A stretch of 64,000 nt of DNA from OM182 bacterium MED-G28 (lineage in GTDB: Bacteria; Pseudomonadota; Gammaproteobacteria; Pseudomonadales; Pseudohongiellaceae), in contig NTJZ01000005.1 of NCBI GenBank assembly GCA_002457215.1, positions 62,001-126,000 on the forward strand, in the 5' to 3' direction. The first letter of the stretch is position 1. Each line of letters opens with the position of its first letter. Both the position numbers and the translations under genes were made by a program. This document shows, piece by piece, positions 1-64,000 of the stretch. The notes beneath the pieces are model-generated. The model was not told where the DNA came from and did no database searches. It worked only from the letters and a program-made list of their open reading frames with translations.

Positions 1-512
1 TAAAAAGTGTCGATTAAAGCCTTGGAAGTTTTTGCCATTTCATGGACCGCTCGCCAGGCGAAATCATAGATTTTCTCGGGATGACCAAGGGCAAAACTTG
101 CCGTATTACCAAGATGACCAGTGTCTGTCGAACTGGCTGCATAACCCCGAGTCAATGGCATTCCCAGTGCTGAGTGACGGATATTTCCGGTAAAGGCTCC
201 ATTGCCGACACCCAAATATTTTCCATTCCAGTTTTCGGCAGGTAGCCACAATTCCATCTTGATATCTGAATCCGAAGTAGGAGTTAGGCTTAGCTCTACA
301 CGACAGAACTCAGGTAGAGACTGATACCTCTGCGCATTACCGGCGCTCTCTCCGGGGGGCACAAAGGCTCCAGCGGCAACAAGTTCAGCGGCATCAATGG
401 TCACACCTGGCAAAGAGAATGACACAAGGTCCTTACAGGGTTGGGCCCATGCCATCGAAGGCATTAGCACGATAAATAGGAAAGCTGACCAAGTGGGAAT
501 TCGAACAGGCAT
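1..512 (-). CDS. Tannase/feruloyl esterase family protein, N-terminal part (cut by window edge)
   Basis: The first 170 codons of a secreted esterase are visible; the rest lies beyond base 1. Translation from the ATG at 512 starts with a signal peptide (basic start, hydrophobic core, cleavage after AWA near residue 23). It then shows NWNGKYLGVGNGAF and SSTDTGHLG, which match the conserved N-terminal part of the tannase/feruloyl esterase family (secreted alpha/beta hydrolases that split galloyl or feruloyl esters). An AGGAG sits just upstream of the ATG. The catalytic Ser and the lid are outside the window, so substrate and activity cannot be judged. The plus-strand reading frame over 397-624 is only a shadow of this gene. 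Confidence 0.8.
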   Translation of the reverse strand, partial: MPVRIPTWSAFLFIVLMPSMAWAQPCKDLVSFSLPGVTIDAAELVAAGAFVPPGESAGNAQRYQSLPEFCRVELSLTPTSDSDIKMELWLPAENWNGKYLGVGNGAFTGNIRHSALGMPLTRGYAASSTDTGHLGNTASFALGHPEKIYDFAWRAVHEMAKTSKALIDTF

Positions 513-638
513 GCTTCTCTCCTTTTTCTTTATTGCGAACTTTTTATCATTAACCCTTTCTATCCATTCTTCAATTATTTTCATAAGAGCTTTATTTTCT
601 CGTCATAAAGGTATTGATAATTAAAATGCAATTGCCAC

Positions 639-1466
639 CTAGCTGTTTGGAAGTATGGCACCAGAATTTACAACTACTTCAGCTGCAAGGAGCTGTCCCT
701 GCTTAATCGAACTGCAATAGGATTGCCCACTTAGGCGCGTTGCTAAATAGGCAGCATTAAAAGCATCGCCTACGCCAGAATTATCAATTGCCTTTTGAAT
801 CGATTCCAGGGGAAATTCTCTTGGCTTTTTATCTGGTTTAGTAGAAAGCCAATTTGCCCCGGTTCCGTTTTTGACTACAACTTCTCTAATACCGAAAGCA
901 TGATGCCTAGCAATTAAATCTTCGACTGCCCTGTCTTGAAACAAATCTGCTTCATCAACAAAACTAGGCAAACTTACGTCGGTAACCTGGAGAAATTTTG
1001 TATAGACTGCGCGTGCTAGATCATCGCTACTCCAATTTTTGGAGCTGTGATTGCTATCGAAAATGACTTTGCCCCCTCGTTTTCGTAGCGAAACCAATAG
1101 TTGTATTAATTTCTCTATTCCTGCGTCATCTAGCAGCAAGAGTATATTTCCAGTTAGATAAACGAAATCGAATTCGCTCAACTTCAGTTGAATACTTTCG
1201 AAATCACCACTCGAAAAAAATGCATGGTTGTCGCCGGTTAAAACCAAATCCGTATTAAGACCTTCTTCTTGCCATGACTTACAAATTATCTTCTTACCGA
1301 GATCCTTCAGCACACTAATAAAACTTACCTCGAGACCGGAGCGAACGAGATAAATTGCGGTAGTAAGTGCGTCCCCAAAACAAGCAAAGCTTTGTGACCC
1401 ATCATCGTGAGACAATTGCTGAACTTTGGACTCACCTAGACAGGCTATTTTTATAGAATTATTCAT
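639..1466 (-). CDS. PfkB-family sugar kinase
   Basis: 275 residues. The N-terminal half fits a ribokinase/PfkB fold (IACLGES start, then a sugar-binding lid region). The C-terminal family signature is NSGVGDAFNAAYLA at residues 229-242, with Asp234 in the GxGD position of the catalytic base. PfkB kinases phosphorylate sugars or nucleosides with ATP. The start resembles 2-keto-3-deoxygluconate kinases, but no substrate residue proves that, and the protein is slightly shorter than the usual 300-320 residues. It stands alone between the esterase and a 404-base gap. Sugar kinase is likely; the exact substrate is unknown. Confidence 0.7.
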   Translation of the reverse strand: MNNSIKIACLGESKVQQLSHDDGSQSFACFGDALTTAIYLVRSGLEVSFISVLKDLGKKIICKSWQEEGLNTDLVLTGDNHAFFSSGDFESIQLKLSEFDFVYLTGNILLLLDDAGIEKLIQLLVSLRKRGGKVIFDSNHSSKNWSSDDLARAVYTKFLQVTDVSLPSFVDEADLFQDRAVEDLIARHHAFGIREVVVKNGTGANWLSTKPDKKPREFPLESIQKAIDNSGVGDAFNAAYLATRLSGQSYCSSIKQGQLLAAEVVVNSGAILPNS

Positions 1467-1870
1467 TAATTTTTTTATTTAATTTATTTTTTTAAAAGCC
1501 TAACTTTCTGCTCATTATAGACGGCTCAAAGCAGCATTGGAGCGGCAAACTCGATCACTGTTTGCAAAAAAGTCTAATCTAAATCGTTCAGTCCTGCGTC
1601 TGCTGAACAGGAATTGGACCAGAAATTAGTCAAATCCACCACAACGAGAACACAGAAAATCAATATCCTTATGTATTTCAATAATTTATAGGTCATCATG
1701 GTTGTTGCACTTAGCAACAGGCGATGAGGTATATAACCACGTTTAACAAACCTGTATCTTCAGACAGCTTAATTCTAATTCCTTTTTATTTGTGCCGTTG
1801 TGGCATGGCCAACTGTCCCAGAAACAATTAGGATTGAGATGAATTGAATCCGGATTCCCGAGGGTGACTT
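1467..1870. other. Intergenic region, 404 bases
   Basis: Divergent upstream region of the PfkB kinase (minus) and the PQQ dehydrogenase (plus). No convincing ORF or RNA gene is visible. A small inverted repeat TGTTGC-ACTTA-GCAACA lies near 1701-1717. Promoters for both genes must lie here but no clear -35/-10 pair stands out. Confidence 0.4.
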
Positions 1871-3676
1871 GTGAAAAGCAAAAGAAAGAAGTTCAGTTAT
1901 CTATTCCTAGTGGCTACATTCATTAGCCTGAATAGCTGGGCCCAGCCGCCTCAGGAAATTGATTTTCAGCCTCTAAGCCAGGAAATGCTCAATAACCCAG
2001 AACCAGAAGATTGGTTGATGTGGCGAGGTGGTTATGAAAACTGGGGTTACAGCCCTCTTGAGCAAATCGATAGAGAAAATGTAAGTGAGCTGAGTTTAAG
2101 CTGGTCTTGGGAGTTTGCTCCCGCAGCACCCGGATCAAATGGAATGCAGGTAGAACCAACTGTCTATGACGGTATCATGTACGTTCGTCACTCAAATGAA
2201 AAATACTCAGCACACGATGCGGCAACTGGAGATTTAATTTGGGAATATTCAAGGCCTTTAGCTTCGGAAGTTGCGGGATATGAAACCCGGCTTACTGTGC
2301 ATCGGGGGCGCGGAGTTTTTATCTATGAAGATAACCTTATTTCACACGCAACCGACGGAATGCTATTTGCCTTAGACCCTCAAACCGGGCGCTTAAAATG
2401 GGAAGTTGCAATGCAGGACTTTCGGTCTGGTCAACAACCAAGCGGTGCGCCCGTGGGATTTCGCGGTGCTCTGGTTGTACCCTACAACTGCACCGCCTGG
2501 ACTGCGCCCGATCCTTGTCATTTGTCCGCGTACAGCACTGAAGATGGGACTCTTTTATGGCGATGGTTTACTAGCCCCACCCGGGACGATCCCATGCACA
2601 ATACATGGGGCGATGACCCACAAATCTATCCATTAGAGCGACGCCGAAATATGTCTCCATGGATGACTCCAGCCGTTGACAAAGTACGTGGGCTTTTTAT
2701 ATTCGGAATTGGCTCCAGCGCCCCACAGCAACCAGAACTTGCAGGAACTGATGGGGAATATCCTGATCGTTTATATCAAGGTTCAACCGTCGCGCTTGAT
2801 TATCGAACAGGTCAATTGATTTGGTGGGCACAGCATCACTCAGACATGTGGAATGATGATGCTGTATATGATCGGATCCTTGTAAATGCGCCCGTAGACC
2901 CAAACCCACTTAATCCTTTGGGAGTGAATCCTAATATTGATCCTGCAGAGACGAGAGATATGGTAATAGGCTCTTTTTCAAAGGATGCTATCTTTTATGC
3001 ATACGACAGATCCGACGGCGAGTTTTTGTATGCGCGACCAACAGCCTACCAAAATATAATAGCTGGATATGATGGGATAACTGGCGCTTACGAAATAGAG
3101 CCTGATGCAATTATGACTACCGACACAGATCATGAAGCGACAATTTGCCGCGAAAACAGACAAATACCTCAAGGCGCATATAGCCCCCTGACCAACGCCT
3201 ACTACGTACCAGCATTCAATGGGCCATGCTCAGTTATGAAGCTAAATTCGCTCGAGCCTTCTCTGGAAACTGGGTATAACACCTCGTACATTGCGACTGT
3301 TCCAACCCCAGCAGGTCATTTAGGCCAACCAGAGGCTATTAACGTAACTACGGGCGCGTCATTGTGGAAATTACAAAGGGAAACCCCCTTATATGGAATG
3401 TTAACTACAGGGGGCGGGTTGCTTTTCGCAGCAGACACCAACCGCCGCTTTCATGCAATAGACCAATGGACCGGCGAAACACTTTGGCAAACAATTCTCA
3501 GCGGCGCAAGCGATATGGCTCCGATCTCATATGGCGTCGATGGAAAACAGTACATTGCCGTATTTGCCCCCAGCGGGACACAAGCTGCCGCGCAGCACGC
3601 TGGCCAATTAGGATTAAGCGCAACAACCGGTGTATCCAACGTCGGTCATACTTTATTTGTTTTTTCTCTACAATAA
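1871..3676 (+). CDS. PQQ-dependent quinoprotein dehydrogenase (beta-propeller), secreted
   Basis: 601 residues with a Sec signal peptide (cleavage after SWA near residue 24). The body is rich in PQQ propeller-blade repeats of the AxDxxTGxxxW type (AHDAATGDLIWEYSR, ALDPQTGRLKWEV, ALDYRTGQLIWWAQ), and HHSDMWNDDAVYD resembles the HHxDxWDxD segment that carries the active-site Asp of quinoprotein dehydrogenases. The family oxidises alcohols or sugars in the periplasm using PQQ and Ca2+ or a lanthanide, passing electrons to cytochrome c. There is no fused cytochrome domain. The start is GTG preceded by GAGGGTGA. Convergent DUF1552/DUF1592 genes follow, one of them heme-binding. The substrate is unknown. 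Confidence 0.85.
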   Translation: MKSKRKKFSYLFLVATFISLNSWAQPPQEIDFQPLSQEMLNNPEPEDWLMWRGGYENWGYSPLEQIDRENVSELSLSWSWEFAPAAPGSNGMQVEPTVYDGIMYVRHSNEKYSAHDAATGDLIWEYSRPLASEVAGYETRLTVHRGRGVFIYEDNLISHATDGMLFALDPQTGRLKWEVAMQDFRSGQQPSGAPVGFRGALVVPYNCTAWTAPDPCHLSAYSTEDGTLLWRWFTSPTRDDPMHNTWGDDPQIYPLERRRNMSPWMTPAVDKVRGLFIFGIGSSAPQQPELAGTDGEYPDRLYQGSTVALDYRTGQLIWWAQHHSDMWNDDAVYDRILVNAPVDPNPLNPLGVNPNIDPAETRDMVIGSFSKDAIFYAYDRSDGEFLYARPTAYQNIIAGYDGITGAYEIEPDAIMTTDTDHEATICRENRQIPQGAYSPLTNAYYVPAFNGPCSVMKLNSLEPSLETGYNTSYIATVPTPAGHLGQPEAINVTTGASLWKLQRETPLYGMLTTGGGLLFAADTNRRFHAIDQWTGETLWQTILSGASDMAPISYGVDGKQYIAVFAPSGTQAAAQHAGQLGLSATTGVSNVGHTLFVFSLQ

Positions 3677-3735
3677 ATTATCAGAACAAATAGGCGCCAA
3701 ACGTCCCCTAAGACTTTTGCTTATCTGTGATTAAT

Positions 3736-5088
3736 TCAGATCAATCTTGTATACGCTGTTTGCGCGGTGCCTAGCCTCTCAATTGGCACCCCCATTCGCT
3801 GCATAAGCGCTACATGAATGCTGCCGAGATCTGTCTGCTCGCTATGTTCAATAAAACGACCTGGATTTATAGTACCTCCCCCGCGACCCGCCAATAAAGT
3901 TGGCAGGTGAGAGGCATCATGCTCATTTCCGTCACCTATACCGCCGCCAAAAAGTATCATGGAGTTATAAAGCAAAGAGTTGCCATCAGGCTCTTGGATA
4001 TTTTTCATCCGGTCTAGTAAATAGGCTACCTGAGTATGATGCCATCGAACCACTTCAGCATACATGTCACGCTTTTGCGCAACAGATTCCCAAGAAGTTG
4101 AGCCGTCGTCATCTTCGGTCATGCCAGAGGCATTTTGATAATGAGACAGCGCATGCCATGTACCCTCGACTTCCGGTATGAAGTTAAAATAGCGATTAGA
4201 CTGCCCATGATCTAGCATGAATGTAATCACCCTTGTTGCATTGGACTGAAAAGCTAAAATCATCAAATCCATCATCAATCGAACATAAGACTGGTGGTCA
4301 GCTGGTATCCCAGGTGCCGGGGCTACCAGCGTATCAGTAAGCGCTCGATCGTTCGCCATTTCTGTCGACTGCCTTTCACTGAACTCGATCCGGCGTTCCA
4401 AGGCCCGAATAGCTTCAAAATATTCATCCAAACGAAGGCTGTCCTCAACGCTGACTACTTTACTTAAGGACCTAGCATCCGCCAAAACCGAATCCATTAC
4501 TGTACGATTGCTATTAACACTACTTTGAGTACTGAACATTCGATCAAAAATGGTCCGCGGCTCGATCTCTCTAGTCATAGGGCGATCTGGCGCCGACCAA
4601 GAAATAGCATTTCGCGGAAGTGAATTGGAAAAATAACCTTCACCTTTAGTCGACAACTCTAAAGAGGGCAATAATGTTTGGTCTCGTAAGTGGCGGGCAA
4701 CGATTTGATCTGCCGAAACACCGCCCGCATTTACCGCCCGTGCATCATAATCATGCCCTGTTAACCATGTCGGAGTACCATCAACATGCCCATTCCCTTC
4801 TGGCGTCCATACGTTACTTGGAATAATGATGTCACCTTTAAACGGCTCCAAAGGGCTCATCCATTCATTAAGCTTTATCAACTCGCCACTCGAACCCGTT
4901 TTTTCCGGGTACCAAATACCTCTCGGAATCCCATTGGGAAAATAAAGATAAGCCAATCGGTTTTTACCAGCATCGGGTAGCAGCGGGCTCTGCGCAAACG
5001 CAGGTATTACATCTAAGAGTGGCAGGGCTACTGTCGCCCCAACTCCTTGCAAAATAGCGCGCCTAGAAAATGTCCTGGATTTCATCAA
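3736..5088 (-). CDS. DUF1552 family exported protein
   Basis: 450 residues beginning with a Tat-type signal, SRRAILQGVGATVALPLL, so the protein probably crosses the membrane folded. Segments such as NGIPRGIWYP, WLTGHDYDA, ITFMLDHGQSNRYF and FGGGIGDGNEHD follow the DUF1552 pattern, related to DUF1501/sulfatase-like proteins of Planctomycetes and myxobacteria. Its biochemical role is not known. Its ATG overlaps the stop of the upstream DUF1592 gene by 4 bases (ATGA), so the two are translationally coupled. This pair arrangement recurs in bacteria, and the two products probably act together at the cell envelope. Confidence 0.85.
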   Translation of the reverse strand: MMKSRTFSRRAILQGVGATVALPLLDVIPAFAQSPLLPDAGKNRLAYLYFPNGIPRGIWYPEKTGSSGELIKLNEWMSPLEPFKGDIIIPSNVWTPEGNGHVDGTPTWLTGHDYDARAVNAGGVSADQIVARHLRDQTLLPSLELSTKGEGYFSNSLPRNAISWSAPDRPMTREIEPRTIFDRMFSTQSSVNSNRTVMDSVLADARSLSKVVSVEDSLRLDEYFEAIRALERRIEFSERQSTEMANDRALTDTLVAPAPGIPADHQSYVRLMMDLMILAFQSNATRVITFMLDHGQSNRYFNFIPEVEGTWHALSHYQNASGMTEDDDGSTSWESVAQKRDMYAEVVRWHHTQVAYLLDRMKNIQEPDGNSLLYNSMILFGGGIGDGNEHDASHLPTLLAGRGGGTINPGRFIEHSEQTDLGSIHVALMQRMGVPIERLGTAQTAYTRLI

Positions 5089-7106
5089 TGAATCTCCCTA
5101 TGTAGGTTCTTCTTGTAACGAAACGGATAACTAGCTACAACCTTTTGAATTAATGTTTGAAAACTAAACTCATTTTCTTCTAGTGCAGCAATTATCGAAC
5201 GCACTGCAGGTTCATCGTAATATTCCAATTGCCTGCCCAGAGAATAAGACAACATTCGAGACACCACCTGACGCACTAAATCCTCATAACGGTCTTTCAA
5301 CAAGGCTTGCTTTAAGCCAGACGGGCCATCAAAGACCTCTCCATCAGGGAGTGACCCCTGAGAAGAAATTCGACGTTTGGTAGTCTTAAAATGAATAGTC
5401 ACTGGCTCGGGGCTTGATTCGGTATTGATCACAATTGATTCGTCCGCCTCTTCTTCTGAGTCAACTCTTACTCTGAAATCATAGGTATCACGCCACTGAC
5501 CAAAAAATGAAAAATTCTCCATGCTAAACCCTATCGGATCTATCCGACTATGACACCCACGGCAATATTCATTTGAGGAGTGCATCTCAACTTTCTCCCG
5601 AAAGCTCATCTCCCGCATTTCTTGCAACTCCTGGCTTAAAACGCCAACATTTGGAGGTGGTTCCGGCGGAGGAGTACCCAAAATAGTATCTAGAACATAA
5701 ACACCACGTTTAACCGGACTGGTCGTTGTGTAATTTGATGTCAATGCGAGAATGCTGGCATGACCAAGAATTCCTCCACGATTGGAGTCACTAACCTCTA
5801 TTCGCCGCATGTGGTCGCCAACAACGCCCTCAATGTTATACAGAGTTGTCGCTAGCTCCTCATTAACGTAGGTAAAATCTGCATCAATCAGTGTTCGAAT
5901 TGGCAAATTATCCCTTACCAAAGACATGAAAAACATTGAAGTTTCATCCCGCATTGCGGTCATAAGGCTATCAGTACACCAGGGATTATCGATGGGGTCC
6001 AACCAGATGCGAGTCCCAACATTGTGAAAGCCCAGCCACTGCGCTGCGAAAACATCGCCTAGTGTGTTTGCTTTTTCATCCCTCAACATTCTGGAAACTT
6101 GTTGTTCCATAACAATTGGGTCACTCAACCTACCCTCGGCCGCCAAATCAAAGAGCTCCCGATCTGGCATTGTCGCCCAGAGAAAATAGGAAAGCCGAGA
6201 TGCCAATTCCCATTCATTGATCTGGTAGGAAACTAGAGACTCACGCCCAGACTCAACACGTAGCAAAAATTTTGGTGAAATGAGGGCCGCCTGAATCACT
6301 TGTTTAATCGAACTCTCATAGGACAGCCCATTTGATCTCGCCAAAGTAAATTGCTGGGTCGCTGCTAAAAGCTCTTCATCAATTAGTGGACGCCGATAGG
6401 CTTGGCTTAAAAAATTTGACAAAACTATTTCGCTAGCCTCTTTCTCTGAAACAATAGAGTCAGGTATCTTTGTATAAATTAATTCTCGAGTCCGAAAATG
6501 CGCAGCAGTTATTGGCTCCGCAGGCAGAGCAAGATCCACAATAGTCTGCGCAGCACCAATGTATCTTTCCATCAGGGAAGACTGGAGAAAAAGGGTATTG
6601 GAAGAATTCTCGAAACCGCTATTACCAATTAATTCAACTGGGAAACGTTCAGTAACATCAAGTCTTACACCGAATAGGTCACGAATTGTATTATCGTATT
6701 CTGTATGCGTAAGGCGTCGCATCAATTCAAAGCCAGGATTATCTATTGTAGAAAAATCGAAATTTTCGATATCATTTCGCAATAGATCTAACATTCTAGC
6801 TCTTGCCGCCACAGTTGGTTGCGGTGCCCCGGGAGGCGGCATTTTGCCGACTTCAAGAGCGCTAATCACTCGGCGCCAGGTTTCAAGGTTTTTTACTAGA
6901 GGAGCTTCGCGGATTAAAGAAGTTAAATTTATTCCTGCTGTTTGTGTCTCAGGCCCATGACAAGCAGCGCAATTTTTTGCCAACAGGGGTTCTAGCTCAT
7001 GAACCACCTCAGCTTCTTGCCCGCGGGCACCAATGCCACTCATTAAGAGCACAGTAACAACAAACAACTGAAGTTTAACTTTATTGCTATTTTTAGCTCC
7101 AATCAC
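5085..7106 (-). CDS. DUF1592-type multidomain protein with c-type heme motifs
   Basis: 673 residues with a signal peptide. A planctomycete-type cytochrome c domain comes first, with CAACH at residues 46-50. The DUF1587/DUF1595/DUF1592/DUF1588/DUF1585 array follows (FELMRRLTHTEYDNTIRDLF near residue 120; SYFLWATMPDRELFDLA near 310). A second heme-like motif CRGCH is at residues 515-519, followed by SRIDPIGFSMENF. The protein would be periplasmic or surface-exposed and able to carry electrons; the reaction is unknown. It is the first gene of a two-gene operon with the DUF1552 gene. The convergent PQQ dehydrogenase is a possible partner, which is inference only. Confidence 0.87.
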   Translation of the reverse strand: MIGAKNSNKVKLQLFVVTVLLMSGIGARGQEAEVVHELEPLLAKNCAACHGPETQTAGINLTSLIREAPLVKNLETWRRVISALEVGKMPPPGAPQPTVAARARMLDLLRNDIENFDFSTIDNPGFELMRRLTHTEYDNTIRDLFGVRLDVTERFPVELIGNSGFENSSNTLFLQSSLMERYIGAAQTIVDLALPAEPITAAHFRTRELIYTKIPDSIVSEKEASEIVLSNFLSQAYRRPLIDEELLAATQQFTLARSNGLSYESSIKQVIQAALISPKFLLRVESGRESLVSYQINEWELASRLSYFLWATMPDRELFDLAAEGRLSDPIVMEQQVSRMLRDEKANTLGDVFAAQWLGFHNVGTRIWLDPIDNPWCTDSLMTAMRDETSMFFMSLVRDNLPIRTLIDADFTYVNEELATTLYNIEGVVGDHMRRIEVSDSNRGGILGHASILALTSNYTTTSPVKRGVYVLDTILGTPPPEPPPNVGVLSQELQEMREMSFREKVEMHSSNEYCRGCHSRIDPIGFSMENFSFFGQWRDTYDFRVRVDSEEEADESIVINTESSPEPVTIHFKTTKRRISSQGSLPDGEVFDGPSGLKQALLKDRYEDLVRQVVSRMLSYSLGRQLEYYDEPAVRSIIAALEENEFSFQTLIQKVVASYPFRYKKNLHREIH

Positions 7107-7216
7107 TCAAGCAACCCCTCAGCGAGCCTTTTGTTTGGTATTTTTCTAAAATATTATCACGGTGGCGAAAAAATGAGAGCCAAAATCAGAGATTCCCCAT
7201 AGTCATCATTAAAGAG

Positions 7217-7705
7217 TTAGGAAGCATTGGCTCGAGCTCTCTGTTGATTCAAATACCTTACTAAAGTTAGTGTCTCATTCGGATCCATTCTTCCCACTGG
7301 CCCATTGCTATATACAGAGATTATCACCCGACCTCTCTTGGTCAGAAGAAATTCACTAGGTTGAATGATTTGTCGTTTTTCATCCCACCATGAGCCGATT
7401 GCATCGCCATCATCCTTTGTCATATTAAAGGCGATAGGAAAACCTAAATCTGCAGCAACTTCGGCGGTTCTTTCCTTATCATCTACAGACCCTGCAATCA
7501 GACCTACTCCTTGCTCAGCGAACGCTTCACGGCGTGCCTCATATCCGGCCAACAGCCGGCGACAATAGGGTCACCAATGGCCGCGATAGAACAAAGCGAG
7601 GGTCATTGGATTGCTAAGGTCTCCAGGCAGATTCATGGATTCTCCGCCTACAAGGCTCAGAGAAAGGTCCGGAAATAAATTCCCGGGGTCGAGTTTTTGA
7701 TTCAT
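7217..7705 (-). CDS. Selenocysteine-containing peroxiredoxin-like (redoxin) protein, UGA at codon 45
   Basis: Reading from the ATG at 7705 gives an AhpC/TSA-type redoxin: FPDLSLSLVGG, then TLALFYRGHW, an in-frame UGA at 7573-7571, then PYCRRLLAGYEARRE, and on to the stop near 7217 (162 residues counting the UGA as one). The motif is HW-U-PYC, and homologues are expected to have HWCPYC, so UGA replaces the catalytic Cys and forms a UxxC redox pair. A stem-loop follows the UGA (listed separately). There is no signal peptide, so the protein is probably cytoplasmic, acting in peroxide or thiol-disulfide chemistry. Without UGA decoding the gene looks like a 111-residue fragment starting at a TTG. 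A nonsense mutation is the alternative, made less likely by the hairpin and by a second similar case at 24259. Confidence 0.85.
7545..7559 (-). promoter_or_regulatory. Candidate bacterial SECIS hairpin of the redoxin selenoprotein
   Basis: On the minus strand CCGGC-TGTTG-GCCGG forms a perfect 5-bp GC stem with a 5-base loop. The stem starts 11 bases and the loop 16 bases after the UGA, and the loop has G in its second position. These fit the usual description of bacterial SECIS elements (apical loop 16-37 bases from UGA, a G among the first two loop bases). SelB binding is inferred. Confidence 0.65.
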
Positions 7706-7729
7706 TTAGCACCATCTCTGGTTAAACAT

Positions 7730-7748
7730 GAAAATGATAATAATTGCG
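7730..7748. promoter_or_regulatory. Fur-like box near the redoxin start
   Basis: GAAAATGATAATAATTGCG matches the 19-base Fur consensus at about 14 positions. It starts 25 bases upstream of the redoxin ATG at 7705, where a bound repressor could block that gene. Assignment by eye only. Confidence 0.5.
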
Positions 7749-7877
7749 CCACAAACAAACAGTAATTTAGAAACTGCAAGCAAATTCTAGGCGCAAGTAG
7801 TCAATCGCCTCTTAGCTTACACCCCAGAACGAGTTTCTGCGTGAGTTTGTCGCATCAGAATTTAAATACATGTTAAT

Positions 7878-7896
7878 ACAAATAAGAATTATTACA
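7878..7896. promoter_or_regulatory. Fur-like box 2 (part of direct repeat)
   Basis: The core AATAAGAATTATT is an AT-rich palindrome close to the Fur core AATGATAATCATT. It lies in the first copy of a 23-base direct repeat whose second copy is the stronger box at 7956. Confidence 0.4.
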
Positions 7897-7955
7897 TTCA
7901 GGAGCAGCTTCTTTACGTGAATTCCTTATATTTTTAGGGTCTAGGCACTGTTAAT

Positions 7956-7974
7956 ACGAATGAGAATCATTGAC
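7956..7974. promoter_or_regulatory. Fur-like box 3 upstream of TonB receptor
   Basis: The core AATGAGAATCATT differs from the Fur core by one base. It supports iron-responsive control of the TonB receptor that starts at 8250. Confidence 0.6.
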
Positions 7975-8249
7975 AACATGTAGTGCTAACCACAAGGTTT
8001 ATGCCCGGATTTTGTGGTTTTTGAATTAAAAACCAATATCTCGCAAAAAAAACGAAAAAAAGCCTTAAATAGGCCCTGAAATGCCCGATATAACTGGTTC
8101 CGTTGTAGACATTTAACAGTTAGCAGTGGGAAAATTGGAATTCACGCTCGATCGAGCGCTCGGAAAATAGCAAGATTAATCTCCTGCAAATCTTCCGACC
8201 ATCGACTCGTTATGTGAGCTCATATTCGAAATACTTAAAGGGGAAGTAA

Positions 8250-10865
8250 ATGTATAAACGACCTAACTTAGCAAAGCGGGTATTACCTACTGCTATTGCG
8301 CTGAGTCTGCTTGTACCAGCTGCGGGTTTTGCTCCGGTTGTCTATGGGCAGGAGGCGGATGGTCTCGAAGAGATTATCGTCACCGGTGCTCGCGGTAGAC
8401 CAAGAACGGTAGGTGACTCACCGGTACCAATCGACGTGTTCTCGGCCCAGGATTTGGAAGATGTTTCCTATACTGACACAAACGATATTCTGAGAACGCT
8501 GGTACCTTCGTTCAACCTAGCACGACAGCCAATCTCAGATGGTGCTACGTTTATCAGACCAGCACAGCTGCGCGGTCTACCAACTGACAAGACCTTAGTT
8601 TTGGTGAACTCAAAACGACGCCACCGAGCATCACTTGTTTCCATTGGCGGAAGCGGCACCCAAAATGCCGACTTAGCGACTATCCCGTCCTCTGCAATTC
8701 AGAGCATGGAAGTCCTAAGAGATGGCGCCTCAGCACAATATGGTTCTGACGCTATAGCTGGAGTTATCAACTTCATCCTCAAAGAAAACAATGAGGGTGG
8801 TTCTATCTCAATAAACACCGGTGAGTATTCTGAAGGCGACGGCGAGAGCACAACCGTCACCGCTAATATTGGATTACCTTTAGGTGACGATGGCTTTCTA
8901 AGTATCTCGGGTGAATTTATGGAGGCGGATGCTACTCTCCGCGGATCACAATACTGTAATTCATGGTTTTGTGTAGATCCAACTTTACCGGGATATAACT
9001 CCTCAGCTTCTTACACAACGTTCACAGAAGACCCTACATATCAGGCTGGTGTTGCCGCGGCAAACACTGGTTTTGGTGACGTGGTTCAACCTTGGGGTAA
9101 TCCAGAACAAGAATCGGTCAGTTTGTTTTTTAATGCTGGCTATCAGATCGATGCGGATACCGAAGCTTATGCGTTTGGTAACTACATGGACAGTGAGGGG
9201 GATGGCAGCTTTTTCTATCGTTATCCTCGAAATGGCACCATTGAGCAACTTAGAGAAAAAGATGGTGGGATATACGACCCATTAGAGAAATACCCTGGTG
9301 GTTTTACACCAAGATTTTTTGGTGAACAGGAAGATATGTCTTTGGTAGGGGGAATTCGAGGTGAGTGGGACAACGGCATTACCTTTGATTTCAGCGCTCG
9401 CCATGGTGAAAACGAAATTCAATATACCTTGGCAAATACAATTAATCCTTCTTTAGGGCGCGCTTCGCAGAAATCATTCCGACCAGGAGATCTGGTTAAT
9501 GAGGAAACTCAATTTTCGGCTGATTTTACTAATGAATTCGAAGTCAGTGGTTTCGCCAACCCGCTTTTATTAGCGTTTGGTGCAACTTACTTGGACGAAT
9601 CTTATGAAGTAGTCGAAGGTGAGCCTAACTCATACAAGGCTGGACCTCACTCCATTCAGGACCCATTTGGTTTCTGTAGCGGAACTTCCCCAACGTCTGC
9701 AGGATCAGCTGTTATCGCTAATGGTTCAACGCTAAATTGCGCGGATTCAAGCGATCCAGTTTTTACAGTAGTTGGTGTTGGCTCAAACGGGTTCCCAGGT
9801 TATTCACCTCAGTTCTCGGATGTATATGAAAGAACTTCATATGCTGTTTACGCTGATGTTAGTACCGACCTTACGGATAATCTTTTCGTGCAGGGAGCTG
9901 TTAGGTATGAAGATTATGATGACTTTGATTCTGAAGTCACGGCTAAGATCGCTGCTCGGTTAGAAATAACTGAGACCTTTGCAATGAGAGGATCGTTTGG
10001 TACAGCATTCCGTGCCCCAACGCCTGGCCAACAAGGAACCACCAACGTGTCTACTAGACTGCCAAATGGATTTCCAGTTGCGACTGGTTTATTTCCTGCT
10101 GGCGGACCTGTAGCAGGAGCACTTGGTGCTGTAGCACTAGAGCCTGAAAAGTCAAAGAACCTCACATTAGGTTTCATTGCTAATTTCGGTGATCTAGATG
10201 TAACCGTGGACTTCTATCAAATTGATATTGAAGATACAACCAATGCAGTATCAACGAGAGATGTTTCTACTGACCCAACTTCAGGCGCTGCTTATGACAA
10301 CTACCTGAAACTAGACGCAGCTGGGGTGCCTGGCGCCAACTCTATTGGAGGAGTGTTCTACTTCGCTAACGGCTTTGATACCACAACAAAAGGTATGGAC
10401 ATAGTGGCGACTTACCCACTTACTGAAAATACTAACGTTGTAGCCTCAATTAACTATAACGACACTGAGTTCGATTCTGATCCTAGTGCTTATCTGAATG
10501 TCGAAGACCAATTTGATTTCGAGAATTTGTTGTCAGACTGGAGGAGTAACTTTACTGTCACTCATTCACTCAACAACAACATACGTCTGTTGGCAAGAGC
10601 CAGCTACTACGGCGAGTGGGAAAACTCGAACAGAAATCCATGGCCTAACATTCAAAAGTATGATGGAACATGGTTTGTCGATTTAGAGGCGAGCTATCAG
10701 CTCAACGATAACTGGAGATTCACCATAGGTGGTCGTAATGTTGGCGATGAGTATCCTTCAAAGGATGCGATCGGTGACTACTGCTGCGGCAGAGACTACG
10801 CCTCAGGTTCGTACGTTGACTGGCAAGGTGCATACTACTACGGCCGTGTAAGTGTAAACTTCTAA
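8250..10865 (+). CDS. TonB-dependent outer-membrane receptor
   Basis: 871 residues: a signal peptide (to about residue 33), a TonB-box-like EEIIVTGAR, a plug domain (VPIDVFSAQDLEDVSYTD; SMEVLRDGASAQYGSDAIAG), a long beta-barrel with aromatic-rich strands, and a C-terminal strand ending YYYGRVSVNF as usual for outer-membrane proteins. It should import a large or scarce ligand using TonB energy. The Fur-like boxes upstream point to iron chelates, but the ligand is not readable from sequence. ATG is preceded by GGGGAAG. A strong terminator follows, so it is probably monocistronic. Confidence 0.92.
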   Translation: MYKRPNLAKRVLPTAIALSLLVPAAGFAPVVYGQEADGLEEIIVTGARGRPRTVGDSPVPIDVFSAQDLEDVSYTDTNDILRTLVPSFNLARQPISDGATFIRPAQLRGLPTDKTLVLVNSKRRHRASLVSIGGSGTQNADLATIPSSAIQSMEVLRDGASAQYGSDAIAGVINFILKENNEGGSISINTGEYSEGDGESTTVTANIGLPLGDDGFLSISGEFMEADATLRGSQYCNSWFCVDPTLPGYNSSASYTTFTEDPTYQAGVAAANTGFGDVVQPWGNPEQESVSLFFNAGYQIDADTEAYAFGNYMDSEGDGSFFYRYPRNGTIEQLREKDGGIYDPLEKYPGGFTPRFFGEQEDMSLVGGIRGEWDNGITFDFSARHGENEIQYTLANTINPSLGRASQKSFRPGDLVNEETQFSADFTNEFEVSGFANPLLLAFGATYLDESYEVVEGEPNSYKAGPHSIQDPFGFCSGTSPTSAGSAVIANGSTLNCADSSDPVFTVVGVGSNGFPGYSPQFSDVYERTSYAVYADVSTDLTDNLFVQGAVRYEDYDDFDSEVTAKIAARLEITETFAMRGSFGTAFRAPTPGQQGTTNVSTRLPNGFPVATGLFPAGGPVAGALGAVALEPEKSKNLTLGFIANFGDLDVTVDFYQIDIEDTTNAVSTRDVSTDPTSGAAYDNYLKLDAAGVPGANSIGGVFYFANGFDTTTKGMDIVATYPLTENTNVVASINYNDTEFDSDPSAYLNVEDQFDFENLLSDWRSNFTVTHSLNNNIRLLARASYYGEWENSNRNPWPNIQKYDGTWFVDLEASYQLNDNWRFTIGGRNVGDEYPSKDAIGDYCCGRDYASGSYVDWQGAYYYGRVSVNF

Positions 10866-10910
10866 GCTGAAGTCTTTTGATCTGATACTTGAGATCAAAA
10901 AAGAAAAGAG

Positions 10911-10943
10911 AAGGAGGAATATGAAAATGTTCCTCCTTTTTTT
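10911..10943 (+). terminator. Rho-independent terminator after TonB receptor
   Basis: AAGGAGGAA (10911-10919) pairs with TTCCTCCTT (10930-10938) around a 10-base loop and runs into a T tract. It lies 46 bases past the receptor stop. Confidence 0.85.
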
Positions 10944-11106
10944 GTGCCAAATTTAATTTGCAGGCAAACCTATGACAGGTTACTTTTCCAGGCCTGACTT
11001 TCAGCAAGCAAGCAGATATTATTGCTGCGCTTTTAAATCCACTTGACGATGGGCAGTTTATGGATCAAGTTAACTTTGTTAAGAAAATTTGAACCATTTA
11101 TAAACT

Positions 11107-11499
11107 ATGATTAAATCTTTCGACCACATAGCTGTACCAATGGAACGAGTTGCAGAAATGGTACAGTTTTATACAGCACTCGGTTGTCGTATAGTAGATC
11201 AAGGGCGAATTCAGGCTGTCATCTTTGGTGATAATAAAATAAATTTTCATATGCCAGGGCTGTGGCAAGACGACCAATTTACATTACGAGGTCATACTGC
11301 AGAGCCAGGCTCTGGCGACATGTGCTTCGTCTGGGAAGGCAGCGAGGACTCTTTGATGTCGACTCTAAAGAAAGCCGATGCCAGAATAGAATTAGGTCCT
11401 GTCGGTCGAACAGGAGGAATGAACGGTGGCAGCACTGAAGGTACAAGTATTTATACCCGTGATCCAGACAACAATTTGATTGAATTTATTATTTATTAA
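11107..11499 (+). CDS. VOC (glyoxalase-like) family protein
   Basis: 130 residues, one glyoxalase/bleomycin-resistance fold unit pair. It starts KSFDHIAVPMERVAEMVQFY (the H is a likely metal ligand) and ends YTRDPDNNLIEFIIY (the E is a likely metal ligand), with GNINFHxP-like NKINFHMPG in the middle. Family members are metal-dependent lyases, isomerases, dioxygenases or antibiotic-binding proteins; the substrate cannot be told. There is a 43-base gap to the next gene on the same strand. Confidence 0.8.
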   Translation: MIKSFDHIAVPMERVAEMVQFYTALGCRIVDQGRIQAVIFGDNKINFHMPGLWQDDQFTLRGHTAEPGSGDMCFVWEGSEDSLMSTLKKADARIELGPVGRTGGMNGGSTEGTSIYTRDPDNNLIEFIIY

Positions 11500-11542
11500 C
11501 TATCCACTAATCGCCCATTAACTATGAAGAAAGCTATCGCCC

Positions 11543-12061
11543 ATGAAAATATTTAAAAATACGGTAATCGTTATTCTTTGTTTGCTCCTTATTCCAGTAA
11601 CAGCAATATCAACAGCAGCAGTTAAACAGCGCTTTGCTGACGGTCCAAATTTCGTCTTTTCAGGCGGCCCATTAGAGGCTGGTGAACTTTATGCAGGTTC
11701 CGAACCAGACTGGAGCTTTGTCAACGATATTCCTACTATTGAAATGCAGCTTTTGGAACCTCCTACCTCTCGAATAATTTGGACAGTCGAACACAATAGC
11801 AAACTCTATGTGTGGTCGGGATATATGGGAACCACGGTCGGACAACTCTGGAAACAGTGGCCATTGCAAGCGGAGGAGGATGGCCGAGCACTAATACGAA
11901 TCAATGGGATACGCTATGAGAGACAACTCAACCGTATTCAATCTGGCCCTGAATTAGATGGAATCACTCAGGCAATTACTGCTAAGTACCCTTCTAGAAC
12001 CACAAGCGAAGCCGTAGAAAGTGGTGATGTCTGGCTATTCGAAGCAACACCAAGAGACTAA
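11543..12061 (+). CDS. Hypothetical membrane-anchored/exported protein, 172 aa
   Basis: Not recognised with confidence. One N-terminal hydrophobic stretch (residues 6-25, VIVILCLLLIPVTAI) suggests a signal anchor. The rest is a soluble domain with motifs LEAGELYAGSEPDWSF and SRIIWTVEHNSKLYVWSGYM. The pattern resembles small periplasmic domains found beside a membrane peptide. It is followed after 15 bases by a 42-codon membrane-peptide gene and probably shares a transcript with it. Function unknown. Confidence 0.65.
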   Translation: MKIFKNTVIVILCLLLIPVTAISTAAVKQRFADGPNFVFSGGPLEAGELYAGSEPDWSFVNDIPTIEMQLLEPPTSRIIWTVEHNSKLYVWSGYMGTTVGQLWKQWPLQAEEDGRALIRINGIRYERQLNRIQSGPELDGITQAITAKYPSRTTSEAVESGDVWLFEATPRD

Positions 12062-12076
12062 GAAAGGAATCGCTTT

Positions 12077-12205
12077 ATGAAAAAATTCTACGTAGGAGTT
12101 GCCATCGCCTTATTCCTGACAATTTTAGCGGTGTTATTAGTGCCGGGAGTTGATGATTTTGTAGAACAGACATTTCAGCGTTATTTAGGCAGAGCTGCTC
12201 GATAA
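12077..12205 (+). CDS. Small membrane protein, 42 aa
   Basis: ATG at 12077 to TAA at 12205. MKKFYVGVAIALFLTILAVL gives one transmembrane helix, followed by a short charged tail DDFVEQTFQRYLGRAAR. AAAGGA lies 10 bases upstream. It starts 15 bases after the 172-residue gene on the same strand, and both are membrane-associated, so the two probably form a unit. It is too short for usual ORF thresholds and is likely to be missed. Confidence 0.6.
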   Translation: MKKFYVGVAIALFLTILAVLLVPGVDDFVEQTFQRYLGRAAR

Positions 12206-12332
12206 CAGAGTTCTTCCTCGGCCTCCACAAATGCCGTCGCAAGCAAATCGAGAGCCTTTCAGACTGAAAAAGCCTATGACACTTAGACTAGCGCTAATTG
12301 CATTAACGCCTCTTCGAAACTAGTCTTCCGAT

Positions 12333-13178
12333 CTATTCAGCAAGCACTGCGTTTACGAATGCTTCAAAATTTTGAAAATCAGAGCTTGATGAAGATAAGC
12401 GCACTCCGCCACCATGACCAATGCCTTTTGATTTAGAAAGAAGCGTTGAACCTTTGCCACCATTAATGTAGTTAACCAATAAGTTGTAATTGGTATTCAA
12501 AGCATTCTGATTTGATGAGGACTGATAGGCAAGTGATGTCCCACCCGCTGAACCACCATTAATGTGACAATAAATACAATTGCTTTGTATTATTTGGGAC
12601 GAAATCCTATTTGTGAACAGTTGTAAACTTTGAACGACCGAGGGCAAGTCCTCTACTTCAGCCTCAATGTTTACCGATAAAGATACGCCATTGAAGAAGA
12701 ATTCATTTGCAACGGCCATCGTATCGTAGGCAACGATAAAACCCAGTGAAGTATCAGAGACCCCAGCTGGACCAAAAGCCACATCATCAACGATGCTAAT
12801 CCTTTCCGATGCTTGCAGTGTTTTTGCGGGACTTGCCGCCAAGAAATTCTCGATCGATAAATCCCAAAGTTGAAAGGCACCATTCTCATCCCTAACAAAG
12901 TAGCTTCCGTCCCAAATAACAATGACATAAAGATTGCCCACGGTGTTGACGTGGCTGGCCTCAACTTGAATTTCCAGATCAATATCTATCGCTGCATCGT
13001 AGGCAAAGCTATTTGCATAGGTAGAGCCATTATCCGCAGTAGCGCCACCAAAAAATCGTGCAGTAGTTGCTATTCCTGTTGCAGTAGTAGGACTTACAAG
13101 TTCTGGAAGTTGCGCAAAAGAATTGGACGTTGCGAAAAACAGCCCCAGCAAGAGAGATTTTTTAACTAATCTATTCAT
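12333..13178 (-). CDS. Exported protein with C-terminal single-heme cytochrome c-like domain
   Basis: 281 residues with a signal peptide (cleavage near SFA-Q, residue 22). Residues 25-175 form a beta-rich domain with no recognised family. The C-terminal third has NCIYCH (one CxxCH heme site), then a Gly/Ser/Asn-rich stretch and SKGIGHGGGVRL, where an axial ligand might lie. It ends DFQNFEAFVNAVLAE, as in planctomycete-type cytochrome c domains. Probably periplasmic electron transfer. It stands alone; the partner is unknown. Confidence 0.7.
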   Translation of the reverse strand: MNRLVKKSLLLGLFFATSNSFAQLPELVSPTTATGIATTARFFGGATADNGSTYANSFAYDAAIDIDLEIQVEASHVNTVGNLYVIVIWDGSYFVRDENGAFQLWDLSIENFLAASPAKTLQASERISIVDDVAFGPAGVSDTSLGFIVAYDTMAVANEFFFNGVSLSVNIEAEVEDLPSVVQSLQLFTNRISSQIIQSNCIYCHINGGSAGGTSLAYQSSSNQNALNTNYNLLVNYINGGKGSTLLSKSKGIGHGGGVRLSSSSSDFQNFEAFVNAVLAE

Positions 13179-13337
13179 CGATTTGCTTTCGCTTAGGGAT
13201 TCACCTTTATTGAGCTAGGTTCTCTCGTTTCATTGTTATAGCTATTGTGCCAGAAGCATTCAGCCATACAGACGCTGGTAGTTATTAAAACGCTCAAAGT
13301 CGAATTTTAGCTCACATAGACTACTCTTTCCTGACGA

Positions 13338-14717
13338 CTACACTAATCCAAAACCTGCGCGATAATCCTTGTCGAGATGAGCATTGGCTCCGTCATCATT
13401 AGTGAACCGCATATTTGCCCCATCATACTCTAGAACCTTGTTTTCACTGGCCCGCACGGTTGCGATATTGCCCAGCAGCATGGTCTCAGACAATTGGCCC
13501 GAATATTCGAAATGAGAAGTAGTCATCTTGCTTCGATCCTTAATCGCATCGATCCATTCCTGATGAATCCCAGGAGACCGGGCTATTGTCGGCGCTGGTT
13601 TTTGATAATCAACATGATTTGTCTCTGGAATGATGCGAGGGTCACGTCCATAGACTCCATGCATAAGTGTATTCTTATCCCCCACAATGAGCACGCCGCC
13701 GTCACGATCTCCCATCATTCGTCCCTGCTCTAGAATCGCTGGTCTCTCTGGCATGAGGCCACCGTCATACCAGGTCAATTTAACTGCAGGGCGACTTCCT
13801 TTAGCTGGAAATTCGAAATGTATCTTAGATGCTAATGGAAAAGTCTCTAAATCAGCTCCAAATCGGCTGGAGCTAGCCGAAACCTTCGTGGGTAGGTCTA
13901 GATCCAGCGCCCAGTATGGGTGATCTATTATGTGAGCACCCATGTCACCGACCACTCCCGTACCAAAATCCATCCATCCACGCCAATTAAAGGCGTGATA
14001 GCGATCCTTCAAATAAGGACGAAAGGGTGCTGCTCCTACCCACAGATCCCAGTCTAGATTGGAAGGAATAGGGTCAGAGCCAGCAGGTCGTCCAATACCT
14101 TGAGGCCAAACAGGCCGATTAGTCCAGCAGTGAACTTCTTGCACAACACCTAATGCACCATCAGCAACCCACTCATTAATCAGCCGCCCACCTTCTTCTG
14201 CATGACCTTGGTTTCCCATTTGGGAAACGATATTGGTCTCTCTAGCCCTTCTAGCCAAAAATCTTGCTTCTGCCACGGTGTGACACAAGGGCTTTTCTAT
14301 ATAAAGGTGTTTGCCAAGATCCATAGCGCTGGCTGCGATTGGTGTGTGCATGTGATCAGGTGTGCTGATGACCAGAGCATCGATCTCAGGTTCATTTTCC
14401 AACATCTCGCGATAATCACGATATAACTTAGCTTTGCCGACAAAAGGAGCTGCCCAATCTTCGCCCAGTGTTTCAGCTACCTTGCCATCATCTATATCAC
14501 ATAGAGCGTATATATTTTCATTGGCACAGGACTGGATATTTGAACGCCCCCTGCCACCAACACCTACTGCCGCAATATTTATTCTATCGCTTGGAGCAAT
14601 GTGAGCCGAACCACCGAGTACATGCCTTGGAACTACTAACAACGCTGACATCGCAGCAGTCTTCTTAAGTAATTCGCGGCGTTTTATAAGGGATTTGGAT
14701 TTCTTATCGATCTTCAT
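13338..14717 (-). CDS. Gfo/Idh/MocA family oxidoreductase, exported by Tat
   Basis: 459 residues. KRRELLKKTAAMSALLVVP is a Tat-like signal. A Rossmann NAD(P) fold follows with INIAAVGVGGRGRSN (near residue 47) and the family hallmark EKPLCHTVAEARFLARRA (near residue 142). The C-terminal substrate domain has GGRLINEWVADGALG and MDFGTGVVGDMGAHIID. Family members oxidise or epimerise sugars and cyclitols using tightly bound NAD(P). Exported members are common in Planctomycetes and Bacteroidetes. The substrate is not known. The gene is monocistronic here. Confidence 0.88.
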   Translation of the reverse strand: MKIDKKSKSLIKRRELLKKTAAMSALLVVPRHVLGGSAHIAPSDRINIAAVGVGGRGRSNIQSCANENIYALCDIDDGKVAETLGEDWAAPFVGKAKLYRDYREMLENEPEIDALVISTPDHMHTPIAASAMDLGKHLYIEKPLCHTVAEARFLARRARETNIVSQMGNQGHAEEGGRLINEWVADGALGVVQEVHCWTNRPVWPQGIGRPAGSDPIPSNLDWDLWVGAAPFRPYLKDRYHAFNWRGWMDFGTGVVGDMGAHIIDHPYWALDLDLPTKVSASSSRFGADLETFPLASKIHFEFPAKGSRPAVKLTWYDGGLMPERPAILEQGRMMGDRDGGVLIVGDKNTLMHGVYGRDPRIIPETNHVDYQKPAPTIARSPGIHQEWIDAIKDRSKMTTSHFEYSGQLSETMLLGNIATVRASENKVLEYDGANMRFTNDDGANAHLDKDYRAGFGLV

Positions 14718-14921
14718 GGTGCCCCCAAGCAGTTATTCACTAATAGCACAGCGAATAAAATTTTAAATTCTTCAATGGAGCTTTAAAGATAGCAATGTAA
14801 TGAGAGTAATAGAAGCAAAGTGACAAAAGACCAATACTTATACCTTTCTATTGCTAGCTGAATGAGACTTGACGTTATGATCTTTTGGAGATCAATCGCC
14901 AGTGTACGCTGACAATTCTAT

Positions 14922-15320
14922 TCAACCTTTTTGAAGAGGTTCCACAATCATAAATGTAGCATTGGTTTTGGCGACCAGTTTCTTTTCACTGAAGATAACT
15001 ATCTCTACTCGAAATAATTGCCTGCCTACATGTACCACTTCAGCTTTAGCCACTAAGGTTGCACCTGTGGGCGGACGGACAAACGCAGTAGCTAGGTCCG
15101 TCGTTGCAGAGAATTTGCCGGGTGGCCTCACAGACCTTACAGCTGCGCCAGCTGCTGTATCTGCGAGTGAAGTTAGCACCCCTCCGTGAACTCGACCTCC
15201 ATTATTTAAATGATGATCTTCTAAAACTACTGAGCAAGTGGCTTTACCTTCGGCATAGTCATCAATCGATACGCCAATGAATTCCCCATAAGGGCTTAGT
15301 GGTGGTTTTTGAATAGACAT
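14922..15320 (-). CDS. PaaI-family thioesterase (hotdog fold)
   Basis: 132 residues. NNGGRVHGGVLTSLADTAAG carries the HGG motif and catalytic Asp region of the hotdog thioesterases related to PaaI and YdiI. A single hotdog domain fills the protein. It hydrolyses acyl-CoA thioesters; whether phenylacetyl, fatty or other acyl groups are preferred is not evident. It lies 86 bases upstream of trhO on the same strand and may share a transcript with it. Confidence 0.85.
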   Translation of the reverse strand: MSIQKPPLSPYGEFIGVSIDDYAEGKATCSVVLEDHHLNNGGRVHGGVLTSLADTAAGAAVRSVRPPGKFSATTDLATAFVRPPTGATLVAKAEVVHVGRQLFRVEIVIFSEKKLVAKTNATFMIVEPLQKG

Positions 15321-15405
15321 TGAGATTTCTTTATTAATTAATACTTCTAATCTAACGATGCTTCCGCAAAAGCTTGTAATAGTTCAACCAGCCTTACTAA
15401 ATATC

Positions 15406-16416
15406 TTAAGTCGGCAATTTGCCCTTCCCAATTCTGCGCTGCGTATTTTTAAAACGCAATTTCTCTCTTCTTCTTTCAGCAATAGTTTGTTCCATCGGTT
15501 GGCCAAGGTGCTCTTCGCCGCGATGCTGTGCTAGCTCAATCTGGCGTTCTCGCTCTGCATAACGCCTGACCTGATCCTTGGAATGTTTCTCGTAGCAATG
15601 ATGACAACTAATTCCTTTTTGAAAATGCTCATTGAGTTTGTCTTGTCCAGTAATTGGCATTCGACAAGCATGACACTGATCATAGTGACCTTTTTCTAAC
15701 TGGTGGTTTACCGTAACGCGATTATCGAAGACAAAACACTCACCTTTCCACTTACTTTGTGATTGAGGAACTTTTTCTAGATATTTAAGGATGCCGCCCT
15801 TAAGGTGATACACCTCGTCAAACCCCTGCTGCTTTAAGTAGGCAGTTGATTTTTCACATCGAATTCCACCAGTGCAAAACATAGCAACCTTTTTATGTTT
15901 AGCTGGATTTAGTTTTCCCTTCACATAATCAGGGAAATCTCGAAAGGATTCTGTCTGTGGATTAACTGCCCCTTCGAAAGTACCAATCTCAACTTCATAT
16001 TTGTTACGTGTATCCAACACGAATACATCCGGGTCACTAATCAAATCATTCCAATTCTGCGGGTCTACATAAGTTCCCACAATGTCATTGGGGTCAATAT
16101 CTTCAACTCCCATAGTGACAATTTCTTTCTTAAGTTTTACTTTTGTGCGGTAGAAAGGAATTTCGCCAACATAGGATTCTTTTACTTCCAATCCTCCAAA
16201 GCGCAGGTCTTTTCTTAACCAACTAATAACTTGATCAACGCCAGCTCGCGTGCCAGCGATAGTGCCATTGATTCCCTCCCCCGCTAACAACAAGGTGCCA
16301 CGCACTTTATTATCAAGCATGATCTTATAAAGAGGTTCACGAAAAGATTCGAAGTCTGGCAACTTTGCAAATCGATAGAGCGCGACAACAACCAAGTCAG
16401 ATGAAGTGTTCTTCAT
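15406..16416 (-). CDS. trhO: tRNA uridine(34) hydroxylase TrhO (YceA), rhodanese family
   Basis: 336 residues, near the 350 of E. coli TrhO. The N-terminal domain ([32 protein letters not shown]) precedes a rhodanese domain with [17 protein letters not shown] and the active-site loop [12 protein letters not shown] (Cys181). The C-terminal part has a zinc-type CHAC...CHHC set. The enzyme makes 5-hydroxyuridine at U34 of tRNAs in an oxygen-dependent way, the first step to cmo5U. Confidence 0.93.
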
Positions 16417-17174
16417 TCTATTTCCTTTTTGCTAACCGGAACGTAGAACCGATGCAAATTTTGAAACATTCTAACAAAACTAATTGGGAGTGAGAGCATT
16501 ATTCCCGTTTACAGACTCACAATTAACATATTACTCATTCGTAACTATCAAGAACTCTCTTTAGTAGACAGATAGTGTAAAACACATTTTATTGAGGTTT
16601 GGCTCCATGAGATTCAAGCAATAAAAGTGTGACAAATTTCTAGCTCTAATTGTATAGATAGAAGCAGTAAATCTTCATCTACTCAATAATTCAATAAACT
16701 CCGACCTAAGCCACCACTCCAAAAAATGCAAAACTCATTCTCAACAACCTCTATGAAGATATTTACTGTTTTAAGTAGGTTGAACATATCGAGGCGAATG
16801 AGAAATTCGACTGACATAAAGACCCTAGAGACTCCATATTCTGACCCACCAAGGTGCAGCAATTTTGCTCTTATCAGCTTGTAAAAAGCGTACTCTCTCA
16901 ACGAAGTGAGGTTGCTGACGGCTGAGTTCTGCTGACAAAAGAATGATAAATCGAAGAATAAATTACTCACGAATGCCAAAAATCTGGAGAAATTTTGCAA
17001 AAAAAGCGAAACCTCACAAGCGCCTGATACAGCTGATATAAAGCAAACAGACGAATATTCGTGGCAAAATGCCCCTCAAAAGCGCCAGAAAGGGGCAAAA
17101 ATGCGGAAATCATGGTTATTTATGACTTAGATCGTAGTAGACTACGACGACAATTAACACAGGAAAGAACAGCA
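16417..17174. other. 758-base stretch upstream of the cold-shock gene
   Basis: Mostly AT-rich. A 105-codon minus-strand ORF (16683-17000) exists but has no recognisable domain, an unusual composition and no ribosome-binding site, so it is not called as a gene. The last 130 bases are the probable long leader of the cold-shock gene, with one hairpin (listed). Nothing else is supported. Confidence 0.4.
17070..17097. other. Hairpin in cold-shock leader
   Basis: TGCCCCT (17070-17076) and AGGGGCA (17091-17097) pair around a 14-base loop, about 80 bases before the cold-shock start codon. cspA-type leaders often fold and respond to temperature. On the minus strand the hairpin is followed by a short T-rich run and might act as a terminator instead. 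Confidence 0.35.
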
Positions 17175-17381
17175 ATGAGTAAAGGTACAGTGAAGTGGTT
17201 TAACGCAGATAAGGGTTTTGGTTTCATAACACCAGAGGATGGCGGAAAAGATTTATTTGTCCATTTCTCAGAAATTAAGACGAATGGAGAGTACGCAACA
17301 TTGAACGATGGTCAGTCAGTAGAGTTCGAAATTGGCCAAGGGCAAAAAGGACCTTGTGCTACCAGCGTAGTACCTTTATAA
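17175..17381 (+). CDS. Cold-shock domain protein (CspA family)
   Basis: 68 residues: [20 protein letters not shown], then [10 protein letters not shown], giving the RNP1 (KGFGFI) and RNP2 (LFVHF) motifs of nucleic-acid-binding cold-shock proteins. An upstream in-frame start at 17064 would add 38 residues, but AGGAAAG lies 9 bases before the ATG at 17175 and the family starts there. It is an RNA chaperone or antiterminator. A terminator follows. Confidence 0.95.
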
Positions 17382-17452
17382 GGTTTTTGCAGAAAAATTT
17401 GTAAAATATTGGTGATTTGTAAGCCGTAGCATTTACGATTAATCAAATTATC

Positions 17453-17487
17453 AAAAAGGGCTCGGCGCTGTGCGCCCTGCCCTTTTA
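17453..17487 (+). terminator. Rho-independent terminator after csp
   Basis: AAAAGGGC (17454-17461) pairs with GCCCTTTT (17479-17486), and an inner GGCGC/GCGCC stem closes a 3-base loop. It lies about 70 bases after the cold-shock stop. Confidence 0.8.
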
Positions 17488-17600
17488 CAAAACCAACTTT
17501 GGGGCCTCCCCGTTTTAGTGATATAAAGAAGAACAGTTATGATCATGTTCTTTCGTTTGGGGGAGTTGTGCACCCTGATTTCCGCATCTGATTCCTACCG

Positions 17601-18689
17601 CTATAGATCTTCGATGGGCACATAGTCCAAGTTGAAGCCAAATGCTCTGGGCTCCGTGACCTTCAGCGCTTCAGGTGTACGATAATGATGAGTGCAACCA
17701 ATACCAAAAACACTAACTCGTTGCCCATAGCGCATGCGCTCAGCATTTAAAGGTCGGCTGGTTTCCTGTTCTACTATGCAAATCAAGTCCGGCACACTTG
17801 CTACAACCTGCTTTCCAATTTTTGCGATTAGGTATTCGTTTTTTATCAAGAGCGACATCTTGATTCCGGGGTCATCAAAACTTTGGAGGGTCGCACTTCC
17901 GACATCATAGCCACCAATGACTTTCCTTTCGCTATCCAATACTTTACCCGTAAACAGATGCTTGATATGGCCGTAGTCACTTTTTGCAAAAAGCTCAAAT
18001 AGATGCGGCTGAATAGCATCGATTAACCCACCATGGGATCTCAACAGGTTACCCAATCGAGTAGCAAAGCTTAAAGTTCCTGGAACCGCACTGCGTCTCA
18101 CCAAATCTCCGGACATACCATGTTCTGCGGAACTAACCATGCCTCCCATTTTCACGGCTTGGGCACGAATTTCTTTTTCGAAGGTTTCCGCATCCTTGCA
18201 GTCAAGTAACACATGATTGCCATAAAAATCAGTCACTACAGCTGGAGTTGGATGGACACCATAAATTGGGAAAGTCATCATCTGCGCCTCCGGGAGGGCG
18301 CGACCCATGCCATCTCCGTCTATGCAAGGAATACCTCGCATAGCAGCAACAAAGAGAGGAATAGTGCTGTTGCCACCGCCTACTTCGAAAGGAATTACTG
18401 CGTCAATTTTCTTGCCCGTTATCTCTTCATATTTATTCAGTGCAGCAATTGATTCCTCTTCGGTTGGCAATTGTTCCAGGGTGACAGAAGGCGCACCGAC
18501 CATGCCAATACTAACTACATAAAATTCATCTGGTACTTCATTGGGTGCAAGCAGGGTCGCAGGTCCAAATTTCTTTAACAGTCGCTCAGCTAATAATTGG
18601 CATACGTAGGGATCACCTCCGCCCCCCGTTGCGAGAAAAGCCGCACCTGTGCATAGATCTTTAATATCTTCGGCGCCAATTTTTTTCAT
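17601..18689 (-). CDS. DUF917 family protein (hydantoinase-associated)
   Basis: 362 residues, full length for DUF917. It starts with IGAEDIKDLCTGAAFLATGGGGDPYV, the glycine-rich signature of the family, and also has PFEVGGGNSTIPLFVAA and MVSSAEHGMSGDLVRR. DUF917 proteins are encoded beside hydantoinase/oxoprolinase A subunits. One characterised relative acts on S-methyl thiohydantoins, so a role in hydantoin-like ring metabolism is plausible. Its ATG overlaps the stop of the hydantoinase gene by 4 bases. It is the last gene of the three-gene operon. Confidence 0.88.
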   Translation of the reverse strand: MKKIGAEDIKDLCTGAAFLATGGGGDPYVCQLLAERLLKKFGPATLLAPNEVPDEFYVVSIGMVGAPSVTLEQLPTEEESIAALNKYEEITGKKIDAVIPFEVGGGNSTIPLFVAAMRGIPCIDGDGMGRALPEAQMMTFPIYGVHPTPAVVTDFYGNHVLLDCKDAETFEKEIRAQAVKMGGMVSSAEHGMSGDLVRRSAVPGTLSFATRLGNLLRSHGGLIDAIQPHLFELFAKSDYGHIKHLFTGKVLDSERKVIGGYDVGSATLQSFDDPGIKMSLLIKNEYLIAKIGKQVVASVPDLICIVEQETSRPLNAERMRYGQRVSVFGIGCTHHYRTPEALKVTEPRAFGFNLDYVPIEDL

Positions 18690-20230
18690 GTACCCAGCTC
18701 TAAATCGCCAATCACTTTAACTCTCAAGCGCGCTGCATCGTCATCCATATAACTCATAGCTGTTTCTTCAATATCAAGCACACGCAACGTACTCTTATCT
18801 GCGCCTGCCGCTACTGCTTTCGCTTCTGCTTCTCTAATTGCATTCTCAAGCGCTGTTTCTCGGTTGACCTTTGAATAGCTAACGATTTGCTCTACTTCGC
18901 CACCAACTTGGGCGATTGCAGCCCCAATGGCATTAGCGACACCCGCATGCTCAGGTTGTATCAGAGCAGAGGCTGTCTTTAGTTGCTGAGATATCAAGAT
19001 CGCCCCGCCTCCAACCAAGATTACAGGCACTGGTTCTTCACTTGGACGCATTTTATCTATCGCATTGTCTATCATAGAGTGCAATGTCTCGGTAGCTGTA
19101 TTCACTATCTTTGAGTCTAAATGTGCCACCAGACTTTTATTTCCAACTTCACAAGAGCCATTTGCTACCGAGATATCCGTTGCGGTCAGGGTTTCTCCTC
19201 CAAACACTAGGCTTTCCTTCACTAAGTGATGGCCTACAGACTGCGGCCCTATTACATTTCCACCTTCCTTAACAAGGCTTCCCCCACCAAGCCCAATTGG
19301 CAGTATGTCAGGCATACGAAAATTAGTGCGTACCCCGCCAACTTCGATATGGCTATTGCTTTCACGAGGAAATCCATCGGCAAGCACTCCTATATCAGAA
19401 GTAGTGCCCCCTATATCAACCACAATGGCATTACCTATGCCTGAGAGGATTGCCGCCCCGCGAATACTGTTAGTTGGCCCGCTAGAGAAAGTTAAAGCTG
19501 GAAAGTTTGCTATGTAATCAGCAGACATCAAGGTGCCATCGTTCTGACTAATATAAAAAGGACACTTAATTCGTCGCTCTTTTAATGCTGCTTTCATGCT
19601 ATAGACTACTCGCCCGGCGAGAACACCCAGGGAAGCATTGAGAATGGCTGCATTCTCTCGTTCTAAGATCCCCAAGCGGCCCAAGTTATGGCTGAGCGAT
19701 ATGTTGGCATCAGGAATTATCTTAAGCAGCAAATTTGCAACTGCGATCTCATGTTCCGGGTTTGCCGGAGAAAAGGCGGCGGCGATTGCGATATCCTTAA
19801 TGTTTTTGTTCGCAATGTCTTCAATAACTTTATTCGTTTCTGCTTCATCGATGCAGGCAATAGGCTTTCCGTTGAAGAAATGGCCACCGGCAATCATGTA
19901 ACATTGATTTCCAACTACCGCTCCAATATCTTCAGGCCAATCACACATTGGAGGCAGGCCTGACCCTGTAGGTAGGCAAACTCGAATAATTGCTGTTTCA
20001 GTCAGTTCTCTGCGCTCGATCACAGCATTAGTGAAATGCGTAGTGCCGATCATTACAGCTTCAATGGAACCAGGTTCAATATTTGCCTCTGACATTACAG
20101 CATCAAGTGCTTCTATGATGCCTTGGCGCACATCGGTCGTAGTTAAAGCTTTGTGAGAACTGACGATGGCCATGCCATCCAATAGCACGGCATCAGTATG
20201 TGTTCCCCCCACATCGATTCCAATTCTCAC
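18686..20230 (-). CDS. Hydantoinase/oxoprolinase A-type protein
   Basis: 514 residues. MRIGIDVGGTHTDAVLLDG is the N-terminal phosphate-binding loop. GTTHFTNAVIERR and SGPTNSIRGAA are typical HyuA segments, and VVDIGGTTSDIGVLADG is the second ATPase-core loop of the acetate/sugar kinase/Hsc70 superfamily fold. It probably opens hydantoin or lactam rings with ATP. The usual B subunit is absent and DUF917 takes its place. It starts one base into the permease stop (overlap at 20230), so translation is coupled. Confidence 0.88.
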   Translation of the reverse strand: MRIGIDVGGTHTDAVLLDGMAIVSSHKALTTTDVRQGIIEALDAVMSEANIEPGSIEAVMIGTTHFTNAVIERRELTETAIIRVCLPTGSGLPPMCDWPEDIGAVVGNQCYMIAGGHFFNGKPIACIDEAETNKVIEDIANKNIKDIAIAAAFSPANPEHEIAVANLLLKIIPDANISLSHNLGRLGILERENAAILNASLGVLAGRVVYSMKAALKERRIKCPFYISQNDGTLMSADYIANFPALTFSSGPTNSIRGAAILSGIGNAIVVDIGGTTSDIGVLADGFPRESNSHIEVGGVRTNFRMPDILPIGLGGGSLVKEGGNVIGPQSVGHHLVKESLVFGGETLTATDISVANGSCEVGNKSLVAHLDSKIVNTATETLHSMIDNAIDKMRPSEEPVPVILVGGGAILISQQLKTASALIQPEHAGVANAIGAAIAQVGGEVEQIVSYSKVNRETALENAIREAEAKAVAAGADKSTLRVLDIEETAMSYMDDDAARLRVKVIGDLELGT

Positions 20231-21528
20231 TAGATTACTTTCTCATTCCTTGGATACTGCGACGGCCAGAATTTTCTACAAAGCAAATAAATAGGCACCG
20301 TTATGATTAGCGCGTCAAAACTGGGAATCATAGAAAATGAAAAATCAGCAACGAATGCTCCAGCCGACAATGATGTTGCCACTATCCATGCAAACAATGC
20401 TGCGTGGTCGTAGTCAGGCAATTTTTCTCGCAATGTCATCGAATAGTTTTTTTGTTTAAGAATGAAATAGTCGGTTAAATAAATACCTGCCACTGGGGGT
20501 ACTATCACTCCTAACCATTCAAGAAAACCAATGAAATATTCGGTTATGCCAATCATAGCCAAAGCTGTACCCGCAATCCCACAGATAATTGCTAATTTCC
20601 ATTCTGGAGTTTTTGTTTTAATGATGGCGACAGCAAGAGTGGTGCTATAAAGATTTATGCTGTTGGTGGTCCATGTTGCAAATACAAGAATAATAAAGGC
20701 ACTAATAACCAGTCCCAAAGCTATCATGTAAGCCATCGGATCTAGTAAACCTGTAACAATTGCAGGAATAACTCCGACTAGCATAGAAAAGCTAGTACCG
20801 ATTCCATTACCCAGTACCGAAGCAATAATACAATCTTTTATCGATCTTGCGTATCGAGACAAATCAGGCATCAAAACCACCCCGACTATCAAACTTCCGA
20901 TCATGGTCGAAACAGCAGTGCTAAAGTAGTCTGGATCTTCACCGTCAAATGCCAATATGTCGGCAAAACCAACTTCACCTAATGAAAGATTGCTTACGTA
21001 GATTAAAAATAGAATCAGCAATGGGACCGCAAACAAAGCCAAACGATCAATTGCTTTAAAACCGAAAATCGTAGTGATGATAATGAGAGCACTGGAGATA
21101 AATGTCAGCAACCATGTCGGGGGTGAGACGTTAAAAAACTCTTTGAATGCAATTGAAAGTGTCTCACCAAAGAACCCGGCAGTCACCGCAAACCAACCGA
21201 GCAGGGTTAAACCGAACAATGCATTAACAAACTTCGAGCCTTTTCCCCCAAATACGAATTCGATTATTAAATAACTGCTGAGGCGAGTTTCGGCACCAAC
21301 TATAGCGGCGGGAACTGACATCATAGCCAGCACCAAACTAGCAAGACCAACTGCTTGTGCAGTTCCAATAAACCCAAGGTTTTGAGCAGTTATCGCACCA
21401 GTATAAAGGCTAGGAAGTGTAAGACAGATGCCAAAAAGGATAAGCCCGACAGACCAGCCGGAGACAGTTTCATGTTTCTGCACCGGAGCTCGGGCGCTTT
21501 CATCAAAATTCGCAGTAAAGTCACTCAA
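20230..21528 (-). CDS. NCS1-family cytosine/purine/hydantoin-type permease
   Basis: 432 residues and about 12 hydrophobic segments. GWSVGLILFGICLTLPSLYTG and GWFAVTAGFFG resemble CodB-like NCS1 proteins. It should import a nucleobase-like or hydantoin-like compound, coupled to Na+ or H+. As the first gene of the operon with HyuA-like and DUF917 proteins, it probably brings in their substrate. Confidence 0.88.
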   Translation of the reverse strand: MSDFTANFDESARAPVQKHETVSGWSVGLILFGICLTLPSLYTGAITAQNLGFIGTAQAVGLASLVLAMMSVPAAIVGAETRLSSYLIIEFVFGGKGSKFVNALFGLTLLGWFAVTAGFFGETLSIAFKEFFNVSPPTWLLTFISSALIIITTIFGFKAIDRLALFAVPLLILFLIYVSNLSLGEVGFADILAFDGEDPDYFSTAVSTMIGSLIVGVVLMPDLSRYARSIKDCIIASVLGNGIGTSFSMLVGVIPAIVTGLLDPMAYMIALGLVISAFIILVFATWTTNSINLYSTTLAVAIIKTKTPEWKLAIICGIAGTALAMIGITEYFIGFLEWLGVIVPPVAGIYLTDYFILKQKNYSMTLREKLPDYDHAALFAWIVATSLSAGAFVADFSFSMIPSFDALIITVPIYLLCRKFWPSQYPRNEKVI

Positions 21529-21739
21529 TAGAATAATGTAATCTTAATTGCCAAACCCATATGCTAGCGTATACCAGCATTGCCCGAAAGCCTCGAAAAT
21601 AGTAGTCTCTGGATTACTCGAATAATTCGAAAAATAATCGAAGCTGAATTCCGGAATGCTTTTCACTACTAATGACGCTCAAGAAGGCGCAAAATTTCGC
21701 CAATCTGAGAATAAAGATAATAAAAAGAGGAAAGAAAGA

Positions 21740-22204
21740 ATGAAATCACTTAAGAATAGCATTTTTACTCTTTGCGCGATGGCGCTGGTTATGCTGCAAA
21801 TCCCCACAGCATTGAGCGTAGAGCCAGATGACTTAGGGTTTATTATTGCCCAGCCCGAAGACCTATTCACTGATGGCGCTCGCAGCGAGCTTATTTACGG
21901 TGATCCATCAAAGCCCGGACTCTATGTTATGCGCATTACTTTCCAGCCCGGCTCCGGAAGCCGACCACACTTTCACAGCACAGCTCGTTACATTACTGTT
22001 ATCCAAGGTACTTGGTACACCTCTTGGGGGCCAAAGTCTGATATCTATAATCCAGATGACATGATGCCTGTCGCGGAGGGCACATTCATTTACCAACCGC
22101 CAGAAGGTCATCACTATGACATGGCAAAGGATGAAGAAGTGATTGTTCAGATTATGGGAATGGGCCCTGTTATCACTACGCAAATTCCACAGCCAGGTAA
22201 CTAG
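21740..22204 (+). CDS. Exported cupin-domain protein
   Basis: 154 residues from the ATG at 21740, preferred over an upstream in-frame ATG at 21656 because it is followed at once by a signal peptide (KSLKNSIFTLCAMALVMLQI) and preceded by AGAGGAAAG. The cupin core shows RPHFHSTARYITVIQGTWYT (metal-binding His pair and Glu-like position altered to Thr/Gln) and EGTFIYQPPEGHHYD. Small periplasmic cupins bind metals or sugars; the function here is unknown. Its stop overlaps the end of the convergent sulfurtransferase by 4 bases. Confidence 0.78.
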   Translation: MKSLKNSIFTLCAMALVMLQIPTALSVEPDDLGFIIAQPEDLFTDGARSELIYGDPSKPGLYVMRITFQPGSGSRPHFHSTARYITVIQGTWYTSWGPKSDIYNPDDMMPVAEGTFIYQPPEGHHYDMAKDEEVIVQIMGMGPVITTQIPQPGN

Positions 22205-23049
22205 CCAGTTACGACGGGAAGCTTCGAAGGAAGCCCCCATTCTGCCCAACTGCCATCGTATACGGCGAGGTTTTCATATCCCGCGACGGTGGCAGCCAAG
22301 GTTAAAATACAAGCTGTGATTCCAGAGCCACAACTCGTAATTATTTTCTGATCCTTTTCTATCAGTCTAGAAAATAGATCGCGCAGCTCCTTAGCTGGCT
22401 TCAATTCTCCACCTGACAGTACTTCTGGAAAAGGTAAATTCTTGGCGTTAGGCATGTGGCCCGCGCGAACTCCTGGCCGCGGTTCAGCGTCAACTCCTTT
22501 AAACCTGCCAGCAGAACGAGCATCTAAAATTTGGCAGCCTGGTTCATAGAGTCCTTTCAACACAACTTCAAAGTCACAGAACAAATCGGTATCTAGATTG
22601 CCAAGGAAATTACCATCTCGAGAATTATCATACTGTTTAATAATTCCTCTTTCTTCTTTTATCCATTTTGGCAAGCCACCATCAAGTACCGCAACCTGAG
22701 AATGCCCCATCGCGCGAAACATCCACCAAGCTCTAGGGCTAGCATAAAGACCAATGTCGTCATAAACAATCACAACACTGTCGGCATTTATTCCTAGCTT
22801 TCTTGCTTCATGCTGAAACAATTCTTGAGCGGGCATCATATGAGGCAAAACACTGTTAGGTTTACAAAACACACCATCGTAATCAAATCGTCGCGCACCA
22901 GGAATCGCAGAAAACTCAGCATCATCATTTATGGAAGTGTAGCCAGGCACTACAGGCGTAACAGAAGCATCCAGCACAACAAGAAGTTCATTGTCTATAT
23001 TCGTGGCTAACCAATCGGTATCAACCAGAACTGAATCTATTTTGAGCAT
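22201..23049 (-). CDS. sseA: 3-mercaptopyruvate sulfurtransferase (SseA-type)
   Basis: 282 residues with two rhodanese domains. The second carries the catalytic loop SCGSGITA with Cys240; CGSG[VI]TA is the mercaptopyruvate sulfurtransferase form. Other hallmarks are VVIVYDDIGLYASPRAWWMF and PRPGVRAGHMPNAKNLPF. It transfers sulfur from 3-mercaptopyruvate to thiols or cyanide. The convergent neighbour is the cupin gene. Confidence 0.9.
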   Translation of the reverse strand: MLKIDSVLVDTDWLATNIDNELLVVLDASVTPVVPGYTSINDDAEFSAIPGARRFDYDGVFCKPNSVLPHMMPAQELFQHEARKLGINADSVVIVYDDIGLYASPRAWWMFRAMGHSQVAVLDGGLPKWIKEERGIIKQYDNSRDGNFLGNLDTDLFCDFEVVLKGLYEPGCQILDARSAGRFKGVDAEPRPGVRAGHMPNAKNLPFPEVLSGGELKPAKELRDLFSRLIEKDQKIITSCGSGITACILTLAATVAGYENLAVYDGSWAEWGLPSKLPVVTG

Positions 23050-23140
23050 AAATGTATTTGGTCATTAAATTTGATGTACAGGCGAAATTGAGAATAGCAG
23101 CGTAATCTTGAACCTCACAATAATTAGGAACAACGATCCA

Positions 23141-24067
23141 CTAAAGCTGGGAAGCAAACTCACGGAGCTTTGCTTTTAGAATTGTGGTGTTGTCTGGACC
23201 AATGCGCAGTAGTTGCTTGTGCACTTCTTGTAAATTCTCGATGCTAGCATCAGCATAGAGATACATTACTGAAGGCTTTACCAATTGATAGGGGCCTTCC
23301 ATGTTCGTGGTTCGTACAATGTTATTAATTGATAAGCGGAGAGTTTCATCGAAACTCACATTTCTAAACCCTATCTCAGCATAGGCTTGCTGAAACAAGG
23401 GAGACAGTGTCCGGTATAAAGTGATCGCCGCATCAGTATCGAGAGAAACAAAAGTTTGCACTATTTCATCGAATCTTGCGTGTGCAGAATCCTCCATAAC
23501 AAAAAAATTCTCATCAATATTACTTACCGGCATCTCCTCTCCTAATGCTTTGTATGGCAGGCCAGTCTGGGGGAATTCACCACGACTAATATTCTCAACG
23601 AAAACTACGAACTTTCTTACAATCTGATCTTGTGCAAGTAATCGCAGAACTGATGCACCATTTTGCATAGCTCGTAGACCTTCAAAAACGAACGTGTCTG
23701 AATTATTAAGTGTAGGAAGCTGAACCACATTCAGCTCATCTTCAACAATAGATTCCTCTACTACCACTTCTACTTCTACTTCTACTTCTCTGGGTGGCGG
23801 CGCAATTTCAACCTCCTCCGCTACAGCTGCTACGATCGGAGGTGAATCTGCTTCAGGCTGAATGCGTATTTGAGGAAGTGCAGTGGGAGATTGTTGACCT
23901 TGCGATGGCCTTTCGGCAGATTCAGGAGGTTCTATTGTCGGTGCAGGGGGTTCTATGAGGACAGTAGTTGTCCCTTGAGGCGCTTCAAAGGTAAAGGCAA
24001 AGTAAACCAAGGACAGCAGAGTTAGAATCGCAACTGCGGCAATTGCATATAAACCTGATTTAGACAT
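23141..24067 (-). CDS. DUF3014 family membrane-anchored protein
   Basis: 308 residues: one N-terminal transmembrane segment (residues 5-28), then a Pro/Glu-rich low-complexity linker to about residue 110 that includes a Glu-Val repeat built from a repeated GAAGTA-like codon pair, then a globular DUF3014 domain (LRLLAQDQIVRKFVVFVENI to the end). It is probably an inner-membrane protein with a periplasmic domain. DUF3014 function is unknown. The gene is flanked by a terminator toward the peroxiredoxin. Confidence 0.8.
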   Translation of the reverse strand: MSKSGLYAIAAVAILTLLSLVYFAFTFEAPQGTTTVLIEPPAPTIEPPESAERPSQGQQSPTALPQIRIQPEADSPPIVAAVAEEVEIAPPPREVEVEVEVVVEESIVEDELNVVQLPTLNNSDTFVFEGLRAMQNGASVLRLLAQDQIVRKFVVFVENISRGEFPQTGLPYKALGEEMPVSNIDENFFVMEDSAHARFDEIVQTFVSLDTDAAITLYRTLSPLFQQAYAEIGFRNVSFDETLRLSINNIVRTTNMEGPYQLVKPSVMYLYADASIENLQEVHKQLLRIGPDNTTILKAKLREFASQL

Positions 24068-24193
24068 GTGTTCCTCTGCTCTACTTGACCCAAGCTTAAA
24101 ATGCTCTATGCATCAGCTTCTACTAAAACACTATTTACTCAAAACCCTTTGTTAGAGTGCGTTGAATCAACTTAGTTTCAATTTCTTATTAAT

Positions 24194-24232
24194 CAAAAAA
24201 ACCCGACCACTCAGTAACTGTGTGATCGGGTT
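24194..24232 (-). terminator. Terminator for the exported peroxiredoxin
   Basis: On the minus strand AACCCGA and TCGGGTT (24226-24232 and 24200-24206) pair with further matches inside, followed by a T run. It lies 27 bases after the peroxiredoxin stop; a T run on the other side could let it work in both directions. Confidence 0.75.
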
Positions 24233-24258
24233 CTGATTTTTCTTTATAATCTAATAAA

Positions 24259-24801
24259 CTAAATTTTAGGAAAGCCCAATTCGTCCATTGTTTGGGTCAA
24301 ATCCCGTCCCGCCGTTGCTGGATTAGTTTCTTTGTCGATCTTCAAGATCATGCCATCCTTATCTATGTAATAAGTCCAGCGGTTGGCAAACCCGACTTCC
24401 ATAAGAACGTCGTAGTCACCAGCCATTTCCTTAGTAGGATCCGCAAGGATTGGAAAACCAGCTTCGTGCTCTGCCGCAAAAGCCGTATTATCTTCCAGCG
24501 TATCTACACTAGCCATAAAATATGCAACGTCAAAACTTTGAATTTCTCTAGCACTGTCACGCAGCGCTTTACATTGCATAGTTCAGCCGCCGGTGAAGGC
24601 TTTGGGAAAGAAAGCAATGACTACAGGCTTGTCTCCGCTAAATTCGGAAAGCGAGTAGGTTTTACCATCTGAGGCTTGCAGCGAGAAGTCAGGTGCTTTA
24701 TCACCGACTTCCAGAGCTGCCGCTAACTGACTCCCAAGCGCCATTACTGCCACTAATGCAGATAGCATGACTCGGGTTAGCCGATAGGCAAATTGAGACA
24801 T
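24259..24801 (-). CDS. Exported selenocysteine-containing peroxiredoxin, UGA at codon 73
   Basis: One continuous frame of 180 residues, counting an in-frame UGA at 24585-24583 as one. A signal peptide ([20 protein letters not shown]) leads to [28 protein letters not shown], then [13 protein letters not shown], then a peroxiredoxin C-terminal half ([34 protein letters not shown]). The UGA sits where BCP/AhpC-type enzymes have the peroxidatic Cys (P-x-x-FT-x-GC-T), and a Cys four residues later could resolve it. A SECIS-like hairpin follows. It would reduce peroxides in the periplasm. Without UGA decoding it appears as two ORFs of 72 and 106 codons. A nonsense mutation is possible but less likely. 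Confidence 0.88.
24550..24568 (-). promoter_or_regulatory. Candidate SECIS hairpin of the peroxiredoxin selenoprotein
   Basis: On the minus strand AGCGCTG-CGTGA-CAGTGCT forms a 7-bp stem (one G-U pair) with a 5-base loop. The stem begins 14 bases and the loop 21 bases after the UGA, and the second loop base is G, as described for bacterial SECIS elements. Confidence 0.7.
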
Positions 24802-24960
24802 AATCTCCTCCAGTTGTTAATAGAGCCTGTTTCAGAAAACACCTGACCCAAGCACTTCTTTTGTACCTTTTGTGGAGCTAAATTTCCAGCAAAATTGCCC
24901 AAAAAGCCGGTATTTGAGTAGGATTTGACGTCGGATCTAACAAATTCTGCCTAGCCCTAT

Positions 24961-26007
24961 CTAAAATAACCTACGGGAGGCCTGCACCAGCTGTTCTGAT
25001 TCAGTGACAAGCTCGGCAATTTGAACTTCGATCTGTTGTTTTTCTGAGTTACTTAGCTTTGTACTACTGTTTTTAATTCCTTCCAACATCGCAATTGATC
25101 GTGAGATCTGTCTGGTATGTCGAACCAGAGCAAATTGTTTCGCCTCTCGCTGAGAAAGACGATAACGGGGGTTTTCTACTTGAACGGTGAAACATTGGCG
25201 AACTGTCTGGCCTTGGGAGTTACGCACGTTGCTGCAGCGGGTTTGGTTAATGTAAGGATTTTCTGTGCCTTCAAATGCGGTATAGGGAGTTCTCGCCACA
25301 GACCGGGCTAGGGTTAAATCGATTTGAGATTTTCCATAGATAACTGCAAGCAAATCTTCTCTGCTTGCTGCAGGCTGCAATTCGACGCCTTCAATCACTC
25401 TTTCATAAAATAGGCTTAATTCCCCTGCAGTGTTGAGTAATTCTCTTCCAGACTGGGCAAGCAAGTTCTCTCTAACGACACGCAATTTCCAATTGCCGTA
25501 AATTTCAGCAGCTTCAAGATATCGCAGGTCCTCATAATTAAATAAACGAGAATTTACGAAATAATACAATTCTTGCAGATTATCTACTTCCTCCCAGCGC
25601 TCTCCCCGTCCATTATTTTGAATAAGAGAATCCAGAATTGGAATTTGTTCATGGCTATAAAGACCGGTGTTGATTCGAGTGATCTGCAAAGCTTCGGAAT
25701 GATACCGAACAGCATTGTCATAATCTTCGAGCTCAACATAGAAATTCGCAAGATCATTATATATTTCAACTAAAGATTGATCGTAAACTCCTAAATCACT
25801 CTGAATATTTTCGATCGTTAACTGACGAGCAGCAAGTTCTTGCGTAATTTCCAGAGCACGCGCTTCAGTATCAATAGAGTCGTCGATTTCTCCCGCTTCT
25901 TGTTCAGTATCCTGAACTAGACATTGTCCAGACACTACAGCAGTGAATTGTAGGCAGCCTACAATCAATAATCCCCATGCTATGTGCTGCCTGTAAAACA
26001 TCTTCAT
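24961..26007 (-). CDS. Exported TPR-like protein
   Basis: 348 residues with an N-terminal signal peptide ending near Cys29 (VVSGQC, possibly a lipoprotein start). Tetratricopeptide-like helices lie at residues 70-115 (VEIYNDLANFYVELEDYDNA, VRYHSEALQIT), and the C-terminal third is helical and charged (SQREAKQFALVRHTRQISRS). TPR proteins serve as scaffolds. No partner is evident and the C-terminal half has no recognised domain. It stands 159 bases upstream of the peroxiredoxin on the same strand. Confidence 0.7.
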   Translation of the reverse strand: MKMFYRQHIAWGLLIVGCLQFTAVVSGQCLVQDTEQEAGEIDDSIDTEARALEITQELAARQLTIENIQSDLGVYDQSLVEIYNDLANFYVELEDYDNAVRYHSEALQITRINTGLYSHEQIPILDSLIQNNGRGERWEEVDNLQELYYFVNSRLFNYEDLRYLEAAEIYGNWKLRVVRENLLAQSGRELLNTAGELSLFYERVIEGVELQPAASREDLLAVIYGKSQIDLTLARSVARTPYTAFEGTENPYINQTRCSNVRNSQGQTVRQCFTVQVENPRYRLSQREAKQFALVRHTRQISRSIAMLEGIKNSSTKLSNSEKQQIEVQIAELVTESEQLVQASRRLF

Positions 26008-26340
26008 TTTCTTGTGCTTTAAAAATACAATCTCATCTTGCGCGTTCTGTTTTCAAATCCTACCAATTTTTAAGCGTTATATTCAGATAGAGTTTACCGC
26101 TAATCCAACTCACTTTTAACATGAAGCACACATATCCAATCTATAGGGACATCATTCGCGTGCGTGAGATTTGAACAGCTGAAGAAATCTAGCTTCTTTG
26201 CTGCGATAGGTATTAGACACCGCAATAACCTTGGTACCGAAGCCTTTTTCCAAATACGAGACGCCATGATTAGACACATAGGCATAGAGGCTTCGAGAAG
26301 GAAGGTTAGCGTCAATTCATGAGTTCATGTTTTATCCCGA
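26008..26340. other. Intergenic stretch with a possible gene remnant
   Basis: 333 bases between the TPR-like gene and the cyclase. On the minus strand 26319-26119 reads as a protein-like frame (LYAYVSNHGVSYLEKGFG, VIAVSNTYRSKEARFLQLF) broken by two UGA codons and ending CASC-stop. No complete ORF in any frame looks like a gene. See findings. Confidence 0.4.
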
Positions 26341-27318
26341 TTAAAAAGTTGCAATAGGGTTCAATGGTGAGCCGGTACCTCCACCCACTCTCAAAGGCGC
26401 AGTGGTCAATAAAAACTCAGGGCGCCCATGTCGCACAGCTTCCTCCGCAACGGCTTCTAGATCCAAATTGTCAAAGATAGGCATACCTAAGGCCACCAAT
26501 ACCAAGGCATGAACTGGTTGCGGGAAATTTTCAACACCTGAGGGTTTAACATCTAAGGCACTGTCACTGCCAATAATGGCAATGTTTCTATCTTTGAACC
26601 ATTTTACAGAAGTTGCATGAAGGCCTGCAGAATTTTGTGAAAGATCCCAAGGACCTAAAGCTTCCCTCCGTGGCCACCGACCAGTTCTGACCAGAACAAT
26701 ATCGCCTTGTCCAATCGTAATCCCATGTTCCTGTTCCCATTCTTCTAACCAGTCAGGTGTAATCGCCGTGCCATTCTCTAACCAATCCACACCACGCAAC
26801 CTCGGAAAGTCCATAACGATACCCCTTCCAAAAATACCGTTGGCAAAAGAAGTAATCGCTAGTTGAGCGCAACCTGCCTCTGTTACTTCATCTTCTGAGT
26901 AACCGTTATACATAGTGCCAAACTGAAAGCGATGGCATAAAGCGTCGAGGTGTGAATGGGCGTAACCATGATAACTGACACCAATAAAATCGCCTGACCA
27001 GGGGCCGGGGCTACTTCCTACTGAAGTCATGCGATGGTCATAAGGATTTCCGTTATCGGCGGCTACTTCCGTTAAAATTTCATGAGCCATAGACACGGAA
27101 ACTCCGGTCTCAACTAATCCTGCAGCGGCTACCCGTGTTTCTTCAGTAATATTATTTACCGTTCCAAGTTGATCATTCACTCCCCATCGCCCCCAGTTCG
27201 ATAAGGTTTCAAACCAACCAAAGACCTCTTCCTGGGTAAGTGGCTCTTGCGCAAACACTGGATTATTGAGCAAGACAAGAAGCACTAGAATCACTGTTTT
27301 AATGGTTTTGATAGTCAT
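26341..27318 (-). CDS. Exported cyclase family protein (kynurenine formamidase-like fold)
   Basis: 325 residues with a signal peptide (cleavage near VFA-Q). The body matches the cyclase/KynB family: NWGRWGVNDQLGTVNNITEE, then SYHGYAHSHLDALCH with the HxxxH-D metal-binding signature (HSHLDALCH), and later GQGDIVLVRTGRW. Members hydrolyse formamides or esters, or cyclise polyketides. Exported forms are common in marine proteobacteria and have unknown substrates. It is divergent from the second PQQ dehydrogenase. Confidence 0.85.
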   Translation of the reverse strand: MTIKTIKTVILVLLVLLNNPVFAQEPLTQEEVFGWFETLSNWGRWGVNDQLGTVNNITEETRVAAAGLVETGVSVSMAHEILTEVAADNGNPYDHRMTSVGSSPGPWSGDFIGVSYHGYAHSHLDALCHRFQFGTMYNGYSEDEVTEAGCAQLAITSFANGIFGRGIVMDFPRLRGVDWLENGTAITPDWLEEWEQEHGITIGQGDIVLVRTGRWPRREALGPWDLSQNSAGLHATSVKWFKDRNIAIIGSDSALDVKPSGVENFPQPVHALVLVALGMPIFDNLDLEAVAEEAVRHGRPEFLLTTAPLRVGGGTGSPLNPIATF

Positions 27319-27638
27319 AATGTTCTCCTAAATTGAGGCCAACCATTTTTCATCAGACTCTGCTGAAATTTAGTAATCACTTATACACAGCTTAGCAAAA
27401 ATCTTTATAAGAAGATTGGGTCAGCTAAAGGTACAAAGCCAAGACATTCGGCTCATAACCTGATGGCATTGCATTTGCAGTGTCACAGATTATTGAGCGC
27501 TGCCGCAATCAATAATCTGTTTCCTAAATAACGGTATTCCCAAAAGCAACCGGCTGCGTTAATCTCAAGACTATGCACCATTAACTAAACACATTGCCGA
27601 AACCGTGCGTGCCGAACCTTAACGAGGTACTTCTAATT
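27319..27638. other. Divergent intergenic region with a 12-bp inverted repeat
   Basis: 320 bases between the cyclase and the PQQ dehydrogenase starts. A perfect inverted repeat ACAGATTATTGA / TCAATAATCTGT occupies 27485-27496 and 27509-27520, with a 12-base spacer. No ORF is supported. Confidence 0.5.
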
Positions 27639-29624
27639 ATGAAAAAAATAAGGCAGCTCATTTTTTACACTCCAAAGTCCAATTATAGCCTTGGCGCGCT
27701 ATGTCTATGCTTAATTCTAAATGGCAACATTTCCGCGCAAGAAACTGTTGAATGGACTACGCTAGGAAATGATTTCGCTCACACTCGTTCAACTTCTGCG
27801 ACACAGATTACGCCTGAGAATTTTTCTGAATTAGAAGTAGCTTGGACTTGGGATGGTGCTAGCTTTGAAGCCCAAAGCGGCCGCTCTACGCCTAGTTATA
27901 TTAATGGCAAATTATTCACGGTAGCAGGGGCTCGACGTCATGTCGTAGCAATCGACCCTCAATCAGGGTCAACTATATGGTCGTATCGTGAACCCGACAC
28001 TGGCCGATGGGAATATTCAATGCGCGCCGACTATGGTAAAGGCGTTGGTTACGCAAACATAGATGGCCGCGACGTAATTTACATGATTTCTCCGGGGTTC
28101 TTCTTAACGGCTCTCGATGCAGAAACTGGTCAGCCCCTTGAGGGTTTCGGAGGCCCTATAGCCATCGAAGGCTTTCCAGACACTGGTGTAGTAGATCTAC
28201 TTAAAGATCTTGGTCACCCTTATGATCCTTATGAAGGTATTCCACTTGAACGCGGCTACATTACTTCTTCATCGCCACCAATAGTCGTTAATGATGTAGT
28301 GGTAGTTGGAAACTCTGCAGAACAGGGTTACAACCAATCCCGAATCGAAAATGTTCCTGGGGATATTCTTGGTTATGATGCTAGAAGTGGAGAGTTTCTC
28401 TGGAAATTTAATGTAATTCCGCAGCCGGGAGAGTATGGTCACGAGACTTGGGCGAATGATGCATGGCAGTACACTGGCGATATCTCGTCCTGGGCACCTA
28501 TCTCCGCCGACCAAGAGTTAGGTCTTGTTTATATCCCAACCAATGGTGTAACCATCGATTATTATGGTGGCCATCATCCCGGCGACAATCTCTATGGCAC
28601 TAGCCTGATTACTCTTAATGCCAGAACAGGTGAGAGAGCCTGGCACTTTCAGATGGTGCATCATGACATCTGGAACTTCGACACTCCAACGGCACCTATT
28701 TTATTAGAAACAACTAATGGGCCGATCGTTGCCCAGGCTACGAAGCAGGGCTATGTTTACGTCTTTGATCGAGAAACCGGGGAACCAATATGGCCCATCG
28801 AGGAAGTACCGATGCCCGCTTCGACTGTCCCCGGCGAAACGTTGTCACCTACGCAACCTATCCCAACTAAACCGGCGCCATTTGATTATACGGGCTCTAG
28901 TGAAGAGCTCCTGGTGGATTTTACACCAGAATTAAAACGTCAAGCGTTAGAGGCTGTTGCTGAATTCCAGATGGGTCCGTTATTTAATCCACCAATTCAA
29001 GCCAATCACCCTTCCGGCAAGCTGGCTGCTCTAATGTGCCCTTCGGGTTCGGTAAATATCACTCATCCCCCGGTAGCCGACCCTGATTCAAGTGTAATTT
29101 ACATTATGTCTCGCTACGGTTGTAGCTCAAGACGATTAGTATCTGGAGAAGAAGCAGATACTTATTATGATGCACCGACGGGGGTCACTCTATCGCGCTA
29201 CGCTGCAGCCAGTGGTGGTCCATCGCCACGGCATCCCGCTGGACTTCCACTTTGGAAACCACCCTATAGCAAAATCACGGCAATCGATCTAAACAGCGGC
29301 GATCACCTATGGATGCAGCCGGCTGGCTACACACCTGATCGAATTAAGAATCTACCAGAATTAAGCGGAGTCGATATAGGAAATACTGGATCTGGCGCCG
29401 TCGGCCAGATGGTTGTGACCGGAAACATGTTGATTTATAGCAATGTTACAGGTGATGGCACCCCGCATCTGTTTTCTTTGGATAAACAAACTGGGGCAGA
29501 ACTGGCTCGCGTAGAAGTACCCGCGACAACCCGCTATGGCATGAGCTCCTGGGTTCACGACAGTAAGCAGTATGTTATCTTGCAGACTGGGAGCAGTTTA
29601 ACTGCAATGGCACTGCCGGATTAA
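27639..29624 (+). CDS. PQQ-dependent dehydrogenase (membrane glucose dehydrogenase-like branch)
   Basis: 661 residues from the ATG at 27639 (the in-frame ATG at 27594 would put 15 residues before the signal peptide). A signal peptide ends near SAQE. Motifs are WTTLGNDFAHTRSTSATQIT, GGAP-like LGYDARSGEFLWKFN, FQMVHHDIWNFDTPTAPIL (HHDxWxxD active-site segment) and PTKPAPFDYTG. These place it with the long PQQ enzymes related to glucose and polyol dehydrogenases. It is periplasmic, with no fused cytochrome. PQQ synthesis genes are not in the window. Confidence 0.88.
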   Translation: MKKIRQLIFYTPKSNYSLGALCLCLILNGNISAQETVEWTTLGNDFAHTRSTSATQITPENFSELEVAWTWDGASFEAQSGRSTPSYINGKLFTVAGARRHVVAIDPQSGSTIWSYREPDTGRWEYSMRADYGKGVGYANIDGRDVIYMISPGFFLTALDAETGQPLEGFGGPIAIEGFPDTGVVDLLKDLGHPYDPYEGIPLERGYITSSSPPIVVNDVVVVGNSAEQGYNQSRIENVPGDILGYDARSGEFLWKFNVIPQPGEYGHETWANDAWQYTGDISSWAPISADQELGLVYIPTNGVTIDYYGGHHPGDNLYGTSLITLNARTGERAWHFQMVHHDIWNFDTPTAPILLETTNGPIVAQATKQGYVYVFDRETGEPIWPIEEVPMPASTVPGETLSPTQPIPTKPAPFDYTGSSEELLVDFTPELKRQALEAVAEFQMGPLFNPPIQANHPSGKLAALMCPSGSVNITHPPVADPDSSVIYIMSRYGCSSRRLVSGEEADTYYDAPTGVTLSRYAAASGGPSPRHPAGLPLWKPPYSKITAIDLNSGDHLWMQPAGYTPDRIKNLPELSGVDIGNTGSGAVGQMVVTGNMLIYSNVTGDGTPHLFSLDKQTGAELARVEVPATTRYGMSSWVHDSKQYVILQTGSSLTAMALPD

Positions 29625-29773
29625 TCCTTTTAGATTCGTTCCATTACCTCCCGGGACAAAGTACACTGCTGGTCCCCGTTTCATGGGCGATCCAAAAAGC
29701 AGAACAGAATTTTTGAACACAAACAATTTTCACAACAAAACTGAAAGTTCAATAACAATCGAGGAGTAAATCG

Positions 29774-30427
29774 ATGAAGAAGACTTTACTATTCACATCT
29801 GCTGCCCTGCTGACAGCTGCAGCGACATTCACCGTGGTAAATTCACAAGACAATGAAATGAGCTTCTTTATAACCAGCATAGGTTCTGGTGACGGAGCTA
29901 ACTTGGGTGGCTTAGCAGGTGCCGACGCGCATTGTGCAGCGCTTGCTTCGGACGCAGGATCTCGAGGAAAGACCTGGCGTGCCTACTTAAGTGCCCACTC
30001 TACCAATAACTCCCCGACTGTAAATGCTAGAGATAGAATTGGTTTCGGGCCTTGGTTCAATGCCGATGGCGTCGAGGTAGCATCCAATTTAAATGTGCTG
30101 CACGGTCCGAGCAATAACTTGAATAAGCAAGGTTCGCTCACAGAAAATGGTGACACGGTTTTAGGACGTGGAGATACACCTAACCAGCACGACATTCTGA
30201 CCGGATCAACTATCGATGGTTTTACTGTAGATGATGGCAGCAACCACACTTGCAATAACTGGACAAGTAATGGTTCTGGCTCTGCACATGTTGGTCATTT
30301 TGACCGAACGGGCGGCGGGCAGAATCCAACTTCCTGGAACAGTGCTCATGGTTCTCGCGGCTGCAGCCAAGAAGACTTAGTGGGCACAGGAGGAAACGGC
30401 TATTTCTACTGCTTTGCTATCGATTAG
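29774..30427 (+). CDS. Secreted lectin-fold-like protein
   Basis: 217 residues with a signal peptide. FFITSIGSGDGANLGGLAGA and DAHCAALASDAGSRGKTWRAYLS, then late Cys residues (HTCNNW, GCSQEDL, YFYCFAID), resemble secreted proteins with a C-type lectin or endostatin-like fold near DUF1554. Four or more Cys could form disulfides. It probably binds a surface or extracellular ligand; no enzyme motif is seen. It follows the PQQ dehydrogenase by 149 bases on the same strand. GAGGAG precedes its ATG. Confidence 0.65.
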   Translation: MKKTLLFTSAALLTAAATFTVVNSQDNEMSFFITSIGSGDGANLGGLAGADAHCAALASDAGSRGKTWRAYLSAHSTNNSPTVNARDRIGFGPWFNADGVEVASNLNVLHGPSNNLNKQGSLTENGDTVLGRGDTPNQHDILTGSTIDGFTVDDGSNHTCNNWTSNGSGSAHVGHFDRTGGGQNPTSWNSAHGSRGCSQEDLVGTGGNGYFYCFAID

Positions 30428-30524
30428 CATTTTTTTATGAGCTAGCTGAAAGATCATTTAAATCTTTGCACAGTAGCAGCAGAGCTCATTATTCGGTTAA
30501 TCTTAAAAAAAGAAACAAGTCTCT

Positions 30525-30562
30525 AAAATGGTGTAACTGAAATTCAGTTACACCATTTTTAT
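30525..30562 (+). terminator. Strong palindromic terminator
   Basis: A perfect 17-base inverted repeat with a 1-base centre (arms 30525-30541 and 30543-30559, AAAATGGTGTAACTGAA) ends in a T run. It can act for both strands and separates the lectin-like gene from the GST gene. Confidence 0.85.
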
Positions 30563-30578
30563 TTCTAAGGACTCAAAT

Positions 30579-31202
30579 ATGAAACTTTATGGTATGCAAC
30601 AGTCCAGATCATTTCGTTGTTTATGGGCGTTAGAAGAAAGTGGCTTGCAATATGACTACGTGCCCATAAAACTTCGCATTGAAGAAACCGACCCTGATAG
30701 TGCCCAAAACCCAGCTTATCTTGCAGTAAACGTACAAGGCAAAGTACCTTCTTTGAAAGATGGAGACATGACACTGACAGAGAGCGTTGCGATTCTCCAA
30801 TACATCGCTCGCAAAGCACCAGCAGCAGGCTTAGTTCCTAAGTGCAATGATCAGGTTTTAGCGAAGCATGATGAGCTGGTTTCTTTTGTACTCGCTGAGT
30901 TAGAACAACCTCTTTGGAGTAAGGGTAAGCACATTTTTGCACTTCCAGAAGAACAACGAATTCCAGCGATGCTGGAAACTGCTAAATTTGAATTTGCAAA
31001 AGCCTTAAATACTTTAGACCACTTGTTAGAAGATAATGAATTCGCAATCGCTGACCATTTCAGCATTGTAGATATTTTGTTAGCCCAAACGTTTAATTGG
31101 GCGCTCCGTTTCGAATTTGATTTGCCTCAGAAATACGTAAACCTGCGCAATCGACATTATGATCGCCCGGCTGCGAAACGTGCTATGGAGTTAATCAGTT
31201 AA
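30579..31202 (+). CDS. Glutathione S-transferase family protein
   Basis: 207 residues. The N-terminal thioredoxin-like domain (MKLYGMQQSRSFRCLWALEE; VQGKVPSLKDGDMTLTESVA with the cis-Pro and the ES glutathione-binding pair) is followed by an all-helical C-terminal domain from about residue 87, ending FSIVDILLAQTFNWA. It conjugates or reduces using glutathione; the class and substrate are uncertain. The next gene starts one base after its stop, so the two are translationally coupled. Confidence 0.88.
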   Translation: MKLYGMQQSRSFRCLWALEESGLQYDYVPIKLRIEETDPDSAQNPAYLAVNVQGKVPSLKDGDMTLTESVAILQYIARKAPAAGLVPKCNDQVLAKHDELVSFVLAELEQPLWSKGKHIFALPEEQRIPAMLETAKFEFAKALNTLDHLLEDNEFAIADHFSIVDILLAQTFNWALRFEFDLPQKYVNLRNRHYDRPAAKRAMELIS

Positions 31203-31203
31203 C

Positions 31204-32253
31204 ATGCTGCGCTTTCTGTTAATTCTCGGCTGCACCTTTTTCATGAGTTTAGTTTATTCACAAACTAATTCTCAAAACGCGGTCGCAGACAACAGCCTAG
31301 ATTACTATCTATTTCAATCATTTCTAGCAACAGGCTCACAACAACGTATCTCGTTGAATCATATTGGTATACAGGGAAAGCAACTGGAAGCTGGGTTTTT
31401 AGTTACTGCAGTGCTGGAAGGCTACCCCGCTCACACCATTGGTTTGAATCGTGGAGACGTTATCACTAGTGTCGATGGGGAACCCTTTCATTCAGTCAAT
31501 ACTTTTAACATCGAACGGGATAGCAACGGGGCATTTGTCTCCTTCACTCAGGAACATCGACTAACTTTTCAGAGAAACGATACTACTGTCGAAGTTTCAG
31601 TATTACCGGTTTTTGAAAACCTATTCGACAGTTATCGCAGCGCTACATCGAATTCTGTACTGGAATTTTCCGCCGGCAACAAAACCATTGGATATATACG
31701 ATTCTGGGCTCTAAGCCGCGGCACTAATGACCTGATTAATTATCAGAAGTTAATTGCTTCCCTTGACCATTGTGATGGCATTATCTTCGATCTACGCAAT
31801 AGCTTTGGCTATCTAGATTCTCAACACCTTGATCTGGTATTCAATGACAAAGACAACTACTTCATTGTTACAGAACCACCAGATCACAATTATGATTTCG
31901 CAGATTTATCACCAAATTTAACCTTCGAGAACTATCGGAAGCCGATAGCTCTTCTGCTAAACGAAGATACACGCGGAGGAACTGAGCTCTTTGCCCATCA
32001 ATTAGCCAAACTACAGAGAGTAATAACTATTGGAAGTGCTACTGCCGGGAAAATCGGAAGCTTTCGTATTAAAAGTGATTTCGCCGAATCCCATATTGAA
32101 TATCAACCCGCGACCGCGGTGTTTATCGATGGCATTTTGTTCGAAGGGTTAGGAATCGAACCTGACCTATCAGTGCGATTCCCCTATGAAACCACTACTC
32201 GAGGCGACCCACAGTACGATGCGGCGGTCAATGCGTTACTCGGTATTATTTAA
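31204..32253 (+). CDS. S41/PDZ protease homologue, probably inactive
   Basis: 349 residues with a signal peptide. A PDZ domain spans roughly 50-125 (GFLVTAVLEGYPAHTIGLNRGD, VITSVDGEPF). The C-terminal-processing-peptidase-like domain has YIRFWALSRGTNDLI, GIIFDLRNSFGY and LLLNEDTRGGTELFAHQLA, where active S41 enzymes have SASE with a catalytic Ser; here the Ser position is Gly. GSATAGKIGSF keeps the later TxGK-like region. It is probably a substrate-binding or regulatory relative, not a protease. It directly follows the GST gene. Confidence 0.72.
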   Translation: MLRFLLILGCTFFMSLVYSQTNSQNAVADNSLDYYLFQSFLATGSQQRISLNHIGIQGKQLEAGFLVTAVLEGYPAHTIGLNRGDVITSVDGEPFHSVNTFNIERDSNGAFVSFTQEHRLTFQRNDTTVEVSVLPVFENLFDSYRSATSNSVLEFSAGNKTIGYIRFWALSRGTNDLINYQKLIASLDHCDGIIFDLRNSFGYLDSQHLDLVFNDKDNYFIVTEPPDHNYDFADLSPNLTFENYRKPIALLLNEDTRGGTELFAHQLAKLQRVITIGSATAGKIGSFRIKSDFAESHIEYQPATAVFIDGILFEGLGIEPDLSVRFPYETTTRGDPQYDAAVNALLGII

Positions 32254-32283
32254 AAAATCAGTTTAGTCACCCCCGCCCAACCT

Positions 32284-33033
32284 TTATGTTGAAGGGCTTT
32301 CACTTTTCCAGCGCAAACCATGGAAATCGAAATCCTTTTCAATAGTTGGTTTTATGACCTTGAAGTAGGGAGAAAGATCAAAGTCCCTCGGAGTAAAGTG
32401 CGTGAAATGATGTTTGTAATATACCGGCACCCCACTGACATAACCCTTTTGCTGCTCTCTCTTAGGCAAAATTGGATAGTTAATGGATTGAAAAGACTCG
32501 GCAATTAAAGTTGAGCAAATGGCTTTAGTAGGCTCACCACTACCCAAAGCAATCATTGCTCTGCGATAGCGGTTGGGTACTGCCGGTTTCTGAATGAGAT
32601 AACGAACGAGATCAAAAATATTTTTCAAATCGTATTTATAGCCAATTTTAGACCTCGCATATTGAAGCAGGCTTTGTGTATCTTCTTTTGTTAAGCCGAC
32701 CGGTCGGCAGATTCGTAAATTAAAATTTTCATAGTGCTTCAGGCTCACAATTCTTACGCCATGTCTTAAATCTGCTTCCAGCAAAGTACCTTCTTCCGCA
32801 GAATCTCCTTTGCTGCCTACAAAGAGACAAGAGTGAGACCAAGATGATTGTGTTAGGTATTTAATCGCGGTGCTAATGCGTGTATTACCTTCGACTAAAA
32901 CTATGTCTCCCGCTCTAAGAACTGCAGCAACATCCTCGATAGCTACCGTATCCAGTCGTTGATAGCCGGAGATTGATTTGGAAAGAAAGGCAGCAAGACG
33001 GCTTCCGATCCCACGGGTTATGGATGTGATCAT
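32284..33033 (-). CDS. YiiX/YebB-like permuted papain-fold hydrolase
   Basis: 249 residues. LRAGDIVLVEGNTRISTAIK, SSWSHSCLFVG with the catalytic His, and later KAICSTLIAESF with the catalytic Cys, follow the YiiX/YebB order (His before Cys) of the permuted NlpC/P60 superfamily. Members are thought to be amidases or lipid hydrolases. No signal peptide is clear. The gene is monocistronic. Confidence 0.75.
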   Translation of the reverse strand: MITSITRGIGSRLAAFLSKSISGYQRLDTVAIEDVAAVLRAGDIVLVEGNTRISTAIKYLTQSSWSHSCLFVGSKGDSAEEGTLLEADLRHGVRIVSLKHYENFNLRICRPVGLTKEDTQSLLQYARSKIGYKYDLKNIFDLVRYLIQKPAVPNRYRRAMIALGSGEPTKAICSTLIAESFQSINYPILPKREQQKGYVSGVPVYYKHHFTHFTPRDFDLSPYFKVIKPTIEKDFDFHGLRWKSESPST

Positions 33034-33235
33034 CTGAGGAGATATCCTGTAAGCTTCAACCTTTGCAGATTAGCCTTAAACCATACTTAATAATTATTAA
33101 TGGATTCTTCTTTCTAGATTTAATTCTCGGGTATACTAGCGAGCCGCTTTGGCTGACAGATCGGAGCGTAGTGTAATCGAAAGTTAAACGTATCTGTTAA
33201 TCGCAGAAATTAATTGAAAGAATAGGAGTTAGATA

Positions 33236-34660
33236 ATGACCACGGCCTATAACAAATTCTTAATCAATGGCAAATGGGTTGAAGCTGATAGAGCCACCTT
33301 GGATGTCATAAACCCAGCCACTGAAGAGGCCTTTGCTAGCATTAGTATGGGCACCGCCGCGGACGTGGACGCAGCTGCAACAGCAGCTCGAGCCGCCTTC
33401 CCCCAATGGTCACAATCTACAATTGAACAACGAAAAACTGTTATCAGTAAGATTATCGAAGGTCTAAAAGCACGTGGCGGCGAAATGGCAACAGCCATAT
33501 CCAATGAAATGGGTGCACCTATGGGCTTATCGAAGACAGCCCAACTTGGCAGCGGACTTGGTCATTTCATGAGCACTCTTGGCATCCTCGAGAATTATGA
33601 ATTTGAAGAAGTACGAGGCACCACCAAGATCGTAAAAGAGCCAGCTGGCGTGTGCGGTTTTATCACACCATGGAATTGGCCCTTGAACCAAATTGCCTGC
33701 AAGGTGGCGCCCGCCCTAGCTGCTGGCTGCACAATCGTTTTAAAGCCCAGTGAGATTGCCCCTGTGAGTGGCTATATACTGGCTGAAATAATCGCCGAAT
33801 CCGGCTTGCCAGAAGGAGTCTTTAATTTAGTAAATGGCGACGGGCCAACGGTAGGTGCCGCTATTGCGTCGCACCCAGAAATCGATTTAGTGTCCTTTAC
33901 TGGTTCGACACGAGCAGGCCGGGAAGTTGCAAAAGCAGCTGCAGATGGCATCAAACGCGTAACGCAAGAACTCGGTGGCAAATCAGCGAATATTATTCTG
34001 GAAGATGCCGCGGATTTCGGAAAAGCAGTTGCGGGTGGAATTGCGGGCTGTTTTGGGAATAGTGGACAGTCCTGTAACGCCCCCACGCGAATGCTTGTGC
34101 CTAAAGCGCGCATGGCTGAAGCTATAGAAGTAGCAAAGTTAGCCGTTGCGAAATCTGTGGTAGGTGATCCACAAGCAGAAACAACTCGGCTTGGTCCGGT
34201 TGTTAGCGAATTACAATTTAACAAGATCCAGAGCCTGATCGCAAAAGGCATCGAGGAAGGCGCAGAACTTGTTGCTGGCGGCCCCGGTAGACCTGATGGA
34301 TTAGATAAAGGCTACTATATTCAGCCTACAATCTTTGCCAATGTTACCAACGACATGACTATTGCGCGGGAGGAGATTTTTGGCCCGGTGCTTTCGATTA
34401 TTGCTTATGAAGATGATAACGATGCGATCAATATAGCCAATGACACTGATTACGGTTTGTCAGGCTATGTTTCTGGGGAAGCAGAACATGCCCAAGCAAT
34501 TGCGCGACAACTTCGCACGGGTAATGTACATATAAATGGTGCCGGCCCGGATTTTTCCGCGCCATTCGGTGGCTACAAACAATCAGGTAATGGTCGCGAA
34601 TGGGGAATAGAAGGCTTTGAAGAGTTTTTGGAAACTAAAGCAATGATGGGCGCCGCCTAA
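33236..34660 (+). CDS. NAD(P)-dependent aldehyde dehydrogenase
   Basis: 474 residues, full length. TPWNWPLNQIACKVAPALAA and KPSEIAP bind NAD, FTGSTRAGREV is the Rossmann turn, Glu245 (QELGGKS) is the general base, and Cys280 (NSGQSC) is the catalytic nucleophile. It oxidises an aldehyde to an acid, with broad or unknown specificity. A VOC gene starts 15 bases downstream and is probably co-transcribed. AGGAG lies 9 bases before the ATG. Confidence 0.92.
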   Translation: MTTAYNKFLINGKWVEADRATLDVINPATEEAFASISMGTAADVDAAATAARAAFPQWSQSTIEQRKTVISKIIEGLKARGGEMATAISNEMGAPMGLSKTAQLGSGLGHFMSTLGILENYEFEEVRGTTKIVKEPAGVCGFITPWNWPLNQIACKVAPALAAGCTIVLKPSEIAPVSGYILAEIIAESGLPEGVFNLVNGDGPTVGAAIASHPEIDLVSFTGSTRAGREVAKAAADGIKRVTQELGGKSANIILEDAADFGKAVAGGIAGCFGNSGQSCNAPTRMLVPKARMAEAIEVAKLAVAKSVVGDPQAETTRLGPVVSELQFNKIQSLIAKGIEEGAELVAGGPGRPDGLDKGYYIQPTIFANVTNDMTIAREEIFGPVLSIIAYEDDNDAINIANDTDYGLSGYVSGEAEHAQAIARQLRTGNVHINGAGPDFSAPFGGYKQSGNGREWGIEGFEEFLETKAMMGAA

Positions 34661-34675
34661 TTAGGAGAAGTACTC

Positions 34676-35080
34676 GTGGGAATTAATGTCCAAAAACCAG
34701 CAATAGATATCGGCATCATTGCCAAAGACATAGACGCCATGATGAAATTTTATGGTGAGTCATTGGGATTAGAGCTTGAAGCAACAATACCAATGCCCGG
34801 CGGGGGCGCCATGAATCGGTTCAAAGTGGGCGACAGCATAATCAAAGTGATCGAGCTGGATCCGGCAGCACCTGCAGAAGCGCCACCGGGTGGAATTCGT
34901 GGAGCGAGCGGCTATCGTTACTGGACGATTCACGTGCCCAATCTTGAAGAAGTAGTCAATAGAATCGATAGCGGAGGTCATAAAGTTGTAGTACCCGCTA
35001 AAGTAATTCGAGAAGGCATAACCATCGCTATAGTTGCTGACCCCGATGGCAACTGGGTTGAATTGCTTCAGAATGGTTAG
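34676..35080 (+). CDS. VOC (glyoxalase-like) family protein
   Basis: 134 residues from a GTG preceded by TAGGAGAAG. AIDIGIIAKDIDAMMKFYGE begins a VOC fold, and ADPDGNWVELLQNG carries the C-terminal Glu metal ligand; the first ligand position (His in most) is Asp here, so metal binding may differ. It follows the aldehyde dehydrogenase closely and may act on the same substrate class. Confidence 0.8.
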   Translation: MGINVQKPAIDIGIIAKDIDAMMKFYGESLGLELEATIPMPGGGAMNRFKVGDSIIKVIELDPAAPAEAPPGGIRGASGYRYWTIHVPNLEEVVNRIDSGGHKVVVPAKVIREGITIAIVADPDGNWVELLQNG

Positions 35081-35198
35081 GCATTAGCCCTCACTTCTTT
35101 TGGCTAACTTATTCCGGGCAATACAGAAAGAGCACGCGACAAGGTTATGGAGTTTTCTGAACCTCTAAAGGCACACTAGTTTATCTAATATAAATCGA

Positions 35199-35228
35199 AA
35201 AAAAGGGATTCAGTAGAATCCCTTTTTT
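35199..35228. terminator. Terminator, bidirectional type
   Basis: AAAAGGGATTC (35201-35211) pairs with GAATCCCTTTT around a 4-base loop, with A and T runs on either side. It serves the plus-strand ALDH/VOC unit and possibly the minus-strand DUF6265 gene. Confidence 0.85.
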
Positions 35229-35250
35229 AATCTTGATTTTATTGAAACAC

Positions 35251-35739
35251 TTACCAAATACTGCGTGCTTTCAATTCGATATCGAAAGTGTTCCCGCCTT
35301 CTTGGCCAACATGGACGATAAAAGTATCAGCATCCGGATTGCTATAACCAAGAGTCGGCATGCCAAAACCTGAAACATCCTCAAACTTTACGGAATTTTC
35401 AGTAATTTCTGATAGTTCCAATTTTTGTGCTGCTTCAGTTCGAGGCTGAAAACCTGCATCCCATTGTTGGATGTGTAGCACTAAGGATCCTTCGACTTCT
35501 TCTATGGTAATTACTTCAAACATACTGGTGGCATCCGCACCTGTCATGCGTACAGCTGCCATGAGGGAATTACCTTCGTTAGAAATCCAATTCTCCTCAA
35601 GCTGATTCGGCCCTAAGTTGCCCGCCCAATTTCCTGTCATCCAGCTTAACTGATCGATAGTGGCGGGAGGCCCTGCAAGTAAATTGCTACTCATCAGCAG
35701 GAAAGATGAAACTACTAGGGTGTTAATTAACTTCTTCAT
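35251..35739 (-). CDS. DUF6265 family exported protein
   Basis: 162 residues with a signal peptide ending near LAG-P. IDQLSWMTGNWAGNLGPNQL, EENWISNEGNSLMAAVRMTG and FEVITIEEVEGSLVLHIQ match the lipocalin-like DUF6265 pattern (LSWLxGxW, ExWxxPxGxxM). Function unknown, perhaps a small-molecule binder. It lies 36 bases downstream of the serine hydrolase on the same strand. Confidence 0.78.
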   Translation of the reverse strand: MKKLINTLVVSSFLLMSSNLLAGPPATIDQLSWMTGNWAGNLGPNQLEENWISNEGNSLMAAVRMTGADATSMFEVITIEEVEGSLVLHIQQWDAGFQPRTEAAQKLELSEITENSVKFEDVSGFGMPTLGYSNPDADTFIVHVGQEGGNTFDIELKARSIW

Positions 35740-35775
35740 TGTTTACTCCGCTATTTAAAATTCTATTTGAACTCT

Positions 35776-36453
35776 TTAGTTTTTAATTTTTCCTAACCAG
35801 GCATCCAAGGATTCCCAGTTCATGCGAAACATATGTGGTGCACTATCAAGAATTGCTGCATCAAGGTCAACCCCAGCCTCAGTAAGAGCATCAACAGTTT
35901 CGCCAAAGCGATCCGCCCAACCTAATTGATCAGCACCGCCTATTCTTAAATACACTGGAAAGCCAGCTAATGGCCGGTTATCTACGACTGATGTGGCTAA
36001 TGCAGGTACCGCAGCAACACCTGAATAATTCTGTGGATTACGCCGAGCAATTTCCAAAGCCGACATACCGCCATTAGAGATCCCAGCTAAAAGAACCTTA
36101 CCGTCTGCAACATTCTCTCGCTTTTGTAATTCCGTAATGAGTTGCTCCACTTTGCCATTATTTTCTTCGCCCCGGAAAGCGCGATTATTTGGCGATACGG
36201 GCACTGCTACTAACCATCCCCTTTCCGCAAAACCACCCCCAAGCCAAATAGAAGTATCACGGGATATGGAAGCATTGCCTGGCCCTCCCCCCATCAATAT
36301 CAAGAGCGGCGCAGGAATTTCGCTGGTTTCGGCCGGCTGAACTACAAACACAGCCAACCTGGATCCATCTTCCAGGGTTATTCTCTCCTGAGCTAAAGAC
36401 ATCCCAGAAAAAAGAAAAGACAGCAATAGAATAAGAGCTTGAGCATTTTTCAT
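35776..36453 (-). CDS. Exported alpha/beta hydrolase
   Basis: 225 residues with a signal peptide (cleavage near SLA-Q). PLLILMGGGPGN is the oxyanion loop, LLAGISNGGMSALEIAR has the Ser nucleophile elbow (GxSxG), YLRIGGADQLGWADR is the likely acid region and DSAPHMFRM carries the catalytic His. It is probably a carboxylesterase or peptidase of dienelactone/esterase type; the substrate is unknown. It sits between DUF6265 and the SDR, all on the minus strand, with 30-36 base gaps. Confidence 0.82.
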   Translation of the reverse strand: MKNAQALILLLSFLFSGMSLAQERITLEDGSRLAVFVVQPAETSEIPAPLLILMGGGPGNASISRDTSIWLGGGFAERGWLVAVPVSPNNRAFRGEENNGKVEQLITELQKRENVADGKVLLAGISNGGMSALEIARRNPQNYSGVAAVPALATSVVDNRPLAGFPVYLRIGGADQLGWADRFGETVDALTEAGVDLDAAILDSAPHMFRMNWESLDAWLGKIKN

Positions 36454-36482
36454 ATTCTCAGTCGCTTTAATTAGCTTGTAGA

Positions 36483-37286
36483 TTAATCAGATTCTTCACG
36501 GGCTTTATAGACCTCTTCGAAACGGTCTTGCAACCGACGCATACCACCCAGCCAACGGTCATAGTCATCAGTCTTTCGTCTCATATAAGTTAGCACCTCT
36601 GGATGTGGCAATACCAGAAAGCGCTCTTCTGCCAACGTTTCTATGACTGTATCAGCAAGTTGATCGGGCTCTAACATACCATCAAGCCCCGCTACCCCTC
36701 CGTCTCCACCCGCCGTCATAGCGGTGCGCACCGCTTGCGGGCAAAGCGCCGAAACTTTAATGCCTCTATTTCCATAAGTAATCGATAGCCACTCTGCGAA
36801 GCCAATTGCCGCATGCTTGGTTGCCGCGTAGGGGGCCGACCCGACTTGGTTTAAGAGCCCAGCTGCTGAGGAGGTATTCAATAAGTAACCTTCTCCCCTT
36901 TCCAGCATGCCTGGCAAAACTGCTCTAGCAGCAAAAACATGAGACATTACATTGATATCCCAAATTGTTTGCCACTTATCCGTAGACAGGTCTTCCCCAC
37001 CTGGCGTGAAAATTCCGGCATTGGAACAAAACAAATCGATGTGCCCAAATGCGCTCAGAGATTTCTTAACTAATTCTTCAACCTCATTCTCATCGGCAAC
37101 ATCGCAGGTGATTCCTAATACTTTTGTTTGCTCATTGATATCGCGGACTGTAGCGTCAACGCCTTCAGAATTAATGTCGGTGACAACAACAGCTTTAGCA
37201 CCTTCCTTTGCGAAGCGCTCGCAAAGTGATTTTCCAATTCCACTAGCCGCACCGGTTACAACTACTACTTTGTCTTTGATTTGCAT
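36483..37286 (-). CDS. SDR family oxidoreductase
   Basis: 267 residues. TGAASGIGKSLCERFA is the NAD(P) glycine motif, CSNAGIF the NAG motif, and YAATKHAAIGFAEWL the YxxxK catalytic pair with Ser upstream. It oxidises or reduces an alcohol/ketone. The C-terminal tail (DDYDRWLGGMRRLQ) resembles members near acyl-CoA metabolism genes. It lies 20 bases from the flavin oxidoreductase on the same strand, probably one transcript. Confidence 0.9.
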   Translation of the reverse strand: MQIKDKVVVVTGAASGIGKSLCERFAKEGAKAVVVTDINSEGVDATVRDINEQTKVLGITCDVADENEVEELVKKSLSAFGHIDLFCSNAGIFTPGGEDLSTDKWQTIWDINVMSHVFAARAVLPGMLERGEGYLLNTSSAAGLLNQVGSAPYAATKHAAIGFAEWLSITYGNRGIKVSALCPQAVRTAMTAGGDGGVAGLDGMLEPDQLADTVIETLAEERFLVLPHPEVLTYMRRKTDDYDRWLGGMRRLQDRFEEVYKAREESD

Positions 37287-37306
37287 CTACTGCTTCCTTA
37301 TTCGGC

Positions 37307-38284
37307 TTATGCCGACACGGTACTTCCTAGCCGCTCATTAATAATTTCTTCAGCCTCTCTAACGATCCGAGATATCAATTCATCGCAAGTCGGAACGTCA
37401 TCTATTAATCCCACAACCATCCCCGCCGACCAAATACCTTTATCCAGATCTCCGGAATCAAATAATTCTCTCCCTTTAACTCCCTGAACTAAAGGCTGAA
37501 TATCTTCAAATCTAGTTTCGCCATCCTGGCTTTCAATCTCTACAACTTGTTCTGCGACGCTATTTTTGAAAACCCGCGCCGTGTTTCGCAAGGATCTATA
37601 GATAAGCGAAGTATCCAATTCCGAGGCGTCCACCATTTTTTGCTTAACATTCTCGTGAATAGGGGCTTCTTTGGTGACCATAAAACGGGTACCCATATTT
37701 ATTCCATCCGCACCCATAGCCAGTGCAGCAGCCAAACCTCGACCATCGCCTAATCCGCCAGAGGCGAGAAACGGTATTTTCAATCTGCGGGCGGCCAATG
37801 GCAACAAAATCATATTGGTGACGTCATCTTCCCCTGGATGACCTGCACACTCGAAACCATCAACACTTACCATGTCACAACCAATTTTTTCAGCCTTCAG
37901 TGAATGTCGAATAGAGGTGCATTTGTGAATAACTTTGATGCCTGCCTCTTTAAATAGGGGGAGAAATGGCTCAGGATTGCGGCCGGCGGTTTCAACGATC
38001 TTAATTCCAGAGTCGACAATTGCCTGAGCGTACTCCTCATAGGGGACCGGCTTGATTGTGGGAAGAATTGTAAGATTTACCGCAAAGGGTTTGTCGGTCA
38101 TTTCACGGCACTGGTCGATTTCCTTAATCAGATCTTCTGGAGTGGGCTGAGTCAGCCCAGTGATGATCCCCAATCCGCCCGCGTTAGAGACTGCCGAGGC
38201 TAACCCTGCTAATCCAACCCACTGCATACCTCCCTGGACTATCGGATGCTCGATTCCCAACATTTCTGTCACTCTCGTACGCAT
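37307..38284 (-). CDS. NAD(P)H-dependent flavin oxidoreductase (nitronate monooxygenase family)
   Basis: 325 residues. MLGIEHPIVQGGMQWVGLA begins an FMN-binding TIM barrel as in nitronate monooxygenases and FabK-like reductases; GFECAGHPGEDDV, FLASGGLGDGRG and ADGINMGTRFM complete the FMN site. It probably oxidises nitronates or reduces enoyl/acyl compounds, and its link with SDR and hydrolase genes suggests acyl catabolism. The promoter region lies in the gap shared with the TonB receptor gene. Confidence 0.88.
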   Translation of the reverse strand: MRTRVTEMLGIEHPIVQGGMQWVGLAGLASAVSNAGGLGIITGLTQPTPEDLIKEIDQCREMTDKPFAVNLTILPTIKPVPYEEYAQAIVDSGIKIVETAGRNPEPFLPLFKEAGIKVIHKCTSIRHSLKAEKIGCDMVSVDGFECAGHPGEDDVTNMILLPLAARRLKIPFLASGGLGDGRGLAAALAMGADGINMGTRFMVTKEAPIHENVKQKMVDASELDTSLIYRSLRNTARVFKNSVAEQVVEIESQDGETRFEDIQPLVQGVKGRELFDSGDLDKGIWSAGMVVGLIDDVPTCDELISRIVREAEEIINERLGSTVSA

Positions 38285-38620
38285 TTACTCTAGATCTCCC
38301 TTTTTAAGATGCTTGAAAACACCTAAAAATGGGGGTTTCAGCACCGAGCGACTAGTTTACGTGGTCTAACGCAGCGGTGCAAAGACGTGAGATTTGTTAC
38401 ACATTCTGTGATATATTTGCCAACTTTTGTGAGAACCACCAGCAAAAACTCCCTCGATACAGCCTGGGAGCAGTAAAATAATAGTTCACTTCAGCAAATC
38501 TATTAGTTGATGAATTAATAATTTTAGAAAGTCACAGTTGGATAAGAATCTTGAAACTACTATTGCCTGAAATTTCTATCTAGAGATAGGCAGTATGGCA
38601 AACTAGAAATGGAGAAAGAC
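38285..38620. other. Divergent intergenic region, 336 bases
   Basis: Between the flavin oxidoreductase and the TonB receptor. No ORF, no Fur box and no cobalamin-riboswitch-like core could be recognised by eye. An AT-rich segment near 38500-38540 may hold the receptor promoter. Confidence 0.3.
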
Positions 38621-40702
38621 ATGATGCGCAAACTACTGGTTTCCAGTATCGCAACTGCAACAGCGATGATTGCAGCCCCTGCTATCGGGCAATCACAAAG
38701 TGGCATACAGGCGATTGAAGAAATCGAAGTATTTTCCACGAATCGAAGAACTGAAGGGCTAGCAGACGTTAATGCAGCGGTTTCAGTAATTGGCGAAGAA
38801 GAACTAGACCTAATTGCCCATACACATTACCAAGAAGCATTGGCTCGTATTCCTGGAGTTAGCGGTAATCGAAACAATGGCCAAGAAAGCTTAATGGCGA
38901 TCAGATCCCCAGTACTCACAGGTAACGGCGCCTGTGGCGCTTTCCTCGTCGCTGAAAACGGAATTCCTGTCCGCTCTGCGGGTTTCTGTAACGTAAACGA
39001 AATGTTTGACACGCATTCTGAAAATGCGGCTGGCATCGAAGTAGTTCGAGGACCTGGAAGTGTTTTCTGGGGCTCGAATGCTCTACATGGGCTCGTCAAT
39101 GTAGTTCTTCCCTCTCCTGGTGACGTTGGCGAATTCACTCTTGAAGGCGGACCGAGAGGTTCATCACGAATTAAAGCTTCCTACGGTCAAGACTATGGAA
39201 ACTTCGCCCAGTCTCTATACATAACTGGCGTGAACGAAGAAGGCTATCGAGACGATAGCGGTGTTGATCAGCAAAAGGTTAGCTGGCTGTATGAATACAC
39301 TCTGGACAATGGCATCAAGATGGATGGTGGATTCAGCTATCTAAATTTGAATCAAGAAACCGCTGGTTATGTTGTCGGTGATGGCGGATACAAAGACACT
39401 ACTATGCGGGATACAAATCCGAATCCTGAAGCCTATCGCGATAGCGTTAATAGCCGGATATGGACTCGTTTCACAATGGAATCGGGTGATTGGGAATACG
39501 TACTTACGCCTTACTTCCGTGAAGTGAATATGAATTTCATACAACACTTCTTGCCAGGCACTCCGATTGAAGATACCGAACACAGAAGCTTGGGTTTCCA
39601 ATTCGCGGCTTATCGCGACTTAGGCAATGATTCCACATTCTCATACGGTCTTGACGTTGAAAGTACTGACGGGAATTTATTTCAGTCCCAGCCAAACCCA
39701 ACTCAAGGTTCATTTTTCTTAAGAAACACACTTCCTCAAGGCGCTCACTACGATTATGAAGTAGAAGCGCGCCAAATTGCATTGTTCGCCAACTACGAAA
39801 CCGCCTTGTCTGATAACTGGAGGCTCTCTATTGGCGCACGTGCAGAGAAGATGGAATATGACTATGACAATAAAATGCTGGATGGACGAACTGATGACCA
39901 GGGGGTTGCTTGCAGATTCGGTTGTCGTTATTCCCGCCCCGGGGACCGGAATGATACCTTTGAAGATATTTCTCCAAAGATTGGCCTGAGCTATCAGTTA
40001 AATAATAACAATAGCCTGCAATTACGTGCTCAAAGAGGAATCCGCGCACCTCAGGCAACCGAACTGTATCGTCTACAAGGTTCACAGACTGTTGCAGATT
40101 TAGATTCTGTCGAACTTGATAGCTATGAATTTGCATTTCAAGGGGCTAACAGCGATTTAGACTACTCCGTTACTGGCTACTTTATGCAGAAGGAAAATGA
40201 AATTCTGCGCGACAGTTCACGTACAAATCTAAACGGGAGTGACACCGAGCATGTAGGTGTTGAGTTAAGCGCCGGATACAACCTCTCAGATAACTTATCG
40301 CTTCGCGGTGTTATTAATTATGCCCACCATACTTATGAGAATGATCTGATCTCTGGTGGTCAAAATATTAATGGAAATAGAATTGATACAGCACCTGACA
40401 CCTTCGGTAATATAAGACTCAGTTATCGTGCCAATGGCAATTTACGTACGGAATTGGAGTGGGCACATATGGGCGAATACTACACAAACCCAGAAAATAC
40501 GGCAGGTTATGGTGGTCATGATCTAGTAAATCTCCGCACGCAATATACGGTAAACGATGATTTGTCACTGTACATTAATATTATGAATCTTACTGATCAA
40601 AAATATGCAGAACGTGCAGATTGGACTACTTTTACAGGTGATCGCTACTTCCCTGGCGAGCCGGCAAGAATTTTTGCAGGATTTACCTGGAAATATCGCT
40701 AA
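38621..40702 (+). CDS. TonB-dependent outer-membrane receptor
   Basis: 693 residues from ATG 38621 (spaced 6 bases from GGAG; an ATG 12 bases earlier overlaps that GGAG and is less likely). Signal peptide to AIGQS, a TonB-box-like IEEIEVFSTNRR, a plug with SVIGEEELDLIAHTHYQEAL, GIEVVRGPGSVFWGSNALHG, then a barrel ending RIFAGFTWKYR. RGPGSVxWG places it near siderophore, heme or vitamin receptors. The ligand is unknown. A terminator follows. Confidence 0.92.
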   Translation: MMRKLLVSSIATATAMIAAPAIGQSQSGIQAIEEIEVFSTNRRTEGLADVNAAVSVIGEEELDLIAHTHYQEALARIPGVSGNRNNGQESLMAIRSPVLTGNGACGAFLVAENGIPVRSAGFCNVNEMFDTHSENAAGIEVVRGPGSVFWGSNALHGLVNVVLPSPGDVGEFTLEGGPRGSSRIKASYGQDYGNFAQSLYITGVNEEGYRDDSGVDQQKVSWLYEYTLDNGIKMDGGFSYLNLNQETAGYVVGDGGYKDTTMRDTNPNPEAYRDSVNSRIWTRFTMESGDWEYVLTPYFREVNMNFIQHFLPGTPIEDTEHRSLGFQFAAYRDLGNDSTFSYGLDVESTDGNLFQSQPNPTQGSFFLRNTLPQGAHYDYEVEARQIALFANYETALSDNWRLSIGARAEKMEYDYDNKMLDGRTDDQGVACRFGCRYSRPGDRNDTFEDISPKIGLSYQLNNNNSLQLRAQRGIRAPQATELYRLQGSQTVADLDSVELDSYEFAFQGANSDLDYSVTGYFMQKENEILRDSSRTNLNGSDTEHVGVELSAGYNLSDNLSLRGVINYAHHTYENDLISGGQNINGNRIDTAPDTFGNIRLSYRANGNLRTELEWAHMGEYYTNPENTAGYGGHDLVNLRTQYTVNDDLSLYINIMNLTDQKYAERADWTTFTGDRYFPGEPARIFAGFTWKYR

Positions 40703-40724
40703 TCCTTGTCTAGCCATCACAATC

Positions 40725-40757
40725 TAAAAAATGCCGACTATAGTCGGCATTTTTTTA
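40725..40757 (+). terminator. Terminator after second TonB receptor
   Basis: AAAAAATGCCGACTA pairs with TAGTCGGCATTTTTT (arms 40726-40740 and 40741-40755) with a T run. Confidence 0.87.
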
Positions 40758-40781
40758 TCATGCTGTAATTAACTAACCTCT

Positions 40782-41429
40782 ATGGATAAAACTAAACAAA
40801 AGAACATCTATGAAGCTTTGCTGCGTTTTTTTCTGTCTAAACAGGCGGAAAAGCCCAGTAGGATTTTTCATCCAGAATTAGATGTGTATCAAACTGCGAA
40901 AAACGAAAGCGAACTGCGCAAGGCCGCAGTACTTTTGCCAATAACACGCCCAGAAGATGGCAGTGGTAGTCATTTAGTATTAACAGTTCGCTCGGAAAAT
41001 TTGAAAAGCCATGCTGGACAGATAAGCTTGCCTGGAGGAACTCAGGAGGAGCAGGACGAAGACTCTATCGCTACAGCCCTGCGAGAAAGCGAAGAAGAAA
41101 TCGGACTTGCATCAAATCATGTAGAAGTAATCGGTAGATTAGGCGACCTAGTACTCCCTTCTGGTTTTTTAATAACGCCTATCGTTGGCATCATTAATAA
41201 AAATTTGAATTTTGTCGCGCAGCCACAAGAAGTAGCTGATATATTCCAAGCTCCCTTGGAATTAATTCTAGATGTAACTGCCTATCAAAAATTTACCGTT
41301 CCTTTTGAAGGAAAAGATAGAACTGTCTTGGAAATACATTTTGAAGATTATCGAATTTGGGGAGCGACTGCGGCAATACTATTCCATCTCGCCAATGAGA
41401 TTAAAAACTATGAAAATTATTCAGACTAA
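40782..41429 (+). CDS. nudL: CoA-pyrophosphatase-type Nudix hydrolase (NudL-like)
   Basis: 215 residues. LKSHAGQISLPGG precedes a full Nudix box, GGxxxxxDxxxxxxALRESEEEIGL, in the NudL/CoAse pattern (LLTKRSxxLxxHxGQISFPGG). It should cleave CoA or oxidised CoA to phosphopantetheine and adenosine 3',5'-bisphosphate. It ends 3 bases before the convergent diguanylate cyclase. Confidence 0.85.
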   Translation: MDKTKQKNIYEALLRFFLSKQAEKPSRIFHPELDVYQTAKNESELRKAAVLLPITRPEDGSGSHLVLTVRSENLKSHAGQISLPGGTQEEQDEDSIATALRESEEEIGLASNHVEVIGRLGDLVLPSGFLITPIVGIINKNLNFVAQPQEVADIFQAPLELILDVTAYQKFTVPFEGKDRTVLEIHFEDYRIWGATAAILFHLANEIKNYENYSD

Positions 41430-41432
41430 GAA

Positions 41433-42110
41433 TCAGAGGTACTTGCCAAGACTTCTTTTTTTATCACCACTAAGGCCTTCGCATTTTTCGTAATAAGATG
41501 CATAACAAACTCGATTTCTGCCTTCCTGCTTCGCCGTATAAAGAAACCCATCAACTCTATCTATGAATTCTTTCTCGGTGGATTTGTCACCATGGTTATA
41601 AACATGGACTCCAAAGCTTGCTTTTATTTCTAGGACTAAGTTGCCAGCGCTTACTGATGAGTGTTCAATAATGAATCGAAGTCGATTAGCCAAGTGCACG
41701 CCCTCTCGCAGGTTAGTATCGGGCAAAATCAACGCGAACTCTTCTCCACCATAACGACAGGGAATATCCAATCGACGAATGGTATTACGAATTAAACTCG
41801 AAATCTGAGTTAAAACTACATTACCAACTTCGTGGCCATAGATATCATTGATAGATTTAAAATGATCTAAATCACACATGATTAAGCAAGTAGGCTGACC
41901 GGAACGACGGGTGCGTTCCATCTCCAAGCTAAGAGCTTCGGAAAAGTAACGATAATTGAAAAGGCCAGTTAATTCATCGGTACGAACCATGGCAGCCAAT
42001 AGCCTAACTTCTTCCCGAAGCTGGTCGACTTCCGCCAGTTTCATGCAATTGTCACCATCCGATCGGCGCGGCACTAGTTCAGTTTCTCTAATTTCATGAG
42101 GTTCTTTCAT
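41433..42110 (-). CDS. GGDEF-domain diguanylate cyclase
   Basis: 225 residues, mostly one GGDEF domain: DELTGLFNYRYFSEALSLE, MCDLDHFKSINDIYGHEVGN, then CRYGGEEFALILPD with the active-site GGEEF. RRLD lies five residues before GGEEF, an intact RxxD inhibitory site. There is a short N-terminal helix but no recognised sensor. It makes cyclic di-GMP for switching between motile and attached life. Confidence 0.9.
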   Translation of the reverse strand: MKEPHEIRETELVPRRSDGDNCMKLAEVDQLREEVRLLAAMVRTDELTGLFNYRYFSEALSLEMERTRRSGQPTCLIMCDLDHFKSINDIYGHEVGNVVLTQISSLIRNTIRRLDIPCRYGGEEFALILPDTNLREGVHLANRLRFIIEHSSVSAGNLVLEIKASFGVHVYNHGDKSTEKEFIDRVDGFLYTAKQEGRNRVCYASYYEKCEGLSGDKKRSLGKYL

Positions 42111-42290
42111 AGATTTTTGGTGTCGACTGAGCCCTCTAAGTTACTGAATTAATGGCTTTTTTTCTTCTCTTTTAAAACTAAACTTCGGCCCAATATTGGA
42201 CAGTAGCACAAAGCCGCCTCAGCAAGAATACCCTGCAGCAGTTTTTGAAACCTAGTTCGTTAATTTCAGATAGTTAAAAAATGAGGAAAA

Positions 42291-43988
42291 TTAGGGCATC
42301 GCCCAATCTGGAAGCCCACCCAATACGCCAAATGTGAGGTCTCCAAGGGTATAAACGAAGATGGTAAGCAAGAAGACCGATAGGATATCTAGCCATACCC
42401 CAGCAATAACCATTTTCATAATAGGTATCCTCCCCGATCCGTAAACAATTGCATTGGGAGGCGTTGAAACAGGCAGCATAAAAGCGCAGGAGGCAGCAAG
42501 AGTCGTAGGGATTAGTAAAAGGAGTGGATGCGCTTCAATCGCTTGGGCAAGACTGGCCATTATCGGCAACGACAATGAGATAGTTGCTGTGTTCGAAGCT
42601 ACCTCAGTGAGACCTGTAATAAATGCGACCGTACTTATTACAATTACCAATGGCTCCGCATCACCGAGCAGGGCACCCAGCTGCACCGCAGTGAAGTCTG
42701 AAAGTCCTGAAGTCCCAAATCCCTTAGCAATCGCTAAGCCGCCGCCAAACAAGATGAGGATTCCCCAGGGTAATCGCTTAGCATCTTCCCAATCCATGAG
42801 GCGACCACCGACGGCTTTACTGGCAGGGATCATAAACAAAGTTAAAGCCACAGCAATCGATACACTGCCGTCATCGATCATGAAACCAATTGGATTAGAC
42901 CCAATCGATCGTAGAAAGTTATCAAGATAGTAGCTCCATCCGAACACGTCAACTTCTGGCCCAAACAGTCGCTCCTTGCGAGTTATTAGCAGCACTGCAA
43001 ACGCAAAGAAGACGATACTTACGCGTTTTTCTTCGGTGGACATTATTCCCAGCTTTTTAATCTCAGTCTGAATAAACTCCTTACCGCTAAAAGGTGTGGT
43101 TGCCGGAAGCGGAAACACAAACCTCGTTAAAAGTACCCAAGCGATAAGCATGTATATAAAACTCATTGGCAGAGCGAAAAACATCCAAGTGGAAAATGTA
43201 ATTTCAGGGGCCTCAGGGAATAACTGTGACATCTGCGTGATTAAGACTGCATTTGGAGGGGTACCAATCAAGGTGGCAAATCCACCAATTGAAGCGCCAT
43301 AAGCAATGCCTAATAAGAGTGTTAGGGAAAAATTTTCTGCACGACTGTCTATCGTACCGCCTTCGGCAGCAACTTTTTTGTTAAGCTCTTCATAGAGCAA
43401 TACAAGAGACATACCCATAGGCATCATCATTAACGCGGTAGCCGTATTGGACAGCCACATGGAGAGAAACCCAGTTGCAACCATGAAACCTAATACCAGT
43501 CGGTGAGGTTGGCCGCCAATGATGCGTAATATGTGTAAAGCAATTCGCTTATGTAGATTCCATTTTTCTACCGCTACCGCGATCATGAATCCACCCATAA
43601 AGAGCAGAATTATCCAGTCCATGTACTGGTTCGCAACATTCGGAAAAATGATGTCGAAATCACGGGCCGAGAACCCTTCGGCAAAAGTCGCATTTTCTAA
43701 ATCGACACGATTGCCAGCCGGCAATTCGCGGCCTCGCATAATCCCCATAAGAGGAAAGAGAACAACGGGCAGCAAAGCGGTAGCAGAAAGCGGGATTGCC
43801 TCAGTAATCCACCAAATTGCCATCAATACAATAATGGCAGCCATGCGAGTTACTAAAGGATTATTAGGCTCTAGATCAACAAATAACAACATTAAAAGAA
43901 AGACTGCAGGGCCAAGCCACAATCCAATTCTACTTCGAACAGGGGATGAGATAGGTTCAGCCATTTCTGACTCTGCAGTATTAGTCAT
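42291..43988 (-). CDS. DASS/SLC13-family anion symporter
   Basis: 565 residues and about 11-12 transmembrane helices. MAIWWITEAIPLSATALLP, SMWLSNTATALMMMPMG (SNT motif), GTPPNAVLI and the second SNT-like VASNTATISLSLPIM are the twin Na+/substrate-binding loops. It should import dicarboxylates (succinate type) or sulfate with Na+. A central hydrophilic loop lies near residues 300-330. Confidence 0.9.
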   Translation of the reverse strand: MTNTAESEMAEPISSPVRSRIGLWLGPAVFLLMLLFVDLEPNNPLVTRMAAIIVLMAIWWITEAIPLSATALLPVVLFPLMGIMRGRELPAGNRVDLENATFAEGFSARDFDIIFPNVANQYMDWIILLFMGGFMIAVAVEKWNLHKRIALHILRIIGGQPHRLVLGFMVATGFLSMWLSNTATALMMMPMGMSLVLLYEELNKKVAAEGGTIDSRAENFSLTLLLGIAYGASIGGFATLIGTPPNAVLITQMSQLFPEAPEITFSTWMFFALPMSFIYMLIAWVLLTRFVFPLPATTPFSGKEFIQTEIKKLGIMSTEEKRVSIVFFAFAVLLITRKERLFGPEVDVFGWSYYLDNFLRSIGSNPIGFMIDDGSVSIAVALTLFMIPASKAVGGRLMDWEDAKRLPWGILILFGGGLAIAKGFGTSGLSDFTAVQLGALLGDAEPLVIVISTVAFITGLTEVASNTATISLSLPIMASLAQAIEAHPLLLLIPTTLAASCAFMLPVSTPPNAIVYGSGRIPIMKMVIAGVWLDILSVFLLTIFVYTLGDLTFGVLGGLPDWAMP

Positions 43989-44049
43989 AGTTCAACATTT
44001 TTATTCTTTCTTATTTAGTTCTTAACCTAATTCAGAAGTGATAACCCAG

Positions 44050-44760
44050 CTAAAAAATCTCATTTAAGAAATTTACCAGAGTTTGATAGCTGCGCTTTTC
44101 AGCTACCTCACTGTACACCGTACCGAAATCAGGATTATTGGCTGCAGGGTTTGTGAAGGCATGCATAGTTTGTCCGTAGGCATGAACCTGCCAATCAGCT
44201 TCTGCCTCAGTCATTTCCGCCTCAAAAGCTAAAACCTGTTCAGGCGGAACCATTGGATCTTCATGACCATGCAAACAAAGTACTTTACTCTTTATAGCTT
44301 CATTGACAACATTTCCAGGCGCAAGAATACCATGAATACTAACAACTCCTAAAACTTCGGCGCCAGACCTTGCTAATTCCAGGACACACATTCCACCGAA
44401 ACAGTAGCCCATAGCAGCTACCTTAACAGCATCTACTTGAGGAATATTTCTGCCGGCCACAAGGGCAGCGTTAACCCGCCGTCTTAATGCGGCTCGATCT
44501 TCAGCAAGAGGATTCATCAATGAGGAATTGAGTGCCGCATCGCCGTCTGCACCAAAAACACCTTTCCCATACATGTCGAGAGCAAAGCCAACGTAACCCA
44601 TGGAAGCAATTTTTTCGGCAGCATTACAAGCAAACTCTCTACGCCCACTCCAATCATGAGCCACCAACACCAGGGGTTTTTGCGAGTCTGCTTCTTCGTA
44701 GGCCACATAGGCTTCGAGGGGAGTGACCCCGTCATGATAATCGAGATGTCGTGTGATCAT
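44050..44760 (-). CDS. Dienelactone hydrolase family protein
   Basis: 236 residues. AAMGYCFGGMCVLELAR has the Cys nucleophile elbow GxCxGG typical of dienelactone hydrolases; CLHGHEDPMVPPEQ is the acid region and VHAYGQTMHAFTNP carries the catalytic His. It hydrolyses lactones or esters. No aromatic-degradation genes adjoin it. Co-directional with the peroxiredoxin upstream (46-base gap). Confidence 0.88.
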   Translation of the reverse strand: MITRHLDYHDGVTPLEAYVAYEEADSQKPLVLVAHDWSGRREFACNAAEKIASMGYVGFALDMYGKGVFGADGDAALNSSLMNPLAEDRAALRRRVNAALVAGRNIPQVDAVKVAAMGYCFGGMCVLELARSGAEVLGVVSIHGILAPGNVVNEAIKSKVLCLHGHEDPMVPPEQVLAFEAEMTEAEADWQVHAYGQTMHAFTNPAANNPDFGTVYSEVAEKRSYQTLVNFLNEIF

Positions 44761-44806
44761 TCTAATTTATAGCCTTCTAATGTGACACTTGGAACTTACC
44801 AAATAT

Positions 44807-45286
44807 TTACAGAGCTTCGAGCATAGCTTCCGCTGCACTTACTTTAATCTCACCCGGTGCTTCAATCCCCAGATAAGTCACTGTTCCATCTTCGACAATC
44901 ATGCCAAAACGCTGTGCTCTTGCGCCCATACCAAAACCGCTAGCATCTAATGCAAGGCCGATAGCATTCGTGAATTCACCATTACCGTCTGCCAACATTA
45001 AGATCTCCTCAGCATTTTGTGCATTACCCCATGCACCCATGACAAAAGCATCATTCACTGCCATACAGGCAATTGTGTCTGCGCCTTTAGCCTTAATTGC
45101 ATCGGCATTGACCACAAACCCAGGCAAATGCGTCATGGAGCATCCAGGTGTAAACGCACCAGGAACAGCAAAGAAAACAACTTTCTTGCCGCCAAAAACT
45201 TCTTCACTGCTCATACCCTTGGGGCCATCGGCAGTCATTACCTTAAAATTCGCTGCAGGAACCTTGTCTCCAACCTGGATAGTCAT
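44807..45286 (-). CDS. Peroxiredoxin of the Prx5/redoxin type (Cys form)
   Basis: 159 residues from the ATG at 45286, which has AGGAG 10 bases before it; an in-frame start at 45346 adds 20 residues unlike the family. FFAVPGAFTPGCSMTHLPGF holds the peroxidatic Cys49 with the P-x-x-FTPxC pattern of Prx5 enzymes. It is cytoplasmic and reduces H2O2 and organic peroxides. It contrasts with the two UGA-containing peroxiredoxins in this window. Confidence 0.92.
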   Translation of the reverse strand: MTIQVGDKVPAANFKVMTADGPKGMSSEEVFGGKKVVFFAVPGAFTPGCSMTHLPGFVVNADAIKAKGADTIACMAVNDAFVMGAWGNAQNAEEILMLADGNGEFTNAIGLALDASGFGMGARAQRFGMIVEDGTVTYLGIEAPGEIKVSAAEAMLEAL

Positions 45287-45455
45287 GCTATTTCTCCTAA
45301 TTATTCGTTGAATTGAAAAGAGCCTAAGGGATACTAGCAAAATCAATCGGACATTCTAAGCATTGGTCCAATAATTCGCTGATGTGCTGAGCTGCATATT
45401 AAGCAAACATGAACAAGCAGCAAATGATTAGGTTATAGAAAGCATCTTTCTCGCT

Positions 45456-46283
45456 CTAATTTCCACTCCCAAGAATGGAATTGATCCAGTTTAGATGGAG
45501 TGAGACTCTTTCGTACACCGCGATCGACCCATATTTTCCCTGAGTCTCTTCAGAAAATTGATCACCAGCTACTTCCCCAATTGCAATTCCCGCGAGTCTG
45601 ACCCCCGTGCTGGTTTCAATTAATGCCGGGCCGCCACTATCACCTAAACCAAGAGTGCCCTCCAAAGGCAAAACCATTCCATTGCCTCCTCTTGGATCAT
45701 CAAACACGAAATGTAACCGATCGTCAGCTGAAGAAATTCTATTTTTAGCTCGGCGCTTGACACCATCATCGAATTGTCGACCTATGGTTCCTAACCCAAA
45801 ATACCCCCAACCAATGAGAGTAACAATTTCCCCCTGTTCATTAGCATCAACATAGGGCTCAATGGGTCGCGGAATTACAGACTCGTTTCTAAACCGTAGT
45901 AAAGCCAGATCCACTTCAGGATTTTTCGAATCATCAAAGCCCGGATGGATAACTACAGCATCGATTTCACGCGATTGATTACCAACTTCAACAACATATC
46001 TTCTTCCGTTGTTTACAGTATCCCCCAAGCTTGTTTCATCAATACAATGGGCTGCTGTTAGAGCCCATCTTGCATGGATGATGGTAGCAGCACAAATTTT
46101 GCTTTTACCTTGTCGTTCAATAAAGAAAACTGCAGGGGTGTCACTCGATTTTATTTCGTATTCACCAGGCGCGACATCGTGGCGCACTATGATCCCCTGA
46201 CTACTAAGGGCAAATACAAGCGACAACAGAATAAGGCTAAATTTAATCTCTAAGTGCACCACAAGCCCTAAATTCAATACCAA
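45456..46283 (-). CDS. Trypsin-like serine protease (S1), exported
   Basis: 275 residues. A hydrophobic signal segment spans about residues 13-28. The catalytic triad is complete: His79 (ALTAAHC), Asp125 (EVDLALLRF) and Ser216 (GLGDSGGPAL). The residue before the GDSGGP motif region and the specificity pocket could not be resolved. A GTG or internal start may give a shorter N-terminus. It lies 21 bases from the small membrane gene on the same strand. Confidence 0.88.
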   Translation of the reverse strand: MVLNLGLVVHLEIKFSLILLSLVFALSSQGIIVRHDVAPGEYEIKSSDTPAVFFIERQGKSKICAATIIHARWALTAAHCIDETSLGDTVNNGRRYVVEVGNQSREIDAVVIHPGFDDSKNPEVDLALLRFRNESVIPRPIEPYVDANEQGEIVTLIGWGYFGLGTIGRQFDDGVKRRAKNRISSADDRLHFVFDDPRGGNGMVLPLEGTLGLGDSGGPALIETSTGVRLAGIAIGEVAGDQFSEETQGKYGSIAVYERVSLHLNWINSILGSGN

Positions 46284-46303
46284 ATACTGGTAAGGTTTTA
46301 ATA

Positions 46304-46534
46304 TTAGGCGTCATCAGCTGACCGACGTGAATCATTGTGAAACCTGCGTAAAGGTCTTAAATTTGGTTGGTAACTAGGCTTTCTAGAAAACTGAAAAATT
46401 TTGACAGTGCGGTGCATTACAATGATTACCGTTATGATTATAAACACCAGAATACAAGCAGCAAGCCACTGTTCTGCGGTCCAACCAGAAACATCTATAA
46501 ATTCAGCCAACATAAACCAGATGCCTTTATTCAA
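46304..46534 (-). CDS. Small single-helix membrane protein, 76 aa
   Basis: Not recognised. One strong transmembrane helix (WLAACILVFIIITVIIVMH, residues 23-41) is followed by a basic cytoplasmic-type tail (SRKPSYQPNLRPLRRFHNDS). An alternative start at residue 8 (MLAEFIDVSG) is possible. A plus-strand ORF overlaps (46367-46597) but has lower protein-like character. Its role is unknown; it precedes the S1 protease on the same strand. Confidence 0.5.
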   Translation of the reverse strand: MNKGIWFMLAEFIDVSGWTAEQWLAACILVFIIITVIIVMHRTVKIFQFSRKPSYQPNLRPLRRFHNDSRRSADDA

Positions 46535-46593
46535 TTAAGGCCAAACATTATGCGCTACTATAGGAGGCTTGTGCCAGAGCTTAAATCGAGTGA

Positions 46594-47208
46594 CTAAGTC
46601 TCATTAGCTAGATCTGAGACTAATTGTTCGATTTCCTTAATTCTCTCCCAGGGATCGTCTTTCTCTAACAATTGCTGTTTCTTCTCTACTTCAATAGGAA
46701 TGAGCTCGCTAAGTCGCCAACCTAAATCCCATAGGTTGTTATAGTCAATGGATAGTTTTTTTTGTTCTACTAAAGGATGATTTTCGAGGTTTTTCAGCAA
46801 ATCAATGAGTCCAGAAAATTGCTCATCAAGGGGTATTTTTTCAGTACCTAGGCATTCTGTTTCACTAAATTCAACGCCTGCATGCAACACGCCCGAGTCT
46901 TCCTGCCAACAATCGCTGATCTTGAATTTCGCCGCACCTTCCACCGTTATAGAGAGCAGACCATTCTCAAGCTGATCCCAATCGACAATTTTAGAATAAG
47001 TGCCTGTTTGATGAATTGTTTGCTGCCCTGCTGCCTTAATCACTTCCTCACCAGACTTTAGAAGACAAACTCCGAAACCGGTGTTGCTTTTCAGACAGTG
47101 ACTTATTAAATCGAGATAGCGGCGCTCAAAAATTTGCAAATCAAGTCTTCCCCCAGGAAAAATAACAACCCGAAGCGGGAATAGTGGAATTTTTTTAGTG
47201 TTGGTCAT
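46594..47208 (-). CDS. LON peptidase N-terminal-domain protein
   Basis: 204 residues with only the LON substrate-binding domain (PLFPLRVVIFPGGRLDLQIF, CLLKSGEE, TGTYSKIVDW); no ATPase or protease parts are present. Such YcaA-like proteins are common in gammaproteobacteria and have unknown function, probably in protein quality control. It lies 72 bases downstream of mpl on the same strand. Confidence 0.88.
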   Translation of the reverse strand: MTNTKKIPLFPLRVVIFPGGRLDLQIFERRYLDLISHCLKSNTGFGVCLLKSGEEVIKAAGQQTIHQTGTYSKIVDWDQLENGLLSITVEGAAKFKISDCWQEDSGVLHAGVEFSETECLGTEKIPLDEQFSGLIDLLKNLENHPLVEQKKLSIDYNNLWDLGWRLSELIPIEVEKKQQLLEKDDPWERIKEIEQLVSDLANET

Positions 47209-47280
47209 TCTATGCGCTTAATAAATGATACTAGTAGGACGAGTCTATCTTAATCAACAGAATTGTAGAAAGCTTTAAAA

Positions 47281-48726
47281 CTAATTCAAGATTGTAGACC
47301 CATGATTTAGTTCTTGAATCAATTTGTCATGGATTCCCTCAAAGCCACCATTACTCATGATGATAATATAATCACCTGACAAACTATTCTCTTTGAGATA
47401 AGTCACGATTTCCGCAACAGATGAAAAAGCATAAGATGGCACTTTGCTTTGTGAAAGCATACTTTGAAAATCGATTTTACAATCTTCAGTTTTATACCAA
47501 ACCACCATGTCAGCGGATTCACATGCGCGATTTAAAGTATTTTGATGGGCCCCTGATTTCATGGTGGCTGAACGCGGCTCAATAACAGCAATCAATCGCT
47601 TCTTCCCACTTTCAGATTTTAACTTCTCAGCCATACCATTCAGAGTAGTTTCAATCGCCGTAGGATGATGGGCAAAATCATCATACACTTTTATACCCTC
47701 AATGCTGCCTCGCAGTTCCATGCGTCGTTTCACGCCTTTAAATGTCTGTAAGGCTTCGGCTGCAGTAGTAACTTCGACGCCGACATGATGTGCTGCCGCT
47801 ACCGCCGCCAACGCATTTTTTACATTATGCAGACCTGCCATTTCCCATTGGATCAGCGTACGATTCATAACTTCTCCGGTCGATCCCTGGCCATATTTTA
47901 TTAATTCAAATTCTGACCCATGCTCGTTTTTCAAGCAGGCATTCCAAAACACACCCTCGTTTGCAGTTAATTTTTTGCAAACTTCATCGGGAACTGCAAC
48001 TCCTAATTGCTGACGGCGAGTCCAGCAGCCCATGCGAAAAACTTCTTCTATTGCTGAATCATTGTGAGGGGAAATAATTAGACCATTGCCTGGCAATGTC
48101 CTAACTAGGTGATGGAATTGTTTCTGAATCGCTTCCAAGTCGTCGAAAATGTCAGCATGATCAAACTCTAGATTATTCAGTATGGTCGTACGAGGCCCGT
48201 AGTGAACAAATTTTGAGCGTTTGTCGAAAAAGGCGCTATCGTATTCGTCAGCTTCAACAACAAAAAACGCCGAGTCTCCAATGCGGGCTGATTGGGGAAA
48301 ATTTTTAGTAACCCCACCAATAAGATAACCGGGTTTCATGCCAGCATATTCAAGTATCCACGCCAGAATCGCGCTGGTTGTAGTCTTTCCATGGGTACCG
48401 GCAACCCCGAGCACCCATTTATCACGTAATACAAATTCAGCGAGCCACTGTGGCCCAGACATGTAATTGAGCCCTTCACTGAGGGTATACTCCACCGCTG
48501 GGTTACCTCGTGACAAGGCATTTCCGATAACGACTAGGTCTGGTGAAGGCTGTAAATGCTCATGTCGAAACCCTTCCATCAAATCAATACCCTGCTCCTG
48601 CAATTGAGTACTCATTGGCGGGTAAACATTCGCATCGCTCCCGCTTACACGGTATCCCAACTGTTTAGCTAATACCGCAAGGCTGCCCATAAAAGTGCCA
48701 CAAATTCCTAAAATGTGGATATGCAT
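47281..48726 (-). CDS. mpl: UDP-MurNAc:L-Ala-gamma-D-Glu-meso-DAP ligase Mpl
   Basis: 481 residues. MHIHILGICGTFMGSLAVLA begins a Mur-ligase fold, GVAGTHGKTTTSAILAWILE is the ATP-binding P-loop, then FEADEYDSAFFDKRSKFVHY-like VVEADEYDSAFFDKRSKF and VYDDFAHHPTAIETTL. It recycles murein tripeptide by joining it to UDP-MurNAc, in the cytoplasm. Its length matches the family. The LON-domain gene follows. Confidence 0.95.
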   Translation of the reverse strand: MHIHILGICGTFMGSLAVLAKQLGYRVSGSDANVYPPMSTQLQEQGIDLMEGFRHEHLQPSPDLVVIGNALSRGNPAVEYTLSEGLNYMSGPQWLAEFVLRDKWVLGVAGTHGKTTTSAILAWILEYAGMKPGYLIGGVTKNFPQSARIGDSAFFVVEADEYDSAFFDKRSKFVHYGPRTTILNNLEFDHADIFDDLEAIQKQFHHLVRTLPGNGLIISPHNDSAIEEVFRMGCWTRRQQLGVAVPDEVCKKLTANEGVFWNACLKNEHGSEFELIKYGQGSTGEVMNRTLIQWEMAGLHNVKNALAAVAAAHHVGVEVTTAAEALQTFKGVKRRMELRGSIEGIKVYDDFAHHPTAIETTLNGMAEKLKSESGKKRLIAVIEPRSATMKSGAHQNTLNRACESADMVVWYKTEDCKIDFQSMLSQSKVPSYAFSSVAEIVTYLKENSLSGDYIIIMSNGGFEGIHDKLIQELNHGSTILN

Positions 48727-48833
48727 CAGATACTTCTCACTATTAGGCCCTTCCTTCGGGTCGCAGCAAAACTGGCGTGTTATCAGAGTAATTCTTCGAT
48801 AGCATAGGGTTTCTTATCCAACGTAAATAAGCC

Positions 48834-49352
48834 ATGACTAAGCAATCGACCAGTTTCTGGAATTTCTCCAATCAATTATACGCCAGAGATGGGGTGGCCA
48901 GTGCTTGTTTACATTTACAGGAGCAGTTCCAATTAGATGTTAATCTAGTTTTATTTTGCTTCTGGAGCGCCCATTTTGATACCACGGTCTCTGAGAATGA
49001 TTGGGAAATAATTTTTAAATTCTCCCAATGTTGGAAATCCCGAGTCGTCCAACCCTTGCGTGACGTTCGCACTTGGATGAAGACTGAGAGTATCAAGAAT
49101 GAAAGCAGTAACGGAGTTGGGTTTTCCACCTTACGAAATCGGATTAAACTGGACGAATTAGCCGCCGAGAAGTTTCAGCAAGAGCAAATTGAAGTGCTTG
49201 TGTCCTTCTTGCAGTCGGATAAAATTGAATTTAATGCAAAAGCGGCTAAAAGTAACTTTGAAAATCTTCTTCGCGCTCAATCGTTAGAGCTTGTCGAAGA
49301 AATGAACAAGCAATTAGATCTAATTGCTAACTCTATCAAAGAAGCTGCTTAA
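48834..49352 (+). CDS. TIGR02444 family protein
   Basis: 172 residues. FWNFSNQLYARDGVASACLHLQ and DVNLVLFCFW match the TIGR02444/DUF2390 pattern, a conserved gammaproteobacterial protein of unknown function found near ABC-F or mpl-type loci. All-helical, cytoplasmic. It is divergent from mpl. Confidence 0.85.
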   Translation: MTKQSTSFWNFSNQLYARDGVASACLHLQEQFQLDVNLVLFCFWSAHFDTTVSENDWEIIFKFSQCWKSRVVQPLRDVRTWMKTESIKNESSNGVGFSTLRNRIKLDELAAEKFQQEQIEVLVSFLQSDKIEFNAKAAKSNFENLLRAQSLELVEEMNKQLDLIANSIKEAA

Positions 49353-49361
49353 CAGTGATGC

Positions 49362-50774
49362 CTACTTCTGTGCCGCTATATCGAGCACAATATCCCAATT
49401 GAAACGCACGAAACGATTCAACTCACTAATTAAAATTCGTTCTTGATCGCTATGGGCGCCGAAACCAAGAGCTGCATCTTCTCTATCGATTGCCGGCCCG
49501 ATTCCGTAACACTGAATACCAAGATTGCGCAGATATGCCATATCAGTCGCGCCGGTGCTCATGGTTGGAAGCGTGATAACGCCGTAATGCTCATTAACGC
49601 CTGCCTCAATCGCGGCAAAGGCTTCGGTAGTTAAACTCGCCTGGCCAGGTGGCCGCGTGTTGCGGGCTCCCAGACTAACCTCTACCGCTGAATCAGCAAT
49701 AATCTTCCGAATCTCATCAAGAAATTCAGGGATATTTTCATCAGGCAATGCACGGAAATCTACACTTGCTCGGGATTCCGAAGGGATGACATTAATTCGA
49801 TAACCAGCATCAAAGATATTTGGCGAAAGTGAGCTGCGTAACATCGAAGCATGACGGGGTTCATTAGCCAGAAAATATTCATCGGCTTCACTGGCTCTGC
49901 CAGGGTCAAGCACATTTAAGTACTGCTCTGCCGTTTCGGCAGGTGAAATAGAGGCCAGGCGCTCGAAGTAAGCAGCAGTAGTTTCATTCAGTCGAATTGG
50001 TGAGCGCCAATCCGCAATTGCAGCTATCGCTTTCGCAAGACGCACGACTGAGTTGGTCTGCAAGGGAACAGACCCATGGCCGGCTACACCAGTAGCAATC
50101 AGCTCTACTCGATAAGGGATTTTTTCAACAGTCTGGACGCCTGCGTATTGTACTTCGCGATTAACTCGCGCAACGGACCCACCTTCTGCCAGGCAAAATT
50201 CTGCTGATATTTTGTCTAGGTGATTATTCACCATAAATTCAATTCCGTACTCTGTCGCTCCTTCCTCGCCGGATTCTGCAAGAAAAATCACATCTCGATC
50301 CAAGGCAATATTTTGCCGTTTCAGCTCCAGCATTACCATTAGAGCGGCAGCTAGATTGTCCTTATCATCTACCGCACCTCGACCGTAGACATAACCATCA
50401 TCAACCACGGCACTGAAGGGAGGAAAGGTCCACTTTTCTGGATCTACATTGACCACGTCGGTGTGGGCCATAATTAGCAAAGGTTCTTTACTGCCATTGC
50501 CCTCAAGACGCGCCACTACGTTTGGGCGCTCCGGATCATTAAAAAGCATTTCTACCGGGATACCTTCAGCTTCCAACACATCCCGCAGGTATTCTGCAGC
50601 TGGCAGTTCTCGCCCCGGCGGATCACTAGTATCAAATTGCAGGAGCGCTCTGAAATGATCTAGGGTTTCAGCTTCAACAGCTTCCCAGTAAGACTCTTCT
50701 TGTTGAGCGAATGCATTGGAATAAAATAGAAGGCAGAACCCAACGACTTTAATGTGCTTGATGTAGTTTTTCAT
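49362..50774 (-). CDS. Exported M20-family metallopeptidase
   Basis: 470 residues with a signal peptide (cleavage near AFA-Q). LLIMAHTDVVNVD and GRGAVDDKDNLAAAL hold two zinc ligands and AESGEEGATEYG the catalytic Glu pair. A dimerisation domain (VAGHGSVPLQTNSVVRLA) and a late His ligand region (YGIGPAIDREDAALGFGAHSDQE) follow. It hydrolyses peptides or acyl-amino acids in the periplasm using Zn2+. Confidence 0.9.
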   Translation of the reverse strand: MKNYIKHIKVVGFCLLFYSNAFAQQEESYWEAVEAETLDHFRALLQFDTSDPPGRELPAAEYLRDVLEAEGIPVEMLFNDPERPNVVARLEGNGSKEPLLIMAHTDVVNVDPEKWTFPPFSAVVDDGYVYGRGAVDDKDNLAAALMVMLELKRQNIALDRDVIFLAESGEEGATEYGIEFMVNNHLDKISAEFCLAEGGSVARVNREVQYAGVQTVEKIPYRVELIATGVAGHGSVPLQTNSVVRLAKAIAAIADWRSPIRLNETTAAYFERLASISPAETAEQYLNVLDPGRASEADEYFLANEPRHASMLRSSLSPNIFDAGYRINVIPSESRASVDFRALPDENIPEFLDEIRKIIADSAVEVSLGARNTRPPGQASLTTEAFAAIEAGVNEHYGVITLPTMSTGATDMAYLRNLGIQCYGIGPAIDREDAALGFGAHSDQERILISELNRFVRFNWDIVLDIAAQK

Positions 50775-50806
50775 TATCTGCTCCCCAAGAATTACTAGTT
50801 TCCTTC

Positions 50807-51886
50807 CTAGTCTTCTCTTACATATTTAACCAACTGACGAGGACCGACTTCTGCACCATAAATATTTCCATACTTGTCTGCTGCTACACCTTCAGCTGCA
50901 CTGGTTCCACCAGGATTCCGATCAGGATCTGGAATAAACGCAAACAAATGCCCAGTGATAGCACTTCCAACCCGGATTCCTCGACGCCATCCCGGATTTG
51001 AAGTGGCACTAGATTCAGAATCAGCAGCATAGAGCACGTCATTTGCATCTATGTAGATACCACTTAATCTTCCGAACTGATACCACTCATCAATAAAGGT
51101 ACCGTCTTGCTCAAATATCTGAATACGCACATTCCCTCGGTCAGCAACGAATAATCTACCCTGTGAATCGAAAGCGAGACTGTGAGGTGTTCTAAATTTA
51201 CCCGGCGCGGTGCCTATAGAGCCCCAAGACTCTATAAAGCGACCGTGGCGATCGAACTTGACAATTCGCGCTACAGTTGAAAGATCCGCATTTCCACCTT
51301 GGCCACCATGACCATCACCAACATAGATGCTTCCATCTGGACCAGTGACTACATCGTTGGGAGAGTTCAACAACGGGCCACGCCCGTCTCCGGCTACTCC
51401 TGGGCTGCCGAGAGTCAATAACAAGTCACCTTCAGGGCTGAATTTTAGAACGACATGCCCCTTGCCGGCAGCATCTGGGTTCTCTGCGATTTCTGTTGCA
51501 GTTGCGGCTCGAGCATCGGTAACCCAAACATTGCCGTAACGATCAACATGGATCCCATGTGGCCAAATAATCATGCCGCCACCAAAAGAAGTAAGGATAT
51601 TACCGTCTTTGTCATACTTGATGACAGAATCAACATTCGAAGTAGCACAGCTATTGGTACCACAGCGCTCCGCTACCCAAATAGACTCACCATCAATGTC
51701 GATATCGACAGCACTGGTCGAGCCCCATGATCGACCACCAGGTAGATCAAAATAGCCATTAATTGTGCGATAGGGATTAGGGTGTTCATTTGTAGGGTTA
51801 GTGACTTTCTGTGCAATTGCACTGTTAGTAAAAAAGAACACTACGCACAAGCTAGAGTAAGTAAGCCAACAAATCCGACGAGTCAT
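50807..51886 (-). CDS. NHL-repeat beta-propeller protein, exported
   Basis: 359 residues with a signal peptide. At least four NHL-type blades are seen (WPHGIHVDRYGNVWVTDARA, LNSPNDVVTGPDGSIYVGDG, FRTPHSLAFDSQGRLFVADRGN, GIYIDANDVLYAADSES). No catalytic residues are recognised. Peptidyl-alpha-hydroxyglycine lyase-like and other NHL proteins are the nearest relatives by pattern. It sits 32 bases upstream of the M20 gene on the same strand and may be co-transcribed. Confidence 0.83.
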   Translation of the reverse strand: MTRRICWLTYSSLCVVFFFTNSAIAQKVTNPTNEHPNPYRTINGYFDLPGGRSWGSTSAVDIDIDGESIWVAERCGTNSCATSNVDSVIKYDKDGNILTSFGGGMIIWPHGIHVDRYGNVWVTDARAATATEIAENPDAAGKGHVVLKFSPEGDLLLTLGSPGVAGDGRGPLLNSPNDVVTGPDGSIYVGDGHGGQGGNADLSTVARIVKFDRHGRFIESWGSIGTAPGKFRTPHSLAFDSQGRLFVADRGNVRIQIFEQDGTFIDEWYQFGRLSGIYIDANDVLYAADSESSATSNPGWRRGIRVGSAITGHLFAFIPDPDRNPGGTSAAEGVAADKYGNIYGAEVGPRQLVKYVRED

Positions 51887-52011
51887 GATTTACTCCCATT
51901 TAGTTTTATTATTTGAAAACAAAGCCTATTAGGTAAAGGTTGAGATAGAATAGAAGTGAACCAGGCGAATGTCTACCTGATCAGCAAATCGAAGTGAAAT
52001 CTGTTGGTCAG

Positions 52012-52050
52012 AAAAAATTCCTTCTTTACCCCCCCCTCAAATTAAGAAGG
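52012..52050 (-). terminator. Possible terminator at the ubiX stop
   Basis: On the minus strand CCTTCTT (52044-52050) pairs with AAGAAGG (52020-52026) over a 17-base loop rich in G, and is followed by a T run. The 5' arm overlaps the ubiX stop codon. Confidence 0.5.
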
Positions 52051-52665
52051 GGCGTTTTCCAGACGAGAACCCTGCCAACGCTTTACCAAGCCTGGGTCAA
52101 GATTGAACAAGTCCAAGACTCTCCCCACATGATGATCAACTAGATCATCGACGCTTTGTGGCCTGATATAGTGGGCAGGCATAGGAGGGGCAATTACTGC
52201 TCCTATTTGACTAGCTTTTAGCATCAATTCACAGTGACCAGTATGTAAAGGTGTTTCCCTAGGTATCAGCACTAAGCGACGCTGTTCTTTTAAGACAACA
52301 TCGGCCGCACGAACTAGTAAAGAATCAGCATAAGAATTGGCAATAGCTGAAAGGGTTTTTATCGAACAGGGCGCAACAATCATGCCAGCAGTTTTAAAGG
52401 AGCCGCTAGCGATATTGGCGGCAATATCTTTGTTGGAGTGAACATGATCAGCCAAAGTCTTGACCTCATTGGCACTCCACACCGTCTCCAAACCAATATT
52501 CATTTTGGCAGAGTCAGACATGACTAAATGCGTTTCAATATCAGGTTCTGTTTTCAAGACCTCAAGCAAGCGAATCCCATAAATGACTCCACTCGCTCCG
52601 GACATGCCTATTATTAGCTGCATTATTCGATGTTCTGAAAAATTGGGGGCAGATTGTTGCATCAC
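52042..52665 (-). CDS. ubiX: Flavin prenyltransferase UbiX
   Basis: 207 residues from a GTG; the family start MQLIIGMSGASGVIYG is at residue 15 (ATG 52623), which is the more usual N-terminus. IGMSGASGVIYGIRLLEVLK and PCSIKTLSAIANSYADSLL, then RLVLIPRETPLHTGH, are UbiX signatures. It attaches dimethylallyl to FMN, making the prenyl-FMN cofactor of UbiD in ubiquinone synthesis. Confidence 0.94.
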   Translation of the reverse strand: MMQQSAPNFSEHRIMQLIIGMSGASGVIYGIRLLEVLKTEPDIETHLVMSDSAKMNIGLETVWSANEVKTLADHVHSNKDIAANIASGSFKTAGMIVAPCSIKTLSAIANSYADSLLVRAADVVLKEQRRLVLIPRETPLHTGHCELMLKASQIGAVIAPPMPAHYIRPQSVDDLVDHHVGRVLDLFNLDPGLVKRWQGSRLENAPS

Positions 52666-52738
52666 ATCCGTCTACTGGCAAGCGCAACCGCGGCCTAGTA
52701 ACATGGCGACTTCTTAACTAGTGTAGTTAAAAGCCATT

Positions 52739-54001
52739 ATGACTAGAAACAACCTTTTCTATGCCCAGTCGGGCGGTGTTACTGCTGTTATTAACGCCAG
52801 CGCCTGTGGCGTGATCGAAACCGCAAGACAACACCGAGATAAAATCGGAAAGGTTTACGCTGGCCTAAACGGTATCGTTGGTGCTTTAAATGAAGAGTTA
52901 ATTGACACTAATAAGGAAACAGCAAAATCCATTGCAGCACTTCGCTGGACCCCAGCTGGCGCTTTTGGGTCATGTCGCTACAAACTCAGATCTTACGCTG
53001 AAAATCCGAAGGAGTACGAACGATTAATAGATGTTTTTCGCGCGCATAATATTCGTTACTTTCTTTATAACGGTGGCGGTGATTCTCAGGATACTGCTAA
53101 TAAAGTCTCACAATTAAGTTTAGAAATGGGTTTTCCCATCACCTGCATCGGCGTTCCGAAAACAGTCGACAACGATCTGCCTATTACCGATAACAGCCCT
53201 GGTTTTGGATCTGTTGCCAAGTATGTTGCTGTGTCTATTCGTGAAGCAGGGCTAGATGTCGCTTCGATGTGTGAAAGTTCGACCAAAATATTTGTCATGG
53301 AGGTCATGGGCCGGCATGCTGGCTGGATAGCTGGTGCTGCTGGCTTAGCTTCTGAGCAAGAAGGCGAAGCTCCTCACATAATCCTTTTCCCCGAAATTCC
53401 GTTTAACCGAGTGAAGTTTCTGCGCAAGGTGAACACTTGTGTTAAGAAGTTTGGCTATTGCGCCATTGTTGTATCAGAAGGCGCCCAAAATAAAGATGGG
53501 AGTTTTCTTGCAGCAACCGGCGGTACAGACGCATTTGGTCACGCACAACTTGGTGGAGTTGCTCCCTACATAGCCAATATGATTAAGGATGAATTGGGTT
53601 ACAAATATCATTGGGCGGTTGCGGATTATTTACAGCGGGCGGCTCGACATATCGCTTCTGCTATAGATGTCGAACAAGCCTATGCCGTTGGAAAGGCCGC
53701 TGTTGAATTTTCACTCAAAGGTAAAAATTCTGTCATGCCAGTTATCGTGAGAGGAAATGGGAAAAAATACACCTGGCACATTGGTGAAGCGAAGCTTTCT
53801 GATGTTGCCAATGTAGAGAAGGTGATGCCTCGAGATTATATTTCCCGGGATGGATTTCAGATTACGGACAAAGCGAGAAACTATTTTTCACCGCTAATTC
53901 AAGGTGAAGATTATCCACCTTTTAAAAATGGCATTCCTCAATACACACGCCTTAAAAAAGTGCTAGAAAAGAAAAAACTGAAAAAATGGAAAGCAAGTTA
54001 A
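52739..54001 (+). CDS. pfp: Diphosphate-dependent phosphofructokinase
   Basis: 420 residues. YNGGGDSQDTANK replaces the ATP-type GGDGS motif and keeps the Asp linked to diphosphate use; GVPKTVDNDLPITDNSPGFGS is the PPi-type PKTVDND motif, and MEVMGRHAGWIAGAAGL follows. It phosphorylates fructose 6-phosphate reversibly with PPi. It is divergent from ubiX and overlaps the end of convergent pdxH by 4 bases. Confidence 0.9.
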   Translation: MTRNNLFYAQSGGVTAVINASACGVIETARQHRDKIGKVYAGLNGIVGALNEELIDTNKETAKSIAALRWTPAGAFGSCRYKLRSYAENPKEYERLIDVFRAHNIRYFLYNGGGDSQDTANKVSQLSLEMGFPITCIGVPKTVDNDLPITDNSPGFGSVAKYVAVSIREAGLDVASMCESSTKIFVMEVMGRHAGWIAGAAGLASEQEGEAPHIILFPEIPFNRVKFLRKVNTCVKKFGYCAIVVSEGAQNKDGSFLAATGGTDAFGHAQLGGVAPYIANMIKDELGYKYHWAVADYLQRAARHIASAIDVEQAYAVGKAAVEFSLKGKNSVMPVIVRGNGKKYTWHIGEAKLSDVANVEKVMPRDYISRDGFQITDKARNYFSPLIQGEDYPPFKNGIPQYTRLKKVLEKKKLKKWKAS

Positions 54002-54633
54002 GGGGCCAATCTATCAATTAACCAGTTATCCTCATGGCGAAGATAACGAAATCGGTCGTGGAGCCGGCTAGCACCACCCTGCCAAAACTCAATTTCATTA
54101 GGCACGATACGATAGCCACCCCAATAGTCAGGAAATGGGATATCGCCATCTTCAAATTCCTGTTTTAAGGACTCAAACCTATCCATTAGAGACGAGCGGG
54201 AACTTAACACTTCACTTTGACGAGAAGCCACTGCCGCTATCTGACTCTCTTTTGGCCTAGATACGAAGTATTTCAAGGATTCATCAGCAGAAATTTTACT
54301 CGCAGTACCACAGATTTTCACCTGACGATCAATCACATGCCAGGGAAAGTGCAAACTGACTTTTGAATTGCTATTCAGTTCATTTGATTTACGGCTTCCG
54401 TAATTAGTATAAAAAATGAAGCCATCCTGATCGAAATGTTTTAGAAGAACAATTCTTTGGCTCGGCTGACCCTCCTCATTAACTGTAGCTATAGTCATTG
54501 CAGTCGGATCATAAATCTCTAAATCCAAGGCCTGCTGCATCCAAAGGCTGAACTGATCTACCGGGTTATCAATTAGCTCTTCACGCCGCAATCCGCCGTG
54601 CAAATACTCTCTTCTTAAAGATTCAAGATCCAC
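53998..54633 (-). CDS. pdxH: Pyridoxamine 5'-phosphate oxidase PdxH
   Basis: 211 residues. REYLHGGLRREELIDNPVDQ is the N-terminal lid, MTIATVNEEGQPSQRIVLLK and FIFYTNYGSRKSNEL bind FMN, and WQGGASRLHDRFRYLR is the C-terminal PdxH signature. It makes pyridoxal 5'-phosphate in the cytoplasm, and a pdxJ gene lies at 62039. Confidence 0.95.
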   Translation of the reverse strand: MDLESLRREYLHGGLRREELIDNPVDQFSLWMQQALDLEIYDPTAMTIATVNEEGQPSQRIVLLKHFDQDGFIFYTNYGSRKSNELNSNSKVSLHFPWHVIDRQVKICGTASKISADESLKYFVSRPKESQIAAVASRQSEVLSSRSSLMDRFESLKQEFEDGDIPFPDYWGGYRIVPNEIEFWQGGASRLHDRFRYLRHEDNWLIDRLAP

Positions 54634-54816
54634 TTATCTTTCCTGTTAAAACTTCTATTCTGTATGGATTAAATAACTGCTCTCGCTTTGTTGGCAATTT
54701 GACCTGCCCATTCCCGAGATGACTGGACCAAGCAAACTTTTCAATTAGTTTAAACTTGCACTCAATTAATCAGCAATCTAGAAAGGATGAACAAAACCCT
54801 GGGGAGTATTATTTTT

Positions 54817-55449
54817 TTAACGTATCAAATCGCCATAATTCCAGTATTGCTGGCGCCCAGTACCGGTTTGATAATAATAAGTTCCCAGACCATGTTTAGA
54901 GCTCGCAAAAAATCCACCAACATATTTTTGACCCCCTGGCCAACGGTAAGTCCCTTGCCCCTGATAATGATCATCAACAAAACCACCAGTATAGTTTTCG
55001 AAATTTTCCTTTAACCAAAATTCAGAGTGTTCATTTTCATTCCAGCGAGGGAGATCAAAAATATAAGAACCCTGACCATTACGCTTATTATTTTCCCATT
55101 GACCAATATAGAGTTTGCCTTTGCCATTCCAGTGGGTGCCACGACCTTCGCGAATTCCGATGACCCAATTACCGACATAAACCTCTCTTTCTGTAAATGA
55201 AATTGGAATTTCTAGTCGTCCATAGCCATGAAATTCACCGTCTCTGAAATTACCGACATACTCACCAGGCCCCCACTGTGTTTTTAGTGCTAGGGTGCCG
55301 CGGCCCGAAGCGCAGTCACCATAAACACATTCTTCCTCCGATACGCTGGAAAGGGATTGAGCTGAAACGCTTGCTGCTCCGACGGTGAATACCATAGCTC
55401 CAGCGGATAGAAAACTACCACGCAGAATAGAGAACAGTGAGGCTTTCAT
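54817..55449 (-). CDS. MORN-repeat protein, exported
   Basis: 210 residues with a signal peptide. At least four to five MORN repeats are visible (YVGNFRDGEFHGYGRLEI, YVGNWVIGIREGRGTHW, YIGQWENNKRNGQGSYI, YTGGFVDDHYQGQGTYRW, YVGGFFASSKHGLGTYYY). MORN repeats bind lipids or proteins; the role here is unknown. The gene is monocistronic. Confidence 0.85.
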   Translation of the reverse strand: MKASLFSILRGSFLSAGAMVFTVGAASVSAQSLSSVSEEECVYGDCASGRGTLALKTQWGPGEYVGNFRDGEFHGYGRLEIPISFTEREVYVGNWVIGIREGRGTHWNGKGKLYIGQWENNKRNGQGSYIFDLPRWNENEHSEFWLKENFENYTGGFVDDHYQGQGTYRWPGGQKYVGGFFASSKHGLGTYYYQTGTGRQQYWNYGDLIR

Positions 55450-55832
55450 GCGAACACCTTTTGCATTATTTCTTTCATGAATATAATTATAACCCTTCAG
55501 CGATAGCAGTAACTAGCCTGAAAATATGTGATTTACAACTATAGCCAAAGGCATAGACTAAAACCATGCCAACGGAGCTAAATATCCGGCTGAAGGGGAA
55601 CAACTTCGCGAACATAAAACGAAGCGAAGGCGAGTTAAATATGATGAACTTATTGAGTGATTTTTCAAAAAGTTCTTACAGTAGATAGGGATTTAATTCT
55701 CAAATAGATAAAGGCTGACGCGATCACAATCTACTTTACAAGCTTTATCATCTTTAAAATCATTTATTTTGTTTAATGAAAGTTATATGACACCGACACG
55801 AAATATGATCCAGCGATTCGTCTAATGATTAT
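55450..55832. other. Intergenic stretch, 383 bases, with a short protein-like frame
   Basis: Between the MORN gene and the FtsX-type permease. The plus-strand frame 55562-55660 reads AKYPAEGEQLREHKTKRRRV followed by KYDELIE-stop without a start codon or upstream coding sequence. It could be a gene remnant or chance. Nothing else is supported. Confidence 0.3.
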
Positions 55833-58568
55833 TTAAATAACGCCTCGCAATACATTTAATGGGCTAATGTTGACGACTTTCCGAGTAGAGTTTACACCAA
55901 GGCCAGCGATTATAAGCATGCCTAGTAACGGCCCTGCTATCCACACCCAATAGTGCAGTGAAAACTCCTGTTCGAAAATTTCTTCTTGCAGATAATATAC
56001 ACTAGCCTCAGCACCAATAGTCGCAATCAACCCGGCAACAAAACCGATACTAGCAAACTCAATAAGCAAGCTTGTCAGGATTAGTTTCTTTCCAGCGCCT
56101 AATGTTCGAAGTATCGCATTTTCATGAAACCGTTCATCGAGACTGGCATTGACACAAGCCAACAATACCAGCGCGCCACTCAACAGGACTAGAATAGAAA
56201 TTAGTTCAATCGCGGATGTAACTTGAGCAATGATAGTTTGTATTTGCTCAATCAAGCCATCGATCTCAATAATCACCATCGTTGGAAATAGACGAATCAA
56301 ATCGTTCAATAATATCTTCTGCTCCCTCTCCATAAGTGCGGTAGAGAGAAATGTCGCACCAATATGATCGATAGTACCAGGAGAAAAAATGATGAAGAAA
56401 TTTGGTTGCATATTATCCCAGCGAACACTCCGGAAACTGGAGACTTCCGCAGAAACAATTTGTTGGTTGACTTCAAATTCCAAACTGTCACCGAGCTTTA
56501 GATCTAACCATTCGGCATATTCTTGCTCAATTGAGACATAGCCTGGCTGCGATTCTGACCCCCACCAGGCGCCTTCCGTAATGAGATTTTCACTAGGCAA
56601 ATCTTCGGCCCAGGTTACCTGACGGCGACTTAATTGACCTCGAACCCGTCGGCCGCCAGTGGTGGCCTCTTCGCCATTTACCGGCGGGGCATCAGTTTGC
56701 GGACCTGAAACGGCCTCCGCAATCTCTGAATCTATTTCCACGCCTTCAAGCTCTAAATTTTCGATCTCATCATCGAGCTGAGCGTTTTCGGTCAAGGTGC
56801 CTCTACTCGCCGTCACTTGGTCTTCGTCACCCGGGTCTGGCAGATCGCCATTCACTCTAGTTACTCGGGCACTGATTAAGGGATAAAATTGATTACCTTG
56901 AATTCCATTCTCAACGAAGAAACTTTCAATCCCTTCTATTTGATTTTGGGTAATGTTCATCATGAAATGATTAGGTGTATTCTCAGGCAATTGTGCCTGC
57001 CATTCCTCAATCAAATCTGTACGCAACAACGTCAAAATTAACAACGACATAATAGTGATTGAAAATACCATTACCTGCAGAACATTTTGCTTACGCCTTC
57101 TGCGTGCTGCGGTCATCGCCAACAACCAGGCACTGCCTGCCTTCATCCCTGCAGAACCACTGGAACGTAAAAATAGATAAGAAACAATCGAAAGAAACAG
57201 CGCTATAGCACCAACAGAAATCACCAATACTGAAGTAAGTACAAAATCCTGACTATACCAAAACACTAAAAAGATGGTGCCAAGTATGCCAAAAACATAA
57301 GGCACGTTGGCTCCAATTTTTTGCTGACTCATGTCTTTTCGCAGCACTCGCAATGGAGGCGTTTCACGCAGTGCGAGCAATGGCGGAAGGGCAAATGAAA
57401 GCAAACAAATAAAGGCCGTCATAGCCCCAACCACATAGGGCTGAATACTCGGCTCAGGTAAGCTGATCAATAAGAGTGATTCCAGGAAAATCAGAATTAC
57501 CCAATGAACGAGCCAGCCAAGCAACCAACCGACAACAACAGCAATAGCAGCAAGTGCAATTTGAATCGATAAATAAATGAAAGAAATTTGAGAAGAGGTA
57601 CAACCGAATGTTTTTAGGATCGCAACATAATCGTAGTGTCTTTCACTGTATCGCTTAGCGGTTAAAGCGATAGCAACCCCTGCGAGGAGTACAGCAAACA
57701 GTGAGCCTAATAAAAGGAAACTTTCCGCACGCTCCAGTGCTTCGCGTACCTCTTCGCTTTCTTCGCGAATATCCCGTATGTAATATCTACCACGCCATTC
57801 TTCTCGCGCCCGGAACCATTCCTCAAAGGAGTCGAGTTCACCTATTTCATCCGCTGCGAAAAGATAGCGATAACTGACACGGCTACCAAGCTGCACAACA
57901 TTGGTTGCGATGACATCATCCATGTGAAGCATTAGTCTAGGACCTGCACTGTCCATCATGCTGCCACCGGAACGATCCGGCTCTGCAATGATTATCTGGC
58001 TAACGATTAATTCAGCCTCTCCTACAAAAATCGAATCACCAACTTCAATTTCTAGCGCCGACAAAGCCCGAGACTCCAACCAAACTTCACCTGGAGAGGG
58101 CCCATTTTGGACTGGTCGCCCACGGACAAAGGGCTCCTCTGCAATAATCACATCGCCACGCAATGGGTAGCCATCGGTAACCGCTTTTGCTGCGACGAGC
58201 ATATTGCCGGAGTCAGTGAAAGCCATCGAAGTGAAGGAGAGTATCTCTGCAGTCCGAAGACCTCGCGCCTGCCCTTCCTCGAGGACTTCTTCCGGGAGAA
58301 CTCCCCGGCCGCTAACAATACGATCAGCGGCTAACATATTTGCTGACTCCAACAAGAGTGCTTTTTCAAGTCGATCAGTAAACAAGGCTATGCCAGTAAC
58401 TGACGTTACCGCCATTACTAAGGCAAGAAATAATAGGCGCAATTCACCCCCTTGCCAGTCCCTCCAAAGCAAACGCATTGAGAGGTTAAAAAGATTTCCA
58501 AGGGGTTTGTTATCAGTAAGTATCTTGCTGCTTGCTTCAGGCACTAGCTGCTTCCTCAGTAGATTCAT
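55833..58568 (-). CDS. ybbP: FtsX-like ABC transporter permease (YbbP-type)
   Basis: 911 residues, longer than the roughly 800 of E. coli YbbP. MRLLWRDWQGGELRLLFLAL is the first helix region, with two FtsX modules near 260-390 and 780-905. The excess is an acidic, disordered periplasmic segment at roughly 570-650 (RGTLTENAQLDDEIENLELE, then EIAEAVSGPQTDAPPVNGEE). It probably works with YbbA and TesA in envelope lipid or lipoprotein handling. The start may be up to 30 codons later, since it overlaps the ATPase end by 32 bases. Confidence 0.85.
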   Translation of the reverse strand: MNLLRKQLVPEASSKILTDNKPLGNLFNLSMRLLWRDWQGGELRLLFLALVMAVTSVTGIALFTDRLEKALLLESANMLAADRIVSGRGVLPEEVLEEGQARGLRTAEILSFTSMAFTDSGNMLVAAKAVTDGYPLRGDVIIAEEPFVRGRPVQNGPSPGEVWLESRALSALEIEVGDSIFVGEAELIVSQIIIAEPDRSGGSMMDSAGPRLMLHMDDVIATNVVQLGSRVSYRYLFAADEIGELDSFEEWFRAREEWRGRYYIRDIREESEEVREALERAESFLLLGSLFAVLLAGVAIALTAKRYSERHYDYVAILKTFGCTSSQISFIYLSIQIALAAIAVVVGWLLGWLVHWVILIFLESLLLISLPEPSIQPYVVGAMTAFICLLSFALPPLLALRETPPLRVLRKDMSQQKIGANVPYVFGILGTIFLVFWYSQDFVLTSVLVISVGAIALFLSIVSYLFLRSSGSAGMKAGSAWLLAMTAARRRRKQNVLQVMVFSITIMSLLILTLLRTDLIEEWQAQLPENTPNHFMMNITQNQIEGIESFFVENGIQGNQFYPLISARVTRVNGDLPDPGDEDQVTASRGTLTENAQLDDEIENLELEGVEIDSEIAEAVSGPQTDAPPVNGEEATTGGRRVRGQLSRRQVTWAEDLPSENLITEGAWWGSESQPGYVSIEQEYAEWLDLKLGDSLEFEVNQQIVSAEVSSFRSVRWDNMQPNFFIIFSPGTIDHIGATFLSTALMEREQKILLNDLIRLFPTMVIIEIDGLIEQIQTIIAQVTSAIELISILVLLSGALVLLACVNASLDERFHENAILRTLGAGKKLILTSLLIEFASIGFVAGLIATIGAEASVYYLQEEIFEQEFSLHYWVWIAGPLLGMLIIAGLGVNSTRKVVNISPLNVLRGVI

Positions 58569-59259
58569 CGCTCACCAGCTCACCAGCAACTAGTTGCAGT
58601 TTTCTATCGCAACGGGACGCGAGCCGGTCATCGTGAGTCACTAATACTAAGGTAGTGGCATATTCACGATTGAGCTCAAACAACAGGTCAACTACTTTGG
58701 ATCCTGTAGCAGTATCGAGATTTCCTGTTGGTTCATCGGCAAAAAGAATACGAGCCTTAGTTGCAAATGCTCTCGCTATCGCCACGCGCTGCTGCTCGCC
58801 GCCGGAGAGTTGATTGGGGTAATGGTGCCAGCGTTCCTCCAAGCCAACTCTTTCTAATAAGCTAACCGCTTTTTCTCGTGCCTGAGCGTCCCCTTTTAGT
58901 TCAATAGGCAGCATCACATTTTCTAAGGCTGTGAGGCTGGGCAGTAACTGAAATGACTGAAATACGAATCCCACTAATTGACCGCGAAGTATGGCGCGCT
59001 GTTCTTCATCTAATTCGGACAGTTCATATCCATCAAGCAGTATCTCTCCGGATGATGAACCGTCCAGACCAGCCATAAGTCCAAGTAGTGTTGATTTACC
59101 GGAGCCCGAAGCGCCAATGATGGCAACAGCCTCGCCTGCTGCTATATGAATACTAATTCCTTTTAGTATTGTCAGCACGCCTTCGCTGGTATCTACAGCT
59201 TTTACCAAATTTCTTGTCTCTATCATGTGTTCATTATCCGCAGGCAAAACAGTGCGCAT
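58537..59259 (-). CDS. ybbA: ABC transporter ATP-binding protein YbbA
   Basis: 240 residues; an in-frame ATG at 59226 (MIETRNLVK) is the family-like start. IGASGSGKSTLLGLMAG is Walker A, NQLSGGEQQRVAIARAF the signature and ILFADEPTGNLD Walker B. It belongs to the MacB/LolD-type family and energises the downstream FtsX permease. It is divergent from tesA, as in E. coli. Confidence 0.92.
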   Translation of the reverse strand: MRTVLPADNEHMIETRNLVKAVDTSEGVLTILKGISIHIAAGEAVAIIGASGSGKSTLLGLMAGLDGSSSGEILLDGYELSELDEEQRAILRGQLVGFVFQSFQLLPSLTALENVMLPIELKGDAQAREKAVSLLERVGLEERWHHYPNQLSGGEQQRVAIARAFATKARILFADEPTGNLDTATGSKVVDLLFELNREYATTLVLVTHDDRLASRCDRKLQLVAGELVSDESTEEAASA

Positions 59260-59390
59260 TATAGTCGAATTAAAGCAAAGAAGGGGCTGTTAAAGCGCTT
59301 TAGTGGATTCCCTCTTTTGAGTCTATTAAAGTATACGAAATTCGAAGATCTGGTTTACCATATTCTATACATCCATTAGTAATTGAATCG

Positions 59391-60023
59391 ATGAAAGCCC
59401 GAATTATCAGTTTGTTAGTCATCATAATGAGTCTGTACCCTCTGGTTGCGCGCAGCGCCGAGGAGGCTACCAACACATTACTAGTATACGGAGATAGCCT
59501 AAGCGCAGCCTATGGGATTCAAGAAGCGCAAGGCTGGGTGACCTTGCTAGAGAGCAGGCTAAATGAAGAGAACTGGCCCTACAAACTCATAAACGGCAGT
59601 GTTAGTGGCGAAACCACCACCGGCGGCCTAGAACGTCTACCTGCAATGTTGAGTATTTATCAACCTGACCTCGTTATCCTTGAACTTGGCGGTAACGACG
59701 GATTACGCGGCCTTCCGCTTGAGACTTTAAAAGCCAATCTCAAAAAAATGATTTCATTAATTAGAGCTGAAGGGGGTGAAGTACTGCTAACAGGAATCCA
59801 GATTCCCCCGAATTATGGGCCACGCTATACGGAACCTTTTTTCAGCCTATACACTGAAATTTCAGAAGAAGATTCGCTAGCTCTAGTGCCCTTTCTGATC
59901 GAGGGAATTCCGCAACAGCCAGAGCTTATGCAAAATGACGGCATACATCCCAAAGCTGAAGCTCAAATTATGATCTTGGATAACGTTTGGCCCTATTTAG
60001 AGCCGATGCTGAGCAGACGTTAA
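59391..60023 (+). CDS. tesA: Arylesterase/acyl-CoA thioesterase I TesA (GDSL family)
   Basis: 210 residues with a signal peptide (about 22 residues). LLVYGDSLSAAYGI contains Ser36, ELGGNDGLRG Asn102, and NDGIHPKAEAQ Asp183 and His186, a complete SGNH set. It hydrolyses acyl thioesters and lysophospholipids in the periplasm. The divergent ybbA/ybbP context supports the assignment. Confidence 0.94.
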   Translation: MKARIISLLVIIMSLYPLVARSAEEATNTLLVYGDSLSAAYGIQEAQGWVTLLESRLNEENWPYKLINGSVSGETTTGGLERLPAMLSIYQPDLVILELGGNDGLRGLPLETLKANLKKMISLIRAEGGEVLLTGIQIPPNYGPRYTEPFFSLYTEISEEDSLALVPFLIEGIPQQPELMQNDGIHPKAEAQIMILDNVWPYLEPMLSRR

Positions 60024-60227
60024 ACTAACAAGCATAGGTCGAGCAGCGAAAAGATAACTGGAGATTTTTAACACAATCTAACTCAAATCCTTTTCTTCGT
60101 TGCGGCGGCGCAGGACCCATAATCCGTTAATTTGCAGCCTCATTACCCTATCGTTGCCACCACAAGTTTGGTCAAGATTGGGCAGTAAATAATTGGCTCA
60201 ATACTAAATAAGTACTTACTTCATTGG

Positions 60228-61523
60228 CTAGACTTTATCGATTCGGAATGAATCAGATCCATTAATTTTGAATAACATAAAAGCCGACGCCAGATTGCAC
60301 ATAGCCATCGCTAGAAGTGCCATATTGTAATCGCCTGCGATATCATAGTAATAAGCTACTAGCACCGGACCCAAGGCCGACATCCCGAATGTAAATGGCA
60401 TAGCAGTAGAGCGCACCGAACCAAGATAGCGCCTGCCGAAGAATGAAGCCCATATCACTTCCTGCAAAGGGAGAAGCCCTCCCCAACCAACTCCCATAAT
60501 GAGAAAACTCGCATAAATCAATATGTCCATTTGATTAGCTACGCTGAACACTATTAGCACGACTGAGCACCCGGTTATGGCCGCACCAAGAGAAGCCAGT
60601 CGACTCGGGCTGTATTTATCAATTAGATCTCCCCAAAAAGGTTTGCTGATAAACGCCGGCACAGAGGCAATCGAAATCATTGTGGCTGCCACCTGCCTTG
60701 AATAACCTGCGTCTGTCATCAAAGGAATGGTTTGAATTAGCATCACAGTTATCGATATCTGAAACAAACCAAAAGCCAGAACTAGAAAATAGAAGCTAGA
60801 AGTTCTCATCGCCTGTGCTCTGGTCATGGATTTTTCAAAATCTGCTTTAGCGGCTTCACCGTCTCCCGCATCCATTTCAGCCTGAGATTTTCCATCGGGA
60901 TGTAATTGATAATCTTCCGGACAGCGCCTGACAAAAGCCGACATCGGCAAAGTAACTAGAAAAGTAGCAATTCCCAATAGCTGCCAAGACTCGCGCCAGC
61001 CAAATATATCTACCATCCAGGTTGCAATAGGTGGCAGCAAGATTCCGCCCAGGGAAATTCCCATCCCTGCAATTGCAACCGCACGACCTCTTCTTTCGAC
61101 AAACCATTTCCCAAGAGTGACGTTTATTACAAGATTGCCTATTAGCGCCGCACCGATAGTGAGAATCAAACCATTGAGCAATAACCACTGGAGCAAAGTG
61201 CTGATGCTGCCAAGGCTATAAACAGCCAATGCCAAGATAAATGAGCCAACAAAAATAAACGGACGACCCCCGTACCGATCGATATGGGAGCCAATCACAA
61301 AGCCGGTGCATGCCATCACAACCTGGCCAATTGACCGAGAAGCGGTAAATTCTGCTCTAGTCCAACCAAATTCCTCGGTCATCGGGATCATGAACGAACC
61401 AACAACGTAATTCGCCATTCCAACCGCGAAAAATTGAGTAATAAATCCAGCCAGAACGATCCAATAGCCGTAATAGACTCGATTAGATGAGAAAGACAAA
61501 GGCAATGGTAATCCCGCCAACAA
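60228..61523 (-). CDS. MFS transporter (monocarboxylate/oxalate-formate antiporter-like)
   Basis: 431 residues, 12 hydrophobic segments. RVYYGYWIVLAGFITQFFAV and GWTRAEFTASRSIGQVVMA are typical of the MCT-like branch; FFGRRYLGSVRSTAMPFTFG is the second-half motif. A long central loop (about residues 205-235) separates the two halves. It probably moves an organic acid; the substrate is unknown. Confidence 0.87.
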   Translation of the reverse strand: MLAGLPLPLSFSSNRVYYGYWIVLAGFITQFFAVGMANYVVGSFMIPMTEEFGWTRAEFTASRSIGQVVMACTGFVIGSHIDRYGGRPFIFVGSFILALAVYSLGSISTLLQWLLLNGLILTIGAALIGNLVINVTLGKWFVERRGRAVAIAGMGISLGGILLPPIATWMVDIFGWRESWQLLGIATFLVTLPMSAFVRRCPEDYQLHPDGKSQAEMDAGDGEAAKADFEKSMTRAQAMRTSSFYFLVLAFGLFQISITVMLIQTIPLMTDAGYSRQVAATMISIASVPAFISKPFWGDLIDKYSPSRLASLGAAITGCSVVLIVFSVANQMDILIYASFLIMGVGWGGLLPLQEVIWASFFGRRYLGSVRSTAMPFTFGMSALGPVLVAYYYDIAGDYNMALLAMAMCNLASAFMLFKINGSDSFRIDKV

Positions 61524-62038
61524 AAAGACCGGATTCTAATCTATCAAATTAGGATAGTATACAAACTTCATCGGAGCCTTTCTTACCTGAGCTATTAATA
61601 AGATACCTGACCCTATAAAAAATACGCCATTAATATATAGCTTGTATTCTAGAAAGTACTATTGCATTAGAAGATTTACGCTGTCATACCTACTAGAAAA
61701 ATATTACCAGAACTCTACCAAATAGAGACGACCATAATGCTAGAGAGTCCGCTATGTGGAAGAGCTCTATCCCGATTCATCGCGGACTTTTCGGGCGCTG
61801 AAGCCCACTTTTCTTATGTTAGAAAGACTAACATCTTAATTAAATAGAATTTTTATTGGAGCGCAAGCTAGCACTAGGCGAAGTGAACATTCTTCTTTAG
61901 ACAAAGTAATACACTCCAAGAACGATTGATGGAAACATTTAGTACCGGACGGGATGTCTGCTATAAGAATAGTGACTAAGTATTTTTCAACCCTAGTCCA
62001 ATCCCTGCAAATAGCTAATCTTTTTTTGTTATAGCACT
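61524..62038. other. Intergenic stretch, 515 bases
   Basis: Downstream of pdxJ and upstream of the MFS gene. AT-rich with no start-codon-led ORF of protein-like character. A minus-strand ORF that crosses into pdxJ (61836-62099) lies in another frame and is a shadow. Confidence 0.35.
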
Positions 62039-62767
62039 CTAAGAGCTGGTAATTGCCAAGTATTGACTTACAACTTTTTCCACACCCTGCTCCAAACATT
62101 CAACTATTAATGCGTGACCAATGGACACTTCCAGGATATTCGGGATCATCAAAAAACGTTCAAGATTATGTAAATCGAGATCATGCCCTGCATTAATACC
62201 AATTCCTAGTTCTGTCGCTCGACATGCAGTATTCGCAAAAGCCCCCAATACTTTTTCTTCATTTTCGGTGGCGAAACTGGAAGCGAATTCTTCTGTATAC
62301 AACTCGATACGTTTAGCGCCAACGACTAAGACCTCGTCAACGAAAGCTGGTACTGGATCCAAAAACAAGCTACTTCGAATTCCAGCAGAATGAATGTTGT
62401 CGAGCACTCCCTTTAGCAACTCGGCATTTTTTCCCACCTCCCAACCATGATCTGACGTCAGCTGGCCTGGCGTATCAGGAACTAAAGTGCACTGTGCAGG
62501 CTCCACAGACATTACTAGATCTAGAAACTCTTCTGATGGATAGCCTTCAATATTTAACTCGACCCAAGGTTGAGATTTTAGAAATTCACTTAGATCCAGA
62601 ACGTCTTGCCGAGTAATATGCCGCTCGTCTGGACGCGGATGAACAGTAATGCCTCGGACCCCTAATCCAATCAGGCGTTCAGCAAATTCAACGACATTCG
62701 GATAATCTCGGCCGCGAGAATTTCTTAACCAAGCTATTTTGTTCAGGTTTACACTCAACATTGTCAT
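62039..62767 (-). CDS. pdxJ: Pyridoxine 5'-phosphate synthase PdxJ
   Basis: 242 residues. LSVNLNKIAWLRNSRGRDYP, GVRGITVHPRPDERHITRQD and the late GINAGHDLDLHNL are PdxJ signatures of the TIM barrel that joins 1-deoxyxylulose 5-phosphate with 3-amino-1-hydroxyacetone phosphate. MLSVNLNK two codons in is the usual start. It lies 1 base after the end of the hydrolase gene upstream, probably one operon with it and with the bcp gene. Confidence 0.95.
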   Translation of the reverse strand: MTMLSVNLNKIAWLRNSRGRDYPNVVEFAERLIGLGVRGITVHPRPDERHITRQDVLDLSEFLKSQPWVELNIEGYPSEEFLDLVMSVEPAQCTLVPDTPGQLTSDHGWEVGKNAELLKGVLDNIHSAGIRSSLFLDPVPAFVDEVLVVGAKRIELYTEEFASSFATENEEKVLGAFANTACRATELGIGINAGHDLDLHNLERFLMIPNILEVSIGHALIVECLEQGVEKVVSQYLAITSS

Positions 62768-62768
62768 C

Positions 62769-63554
62769 TTAGGTGTCCTTGGCTTGCAAAAAGTCTAATA
62801 TAACCTTTTGCAGGACTTGTGGTTTTTCTACATGCAACCAATGACCAGCCTGCTTAATTATTTTCATGTTTGCATTAGGGAATAGTTGCAATATTTCTGC
62901 CTCATGTTTTGACTGAATATATTTTGAGATCGCTCCCTTTATGAATAATGTTGGCTTTGTAAAAGTCCCACCTTCCGAAGGCTTTTCTCTTAGCCTGGCG
63001 TAATTACTTTCTATAGACTCAAGATTTAAACACCACCCGTATTTACCTTCATTATTACGAACAAGGTTGGTAAGCACAAAATTTCTCGTTGCTTCATCCT
63101 CCACAAATTCAGCTAATAGCTGTTCTGCCTCTTTACGACTACTAATTTTATCAAGAGCCATGGCTTTCATACCTGAGATGATTTGCAAGTGCCCATCCGC
63201 TTTATCAGGATAGGTAATCGGTGCTATATCAACCACAATACATTTCTCGACTCTATCACTGTGAGTAAGCGCCAGTTCCATAGAAACTTTGCCACCCATC
63301 GAATGGCCAATAAAATATCCGCTACTGATTTTGAGATGATCCATTAACTCGACCACATCATTTGCCATAATCGGATAATTAAACTGAGAGCCATGAAAGG
63401 ACCCGCCATGGTTTCTTAGATCGACACCTATCACCGCAAAATGCTCAGACAAATTTTTGCTGTGCCAGCCCCAGTTGCTTAAACTACCAAATAGCCCATG
63501 AAGAATAAGCAGAGGTGTCCCATTATTAGAATATTGTCGATAGTTGAGTAGCAT
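62769..63554 (-). CDS. Alpha/beta hydrolase, YbfF-type esterase
   Basis: 261 residues. PLLILHGLFGSLSNWGWHSK is the oxyanion loop, YFIGHSMGGKVSMELAL has the Ser elbow, and AGHWLHVEKP carries the catalytic His. YbfF-type esterases split short acyl esters or acyl-CoA. It starts 3 bases after the bcp stop on the same strand. Confidence 0.9.
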   Translation of the reverse strand: MLLNYRQYSNNGTPLLILHGLFGSLSNWGWHSKNLSEHFAVIGVDLRNHGGSFHGSQFNYPIMANDVVELMDHLKISSGYFIGHSMGGKVSMELALTHSDRVEKCIVVDIAPITYPDKADGHLQIISGMKAMALDKISSRKEAEQLLAEFVEDEATRNFVLTNLVRNNEGKYGWCLNLESIESNYARLREKPSEGGTFTKPTLFIKGAISKYIQSKHEAEILQLFPNANMKIIKQAGHWLHVEKPQVLQKVILDFLQAKDT

Positions 63555-63557
63555 CCT

Positions 63558-64000
63558 CTATTTAAGCGCTTTCAATATTTTAATAACATCATCATGGTGG
63601 GTTTTTGTCCTCACTTTATCCATGATATGAATAAGTTTGCCTTTGTTGTCGATAACGAATGTTGTCCGAATGATACCCATGAATTCACGACCCATAAATT
63701 TTTTGAGCCCCCATATTCCGTATTTATCAGCAATTTCATGACCCTCATCTGACAAAAGTCTAAAATTTAAGTCCTCTTTATTCTCAAACTTCTTTAAACG
63801 AGACACCGGGTCAGGACTGAGGCCTAGGGCCACAGCACCAAGCTCAGCGAGTTCTTTTTTGCTATCTCTCAGACCGCATGCCTGGACAGTACAACCAGGC
63901 GTCATAGCTTTCGGATAAAAATACAACACAATGTGATTCTTACCTTTAAAGTCTTTTAAACTAACTTTATTTCCGTTTTGGTCCCGCGCTGAAAATGCCG
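63558..64000 (-). CDS. bcp: Thioredoxin-dependent peroxiredoxin BCP (cut by window edge)
   Basis: The visible 146 codons start in frame at 63998; the true start lies beyond the window. FSARDQNGNKVSLKDFKGKN leads to FYPKAMTPGCTVQACGLRDS, with both the peroxidatic and the nearby resolving Cys of BCP. It reduces peroxides using thioredoxin. It heads the bcp-hydrolase-pdxJ run. It uses Cys, unlike the UGA peroxiredoxin at 24259. Confidence 0.93.
   Translation of the reverse strand, partial: AFSARDQNGNKVSLKDFKGKNHIVLYFYPKAMTPGCTVQACGLRDSKKELAELGAVALGLSPDPVSRLKKFENKEDLNFRLLSDEGHEIADKYGIWGLKKFMGREFMGIIRTTFVIDNKGKLIHIMDKVRTKTHHDDVIKILKALK

Follow-up and report, generated by a model that had tools for sequence, protein, structure and literature searches.

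The stretch of DNA analysed here, called the window below, comprises 64,000 nucleotides from a draft genome (89.98% complete, 25 contigs) of OM182 bacterium MED-G28. It carries a gene for an AhpC/TSA peroxiredoxin of 180 residues (Table 1), which lies on the minus strand, a point left unstated in the preliminary description of the locus. The frame contains a single in-frame TGA, at codon 73, and is otherwise open. Reading through this codon gives the motif PKAFTGG-U73-TMQC, and the Pfam domain AhpC-TSA (PF00578) extends across the UGA from residue 32 to residue 153, with an E value of 2.8e-32 and 111.7 bits against a cut-off of 26. Both results confirm the continuous frame described earlier, running from a signal-like start through this motif to a peroxiredoxin end. 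A standard list of open reading frames splits the gene in two pieces, so that the enzyme is missed. The 78-nt stretch after the stop folds at -22.2 kcal/mol into a strong hairpin with a T run, and a strict consensus scan for promoters and terminators listed none at the locus, passing over this hairpin as well.

Table 1. Features of the peroxiredoxin locus and of a second UGA-containing gene, in window coordinates.
Feature	Position	Strand	Basis
Gene for the predicted Sec-containing AhpC/TSA peroxiredoxin of 180 residues (ATG at 24801, stop TAG at 24261-24259)	24259..24801	minus	frame, Pfam, orthologues
In-frame UGA, predicted selenocysteine 73 (residue 73 of 180), peroxidatic position	24583..24585	minus	alignment to Cys forms
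Cys77, candidate resolving Cys, +4 from Sec	24571..24573	minus	conservation
Predicted bacterial SECIS hairpin, 7 bp, loop CGUGA	24550..24568	minus	model fit and conservation
Signal-peptide-like N-terminus, residues 1-29 (end set by eye)	24715..24801	minus	composition
Ribosome-binding-like GGAGGAG upstream of the ATG	24802..24811	minus	by eye
Terminator-like hairpin and T run just past the stop	24191..24238	minus	folding
Neighbouring gene for a TPR-like protein (name by eye)	24961-26007	minus	tblastn
Neighbouring gene for a membrane-anchored protein (name by eye)	23141-24067	minus	tblastn
Second UGA redox gene, RGHW-U-PYC, UGA at 7573-7571; separate, 16 kb away	7217..7705	minus	

Orthologues with UGA at the same position were found in 13 of 59 genomes of the family, its own included (69-99% identity to the query; twelve from genus g1 and one from g6), and orthologues with Cys at this position in 11 (61-67% identity, genera g4 and g7), the TAG flagged in the Cys orthologue of G049 being its normal end. 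The remaining 35 genomes hold weaker matches only (E 8.1e-21 or worse). Among the best 80 public loci (more exist), which partly overlap with the family genomes so that the two sets of counts are not additive, 70 carry UGA and 10 carry Cys. They include a 97% identical orthologue from a record named Gammaproteobacteria bacterium (L042), UGA orthologues from several Pseudohongiella sp. records (64-82% identity) and the Cys form from LSUCC0112 (L113), a cultured strain (PMC6606908), so that at least the Cys form is open to laboratory study. By these record names the source organism, an uncultured gammaproteobacterium, is taken to be a relative of Pseudohongiella. The subfamily is narrow: in a class-wide sample of 274 genomes, the matches at 1e-35 were the source genome itself and two others, both without the stop.

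Across the 13 UGA orthologues, the median dN/dS is 0.068 before the UGA (28 of 78 pairs usable, the rest saturated) and 0.066 after it (48 of 78 pairs usable, the rest saturated). The genome also encodes a BCP paralogue of 31% identity (63609-64031 in window numbering, its coding region beginning beyond the window end), and the alignment to it is ungapped through the active site. In this alignment the UGA faces the peroxidatic Cys of the paralogue, as it faces the Cys of the 11 family orthologues, in agreement with the Cys replacement assumed in the preliminary description. The predicted gene family presents two of the signs by which selenoprotein genes are recognized from sequence: orthologues retain the UGA within sequence that is coding before and after it, and other orthologues have Cys at the UGA position.

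The UGA is followed by the hairpin AGCGCUG-CGUGA-CAGUGCU, which starts 14 nt past it and has its loop 21 nt past it; the geometry, 7 bp with G at loop position 2, agrees with the earlier description. The model for bacterial SECIS elements (bSECIS) allows a loop of 3-9 nt, a stem of 4-16 bp, G in the first two loop positions, a distance of 16-37 nt from the UGA and a minimum free energy of at most -7.5 (PMC13188914). With its loop of 5, stem of 7, G at position 2, distance of 21 nt and energy of -8.5 kcal/mol alone (-9.5 kcal/mol for 46 nt), the hairpin satisfies this model; a search against Rfam returned no matching family. As free-standing evidence the hairpin was rejected, because 30 of 200 shuffled sequences reach an equally good fold (z -1.04) and the model, with its limit of -7.5 kcal/mol, also admits 3 of the 38 ordinary TGA stops in the sequences analysed. 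Since the hairpin alone is no better than chance, the case rests on comparative evidence.

Of 83 UGA sequences, 80 repeat this spacing and loop on a stem of 6-7 bp. By hairpin-only energy, 46 of these 83 pass -7.5 kcal/mol and 80 pass -6, compared with none and two of 21 Cys sequences, some genomes being counted twice in these totals as the family and public sets overlap. Among the 13 UGA orthologues, which have a median pairwise identity of 75% at the nucleotide level, the synonymous difference in codons +6 to +10, those of the hairpin, is 0.000 against 0.503 gene-wide, the lowest of 109 five-codon windows, whereas the same codons reach 0.436 in the 11 Cys orthologues (120 codons were used for the UGA and 121 for the Cys set, those with the same amino acid in at least half of the pairs). 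Distinct stretches free of N numbered 33 from the 83 UGA sequences and 13 from the 21 Cys sequences; the seven pairs are formed in 93.5% of cells in the former and 27.5% in the latter, and when the partners are shifted by 1-3 columns, pairing in the UGA rows does not exceed 55.4%. Covariation as a proof of the hairpin was rejected, as only one of the seven pairs, the outermost, is changed on both sides in the 33 UGA rows and one more on one side only, and the count of both-side changes is reached by 496 of 500 shuffles; 8 of 500 reach the percentage paired and the covariation score. With this single both-side change and an outermost pair that is unpaired in 12 of the 33 rows, covariation adds only a little.

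The preliminary description had held that a lack of selenocysteine genes would speak against its reading, and such genes proved to be present. Profile searches of the genome found SelA (526.4 bits, 3e-158), SelD (291.6 bits, 6e-87) and the start of SelB, covering the first 141 of 581 profile positions with 191.6 bits at the end of contig C3; this truncation keeps the score under the full-length cut-off. A tRNA-Sec was not found in this roughly 90%-complete bin, the best hits staying below the cut-off. In the 12 UGA-bearing relatives, SelB is above the cut-off in all 12, SelA is present in 11 (not found in G017) and tRNA-Sec in 11 (not above the cut-off in G006). In G042, where ARAGORN confirms it, the tRNA-Sec gene is located some 15 kb from selB on the 3' flank, and it is this flank that the present bin lacks. 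All 13 UGA genomes fall within the 28 of 59 family genomes with SelA or SelB (hypergeometric 9e-6, for genomes that are close relatives). SelA is likewise found in 9 of the 11 Cys genomes, so the Cys form is no simple marker of the loss of the Sec system.

Several observations on the machinery stand by themselves. A 762-residue frame with the motif CAGC (1484-3772 of L128, G000:C4:59500-65000) carries SelD as its C-terminal portion and is NAD(P)H dehydrogenase-like, by eye, in its N-terminal portion; Ndh-SelD fusions are mentioned in PMC2398784. In the same genus, G034 has SelA, SelB and tRNA-Sec and no close orthologue of the Sec peroxiredoxin gene, and G017, with no SelA match, carries the UGA gene alongside SelB and tRNA-Sec.

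The protein class was approached through two alignments, A6 (the window gene and 37 of the best 80 public loci) and A1 (17 of the 24 family orthologues). The AF2 model folded from A6 (mean pLDDT 87.4) has Bcp1 (3drn, E 1.2e-15) as its closest PDB fold, followed by AhpE, and sequence profiles agree with a Bcp-side placement, so that model and profiles together place the predicted product among the peroxiredoxins, towards PrxQ, BCP and AhpE within the AhpC/TSA superfamily. The NCBIfam cut-offs were not reached for BCP (PRK09437, 76.5 bits against 140), PrxU (NF040737, 44.8 against 270) or ResA (35.8 against 170). As the BCP and PrxU cut-offs are missed, the protein is filed near PrxQ and AhpE as a member of neither.

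All 38 rows of A6 share P66, T70, U/C73, C77 and R141, and the 17 rows of A1 likewise all have C77; Cys occupies +4 in 79 of the best 80 public loci, L075 having an N there. An active-site Arg is part of the peroxiredoxin active site. The translated sequence accordingly contains the PxxxTxxC/U and Arg pattern of peroxiredoxins, PxxxTxxU being the motif given for Sec peroxiredoxins (PMC13188914). A thioredoxin-like UxxC motif was considered as well and ruled out, neither CxxC nor UxxC being found at the active site in A1 or A6.

At the N-terminus of the window protein, two Arg precede a hydrophobic core with a mean Kyte-Doolittle value of 2.70. All 24 family orthologues (starts chosen by script, cleavage site by eye) have at least one Lys/Arg before the core, and an Ala-rich stretch and then a near-invariant E31 after it; the BCP paralogue has no N-terminal hydrophobic core. 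The signal peptide proposed earlier fits this signal-like composition in 24 of 24 orthologues, and the peroxiredoxin is, judging from it, probably exported. Bacteria do export selenoproteins, formate dehydrogenase N being an example, so no novelty is claimed for export by itself.

The TPR-like neighbour occurs in 61 of the 70 Sec and all 10 Cys loci among the best 80 public loci, and the membrane-anchored neighbour in 60 of the 70 Sec and 9 of the 10 Cys loci, some loci being cut by contig ends. These two proteins are possible partners of the peroxiredoxin. Since the same two neighbours accompany both forms, the exchange of Sec and Cys seems to have occurred in place; the Cys loci of the Pseudohongiella branch show the same gene and the same neighbours without the hairpin. 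In a quick tree of 83 rows (L095, L119 (partial) and identical proteins left out; L123 and L124 as outgroup), the Sec/Cys label needs two changes, and 13 Cys ingroup rows cluster with three Sec rows at an SH-aLRT of 87. The tree weakly suggests a change from Sec to Cys in the Pseudohongiella branch, a direction that is weak because the root lies on the long branch to the two Cys outgroup rows and the well-supported branches force one change only.

On these comparisons, it is very probable that UGA codon 73 stands for selenocysteine, and other readings of the codon are correspondingly improbable. The draft state of the source assembly could point to a sequencing error or to a decaying pseudogene with a nonsense mutation, but the same UGA recurs in 13 of 59 family genomes and in 70 of the best 80 public loci, and the sequence after it retains a median dN/dS of 0.066, by which this explanation is in practice refuted; with the UGA present across so many assemblies a base error is not workable, just as the preliminary description had judged base error or chance nonsense to be unlikely. 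It is scarcely credible that the UGA is a true stop that ends a 72-residue exported peptide, with a separate product starting at the ATG two codons further on. Codon +2 is ATG in all 13 UGA orthologues of the family and the mechanical list of reading frames starts a frame there, but the two halves belong to a single domain, the lack of synonymous change in the hairpin codons is confined to the UGA forms, and nine of the 70 UGA loci among the best 80 public loci (L053, L078, L094, L099, L100, L112, L115, L120 and L121) have Ile, Leu, Arg, Gln or Ala at this codon. Hardly any weight can be given to decoding as another residue, through a code change or near-cognate read-through, for which no specific point was found: UGA ends ordinary frames, with 38 TGA stops after frames of more than 150 codons in the sequences analysed, on which ground an altered genetic code was rejected, and all 13 UGA genomes, though close relatives, belong to those with SelA or SelB.

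With codon 73 read as selenocysteine, the protein could still act as a thiol-disulfide oxidoreductase instead of a peroxidase, as the AhpC/TSA fold is common to ResA-type reductases and the ResA profile gives a match, albeit one under its cut-off. This alternative is unlikely in view of the PxxxTxxU motif and the peroxiredoxin Arg, the lack of CxxC or UxxC at the active site, and Bcp and AhpE as the nearest folds. The preferred reading is that of a SECIS-directed selenocysteine in a peroxiredoxin of the superfamily that is exported through its signal peptide and works by Sec73/Cys77 chemistry, and a probability of about 0.8 is assigned to all of these parts holding jointly.

According to this selenoperoxiredoxin reading, UGA codon 73 would be decoded as selenocysteine by way of the downstream hairpin, SelB and tRNA-Sec, a recoding to which the conservation points. 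Sec73, assisted by Pro66, Thr70 and Arg141, would then reduce a peroxide, and Cys77, one helical turn on, would close a selenenyl sulfide with Sec73, which a periplasmic thiol donor may reopen.

PrxQ and BCP are the nearest neighbours of the window protein by fold and sequence. The resolving Cys of PrxQ sits at +5, in helix 2, and the BCP paralogue has its second Cys at +5 as well, whereas C77 of the window protein lies at +4; the latter also differs in staying below the PRK09437 cut-off and in its probable export. The AhpE of M. tuberculosis, the second-best fold after Bcp1, is a 1-Cys peroxiredoxin by its PDB title, in contrast to the window protein with its conserved C77.

Sec peroxiredoxins are a known kind of selenoprotein: 43 Sec peroxiredoxin (TxxU) sequences are given for the Sargasso Sea (PMC1088965) and 253 Sec Prx (TxxU; pfam00578/COG1225) sequences for GOS (PMC2398784), and the Sec peroxiredoxin of Eubacterium acidaminophilum is cited in PMC13188914. 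As far as these sources describe them, they are like the window protein in their AhpC/TSA domain, in a peroxidatic Sec within TxxU and in a hairpin right after the UGA, and unlike it with regard to the low match of the window protein to the PrxU model (44.8 of 270 bits), its signal-like N-terminus and its conserved Cys at +4. Its own marks are the probable export and this conserved Cys (UxxxC), and some of the 253 GOS or 43 Sargasso Sea sequences may belong to the same subfamily. The selenoproteins named Prx-like 1 in GOS share the superfamily and are described there with Sec in a thioredoxin-like UxxC, as distinct from TxxU and UxxxC in the window gene (PMC2398784). Searches of the open-access literature found nothing for UxxxC in connection with selenoproteins or for Pseudohongiella with selenocysteine, and, by title, nothing on bacteria for exported bacterial selenoproteins or periplasmic selenoperoxiredoxins.

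A broader proposal is offered tentatively, at somewhat less than even odds: the gene may represent a distinct exported UxxxC peroxiredoxin subfamily of gammaproteobacteria related to Pseudohongiella, working through a selenenyl sulfide between Sec73 and Cys77. The subfamily would form one part of an envelope redox system based on selenium, to which two other UGA-containing redox genes of the genome, with N-termini that look signal-like by eye, might also belong; Sec would be the ancestral state, and one branch would have regained Cys in place. The branch with the regained Cys would, if so, mostly have kept its Sec genes (SelA in 9 of 11). The pairs of Sec and Cys orthologues, with the same neighbours and with the hairpin either frozen or gone, offer a natural experiment on what makes a bacterium retain selenium in a peroxidase that is probably exported; these matched loci also bear on the interplay of translational recoding and export.

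The preliminary description had counted two UGA cases in the 64-kb window, and the second gene is indeed present at 7217-7705. It encodes an AhpC/TSA-fold protein which, by its UxxC motif, is of the published Prx-like UxxC kind, and its UGA is followed by a hairpin of -8.6 kcal/mol that agrees with the bSECIS model. Two more AhpC/TSA genes with UGA lie elsewhere in the genome, one with RSADW-U-PYC in a 404-residue frame with a long C-terminal extension (L132, G000:C24:38092-38556) and the other with RSFDW-U-PFC (L134, G000:C19:139914-140309), both having N-termini that look signal-like by eye; these three other UGA genes share the motif UPxC. A SelW-like gene (L141, G000:C22:162101-162307; Pfam Rdx, 3.7e-15) has its UGA in the motif CMA-U, and with the four AhpC/TSA genes it brings the genome to at least five UGA-containing redox genes.
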